A stretch of 22,519 bases of DNA. It comes from a virus. The notes beneath the pieces were generated by a model. That model had not been told where the DNA came from and did no database searches. It worked only from the letters and a program-made list of their open reading frames with translations. Positions 1-22,519 of this stretch are shown in pieces. The position numbers were made by a program, and so were the translations under genes. The stretch lies in IMG/VR virus record IMGVR_UViG_3300010354_000729, positions 1 to 22,519 of that record. One strand, given 5' to 3'. Every line of letters starts with the position of its first letter. Within the stretch, counting starts at the first letter, position 1.

Positions 1-15
1 AGAATTATCTAAAAA

Positions 16-23
16 TATTTATA
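16..23 (-). promoter_or_regulatory. T4-type late promoter, presumed for gene 18 beyond the window
   Basis: Read on the minus strand this is an exact TATAAATA, the T4 late promoter -10 element recognised by the gp55 late sigma factor (established for T4; NATAAATA is the form described in cyanomyoviruses). It lies 20 bases past the gp17 stop codon and points out of the left edge, where gene 18 (tail sheath) is expected from T4 order. There is no start codon between it and the window edge, so the target gene is inferred. Confidence 0.75.
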
Positions 24-42
24 ATTTCCTCCCTTTTAAGAA

Positions 43-1764
43 CTATCTGTAGTCCCACATGTAGGATCTATCGCCATATTCATCAACATTCCACACTTCC
101 ATTACTTGATTGCTTTTATCCGATCCTACCCATATCCACCTATCATTGTTTTCTCTATCAATAATTGGTTCGAATTCATCTAAACCATCCGAAATAAATC
201 CAAATGGTGACATATCTTGTTCTATTTGATTTTTTTGCTCTTCATAGATTCTTTTACGAACATCATTGTCCGTCATTTCTTTGAAATAATCTTGAGCAAC
301 TAACCAAGAAAAAATAACCAGACACATAGCCAAGTCATCATTACACCCTTCTTCTGCTTCGAATGAATTATGTTTTTGGGTAAAAGTTGTAAGTTCACTA
401 ATTATTTCATAGTCATTAACCAATAACTTATCATCTTCTAATAAAGTTTTTAAATTTGAACATCCCAACTTTTTAACAGATGATGTCATTCGAACACCAA
501 GTTGAGACTTTTTACCACTGAATCCAGAACCAACTATTTGCCCTGCACGACCTCTCATAGAACACATTAAAATGTTATCATATTCAAGATCAAAATGAAG
601 AATATTTGATACTTGATCTCCAATATCATTTACTTCTATTAAAATCCAAGCATTGTTATATCCTTTTGCTACTTCATTAATAATACTTGGAAATAACATT
701 GGTTTAATTTCGTTATTTCTGTATTTTGCTACAGTCTTGTATGGAAAATTGGTAATATCAAAAACAATAAATGCCGAATAATCATTACCAATTCCGCGAG
801 CAACGTCTACGGTAATTAGATAATTGTTTTCTTCTTTTGGATTTTCGTAAATATCCAAATTAGCATTTCTTTTTATTGGATCTTCATATACAAGATTCCT
901 TAGTTTTGATGGATTGATTAAAGTATTGACCGACCCTAAAAACTCACACTCAAACTCTGTTTTGAACTGTTGTTCTGAAGTGTTTGCAATAGTCTGCTCT
1001 TTCCACTTCTCATCTCTTCCAGGAACTTCAGACCAGTGAACATCAGTGGGAACATATTCATTTTTACCCTTCTCAGAATCATGCCACATACGGTAGAAAT
1101 GATTCATACCGCGAGGAGTAGAAACTATAATGACTTTTGTACTTTGACCTGACGATATAGTAGGATAAACAGAGGCAAAGAAGTCATCAGCAATGTGATT
1201 CGGGATGAACGCGAACTCGTCCAAAAAGATGATATTGTACGATCCGCCACGAACAGCAGATGCAGAAGTAGATGCGGCGATAATTTTAGATCCATTTTCT
1301 AATTCTAATGATCCCCTGTTCCATGACAGGATACCTTGCTGCATCCACTTTGGTAAATTTTCATAAGCAAGTTGCAATCTTCCAAGTAAATCTCTTGCAG
1401 TAGATGCTTTGTTCGCTAGAATAGCTATGTTAACATTATCGTTGAAAACGGCGTAGTGTAGTAAGTATGAAACACAAGTTGTTGATTTACCCGTCTGGCG
1501 GGGCATTTTGCAAATATTAAATCTGTTTTTATGGAAATTATTTACTAGTTTCTCTTGAAAGGGATACATTTCAAATGGAACAAGACCATGATCAAGAGAA
1601 ACAATTTTGATATAGTTTTTTGCAAAATATACTGGATCTTCTTTGCACTTTAAAAATTCAATAACCTGTTCTTCTGTCCAAGAAAATGTGGTATTTGCCC
1701 TCTTTAAATTTGGATTAGAAAGATAAGCATCAGATTGCTTAAGTTGAATATCTTGAATTGACAT
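43..1764 (-). CDS. gp17: Terminase large subunit (packaging ATPase/nuclease), T4 gp17 family
   Basis: This is the motor and headful nuclease that pumps concatemeric DNA through the portal into the prohead. The N-terminal ATPase has Walker A PRQTGKST (residues 88-95), Walker B NIIFLDEFAF (177-186, with D182/E183) and the coupling motif VSTPRG (214-219). The C-terminal RNase H-like nuclease shows the expected acidic triad: D320 in ITVDVARG, E377 in ILIEVND and D476/D477 in NDDLAM. At 573 residues it is close to T4 gp17 (610) and looks intact. The ATG lies 3 bases after the preceding stop. A GGAGAG tract about 14 bases upstream is too far away for a strong ribosome binding site, so translational coupling is likely. 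Unlike in T4, the gene is not adjacent to gp16; three genes intervene. Confidence 0.98.
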   Translation of the reverse strand: MSIQDIQLKQSDAYLSNPNLKRANTTFSWTEEQVIEFLKCKEDPVYFAKNYIKIVSLDHGLVPFEMYPFQEKLVNNFHKNRFNICKMPRQTGKSTTCVSYLLHYAVFNDNVNIAILANKASTARDLLGRLQLAYENLPKWMQQGILSWNRGSLELENGSKIIAASTSASAVRGGSYNIIFLDEFAFIPNHIADDFFASVYPTISSGQSTKVIIVSTPRGMNHFYRMWHDSEKGKNEYVPTDVHWSEVPGRDEKWKEQTIANTSEQQFKTEFECEFLGSVNTLINPSKLRNLVYEDPIKRNANLDIYENPKEENNYLITVDVARGIGNDYSAFIVFDITNFPYKTVAKYRNNEIKPMLFPSIINEVAKGYNNAWILIEVNDIGDQVSNILHFDLEYDNILMCSMRGRAGQIVGSGFSGKKSQLGVRMTSSVKKLGCSNLKTLLEDDKLLVNDYEIISELTTFTQKHNSFEAEEGCNDDLAMCLVIFSWLVAQDYFKEMTDNDVRKRIYEEQKNQIEQDMSPFGFISDGLDEFEPIIDRENNDRWIWVGSDKSNQVMEVWNVDEYGDRSYMWDYR

Positions 1765-1767
1765 AAT

Positions 1768-3198
1768 TTAATAAATTTCTCTCCACTGAATTGCTGCCGC
1801 AACTGCTGCAACCGAATTTCCCTGCGTTGTAATAGTTCTTATAACTAGTGCATAAATTTCAGAATTGTCTGAATTTATATTCTGCACAATAACATTTTTC
1901 TTTGCTGCCGTAAGTTCCCCAGAAGAAACTGGTGATAATGAGTTTTGTGATGCACCAGAAGGAACAAAACCTGAAGCAAATACATCACCATCACTATAAG
2001 TTGTTGCATTTACGCAATATTCAACACCACTATTGTCTGATGCAGATGTCCAAGTTAAGGCACCCCCGTTTCCAATAAATGCTGAACTTGGAAGTTTTAC
2101 AATCTTATAAACAATACTATTTGTTTCGCAATACAATGAAATATTGTTTAAACGAACAGATATTCTATTTGGATATCCTTGAAAACTATTTTTAAGACGA
2201 ATGGCAATTAAAGGAAACTCTGTTCCTGCTGGAGTTGGTGTTGTTCTTGTGGTAGTCATTGTGTATGCAAAGTCAATACCACTTTCCGTATATCCTCCCT
2301 CACTTGCAACTGTGGAGCAAATTTGATCAAATGATGCTCCAACACCAACAGCAGTATTTCTTATTTCACAACGAACTGGAAGGTTTGGATTTGAAATATA
2401 AACTTTTGGATTATTATTGGAATGTAAAAATTCGTGAGCAGAAATCAATTTTCCGTCGTGTGCAAAACCACAACGAACTCTACCTACACCTAACCATTGA
2501 AAATCGATGAATAAAAGTTGAGTTTTTGTGAAATCAAGATTAAATCCTGATGCTCCAGTTCCATCACATTTATCTTTATTCCATTGAGATTGTGGAATTC
2601 TGGTTTCTGTTGCAATTCCACTTGTGAATGTTCTAATGACCCAATTATAAGTTCCAATACCAGCATTTACACCATCCGAGGTGCTTAATCCAACTTGTTC
2701 TAAGTATATTCCATCTCTATCATCAAAGTATCCAGTTCTTTTTGTTGCATTCTGTTGAGGTGCATAGAAATTAAAAGAACTAAAAATCAGTTGTGATTTT
2801 CCTGGTTGATAATGATGATATGCTTTTGTTTGGTGAACACAATATGCAGTGCTTCCAATACCTGTTTGTAATCTTGCACAAGCTTGATTTGGTATGAATG
2901 ATATTGTAGACCCAGCACCAGAATAACTATCTATAAAATTGTTATCAATCGCATAGAGATGTTTATAGTCCCCAAGAGTAAATGGTTCTGAAATTCTTTG
3001 TCTACCAAAAGCATCAATAGCAGGTGTATCTGGATTTAGGGTTACATAAGTTCCAGTTGATATTGCAACATTTCCTGTAACTGGAAATGGATTTGTGGTA
3101 GAAACTATTTCGCCATTCTTATTGGCGACCATATTCACCTCAAACAGAGTTCTTTCCTGATTTAGAAAGTCCTGTGTATTCTTATTAAATTGTGCCAT
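1768..3198 (-). CDS. Virion structural protein of marine T4-like phages
   Basis: This 476-residue protein resembles a structural protein family common in marine myoviruses. I recognise it mainly by the segment around residues 62-90 (AFGRQRISEPFTLGDYKHLY) and the downstream QTKAYHHYQPGKSQL (about 125-139) and KRTGYFDDRDG stretches. The sequence is rich in beta-forming residues, aromatics, Gly, Ser and Thr, with no signal peptide, membrane segment or enzymatic motif. It may be a capsid or tail surface (lectin-like) component, but its position in the virion is not evident. The start has a plausible GGGGTGA ribosome binding site 8 bases upstream, and the gene begins 3 bases after the 105-residue gene. 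It ends 3 bases before gp17, so these genes are probably co-transcribed. Finding a structural gene between the two terminase subunits is unlike T4. Confidence 0.8.
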   Translation of the reverse strand: MAQFNKNTQDFLNQERTLFEVNMVANKNGEIVSTTNPFPVTGNVAISTGTYVTLNPDTPAIDAFGRQRISEPFTLGDYKHLYAIDNNFIDSYSGAGSTISFIPNQACARLQTGIGSTAYCVHQTKAYHHYQPGKSQLIFSSFNFYAPQQNATKRTGYFDDRDGIYLEQVGLSTSDGVNAGIGTYNWVIRTFTSGIATETRIPQSQWNKDKCDGTGASGFNLDFTKTQLLFIDFQWLGVGRVRCGFAHDGKLISAHEFLHSNNNPKVYISNPNLPVRCEIRNTAVGVGASFDQICSTVASEGGYTESGIDFAYTMTTTRTTPTPAGTEFPLIAIRLKNSFQGYPNRISVRLNNISLYCETNSIVYKIVKLPSSAFIGNGGALTWTSASDNSGVEYCVNATTYSDGDVFASGFVPSGASQNSLSPVSSGELTAAKKNVIVQNINSDNSEIYALVIRTITTQGNSVAAVAAAIQWREIY

Positions 3199-3201
3199 TA
3201 A

Positions 3202-3519
3202 TTATTCACCCCAAGTCAATCTTTCTGGTTGATATCTCTGAGAACTTTTAATTTTTAAAGAACTTTGAGATTGTGTTGGATAGATGTTATGAACAATCGC
3301 TCCTGGATATTCTCCTTGAAGATTTTCTGCTAGTTCATTTTTATTCATCATCTTACCTTCAACTTCTAAACGATACATCTTTCCTTCCCAAACAACATCT
3401 GCAAAGAAGGACTCTCCAACTGGATCTGACTGTGTATCAGATCCGTTTACATAGAGATTTCCATTGAAATCTCCTGCAATATTGATGCTTTCTGATAAAA
3501 ATTGTTGAAATGATTTCAT
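3202..3519 (-). CDS. Small protein with T4-like capsid-targeting N-terminus; candidate internal head protein
   Basis: This 105-residue protein has no known function. Its first ten residues, MKSFQQFLSE, align without gaps to the T4 internal-protein capsid-targeting sequence MKTYQEFIAE. M, K, Q, F and E are identical and the other five positions are conservative. The L-S-E at residues 8-10 fits the (L/I)-x-E cleavage signature of the gp21 prohead protease, so cleavage would leave about 95 residues starting SINIAG. The body has a VVWEGKMYRLEVEG beta segment and an ELAENLQGEYPGAIVHNIYP segment (about 62-81), suggesting a small alpha/beta fold. The C-terminus ends in RYQPERLTWGE. No cysteines or membrane segment are present. 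The ATG lies one base after the 671-residue gene's stop and lacks a clear ribosome binding site, implying coupled translation. Packaging inside the head is inference from the N-terminus. Confidence 0.75.
   Translation of the reverse strand: MKSFQQFLSESINIAGDFNGNLYVNGSDTQSDPVGESFFADVVWEGKMYRLEVEGKMMNKNELAENLQGEYPGAIVHNIYPTQSQSSLKIKSSQRYQPERLTWGE
3490..3519 (-). other. Predicted capsid-targeting sequence and prohead-protease site
   Basis: This stretch encodes MKSFQQFLSE, the first ten residues of the 105-residue protein. In T4 the equivalent decapeptide directs internal proteins into the prohead core and is cleaved after Glu by gp21. Predicted cleavage here is between E10 and S11. The similarity is read directly from the sequence; the function is inferred. 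Confidence 0.6.
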
Positions 3520-3520
3520 T

Positions 3521-5536
3521 TTAGTTACAGTTCCAACGACGGAGGGCTTTGTTAATTCTTGAATCTGGATCTCTTGCGGTTTTTGCTGAAGTAAGTTTTG
3601 ATTTCATTCCTTTCATACGACGGCAAAAATTAGCACGACGCTTTGCTCTTTTTCCCTTTGGTTTCTTTTCAGTGACCGCAGTTTGGAGTTTTGAACCTGG
3701 ATTCTCTTGGCGATAAGCATCAACTGCTGCTTGACTTAATCCATCAGTTTTGTCTTTTCTATTGACTTTTTGCCAATCTTCAGATAATCCAAAATCTGCT
3801 CTCCAATTTGAATATCCTTCTTTTTGTTGCTTCTTAGGACTAGTCAATAAACCATAAATACCGCCCGCAATTGCCAGTGGAATTGCAACTTTAGGATTTT
3901 TTACTTTTGATAATGCTTTTAAAAGTGATGGTTTTGCTGCAGTTTTTGCTGCTCTTCTTGCTTGCGCTGCTGCTACATTTTGCGCTCCTTGCCTACGTGC
4001 CGCAGACATACGATCATAAGATGATTGCGTTCTAGCACTTTGTCCCCTATTCTGAGTCGTTGTTGATTTGGGTACATTAGGTAGTTGTGATCCAGAACCT
4101 ACTGGTTTTGGTGTTGCTGATTTTGCTTGTTTTCTCATTGCATCAATTTTTTCTGCAGCACCAGGATTTGATTTTTTGAGATTTTCAATTTGTTCTGGAG
4201 TCATATCTTTTAATTTATCTTCCCACTTCTCTGAGATAATTAATTCATCTCTCCAGTTGGAATATTCTTCCTTCTTCACACAACGATTGTAAGTTTTTCC
4301 GAACAACTTCTGGGTACCTTTTTTCTCATATCCCGCCCAACACTTTTTCGCCTCATCAACATTATGCTCTCCACTTTCAATATAATCTGCAGCAGAATCA
4401 ATATAATCTGCTGCTTTTGTAATTTTTGACTGAACCCATGCCTCAATATTACCTTCACCCTTCATTTTTTTACGAAGTCTTTTTGCTGCAGAAATAATTG
4501 TGGATAATTCCGAGCGTGCCATTGAATATTCATGATCATATCCTTCTGGCATATTTCCAGGATGTGGCATGGTTGTATTAAAATCTTTTTTTGAACTAAT
4601 TAATTCTGCTGGTAATGAAAACATATCCCAGTATTTTGTACCATATTTACATTCTTCTCTTCTTTCATTCTTTTTACATTTTGGACAATATCTCTCTAAT
4701 TTATCTCTAATTGGGCCGTCCCAGTCATATGTAAGTGCTCCAGTATAAGCACTCTCAGTCTTTGTTCCCCAATTTGAAGCGCCTTTTTTACGACATTTGA
4801 CCAGTGCTCCAGATGCATATGCACTTGGCCAAACACTATATCTAGATTTTACTTTATGATAACAAGCATCTTTTTTACCACTACCTTTACCTGGTTTATC
4901 TTTTGCTTCCTGAATTTCTATTTCTTCTTTCATTTTTTTTCTAGGTGAATCTGTGGAAACATATGTTGGTTTTGCAGCACCTGATTTTTGCTGTTGACTA
5001 GGATCTGCTGCCTTTTTTCTTCTTGCTGCAGATAATCTTTCGGACTTTGACATACTTGCTCTTTTTGATGAAGAAACACATTTAGGAACACCTTCACCAG
5101 GTTCATCACTAGCGCAAGTTCCACCAGTTACAACATTTACCCAACCTGGTTTTCCATCTTTTGATTTACTATCGAACCATTTATGCAAACTACCTTCAGA
5201 GACATCTTTAAATTTTTTATGATGCTTCTTGGCATCTGCTTCCATCTTTTTTAAACGAGTATAATAATCTGGAATTTCATCTAAATGTTGGAGAGCAATT
5301 TCCCTAGCAAGTTTATGATCTTTAGTGTGCTCATGCTCAATTGGTTCTCCCATATCCAATTGCTTTTGAATAAAAGAAACTTTCAAACGATGCTTCTTAG
5401 CAATCTGTTCAACTGTTTTAAATGGTTTTAATTGCTCTTTCAATTTTTTTCTGCGACCTTGACAATGTGCCTTTTGAGAAAATCCTTTGGGATTATTACA
5501 ATCAATAGATTTTTTATATTTTTCTGACCAACCCAT
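3521..5536 (-). CDS. Mosaic Lys/Cys-rich multi-module protein, unknown function
   Basis: This 671-residue protein is a string of short modules seen in different orders in marine phage (and some giant virus) proteins. Visible modules are: SEKYKKSIDCNNPKGFSQKA (4-23); a DUF5661-like HEHTKDHKLAREIALQHLDE stretch running on to PDYYTRL (68-95); a DUF5872-like region around HKWFDSK to YVSTDSPRK (118-200); KKDACYHKVKSRYSVWPSAY (221-240); a CxxC...C zinc-knuckle-like region (C284, C287, C296); a helical MARSELSTIISAAKRLRKKM block (339-390); CWAGYEKKGTQKLFGKT (399-415); and a basic CRRMKGMKSKLTSAKTARD tail (638-656). YSNWR...(I/L)SE occurs twice (425-436 and 575-586). A hydrophobic stretch (about 550-565) could span a membrane. 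No catalytic motif is evident. The start is the conserved MGWSEKYKKS but has no clear ribosome binding site. It lies 14 bases after gp16. It may be a packaged internal or scaffold-like protein; that is inference. Confidence 0.8.
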   Translation of the reverse strand: MGWSEKYKKSIDCNNPKGFSQKAHCQGRRKKLKEQLKPFKTVEQIAKKHRLKVSFIQKQLDMGEPIEHEHTKDHKLAREIALQHLDEIPDYYTRLKKMEADAKKHHKKFKDVSEGSLHKWFDSKSKDGKPGWVNVVTGGTCASDEPGEGVPKCVSSSKRASMSKSERLSAARRKKAADPSQQQKSGAAKPTYVSTDSPRKKMKEEIEIQEAKDKPGKGSGKKDACYHKVKSRYSVWPSAYASGALVKCRKKGASNWGTKTESAYTGALTYDWDGPIRDKLERYCPKCKKNERREECKYGTKYWDMFSLPAELISSKKDFNTTMPHPGNMPEGYDHEYSMARSELSTIISAAKRLRKKMKGEGNIEAWVQSKITKAADYIDSAADYIESGEHNVDEAKKCWAGYEKKGTQKLFGKTYNRCVKKEEYSNWRDELIISEKWEDKLKDMTPEQIENLKKSNPGAAEKIDAMRKQAKSATPKPVGSGSQLPNVPKSTTTQNRGQSARTQSSYDRMSAARRQGAQNVAAAQARRAAKTAAKPSLLKALSKVKNPKVAIPLAIAGGIYGLLTSPKKQQKEGYSNWRADFGLSEDWQKVNRKDKTDGLSQAAVDAYRQENPGSKLQTAVTEKKPKGKRAKRRANFCRRMKGMKSKLTSAKTARDPDSRINKALRRWNCN

Positions 5537-5550
5537 CAGATCAAAAAGAA

Positions 5551-5979
5551 CTATTCTTTATTATTTAGAAAACCTTGCTTTAGTAATTTTGATAATTCGG
5601 AGGTAGATCCAACAAAAACTGCATTATTGGTAACATTGTTCGTTGTTTTTACAGTTTCTTCTTCTATATCTTTTAATTTCTTTTGTAAATCTATAAGTTT
5701 GTCGGTTACGTCACCAACACTTTTTATAAGTTGCCCAGCGACCTCATAGGCCCTTGGTTGATCACTTTCTGCAGCAAGTTCCATAATTCCATCAATCGCT
5801 TCCTGACCCTTTTCAATTAAAGAGTAAAGGTTCGCTCTTGTATATTCATAATCTTTTTTTATATCAACTGATGATTGATCAATAGGTTTTATTTCTGTAC
5901 AATTTGGTTCTTCATAAATCTGCATTTCGCTAGTTGTGTTTAACACATTGTCTAAGGAGTCAAAATTTTTAGATTTCAT
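5551..5979 (-). CDS. gp16: Terminase small subunit, T4 gp16 family
   Basis: This is the DNA-recognition and regulatory subunit of the packaging motor, which forms an oligomeric ring and modulates gp17. At 142 residues it is slightly shorter than T4 gp16 (164). The helical core, about residues 43-105, follows T4 closely: DYEYTRANLY matches DYGVVRRNMH, ESDQPRAYEV matches NADSPRHMEV, and LIDLQKKLKDI matches ILKLHKDMKDI. The C-terminal NAVFVGSTSEL (119-129) corresponds to T4 NATVFMGSPTEL. The ATG lies 5 bases after the gp15 stop with no obvious ribosome binding site, so coupling to gp15 is likely. It is followed by the 671-residue mosaic gene instead of gp17, which is the unusual feature of this locus. 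Confidence 0.93.
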   Translation of the reverse strand: MKSKNFDSLDNVLNTTSEMQIYEEPNCTEIKPIDQSSVDIKKDYEYTRANLYSLIEKGQEAIDGIMELAAESDQPRAYEVAGQLIKSVGDVTDKLIDLQKKLKDIEEETVKTTNNVTNNAVFVGSTSELSKLLKQGFLNNKE

Positions 5980-5984
5980 GGAAT

Positions 5985-6782
5985 TTAAATATCAATTTGT
6001 TGGACAGGACTGTAAACTTTTGCGTCTCCAAAAAACTCCCAATTCTCATTAAATCCAAAATCATCATTTGGTTGTGCATCAATAGGATCTGGAGTAACTG
6101 TATATCTTACTTCTCTTCTTGCAGTTTGAACATCTGTAGATGAATACATATCCACTTGAACCTTGCGAATAAGACCATCCGTGCTGTCTGATATTGGACC
6201 AAAGAGATATGTTTTTGCGGTAAATTGTAAAGTATATAATAAAATTCTTCTAGTAGAAAAATCACCTTCATAGTCATCTCTGAAGGAAATATCATCTAAA
6301 ACTATTGGAATATCTTTTTTTTCTCCAATAATATCAACCATATCAATAGTAACACTAAAAGCAGGTTGAAAAAATGGTAAAATTTGTTCTATAATTTGAA
6401 GAACATCGTCATTTAATTTTGCCATTATGTTCAATTCAAATCCTATATTGTATGGTACTGGCATGAAAACCTTTTTAATATTGTTTCCATCAGAAGCTTT
6501 AAAAGATTGAGAAATTCCAGACTTTCTTGCAGAGTCATATTTGATGGAATTCATCTCAAAAGACATTCTTGGTAGTGTTATTGCAACTGGTTTATTTAAA
6601 TCTGCTTGTTGCTCTAAACGTGCCAAAAACTTTTGAGTTGGTCCATATGCTAAAGGAACTCTCACATCACTGTAATCGTTACCATCACCATCTTGATGTT
6701 TTATTGATATATTATTGAAAAGATTGCCAAAAGCAATAATTGTTTTTCTAATATTTTGGTGATAAAAATATGTTCCTAGCAT
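5985..6782 (-). CDS. gp15: Tail sheath stabilizer and completion protein, T4 gp15 family
   Basis: gp15 caps the finished contractile tail as a hexameric ring and joins it to the head neck. The 265-residue length fits T4 gp15 (272). Diagnostic matches are the N-terminal YFYHQNIRKTIIAFGNLFNN (residues 5-24), the core QIIEQILPFFQPAFSVTI (129-146; T4 QIVEQILPYFQPHFNTTM), and GDFSTRRILLYTLQF followed by SDSTDGLIRK (173-207). The C-terminus, ending QQIDI, is shorter than the Pro-rich T4 tail. Start and stop overlap the upstream gp14 gene by one base (TAATG), a classic termination-reinitiation arrangement, with no strong ribosome binding site of its own. Confidence 0.95.
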   Translation of the reverse strand: MLGTYFYHQNIRKTIIAFGNLFNNISIKHQDGDGNDYSDVRVPLAYGPTQKFLARLEQQADLNKPVAITLPRMSFEMNSIKYDSARKSGISQSFKASDGNNIKKVFMPVPYNIGFELNIMAKLNDDVLQIIEQILPFFQPAFSVTIDMVDIIGEKKDIPIVLDDISFRDDYEGDFSTRRILLYTLQFTAKTYLFGPISDSTDGLIRKVQVDMYSSTDVQTARREVRYTVTPDPIDAQPNDDFGFNENWEFFGDAKVYSPVQQIDI

Positions 6783-8179
6783 TAATAGTTACCGAATAAG
6801 TTAGACTCTGAAAAATCTATAATAGAATTTGACTCTTGTTGTATTTCATCATTTTGTTCATATTTATCATATAAGTCCGAAACTTGATATTTTTGTAATG
6901 GGTACCTTGCAGAAGATATTGAACCAACTATAATTTCTCCAGGTATAAAGTCCCCATTTACAGTACCAACTTTCAAAATACTTGTAGTACTATCCCAAGT
7001 TTTAACTCTACTCTTAGCTCCAGAAGTTTCTCCAGTAACTACTTCATTAAAAATATAAGTATTAATTCCAACAAGCAAGGGTGGGTTTGATATAGATATT
7101 TGTGGATTTGATACATACCCAATTCCAGCATCAGAAATCAATATCTGACTAATTTGACCATTAGAATTTACAATAGTTCTTGCCACAGCAGTAACTGCAG
7201 AACCAACTGTAGGAGATGAAAATCCTATAGATGGTGAAGTAACATATCCAGAACCACTATTAGTAATTGTCACACTACCAATACCGGAGTATGTTTTTTC
7301 AATGACTGCTTTTGCAGTTGCCCCAATTCCAGTTGCACTTAAAATTGTAACTGTTGGTTCTACTGTATATCCTGCACCAGGATTTACTAGCAAAATTTCT
7401 TTAACTGAACAAAAATTTCCTATGCAGGAAGTAATTGCTACTGCTTGAGCATTTACTCCACCAGAAGGTGCGCTACTAATTGCTACTGTTGGAGTTGTTT
7501 TATAATTATAACCATCATTAAGTAAAATTATTTTTCTAACATAACCACTTACAATCGAAGTTTGTGCAGTCGCTTTTGATCCTGATGGGAACAATTTAAG
7601 TGTATTAATATAACCTTGATTCTCTAAAGTTCTATCTATTTCTTCTACAGTAGTATTTACATTATCCCATCCACCAATGTTATCCGAATACTCAAATAAT
7701 TCACATTTCAATTCATAAACATAAGTTTTTCCTAGTTGATAAAAAGGTTGCTCATGCTCTACAAATTTTATTTCAAATAATCTTTTTCCAAGTGGAAAAT
7801 AAATTAAGTCACCCTCTCTTGGGCGCGTAGAAACTATAATTTCATCCTTATCCATGTCAGATAAAAATGGAGCAATAAAATCTTCAAATCTTTCTTTTGA
7901 TATTATGAGAGTTAATTCATCCTTTAAGTTCATTCCAAATTTTGATAAAATATCTCCAGATCCAGTATATCCATCAAAATTACTAACATATGCTTCTATT
8001 GAAAAATTATCATCAAATTTTGATGAAGTAACCTCTCTTAATATTGTCTCTTTTCTTATAAATTTTTGAGGTAAGTAGGAAACCTCTACTCCAAATATTT
8101 TTAACTGTTCATTTATTAGTTGTTGGATCAAATTTTGTTCAGAACCTGACCCTTGAAGAAAAAATGGATTTAGTGCCAT
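6782..8179 (-). CDS. gp14: Neck protein, T4 gp14 family, with a beta-repeat insertion
   Basis: gp14 completes the head and forms the neck ring to which the tail attaches. The first ~165 residues match T4 gp14, notably AYVSNFDGYTGSGDILSKFG (63-82) and GDLIYFPLGKRLFEIKFVE plus PFYQLG (123-150). The protein is 465 residues against 256 in T4. The extra length is a block of four ~40-residue repeats (about 214-252, 258-294, 300-336 and 343-378), each with an I-x-I-x(3-4)-G-x-G-Y/N-Y...P-x-V/I-x-I-S pattern. A further VTGETSGAKSRVKTWD module follows (about 380-425). The C-terminus NEIQQESNSIIDFSESNLFG-like tail (acidic, ending LFGNY) may be the family's own end. The start has a TAGGA ribosome binding site 6 bases upstream and lies 2 bases after gp13. 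The repeats look like an added exposed domain on the neck. Confidence 0.93.
   Translation of the reverse strand: MALNPFFLQGSGSEQNLIQQLINEQLKIFGVEVSYLPQKFIRKETILREVTSSKFDDNFSIEAYVSNFDGYTGSGDILSKFGMNLKDELTLIISKERFEDFIAPFLSDMDKDEIIVSTRPREGDLIYFPLGKRLFEIKFVEHEQPFYQLGKTYVYELKCELFEYSDNIGGWDNVNTTVEEIDRTLENQGYINTLKLFPSGSKATAQTSIVSGYVRKIILLNDGYNYKTTPTVAISSAPSGGVNAQAVAITSCIGNFCSVKEILLVNPGAGYTVEPTVTILSATGIGATAKAVIEKTYSGIGSVTITNSGSGYVTSPSIGFSSPTVGSAVTAVARTIVNSNGQISQILISDAGIGYVSNPQISISNPPLLVGINTYIFNEVVTGETSGAKSRVKTWDSTTSILKVGTVNGDFIPGEIIVGSISSARYPLQKYQVSDLYDKYEQNDEIQQESNSIIDFSESNLFGNY
7046..7567 (-). repeat. Four tandem protein repeats within gp14
   Basis: This stretch encodes four degenerate repeats of roughly 40 residues within gp14, with cores NDGYNYKTTPTVAISSAP, NPGAGYTVEPTVTILSA, NSGSGYVTSPSIGFSSP and DAGIGYVSNPQISISNP. 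Each core is preceded by a hydrophobic beta strand and most are followed by an Ala-rich strand. Similarity is at protein level; the DNA copies are diverged, so this is not a recent duplication. T4 gp14 has no equivalent. Confidence 0.8.
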
Positions 8180-8181
8180 AA

Positions 8182-9009
8182 TTATCCTATAAAGTCGTAT
8201 GGTGGTAATTCATATTCCATAGACATTTTTTGCATTAAGTCATCTAATTCTCTTTGAGCATCATCATATATTTCCCTACCATTCAATTCAACTCCACCTG
8301 GCAATTTAACTCCCCTAAATTTTATTAAATTTTGACCCCATTGCTTTTTAATAAGGGAAGTCAAGTATTTTTTTAAAAAACTATCATTGTAAACCTTCGT
8401 AAAATCATTTGGATTTAATATTCTATAACAATCTATTACTAAAAAATTACCTGCAGATTGTGCTCCCCACTCAATATCTAAATACATTCTATTTTGTCTT
8501 TTATTAAATCTTATTTGTTTGTCAGTTGTTAGTAAAAAATCAATATCTTCAAGATAACTTTTAACCATAGCATACTGTAATAGTTCCACGGAGTTAAAGT
8601 AATATAGATCATTTAAAAATAATTGATATTTTATACTAAACATTCCACCAGAAATGGAACTGGTGTCAAATTTAAAAACTTTTTCTATACCAATAACAGA
8701 GTCTGGTACTTGAATATAATTGGAGGTTTCATAAAAATTAAAAGTTCCAATACCCGATGTTCCTGTAGTTGTTACTATTCCAACACCACTAGTATTCTTT
8801 GCCTTACCTCTATCAATGTCATCCTGAGTAATTTGATATTTTAAATACATTCTTTCAACACCATCAAAATGACGCTCATTAAAATATTGTAGAGCATCAT
8901 CCACCAAATCATCTATTTGATCATCATCTACGTTGATTTCTAAAACCGGAGCTCCCAGTCTTCTTAAACAATAATCAATTAATTCTTGTCTTGTTGATGG
9001 TTTTGCCAT
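8182..9009 (-). CDS. gp13: Neck protein, T4 gp13 family
   Basis: gp13 is the head-completion/neck protein that, with gp14, closes the portal vertex after packaging. The 275 residues compare with 309 in T4. The C-terminal KKQWGQNLIKFRGVKLPGGV (221-240), followed by ELNGREIYDDA, is nearly collinear with the T4 segment KRQWGQNMIKFKGIQLPGGV. SIKYQLFLNDLYYF (125-138) and the terminal YDFIG also match. The N-terminal APVLEINVDDDQIDDLVDDA (20-39) and ERHFDGVERMYLKYQIT are characteristic of marine T4-like phages. It starts 4 bases after the 116-residue gene and ends 2 bases before gp14. Only a weak GAGA ribosome binding site is visible, about 11 bases upstream. Confidence 0.95.
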   Translation of the reverse strand: MAKPSTRQELIDYCLRRLGAPVLEINVDDDQIDDLVDDALQYFNERHFDGVERMYLKYQITQDDIDRGKAKNTSGVGIVTTTGTSGIGTFNFYETSNYIQVPDSVIGIEKVFKFDTSSISGGMFSIKYQLFLNDLYYFNSVELLQYAMVKSYLEDIDFLLTTDKQIRFNKRQNRMYLDIEWGAQSAGNFLVIDCYRILNPNDFTKVYNDSFLKKYLTSLIKKQWGQNLIKFRGVKLPGGVELNGREIYDDAQRELDDLMQKMSMEYELPPYDFIG

Positions 9010-9013
9010 AATA

Positions 9014-9364
9014 CTAACTATCTCTTGTTATGCTTTTTGAAACTATTGCAGAACCTTCTATGACTTTTGTTTTTTCACCAGTTCCACTATTTGTAATTAC
9101 AATATCGTACATATATCTTCCAGGTTTTAAACTGGTAGTAGAGTTTGGACCCAATTCAATTCTTATTACTCCAGACGAAGGTGGAGAAACTGCAGTAGCA
9201 ATAAAATTTACATAAGAAGTACTTTGTGGATGTTTTCTTAATTGCGATTTAACAACATAGTTTGAAAGGTTAAGTGCCGAACCATTATCATTAGCTAAAG
9301 TAAAAGACTGAGTAAATGAAGTACCAGTATTAATACTTAAATTAACTACATATGGTGATGCCAT
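9014..9364 (-). CDS. Small beta-rich virion protein, probable Ig-like fold
   Basis: This 116-residue protein has the alternating strand pattern of small phage virion domains. INTGTSFTQSFTLANDNGSA (residues 11-30) leads to LNLSNYVVKSQLRKHP (31-46), then IRIELGPNSTTSLKPGRYMY (68-87) and DIVITNSGTGEKTKVIEGSA (88-107). This resembles the N-terminal domain of baseplate upper proteins (BppU-like) and a family annotated as virion structural protein in marine myoviruses. No enzymatic motif, signal peptide or membrane segment is visible. It is probably a tail or baseplate component. It is the first gene after a candidate late promoter (9391-9398) and leads the gp13-gp17 block. The ribosome binding site is weak (GGTAG, 4 bases from ATG). 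Confidence 0.8.
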   Translation of the reverse strand: MASPYVVNLSINTGTSFTQSFTLANDNGSALNLSNYVVKSQLRKHPQSTSYVNFIATAVSPPSSGVIRIELGPNSTTSLKPGRYMYDIVITNSGTGEKTKVIEGSAIVSKSITRDS

Positions 9365-9388
9365 TTACTACCAAAAATACGCCTATGA

Positions 9389-9411
9389 ATTATTTATGTT
9401 AATTAAATAAT
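9389..9411. repeat. A/T-only inverted repeat around the 54-residue gene's stop
   Basis: ATTATTTA (9389-9396) and TAAATAAT (9404-9411) form a perfect 8-base inverted repeat with a 7-base loop. It overlaps the stop codon of the 54-residue gene and the candidate late promoter. The stem is entirely A/T and no U-tract follows in the transcribed direction, so a terminator role is doubtful. Confidence 0.4.
9391..9398 (-). promoter_or_regulatory. Candidate late promoter for the 116-residue gene through gp17
   Basis: Read on the minus strand this is CATAAATA, one base from T4 TATAAATA and a match to the NATAAATA form reported for cyanomyoviruses. It lies in the only sizeable gap in this part of the window, 27 bases upstream of the 116-residue gene's ATG and directly after the 54-residue gene's stop. 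The placement mirrors the exact TATAAATA upstream of gp8. Confidence 0.55.
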
Positions 9412-9563
9412 GATACTACTTCTTGTTGCTTTAAATATAATTTAAAGTACAATTTTGAAAAAATTCTCAATTCTTCTATGCTCAATTCTTCAATTACTCT
9501 ACAGTGCTTTTCATATTCAAATAATTTGTTAATATCACTCAATTCAATGTCTTCTGGTTTCAT
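9399..9563 (-). CDS. 54-residue conserved-type small protein
   Basis: This short gene encodes 54 residues, starting MKPEDIELSDINKLFEYEKH and ending YLKQQEVVSLFN. It is mostly helical and charged, with one cysteine (C21), no membrane segment and no recognised function. Small proteins with a similar MKPEDI...KLF.YEK pattern next to DUF4815 genes are, as far as I recall, found in marine T4-like phages; a search is needed to confirm. It is well supported as a gene. AAAGGAG sits 7 bases upstream of the ATG, the strongest ribosome binding site in the window, and the frame fills what would otherwise be an empty 180-base gap. Its start overlaps the end of the 72-residue gene by 20 bases, so the two are probably translated as a pair. 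Confidence 0.8.
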   Translation of the reverse strand: MKPEDIELSDINKLFEYEKHCRVIEELSIEELRIFSKLYFKLYLKQQEVVSLFN

Positions 9564-9762
9564 TTAATAACTCCTTTAATAAAGACTTGATTTCTTTAAC
9601 TTCATCCTTTAAATTTTCAATTTCTTTTTTTGTATTCAATCTATTTGAAACACTGCTTAAATACTGTTTGTATGCCGCACTGTCACAATTTACTATGGCA
9701 CCCGTTTTTTCATCTCTAAAAAGATTTGGGTGCCCTTCAACCGATATTAGATCTTCTATCAT
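9544..9762 (-). CDS. 72-residue small protein with C-terminal coiled coil
   Basis: The N-terminal half has the pattern ISVEGHPNLFRDEKTGAIVN (residues 6-25), which I recognise from small hypothetical proteins next to structural genes in marine T4-like phages. From about residue 40 the sequence is a charged heptad-like helix (KKEIENLKDEVKEIKSLLKE) consistent with a short coiled coil. No enzymatic motif or cysteine cluster is present. The ATG overlaps the 2510-residue gene's stop as ATGA, so translation is probably coupled and the product may act with that protein, for example as an assembly or trimerization partner. That role is inference. Confidence 0.8.
   Translation of the reverse strand: MIEDLISVEGHPNLFRDEKTGAIVNCDSAAYKQYLSSVSNRLNTKKEIENLKDEVKEIKSLLKELLNETRRH
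9571..9577 (-). promoter_or_regulatory. Strong ribosome binding site of the 54-residue gene
   Basis: AAAGGAG on the minus strand, 7 bases from the ATG at 9563. It lies inside the coding region of the upstream 72-residue gene and is much better than the sites before most neighbouring genes. It decides that the 54-residue frame is a real gene. Confidence 0.75.
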
Positions 9763-12700
9763 GCTAGTGCAATTGCTCTTAAGTCTTTAAATCTTGGATA
9801 TTTATCTTGTCTTGTACCAGACATCACTATTTTAATAGTAAAACCAATAAATGGTCCAACATTAGACGCTGTGTATTGATACTCTAAGAATTGATTTTCC
9901 AAACTACTTGGAACTATTGTATCTGATAATCCACTATTTTTACTCTCATCAACAATATCCAAATAACCATCAAGATTATTATCCGTTGTTAAATTATTAT
10001 ATCCTGGGAATAAATTGAATGCTGTTAACGATTCATTTGACTCCGGTTTTATCAATGAGTATAAAACTCTAAAATCTGTAGAAGGATGTTTATATGCGGA
10101 TAATAATACTCTTAAACTATTGGATGGTTGAGATAATCTAATAGTTCTAGAAACATAAATTGCAGCATGAGGATCATTTACAAGGCTGTTCACTCTACCA
10201 TCATTAATATAATCTGAAATTGGATTATTCAATCTTGCACTATGAAATTCTGTAAATGTATCATCTAAGAAAATCATAGGTGAAAGATTATAATTATCTG
10301 AAGATAAAGACAATGCAGTTATTAAAGATTTATTTCTAGGTAAAGAATCTAAATATTCGTCAGAATTAATCTTTGAAGCAACCATTCTAAGTTCATTTAA
10401 TTTATTTTTTTGATTAATTTGAACGTTCTGATATCCAAGATCTCTAAATGATGTTTCATTACCACCAGAACTTGTTCCTGTAACAGATCTCATTTGAGAT
10501 GTTACTTCAGTTGTTGCTCCTGGTATTATAATATTGTAGAATGGTATTACAGTATCGTAAATTATATTTTCGGATGCATATGCAGTCACACCACCAACAC
10601 TTTTTTCACTATTAAATGATAACTTTGGATAAGTACCGTCAGTAGATCTGTCAATACCAAAATTGTCTGAACCAATTAATCCGCTTCTATCTATTTCTAA
10701 GTAATAACTATCTAGTTCAATATTAGAATCGACAATGTTATGACTTCTATTAATTCTTCTAAGAGAAACTCCATTCAATTCGTATTTGCGAATAATTGAG
10801 TTTTCTGGATGACTTATTGCAATAGTACCATTGATACCTCTTTCCAATCCCTCTAGTGATGATGATTGTACTGAAATATATTTAATTATTTCATTATTAA
10901 TGATCAAATATCCAGGATTTGCTGCACTTACAGCAGAACCTTCAAAATTTTGGAAATATGAAGTATCTGCAGATGCTATATTTAAAATAGAATCCGTCCT
11001 TAACAATTGCGAAGATAAAATTACTCCTGGAGTGTCTGGAGAAACTCCACTTAATTCTACAATATTATTTGCGGCATACATACCATGATTAAAATGATCA
11101 ACTTTAAAGTATTTTCCATCTGAATAAGAACCATAAGTATCAGAAGATGTAATTTGAGTTGTTCCTATGGAAGTTCTTGTTCCAGAATTATTGAAATATT
11201 GAAATGTACTTCCATTACCGAAATGATTTCCTTGAACATCAGTTAAATATAATGTATCAATTGCATTATTGTTTCCTGTTATTGTTATTAAAGCATTTTG
11301 ACCTTTACTTAAATTTTCAGTTCCTGTTACAGTCGAAGTTACAATTCCGACAACATCACCAACTGAATATCCATTTCCAAATTGATTAATTGTTGCGGAT
11401 GTTATAGTTCCATTAGATCCTGCACTAATAACTAATTTCAATCCAGATCCATTTCCAGTAATATTGAATGTCTCTACGGTAGAAGTTCCTTCGGAATAAT
11501 TTCTTCCACCAGTACTAATCGCTACATTAGATACCGAACATCCAGTTCCAACAATAGTTCCATATACATTACTGTTCGCAGATTCTCCAACTTTTCTACC
11601 AGCAGTTAATATTGTATTTACTATTGTACTATTATATACTGTTGTTATACCAACCTTAAGTTTTCTTGGTAATGTTGTAATTGGATTGTTTATTAAATTT
11701 CTAACATATCCATTACTCTTACTTAAAGTTGGATTTTGGAAATATGCTACCCCATTCAATTCGGTGAATTTTGCTTTATACAATTTAAATTTCAAGTCTT
11801 CGTATTGATCAGAAGACCATATTGATCCATTTTGTGATTTAAACAAACTTCCAATTGCAAACTGTTTAGTATATCTTACACTTTCAACGTCTGGAAGATT
11901 TAATGTATTTCTAGTTGTTTCACCCATTCTAGCGACCCATAATTCATATTGATCACTTTGAGGTGCTAAAATAACAATTGCATATTCTAATCCTGGTGGT
12001 AAAAATATTGGATATGGGAAAGTTACTTTAGTTGCTACTGATCCATCAGTTGAAATTTGAATATCATTTGGTCTAAGAGTTACTGGATCACCTATTACCG
12101 TTAATGTTGGAGTTCCAAATTCAACAGTTCTTACTTGGATTGTAACAGAAGCGTTTCCTGGGTCTTTTTTGGCAAAGAATAAATCGACAGCAGTTAAAAA
12201 TGCACCATTCACATCATCATTAAATGAATTTAACCCTCTACTAGAACCAACAAGAAATGTTTGTGCCAAAGGATCAGAATATACTTGTTGCTGAATAATT
12301 CTGTTTACGTTTCTTGTTACATTCGTAATATTTTGAGTAACACGAGTAACTTGTTGGGTAACGTTAGTTGTATTAGTAACGTTAGTAATGTTATTAATAA
12401 CTGGTGCTGGTGGTTCGGGAAGATTTATTGATGATATGTTTTCATTCCTTACCGCATTTAAAGTTCTTGTTCTTATATTATTAGTTGTTGTTAATGAAGC
12501 ATTTATTGTATGAACTCTTACAATATTTTGATAAGTTTGTACAGTACCTTCTGACAAATAATTAGATTCGGCTGAAGAGATATCTGTTCCATTTAATAAA
12601 CCATTTTCATTTACTGGACTTGAAGATAACTTAAAAGTTTTATTTCCAGTAGGAACTCTTATAATTGGTGGTGGTAATGCATTTGGGTCTCTAATAAAGA

Positions 12701-15700
12701 ATGTTCCAATTAAATCGCCGTAGTTATCTGTAATTAATCTTAAATCTTTTACATATGCGGAAGCACCACTAGTCTCTCCAATTAACACTGCTCTACGAAC
12801 CAAATAACCAGAATATAATCCTTGAGCTTCTTCTGATAATGAAAATGTGTCAATATTTAATACAGTTGAGGATTCGCTATATGCTGTGGGTAGAATTTCT
12901 GATTTTGAATATGGATTTGCATCATAAGTAGATGATGGGTTATTAAATGGACCAAATTTATGATTTGGTTGGGCAAGTCTGAATGTTATAATTGGAACAC
13001 CATTATCAAAACCAACTACATTCTCTCCAACAATAAAACTACTATCAGTACCGGGATTTTGTAATTCTACATCCTTAGTAACTTCTATTAATTTTGGAGT
13101 AAAATCAATTGAAGAAATTCCATCTAAAAATGAGTAATATTGTGTGAAAGATTTCAAATTAGATACTGAAAATTCAGTATTTCTGGATCTCATGAAAATG
13201 TCAAATTGACTTTCAATAAAAGATCTTTCTGTAGAAGTAGAAGTACTATTATCAGAAGAACTAAATGTTTCTTGTGAAATTGTACCATCACTTAAACTTA
13301 ATTCTGTCCAAGTATCTCTTACTTGTCCAACACCCAATCCTCCAGATCCTGTTCCCGTAGTGTTATTAACATTATTTAAAGTTATTCTTTCGGTGTTAAC
13401 TCTACTTTCTAAGTTTAAACTATTATTGTGTGCAATAACTCTATCTGGAAGTTGTACAGTTCTTATCCAAGTATCTCTAAACGGATTTAATCTAACATCA
13501 CCAACATATTGAATAACATGGAATGGATTTACATTTTCAACCCTTGTTGCCAATGGTTGTTCTATCCAATCCACACTTTCATAATCTAAAGTAATTACTT
13601 GACCAGTCTTTTTAACTCTATTATCTAATAACTCAAAATTTTGTGATAAATCTAGTTCAAAATCAGTAGGATTTGATGCTGCGATAATTTGATTCTTTAA
13701 AGTATTCTTTGAAATTAATGGAGTTAATTCATTGTCATCAGAAATTTCTGAAAGAGAATTTCCAAGATCAATAAAATTATCATTTTTAAATGAATCTGCG
13801 AAAAATCCAGTTTTAAATCGATTTATACCATCGGCATCTTGTATTTGAAGAGTTTGAGTATCTAATTCTAGTAAAGAAAGTGAAGTTACTATTTCTAAAT
13901 TTTCGACTCTATCTTCTATTTTTCCAATATCACGCATAGTATATCTTCTATTATCTACCAAGTTTATTTTAATATCATTGGTATCATAAAGATATGGTGG
14001 TAATGAAATAGACGCAATTTCCAGTAAATCTCCAGATTTATAAGGTTCTTTTGGACTGACTGATGATATACCCTTTTCAATAACAAATGATCCGTAACTA
14101 TCCAAATACACTTTATCAATTCTGCCAAGATAAAAATCATAATTTACCAAACTCGATTCATTTGGAGTAAATATTAATTTTGGTGTATCTCCAAAATTTC
14201 TGGATGAAAAATCAAATGGTGAAGAAGATGAACTACTAAAATATGAAACTCTTGGTCTAAAATCTAAGGTGTCAGAAGCTCTAATATTTAAAAATCCTAT
14301 ATTGGGAATATCCTTACTGTAATTTTCATTATTATAACTTAAAACACTAAACAAATCACCAGAATCTGTTGGGGAAACATCATAATGGTCTAGTACAATA
14401 GTAAGTTTTCTACTGGGTTCTGGTTCATTAGTATTTCTTATCAACTTTGAGTAATCATAATATTGATTTTTTTGACCTTTATCTAATTTAAAAATATTTG
14501 TAATATTTTTATATCTTCCGAAAGATAATGAAGAAATAGGAGCGATTATATTAGATTCTTCAAAAGTAACTTCTTCATCAATTTGAAACTTATTGTTATT
14601 TAAGTATACTATTTCTACACTATTTGGATATAAAGCATCTTTCTTTACAATTCTGGCTAATGCTTTACTTGTCTTTCCAACTATGTTTTCGCCAATTATA
14701 GAATTATTTGAAATTCCATATAATGAGGAAAAGTTTAATTTATCAAAAGTTGGTAAAGAAGAATCTAAAGATTCATATACAGATATTACTCTAATTGCAT
14801 CTGGATATCTTAAACATATTTCCTCATCTTGAACTCTCAATCCATAATATCTATTGAATGCCAATCCATCATTAACTGAAGAATTCGAATTTGATCCAGA
14901 TTGTTCATATTTTGATAGTTCAACATTGACTATAGTGCTCTTTTTATGAACTTTTGTTTTACTCTGTATACCAATTTTAACAAAAGTACCATTTATAATT
15001 GATGTCGTTTTTCCATTTGTAATTCCTTTAAATGTAATCTGCGTATACCCAGGATTAAAAGTAACTTGATCATCTGTCAATGTTTCTGTAGTTCCATCAC
15101 TGTAATGTATGGAATACTTTTCTACATCAAAAGTATCAAATTTTATAGATCCAGAATTACCAGGTAAACTAAAATCACCAGTGGATAATGTTAATGATCC
15201 TCCAGATATTACATTTGAAGATGTAGATTGTGCAGAAAATGTTAATTGGGAATTATTGAGATCTATACTTGAAATATTTGTATTTGGTAAAACTGAATAC
15301 AAATATCCAGAACTTTGATCTCTCAATATGGAGTTTCCAACTAAAAATCTAACTTGTATATTAGAACTTGTAAGAGCACCATCATTAACATTTTTTACTG
15401 TTGATATTCCAGATAAAGTAAATGTTGTTCCATCCGAAGAAACATTATTAACAACATTATATGTTTCTGTACTAAATCCTGATCGTGAATACTTTACGAT
15501 TGTATCTGTTGATATACCACTGAAAGGTTTACTTGATGTTCTTACTATTCCATTAGACTGAATAGTAATTTGATCTTGTCCACTAAATCCACTCGGGACA
15601 AAAGAATCTAAAACAGAATCTGCTAAAAATGCTGGACTTCCTGCAGAGTAAACTGATTTAATGTCTGAAGAATTATAATTCTTTACATTTAAAATAGTTC

Positions 15701-17291
15701 TAGATATTATTGTTGTGCCATTTATAGTAATATTTTCATTAGGTAAAAATGTACCAGATACTTGCCTTATAACCACCAAGTTACCATTAGATCCTGATGA
15801 AACAACGTATCCTGTAGCACCACTACTATTTCCAGAAATGATTGATGTTGCAGGTAATTCTGTTGAAGTTAAAGAATTATTTAAAGTTAAATGTGTGTAG
15901 AACTGTATATCATATAAATGCAAATCCCATTTTGTTTTTTCATCATCATATGCCGCATCAGTAAGTTTACACAAATAAACTCTTGCAGACCCTAATTCAA
16001 TACCATTTGGAGATGAGGTTGCACCATTTCTTCTTCTACTATAAAAATATACTGTTGATTTGTTTATTGGGGCACCGTAAATATTATTAATTCTTAAAAT
16101 ATTTCCCATTTTAAATGGGACTAAAGCACCCGTAACTGTTTGCGTATCTCTTGGTTTTTCAATATCCAAAACAGTTGTACTAGTTTTTTCAACATCATAT
16201 CCTTTAACATAAGCTTTACCTGGGCTTACGCTTACACACATTAAATCATCAGATGGGGTATTTCCTCCAGTTGTTAAATCACCATTAAAATAAATTCCAT
16301 TGTTTCCAAGTAAATTATTTAAAGAATTATTAACTGAAATTGTAAATGGTGTAACTGTGTAATTTCCAGACTCATCATAAGTCCTTTGAGCAATGTAATC
16401 TTTTATTAAATTATAATCTGTTTTATTTTCTATCTTTTTAAGAAAACCATTTTCAACTCTCAATAATTCTATAAAATCGGTGTCATTAATATTTGATAAA
16501 GGTTTTTTTGTTAGTGATAAATCTATTTTAAATCTATCTGCTCCTGGAGATGCAAAGTTTGTAAATCCTTTTGCGTTATCGAAAAGTGATTCATCATCCT
16601 TGGTTGTTATAATATTTTCGGATACTCTTAATCCTATTCTATAAGAAGAAACATTATTGTAGTAATCTAAAATTAATGTATGTTTATTTACATTTACGAA
16701 CGTTCCTCTAACAAAATAAACACCATTGTCAATAGAAACTGAAGATCCTACTGCTGTTGCATTTTCTGACACTAATGAGGCAAAAGCAGTTCCATCAGAT
16801 ATTACTGTATTATTAATACCGTAAGATATTGCTTCCGTAGATAGTAAAGATTCACCGTCTAAAAAGAATGCCTGATTAAAATCATTATTTGATTCTAAGT
16901 ATTTTACATAAAGAGTTATATCTTCTACACCACTATTATTTGGAAAAACTACTTCTTTTATTGTTGCAGATATTCCCGAAACTTCCCCTCTAATAATTTG
17001 TCCAACATATTTTTCAATATATTGTGAAATATCTACTCCAAAAGAAGTAGAATTCAATTTTACCGCACAATATTCTGAATCATATGACACTCCCCCAGGA
17101 ATAACCATAGATCCTTCTTTGAAGATATGACTTCCAAAAGACTCTATTTGGTTCTGAAGAATAGACTGTATTGTGTTTAATTCTCTAGACTGTACTGGTC
17201 TTGCAGGATTAAAAAGAACTTTATAAAAATTCTTCGTTGAATCAAAATCATCAAAATAGGGATTAACATTAAAATTAGTTTTTTGTGCCAT
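9759..17291 (-). CDS. Giant DUF4815-type virion structural protein (baseplate/fibre)
   Basis: The 2510-residue protein begins with the DUF4815 signature FNVNPYFDDFDSTKNFYKVL (8-27), then QSRELNTIQSILQNQIESFG (34-53) and FKEGSMVIPGG. This domain is typical of large structural proteins of T4-like marine phages. Downstream are several GxTSGA-type beta modules, a low-complexity Asn/Thr/Val stalk (about 1631-1669), and then SDPLAQTFLVGSSRG, a motif common in phage fibre/baseplate proteins. GYS-type repeats and a LEGLERGINGTIAISHPENS module follow towards the C-terminus. No protease or hydrolase motif is seen. It occupies the position of T4 genes 9-12 and wac, between gp8 and gp13, so a baseplate-periphery or fibre-attachment role is likely. 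Exact T4 equivalence is not established. The start lies 3 bases after gp8 with no clear ribosome binding site. The single uninterrupted frame argues against sequencing error. Confidence 0.87.
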   Translation of the reverse strand: MAQKTNFNVNPYFDDFDSTKNFYKVLFNPARPVQSRELNTIQSILQNQIESFGSHIFKEGSMVIPGGVSYDSEYCAVKLNSTSFGVDISQYIEKYVGQIIRGEVSGISATIKEVVFPNNSGVEDITLYVKYLESNNDFNQAFFLDGESLLSTEAISYGINNTVISDGTAFASLVSENATAVGSSVSIDNGVYFVRGTFVNVNKHTLILDYYNNVSSYRIGLRVSENIITTKDDESLFDNAKGFTNFASPGADRFKIDLSLTKKPLSNINDTDFIELLRVENGFLKKIENKTDYNLIKDYIAQRTYDESGNYTVTPFTISVNNSLNNLLGNNGIYFNGDLTTGGNTPSDDLMCVSVSPGKAYVKGYDVEKTSTTVLDIEKPRDTQTVTGALVPFKMGNILRINNIYGAPINKSTVYFYSRRRNGATSSPNGIELGSARVYLCKLTDAAYDDEKTKWDLHLYDIQFYTHLTLNNSLTSTELPATSIISGNSSGATGYVVSSGSNGNLVVIRQVSGTFLPNENITINGTTIISRTILNVKNYNSSDIKSVYSAGSPAFLADSVLDSFVPSGFSGQDQITIQSNGIVRTSSKPFSGISTDTIVKYSRSGFSTETYNVVNNVSSDGTTFTLSGISTVKNVNDGALTSSNIQVRFLVGNSILRDQSSGYLYSVLPNTNISSIDLNNSQLTFSAQSTSSNVISGGSLTLSTGDFSLPGNSGSIKFDTFDVEKYSIHYSDGTTETLTDDQVTFNPGYTQITFKGITNGKTTSIINGTFVKIGIQSKTKVHKKSTIVNVELSKYEQSGSNSNSSVNDGLAFNRYYGLRVQDEEICLRYPDAIRVISVYESLDSSLPTFDKLNFSSLYGISNNSIIGENIVGKTSKALARIVKKDALYPNSVEIVYLNNNKFQIDEEVTFEESNIIAPISSLSFGRYKNITNIFKLDKGQKNQYYDYSKLIRNTNEPEPSRKLTIVLDHYDVSPTDSGDLFSVLSYNNENYSKDIPNIGFLNIRASDTLDFRPRVSYFSSSSSSPFDFSSRNFGDTPKLIFTPNESSLVNYDFYLGRIDKVYLDSYGSFVIEKGISSVSPKEPYKSGDLLEIASISLPPYLYDTNDIKINLVDNRRYTMRDIGKIEDRVENLEIVTSLSLLELDTQTLQIQDADGINRFKTGFFADSFKNDNFIDLGNSLSEISDDNELTPLISKNTLKNQIIAASNPTDFELDLSQNFELLDNRVKKTGQVITLDYESVDWIEQPLATRVENVNPFHVIQYVGDVRLNPFRDTWIRTVQLPDRVIAHNNSLNLESRVNTERITLNNVNNTTGTGSGGLGVGQVRDTWTELSLSDGTISQETFSSSDNSTSTSTERSFIESQFDIFMRSRNTEFSVSNLKSFTQYYSFLDGISSIDFTPKLIEVTKDVELQNPGTDSSFIVGENVVGFDNGVPIITFRLAQPNHKFGPFNNPSSTYDANPYSKSEILPTAYSESSTVLNIDTFSLSEEAQGLYSGYLVRRAVLIGETSGASAYVKDLRLITDNYGDLIGTFFIRDPNALPPPIIRVPTGNKTFKLSSSPVNENGLLNGTDISSAESNYLSEGTVQTYQNIVRVHTINASLTTTNNIRTRTLNAVRNENISSINLPEPPAPVINNITNVTNTTNVTQQVTRVTQNITNVTRNVNRIIQQQVYSDPLAQTFLVGSSRGLNSFNDDVNGAFLTAVDLFFAKKDPGNASVTIQVRTVEFGTPTLTVIGDPVTLRPNDIQISTDGSVATKVTFPYPIFLPPGLEYAIVILAPQSDQYELWVARMGETTRNTLNLPDVESVRYTKQFAIGSLFKSQNGSIWSSDQYEDLKFKLYKAKFTELNGVAYFQNPTLSKSNGYVRNLINNPITTLPRKLKVGITTVYNSTIVNTILTAGRKVGESANSNVYGTIVGTGCSVSNVAISTGGRNYSEGTSTVETFNITGNGSGLKLVISAGSNGTITSATINQFGNGYSVGDVVGIVTSTVTGTENLSKGQNALITITGNNNAIDTLYLTDVQGNHFGNGSTFQYFNNSGTRTSIGTTQITSSDTYGSYSDGKYFKVDHFNHGMYAANNIVELSGVSPDTPGVILSSQLLRTDSILNIASADTSYFQNFEGSAVSAANPGYLIINNEIIKYISVQSSSLEGLERGINGTIAISHPENSIIRKYELNGVSLRRINRSHNIVDSNIELDSYYLEIDRSGLIGSDNFGIDRSTDGTYPKLSFNSEKSVGGVTAYASENIIYDTVIPFYNIIIPGATTEVTSQMRSVTGTSSGGNETSFRDLGYQNVQINQKNKLNELRMVASKINSDEYLDSLPRNKSLITALSLSSDNYNLSPMIFLDDTFTEFHSARLNNPISDYINDGRVNSLVNDPHAAIYVSRTIRLSQPSNSLRVLLSAYKHPSTDFRVLYSLIKPESNESLTAFNLFPGYNNLTTDNNLDGYLDIVDESKNSGLSDTIVPSSLENQFLEYQYTASNVGPFIGFTIKIVMSGTRQDKYPRFKDLRAIALA
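12284..12402 (-). repeat. Asn/Thr/Val low-complexity stalk in the DUF4815 protein
   Basis: This stretch encodes about 39 residues built from repeated N-(I/V)-T-x-V-T and V-T-(Q/R) units, such as NITNVTNTTNVTQQVTRVTQ. It is flanked by a Pro-rich PEPPAPV stretch and by DPLAQTF. The DNA shows an 11-base direct repeat (gtaacgttagt at 12358 and 12376) with an 18-base period, so the repeat may have grown by slippage. It looks like a flexible or trimeric connector. Confidence 0.6.
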
Positions 17292-17294
17292 TTT

Positions 17295-18872
17295 TTAAAA
17301 TTCTAGAATAATTTTGATATCTTCTTTTTGTCTAGAGTTTCTCTGTATTAAAGGTCTATTATCAATGTAGATAATATCTCCAGATGTTTTATTTATTTCA
17401 GGACTTGCGATACCCGATGTAAAAGATACATCCAAGTTAATTATTTTGTTTTGTACTGTTAATGTTGATGCACTAAATGATGAATTTATAGTGCATAAAA
17501 ATCCACTGCTAACTCCTCTAATAGATCCTCCAGAAGTGTTAAAATCTAGTGATGCATTAGCAGAAGAAGAAATTCCAACATAATCTGTTTGGTCATATAC
17601 AGATTGATTGTAATATAGTGATCTATCTTTAATATATTTTAAAACTTGTGTATCTCTATCGTAAGAAGATACATAACCAACTGCTTTTTGTCCATCAGAT
17701 AAAGTTTGTTCTATTTTTTCACCAATTATAGGTACACCACTACCGGATGGTATAACTTTTAATGAAGTCAAACCAGAAAATCTATCTGCAGTATAAGATT
17801 CTGTAGATATAAATTTTGAAGGATTTTTCAGTATCCCTATTTGGGCAAATTTTGTATCTATAGGGAAATCTTTTGATGAATCATCAAATCTGGAATAAAT
17901 TAAAACCCTATCAGACCCCATTTCCCGATATAAATCATAACCATGACCTCTTGAAGGTGGTATTATTGGTATTAATTTTGCTGGAAATGATATTGTGTCT
18001 GATGTTTGAAGTGGACCTAAATTAACAACTCCATACGTATATCCACTTCCACCAACAGTAACAGTGGTTTTTATTATTTGTCCATCTTCGTTTGCCTCAA
18101 CAAAAACTCTTGCTCCAGATCCATCACCCAAAATATCTACTTCACCTGTGGCATAATTACTTCCTGGATTTTCGATATATACAAATTTAATTTGATTATT
18201 GTTGAGAGTAGAATCTCCATTCTCTCTAATAGATTTTATCTGTGATAGTGACGAAGTTTCCCAATCATTAGGTACTGGTATGAATTCTGTAGAATCAAAT
18301 TTAATAATATCAGTCGGCGGTACAGTAAACAGATATTTCCATATATATCCATCTCCACTATTTCCTGCCTTTGATGGTTCTAAATCAGTAAACAGTGGTT
18401 CATCTTGAGATTGATTTCCTGTCGTATTTATCCCACTTGATCCATTGGATATACAGATATATACTTGATACTGACTATTAATTACATAATAATTTGAATC
18501 ATATAATCTTGCTCTGTTAGTAACTGCAGAGGGATTATTGACACTGTAATCATGCCTATACATATCATATTTTACACCCTGTGTCCATTCAATTTTTCTC
18601 ACACATCTTCTGATGTTTTGGGATGTTACTTTTTTTCCATATAAAATAGTATCACCATAATGAGAAAGATAATCAAGATTGTCGGTGGGATTTGGTAAAA
18701 TTGGAGTTCCAGCCCCATCTCCCCCTTCCCAATTTTCATTTCTACCAAATCCATTTTGATCTGGATTTGGCAGACCAACAAAAACGTAATAATTATCAGT
18801 TGCAGTGTTTATAGAATTAATAAAATTATTTGTATTTAAAATTCTAAATTGGTCTGTAACAAAGGCTGGCAT
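17295..18872 (-). CDS. gp8: Baseplate wedge protein, T4 gp8 family, enlarged
   Basis: gp8 is a dimeric component of the baseplate wedge that associates with gp7 and gp10. The match to T4 is clear at three places: GDGYIWKYLFTVPP (173-186; T4 GDGYVWEYLFEIPP), EFIPVPNDWE (196-205; T4 EYIVVPWPEE), and the C-terminus SGDIIYIDNRPLIQRN (497-512) followed by EDIKIILEF (T4 SGEMIYMENRPPIIMA, EINILFTF). The N-terminal FVTDQFRILNTNNFINSI and YDMYRHDYS are typical of marine relatives. It has 525 residues against 334 in T4. The excess includes GYT-type beta modules around 228-285 (IENPGSNY, VGGSGYTYG) and a Ser-rich stretch around 350-490. An exact late promoter lies 19 bases upstream of the ATG. The ribosome binding site is weak. 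Confidence 0.93.
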   Translation of the reverse strand: MPAFVTDQFRILNTNNFINSINTATDNYYVFVGLPNPDQNGFGRNENWEGGDGAGTPILPNPTDNLDYLSHYGDTILYGKKVTSQNIRRCVRKIEWTQGVKYDMYRHDYSVNNPSAVTNRARLYDSNYYVINSQYQVYICISNGSSGINTTGNQSQDEPLFTDLEPSKAGNSGDGYIWKYLFTVPPTDIIKFDSTEFIPVPNDWETSSLSQIKSIRENGDSTLNNNQIKFVYIENPGSNYATGEVDILGDGSGARVFVEANEDGQIIKTTVTVGGSGYTYGVVNLGPLQTSDTISFPAKLIPIIPPSRGHGYDLYREMGSDRVLIYSRFDDSSKDFPIDTKFAQIGILKNPSKFISTESYTADRFSGLTSLKVIPSGSGVPIIGEKIEQTLSDGQKAVGYVSSYDRDTQVLKYIKDRSLYYNQSVYDQTDYVGISSSANASLDFNTSGGSIRGVSSGFLCTINSSFSASTLTVQNKIINLDVSFTSGIASPEINKTSGDIIYIDNRPLIQRNSRQKEDIKIILEF

Positions 18873-18890
18873 ATTAACCCGTTTTTTTAT

Positions 18891-18898
18891 TATTTATA
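18891..18898 (-). promoter_or_regulatory. T4-type late promoter upstream of gp8
   Basis: An exact TATAAATA on the minus strand, starting immediately after the stop codon of the gp7-position gene and 19 bases before the gp8 ATG. It fills the 26-base gap between these genes. The T4 late -10 element has no -35 partner, so the octamer alone is the expected signature. The predicted 5' leader of gp8 would be only about 10-15 bases. Confidence 0.75.
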
Positions 18899-21800
18899 TT
18901 ATGTTATTAAATTTTTTTTAAGAGCGCCGGTGTTTCTTAATCCATAACCTCTTCTTTGAATAGTTGGGTATGTAGATAATCCAGAAGTTATATTATAACC
19001 ACTGACACCAATAGAAATTGGATTAGAAGAACGACTAAATCCACTTATTTTACCCCAAGAAAACTTCCCTACTGGAGATGATACTGTTCCAGTGGTTGCA
19101 ATACCAACAATATTTGTATTATTTGATATGTTGCAGGTTATAATTCCCGTAGTACCACTAAGATATTTTCCATGTACATAATAAATGTTATCTAAATTGG
19201 ATGTTGATATACCGACAATATTATTTTGTAATAGATCTATAGATGTCAATCCAGTACCAACTTTAGTGTCAAATATATAAATTGGATATCCAACTAAAAG
19301 ATCTGAGTAATTTGCACTAGGTGTAAATAATTTAAATTCTATAGCTAAATTTGTACCAATTCCTCTTGTTGTCCCAATACCAACGATTACGCCATCAAAT
19401 CCAACAACAACATTTGCATCTAAACATTCCTCAATTCTAATTGGTGGTTCTTTTACTATAACTTGTGGTGGATTAGTTCTGGTATATCCAAATCCAGGAT
19501 TGATAACAATAGCATTAGTTATAGATCCACCAGAAATCGTAAGAGATGCTGTTGCAGTGGTTCCAATTCCAACACCAATGCCATAATATGGATTTGATAT
19601 TTTTATCTCAGCACTAGATCCAGTATATCCAACACCAGCATTTACTATTGATAAGGACTGAATAGTTCCAGCTGCAGAAACAACCGCTGTTACTATACCA
19701 GTTACTAATGATTGATTTGAAGAATCAATTAAAAGATCAATCTTTTCTGTTGGAAGTTCTTCTTCATAGTCGAAGAAATTTGCATTATCAACAAATACTT
19801 CAGTATCAGATATTGATAAATTTTTTATAATTTTTGCAGTTGGATATACTTGTGGTTCTAAAGAATCTCTTGCTTTTGAATATGTAATATCATTAATAAT
19901 AATATCTTCTTTCTGCTTAGTCCAATACAGTGGTTTTTCATTTTGCTCATCCACTCCTTGATCGGAATAAAGATTAGTTTCCATTAAATCTGATGAAACT
20001 AAATCAAAAACAGTTCTTGTATTTTGAGTAACAGTATTTTCCAGATTTGCATTATTACTATAAATTTGAACTGTATCGCCAATTTGTATTATTGGATCCA
20101 CGTTAACTTGTTGAGAGTCAACATTTCTTGTTCCAACATAAAAATAAATTTCAACATTATCGTTAGTTTTTGGTGGTGTTAAAAATCTCACTGCAGAACC
20201 TCCATTAAATTCATATGCAATTTTTGGTTCTTGAAGGATTCCATTTACAAAAATTACCAATAAAGAATCAAAATCTATAACTTGGGAATCTGGATTATCA
20301 ATATTTGTTTGGAAACTTAAAAGTTGTCCCTCATAGTATAATGGATAACTTAACCTGGAACCGTCCTGGAATTCTTTTATAGAATCTATTAAATTAAGTT
20401 CTCCAAATTGCCAAGCAGCAAAAGTGTCATTGTATGTTTCTAATACAGTAAGTCTAAATTCCTCTATTGGGTTAACAAATCCTTTTGCAGTTACTAATCC
20501 AACTGGTTTAAAAACATCACCTCTTCTAAAGTTATATCCTGTTCTTGTAATTTTAAAAGAAGATACTTGGAAAAGAGTAGAACCAATTCCAACATTGCCA
20601 ACTTCATCAGTACCTACTGCAGATCCAATTTCAACATTCATTAGCAATCCAATTCCAGTATCAGTTGTTTGACCAATTCCAAGTCTTGATACGCCTACAA
20701 TTGGTAGGTTTTCATAACTTGGAGGTGATATTTGAATTATTGGATTACTATATCCACTTCCACCTGCCCCTATATTGAATGATAAAGTACCTCCCGCCCC
20801 AACTATAGCAGTTATTGATGCAGGGTCTCCCACATGTCCAGATTCCGTCACTCCTATTGAAATTGGATGTCTGTATCCAGAACCAAAGTTTAAATCTTCG
20901 TACCATGGGAATATAGTTCCATATCCAACGTAGTAATGTGGTAAAGTACTTGTGCCAACTTGAACAGAGAATGATGTTGAACCAATTCCAATAATATTTA
21001 AAGACTGATTGTGACTTGGGAAATAAGAGATAATACCCGCATTTGATGAACAAGTAAATGCCAATCCAACCATTTTTACTTGATTAGCACCAATAAGGTT
21101 GGTAGTTGATGGTGCAAAAACTTGCAAGACACCAGTTTGATTGTTATAAGATACTGTAGTAAATGCAACAGGGTTTCCAGTTGTCGCTATACCAACTATA
21201 CCAGTTATAGATCCATTAGCATTTAAAGTTGCCTTTACTTTTGCACCATATAATGGTGCATATCCAAGACCTGAAGTAGATCCCAAAGATACAATTATTC
21301 CACCTCTAGGCAATTGATTTTGATTTACATCGGATTGTGAAATTGTAATCTCATCATTATCATTTCTTATTCCAGTAAATACAACACTACTAATTCCTGC
21401 AGATTGATTCTCAATAATTTTGAAATTATAATTAGTAATATTTTGAGTAAATGGAGTTTGATATATTCCATTTATGAATAAAATACCATTTCCTGATGTA
21501 GTTCCTAAACCAACAGTGCTTATTCCTTGAGTTTTTAATGAGAAAGTTTCACCTATACCTGTAAATTGTGAGGAAATGTCATCAAAAATAACATTTGTAG
21601 AATAATCTTTTCTCAAAAACACCCTTCCACTAAAACTTGCTCTAGATCTCTCTAAATTTCTTTCATCTTTTTGAACTAAGTCGAATATATTTCCTCTAGG
21701 TGGATGTGTGAAATATATTTCATCTTTAGAGATATTATAAGATCCCCTGTATATTTGAACCCGAGAATTATCTAAATGTGATGTTGCTGAAGTACCAACA

Positions 21801-22519
21801 AACCCTCTTTCAACTTCAACAATATTTTTGTCCCCAGTAAAGAACAATATTGGGCCAGAACTACTAGTTCCAATACCAACATTTACAACTTTCATATATT
21901 CTTGATTTATTTTCAGTAAATCTGTTGGTTTAATAGAACTAATACCACTTAAAGCAAAGAAAGTAGATCCAGCACCAATGCTACCATTATTTCCGAATAA
22001 AGAATGTGCTATACCCGTATAAGTTAATGGGTATTGAGCCAAATTATTAATTGTAATTAAAGATTTTTCATTCTTTTTATACATTTCAAACATATGAGCA
22101 TTACCTTCACCTAAGTATGTAAATGTAATTCCAATCCCAGAATTTGCATTTTCTTTGGTTAAAGCTATTTTAAACTGACTATTTGATAATTTAATCGCAT
22201 AAACACTAGATGGTAATCTATTTGTTGAAATTCCTGTGTCTGTGATTGAACCAGGTCGAATACCCATAGCACTTTGACCAAGACCAATAAATGTTGATTT
22301 TGGTTCATAAATTAAGTTTTCGCCAGTGCTAAAGAAATGATTATCTATTGTAAAAATACCTGTGGAAGGATCTAAAACCTCAGTATCAAAAGGATCAAAT
22401 GTTTTTGCAAATATTGGTATATTTCTATATCTTAATTTAAAATTCAATCTATTAATATTTTTTGAGTTTAATCCAAAATATTTTGCAACACTCACGTTTT
22501 CGTAAAGAGGTGATACTGA
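18899..22519 (-). CDS. Large virion structural protein in the gp7 position (5' end missing)
   Basis: The frame is open to the right edge. A GTG at 22495 could start a 1198-residue product, but codons beyond it (reading SVSPLYEN before VSVAKYFGLN) remain open, so the true start is probably outside the window. The visible protein is a string of beta modules. One contains FSTGENLIY and SVYAIKLSNSQFKIALT (about 55-112). One contains INQEYMKVV...VERGFVGTSATSH (196-240). Two F-(I/V)-NGI-x-Q-x-P repeats occur, INGIYQTP (341-348) and VNGILQEP (about 744-751). GYS/GYT repeats lie at about 580 and 940-1020. No enzymatic motif is seen. It sits directly upstream of gp8, where T4 has gp7 (a baseplate wedge protein of 1032 residues). 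I see no convincing gp7 sequence match, so gp7 equivalence rests on position only. Confidence 0.8.
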   Translation of the reverse strand, partial: SVSPLYENVSVAKYFGLNSKNINRLNFKLRYRNIPIFAKTFDPFDTEVLDPSTGIFTIDNHFFSTGENLIYEPKSTFIGLGQSAMGIRPGSITDTGISTNRLPSSVYAIKLSNSQFKIALTKENANSGIGITFTYLGEGNAHMFEMYKKNEKSLITINNLAQYPLTYTGIAHSLFGNNGSIGAGSTFFALSGISSIKPTDLLKINQEYMKVVNVGIGTSSSGPILFFTGDKNIVEVERGFVGTSATSHLDNSRVQIYRGSYNISKDEIYFTHPPRGNIFDLVQKDERNLERSRASFSGRVFLRKDYSTNVIFDDISSQFTGIGETFSLKTQGISTVGLGTTSGNGILFINGIYQTPFTQNITNYNFKIIENQSAGISSVVFTGIRNDNDEITISQSDVNQNQLPRGGIIVSLGSTSGLGYAPLYGAKVKATLNANGSITGIVGIATTGNPVAFTTVSYNNQTGVLQVFAPSTTNLIGANQVKMVGLAFTCSSNAGIISYFPSHNQSLNIIGIGSTSFSVQVGTSTLPHYYVGYGTIFPWYEDLNFGSGYRHPISIGVTESGHVGDPASITAIVGAGGTLSFNIGAGGSGYSNPIIQISPPSYENLPIVGVSRLGIGQTTDTGIGLLMNVEIGSAVGTDEVGNVGIGSTLFQVSSFKITRTGYNFRRGDVFKPVGLVTAKGFVNPIEEFRLTVLETYNDTFAAWQFGELNLIDSIKEFQDGSRLSYPLYYEGQLLSFQTNIDNPDSQVIDFDSLLVIFVNGILQEPKIAYEFNGGSAVRFLTPPKTNDNVEIYFYVGTRNVDSQQVNVDPIIQIGDTVQIYSNNANLENTVTQNTRTVFDLVSSDLMETNLYSDQGVDEQNEKPLYWTKQKEDIIINDITYSKARDSLEPQVYPTAKIIKNLSISDTEVFVDNANFFDYEEELPTEKIDLLIDSSNQSLVTGIVTAVVSAAGTIQSLSIVNAGVGYTGSSAEIKISNPYYGIGVGIGTTATASLTISGGSITNAIVINPGFGYTRTNPPQVIVKEPPIRIEECLDANVVVGFDGVIVGIGTTRGIGTNLAIEFKLFTPSANYSDLLVGYPIYIFDTKVGTGLTSIDLLQNNIVGISTSNLDNIYYVHGKYLSGTTGIITCNISNNTNIVGIATTGTVSSPVGKFSWGKISGFSRSSNPISIGVSGYNITSGLSTYPTIQRRGYGLRNTGALKKNLIT
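21710..21919 (-). other. 'VERG' beta module shared with the DUF4815 protein
   Basis: Residues about 193-262 of the gp7-position protein contain KINQEYMKVV, then VERGFVGTSATSHLDNSRVQ and IYRGSYNISK. The DUF4815 protein has the same layout near its C-terminus (about 10780-10920): IINNEIIKYI, LERGINGTIAISHPENS, IRKYELNGVS. This points to a common domain in two adjacent baseplate/fibre proteins. Confidence 0.6.

Follow-up and report, generated by a model that had tools for sequence, protein, structure and literature searches.

We find that the 105-residue protein encoded in a 22.5-kb fragment of a T4-like cyanomyovirus (IMGVR_UViG_3300010354_000729, 22,519 nt; hereafter the window) is, as judged from its sequence, probably an internal head protein that is targeted to the capsid and trimmed by the prohead protease gp21. 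The tag at its N-terminus would bind the core of the prohead during assembly, so that the protein is enclosed, and the S77 protease gp21 would then cut after Glu10, with about 95 residues staying in the head. The 105-residue protein itself would thereby be packaged, cut, and leave with the DNA; its entry into the host along with the DNA is possible, and ejection followed by early action on the host is plausible by analogy with T4.

The tag appears to be general in these cyanophages, and its presence on unrelated proteins found in particles probably explains how extra proteins are loaded for delivery to the host. We also regard it as probable that a modular tag shared across the family (MKxFxxF[L/I/M]xE, cut by gp21 after the E) loads unrelated cargo into heads for delivery—i.e. 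NMNAT/cytidylyltransferase, SAM hydrolase, APH-like kinase, a Cas9-annotated nuclease, a HiPIP-like iron-sulfur protein, an ADP-ribosyltransferase-like protein, and the 105-residue protein of the window.

The N-terminal decapeptide and its conservation

The annotated genome nearest to the window is that of Synechococcus phage S-SRM01 (~78% identity across the aligned 27%). All genes in question lie on the minus strand, in the order gp17, virion structural protein, 105-aa gene, 671-aa gene, gp16, gp15, gp14, gp13, and baseplate genes (Table 1), and the 671-aa and 105-aa genes are joined as stop-A-ATG. The first-pass annotation placed the decapeptide MKSFQQFLSE at the start of the small protein, and this is confirmed on the minus strand, where it opens a 105-codon reading frame (3519..3202); coding on the plus strand is ruled out by that frame.

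Table 1. Features of the window around the 105-aa gene
Feature	Positions	Strand	Basis
Terminase large subunit (gp17)	43..1764	-	PHROG annotation
476-aa virion structural protein, phrog_1645 (head and packaging)	1768..3198	-	Directly downstream of 105-aa gene
105-aa protein, PHROG_1742 (annotated unknown function)	3202..3519	-	ORF call; PHROG match E 3.5e-41
Predicted mature 95-residue chain SINIAGDF..., pI 4.8	3205..3489	-	Inferred from (L/I)-x-E rule (PMC9026906)
Folded body, residues 36-105	3205..3414	-	AlphaFold model
Predicted gp21 cut after E10	between 3490 and 3489	-	(L/I)-x-E rule
Decapeptide MKSFQQFLSE, capsid-targeting type	3490..3519	-	Codons from 3519 down to 3490
671-aa basic neighbour, pI 9.8, DUF5661 + DUF6321	3521..5536	-	ORF + domain/PHROG matches
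Terminase small subunit (gp16)	5551..5979	-	PHROG annotation

Aligned without gaps to the T4 peptide MKTYQEFIAE, the decapeptide has the 5 identities and 5 conservative changes first reported for it. The same report had attributed the T4 peptide to internal proteins I and III, which holds for III and fails for I: the exact sequence opens two T4 proteins, IPIII (193 aa) and IPII (100 aa). A random start would reach such similarity with a probability of about 5e-7, and the window contains 636 start codons. With a two-reference score, one reference being the tag itself, the tag reaches 49, while the next best start in the window, an internal TTG, reaches 27.

The small protein is a full-length member of PHROG_1742 (T4-GC 1019 in Syn33), a family that is present in 139 cyanophage records, has the same gene order, and is annotated without a role. 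Among unique relatives, 114 of 116 have an ATG at the start of the tag, the remaining two having TAT or TCT. Across the family M1, F7, and E10 never change and K2 hardly ever does; position 4 is F or Y, position 8 is L, I, or M, and positions 5 and 6 vary. A set of 65 diverse homologues shows no variation at residues 1, 2, 7, and 10 and very little at 3 and 4. This pattern matches the genetics of the T4 capsid-targeting sequence (CTS), in which residues 4 and 7 mainly serve targeting, residues 8 and 10 allow processing, and cleavage follows (L/I)-x-E (PMC9026906). Within PHROG_1742 residues 11–14 are conserved along with the first ten, so family conservation by itself does not isolate the tag, and it is other genes that give the answer.

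The decapeptide thus resembles the CTS of T4 IPII and IPIII (Mullaney and Black 1996, reviewed in PMC9026906) in its N-terminal position and in F/Y4, F7, L/I8, and E10, and the two systems are further alike in that unrelated bodies are tagged and in that an S77 prohead protease and the gp23 cut site are of one type. They differ in the consensus, here MKSFxxFLSE, in a body unrelated to the T4 internal proteins, and in that packaging and cleavage are here predicted from sequence. PHROG_1742 bodies do not cluster with T4 IPII or IPIII at E 0.01 (IPI was left out of this comparison), and the body of the window protein is acidic (pI 4.8), unlike the basic T4 proteins.

The processing machinery is present in relatives. 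An S77 protease of the gp21 type, whose existence had been anticipated, is encoded in nine of the ten relative records checked, among them two environmental contigs that carry it about 2–10 kb from the 105-aa gene; the tenth record is a partial contig. The window itself, a 22.5-kb fragment, stops before that region. The gp23 propeptide of T4 is cut at SFLTE^A (the caret marks the cut), and the aligned residues are SFLSE^A in S-SRM01, NFLSE^A in P-SSM2, and I-L-[NT]-E^T in three others; the tag in the window ends FLSE^S.

The tag on unrelated proteins of relatives

A search of a whole genome for other tagged proteins, suggested in the first-pass annotation, was productive in S-SRM01, where 9 of the 346 predicted genes have tag-like N-termini: their primary starts score at least 28, whereas 2000 column shuffles give an expectation of 0.08 and never more than 2. 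The tagged genes are gp208 (the homologue of the 105-aa gene), gp270, gp061, gp246, gp219, gp258, gp165, gp168, and gp167. When all 5151 possible starts are scored, each of the nine best coincides with a gene start or lies very close to one, and K[STN][FY]xxFxxE occurs 4 times in the full S-SRM01 gene set, always at residue 2. Once the first twelve residues are removed, the bodies of the tagged proteins fall into many unrelated groups. A recent duplication of the tag at the DNA level is ruled out because the tags use different codons.

In a set of 12 phage records, MKx[FY]xxFxxE at an ATG gives 29 matches, all opening reading frames of at least 54 aa, while the reversed pattern gives 3. As a positive control, the pattern finds only IPII, IPIII, and gp61.1 in T4. 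The column shuffles and the reversed-pattern control rule out a generic start-codon bias. T4 gp61.1 (NC_000866 19130..18966), a 54-aa protein with a Lys-rich end, starts MKTFKEFIKE.

Several of the tagged genes have features of their own. In S-SRM01, gp219 adjoins the major capsid gene, and the tagged ATG of gp246 lies 21 bases ahead of the annotated start. Three tagged genes (gp165, gp167, and gp168) form a cluster at 81722-84158, and of these gp167 and gp168 are strongly basic paralogues that start MKTFQ[EQ]FQESAAIARGAL, where FQE stands instead of L-x-E. The product of gp061 (47292-47495) is a 67-aa HiPIP-type iron-sulfur protein (PF01355) with the tag MKSFQEFLFE, and an environmental relative of it has MKSYQEFIAE. 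By simple count, a CTAAATA motif that resembles a T4-type late promoter stands 16–27 bases before the start of 4 of the 9 tagged genes (gp165, gp167, gp219, and gp246). Another environmental record, IMGVR_UViG_3300031951_000015, encodes at about 56.3-57.0 kb (3001-3648 of the extracted piece) a 216-aa protein tagged MKTFSEFIAE, in which a T.H-GF-VYTTPS pattern is conserved and whose model (pLDDT 56) matches many folds weakly (Z about 2–3). Together, the pattern and the modelled structure point to an ADP-ribosyltransferase fold, which would parallel T4 Alt.

Tagged proteins in published virion proteomes

Published mass spectrometry (MS) places tagged proteins in particles. The cytidylyltransferase T4-GC190 was detected in purified S-SM1 virions and was not detected in those of S-PM2 (Sullivan et al. 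2010, PMC3037559); its tag, MKKFSAFLNE, is the single best among the 5018 starts of S-SM1. The S-SCSM1 NMNAT, annotated as a detected virion protein, starts MKSFLQFLKE. For S-CREM2, all 219 annotated proteins were considered, 52 of which are MS-detected (PMC10665884, Table 3). All three proteins that match a pattern fixed beforehand (gp6, gp14, and gp154) are among those detected (P = 0.013); they are a SAM hydrolase (MKDFDSFLEE), an APH-like kinase (MKRFDAFLTE, from a GTG start), and a cytidylyltransferase (MKNFSSFLTE). Relaxing position 4 to admit L, which was decided once gp13 had been seen, adds this detected protein (4/4, P = 0.003). The cytidylyltransferase/NMNAT (T4-GC190; phrog_395), MS-detected in virions of S-SM1, S-SCSM1, and S-CREM2, thus has a tag like that of the window protein on an unrelated enzyme body.

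Taking S-SM1, S-CREM2, and S-SCSM1 together, 5 of 6 tagged proteins are detected; the chance of at least 5 of 6 is about 0.0015, or about 0.005 when the S-PM2 miss is counted, and these counts are not fully independent given that the cytidylyltransferases are homologous across phages. The one miss among the six is gp030 of S-SCSM1 (MKTFKQFMSE), the homologue of the 105-aa protein. Its label is "hypothetical protein," and the products on either side are both called "virion protein," so it apparently escaped detection in the published proteome. Only about two of its tryptic peptides are well suited to detection, and the peptide across the cut has 45 residues, which makes the miss weak evidence, calling for caution rather than amounting to a refutation.

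The claim that the N-terminus of the window protein is a T4-type CTS is thus supported by its recurrence on unrelated proteins of relatives (S-SRM01, S-CREM2), though not within the window itself, by gp21 in relatives, by the gp23 site, and by published MS. The authors of cyanophage virion proteomes left undecided whether such proteins are cargo or carry-over.

Two further S-CREM2 proteins detected in virions have tag-like sequences. The Cas9-annotated gp12 (OR473000 10313..7704) has RFASFMAE^A at residues 18-25 and ends in KTFRDFLN; its annotated start may be too early, or its tag may be internal. The product of gp136 (107301-108014), a gene located between gp16 and gp17 in the slot held in the window by the 671-aa and 105-aa genes, starts MQTFSMFFSE.

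The protein body and its basic neighbour

In the AlphaFold model, residues 36-105 form a beta-beta-alpha-beta fold with a short hairpin, mostly at high confidence and weaker in blocks around residues 31-40 and 81-90. Residues 1-35 are of low confidence save for a short helix at 4-9, which fits the expectation for a removable tag and linker. No Pfam match is found for the body, and a search of PDB sequence profiles gives a single match, to RPA (E about 0.1), that we treat as due to chance. The fold resembles that of the T7 RNA polymerase inhibitor Gp2 (Foldseek E 0.19; 49 residues superposed at rmsd 2.7, Z 4.3), which is a lead at most: profile comparison finds nothing, so homology is unsupported. 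Phycobilisome-linker and ribosomal proteins also match, at Z about 3–4, which indicates a common small fold.

In all seven annotated phages examined, the 105-aa homologue directly follows a gene of the large basic neighbour's family, and the gene after it is mostly annotated as a structural protein. The family profile also finds the small domain inside homologues of the neighbour in S-CAM9 (the best match, E 5e-11), DSL-LC02, S-B05, and S-SCSM1, while the PHROG_1742 profile does not find it in the 671-aa protein of the window. Based on this fusion and on gene adjacency, the 105-aa protein is most likely a small partner of the basic neighbour inside the head. The S-SCSM1 homologue of the neighbour is annotated as a virion protein, which favours a partnership located in the head.

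Alternative explanations

A reading that extends and overlaps the preferred one, and that the first-pass annotation put forward in full, is that the protein leaves the head together with the DNA to act on the host early, as T4 IPI, IPIII, or Alt do; we hold this to be a serious possibility, if somewhat short of an even one. Tagged T4 proteins are injected and act early (PMC9026906), other tagged cyanophage proteins resemble host-acting enzymes (SAM hydrolase, kinase, NMNAT), the ADP-ribosyltransferase-like protein bears the tag, and the small fold resembles Gp2, among others. The last of these points is offset by the marginal scores and the negative profile comparison, and the gene is conserved with, and lies directly after, a virion gene, rather than in a variable region. 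A role inside the head would fit the acidic body and the shared domain of the basic neighbour's family just as well.

It is less probable, and in our judgement unlikely, that the tag brings the protein to the prohead core as an assembly or scaffolding-phase factor, which after the gp21 cut is broken down or exits the head and is thus missing from mature virions. The S-SCSM1 homologue lacks the virion label, and T4 core proteins are largely removed once cleaved (PMC9026906), but the predicted cut near the N-terminus would leave a compact and mostly confidently modelled body, and small size limits MS detection. A resemblance arising from chance or codon bias, or an amphipathic helix at the start that serves some other purpose (e.g. 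docking to the neck or the terminase), is strongly disfavoured and appears very improbable. The gene does sit among neck and terminase genes, and starts with MK are frequent in AT-rich phage genes. Against this explanation stand the column shuffles, the restriction to residue 2, the reversed pattern, the T4 positive control, and the association with virion proteomes. A capsid-targeted internal head protein is thus the reading we prefer.

Implications and further observations

In the literature searched, which left most subscription papers outside, cyanophages are found next to the CTS only in the reference list of a CTS paper. Signals of this kind are known, but that literature appears to hold no description of cyanophages using one generally, or of one on these enzymes. 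The tag gives the PHROG_1742 family a testable role and, if true, would explain why enzymes are repeatedly found in cyanophage virion proteomes; it makes directly testable whether NMNAT, SAM hydrolase, kinase, and Cas9-like nuclease are cargo or carry-over from purification. It also predicts further cargo from the N-terminus, and would mark candidate host-entering proteins in phages that are very abundant in marine and freshwater environments.

The motif YSNWRxxxxxSE occurs twice in the 671-aa protein (residues 425-436 and 575-586), and both copies end in (I/L)-x-E, a possible internal processing site.
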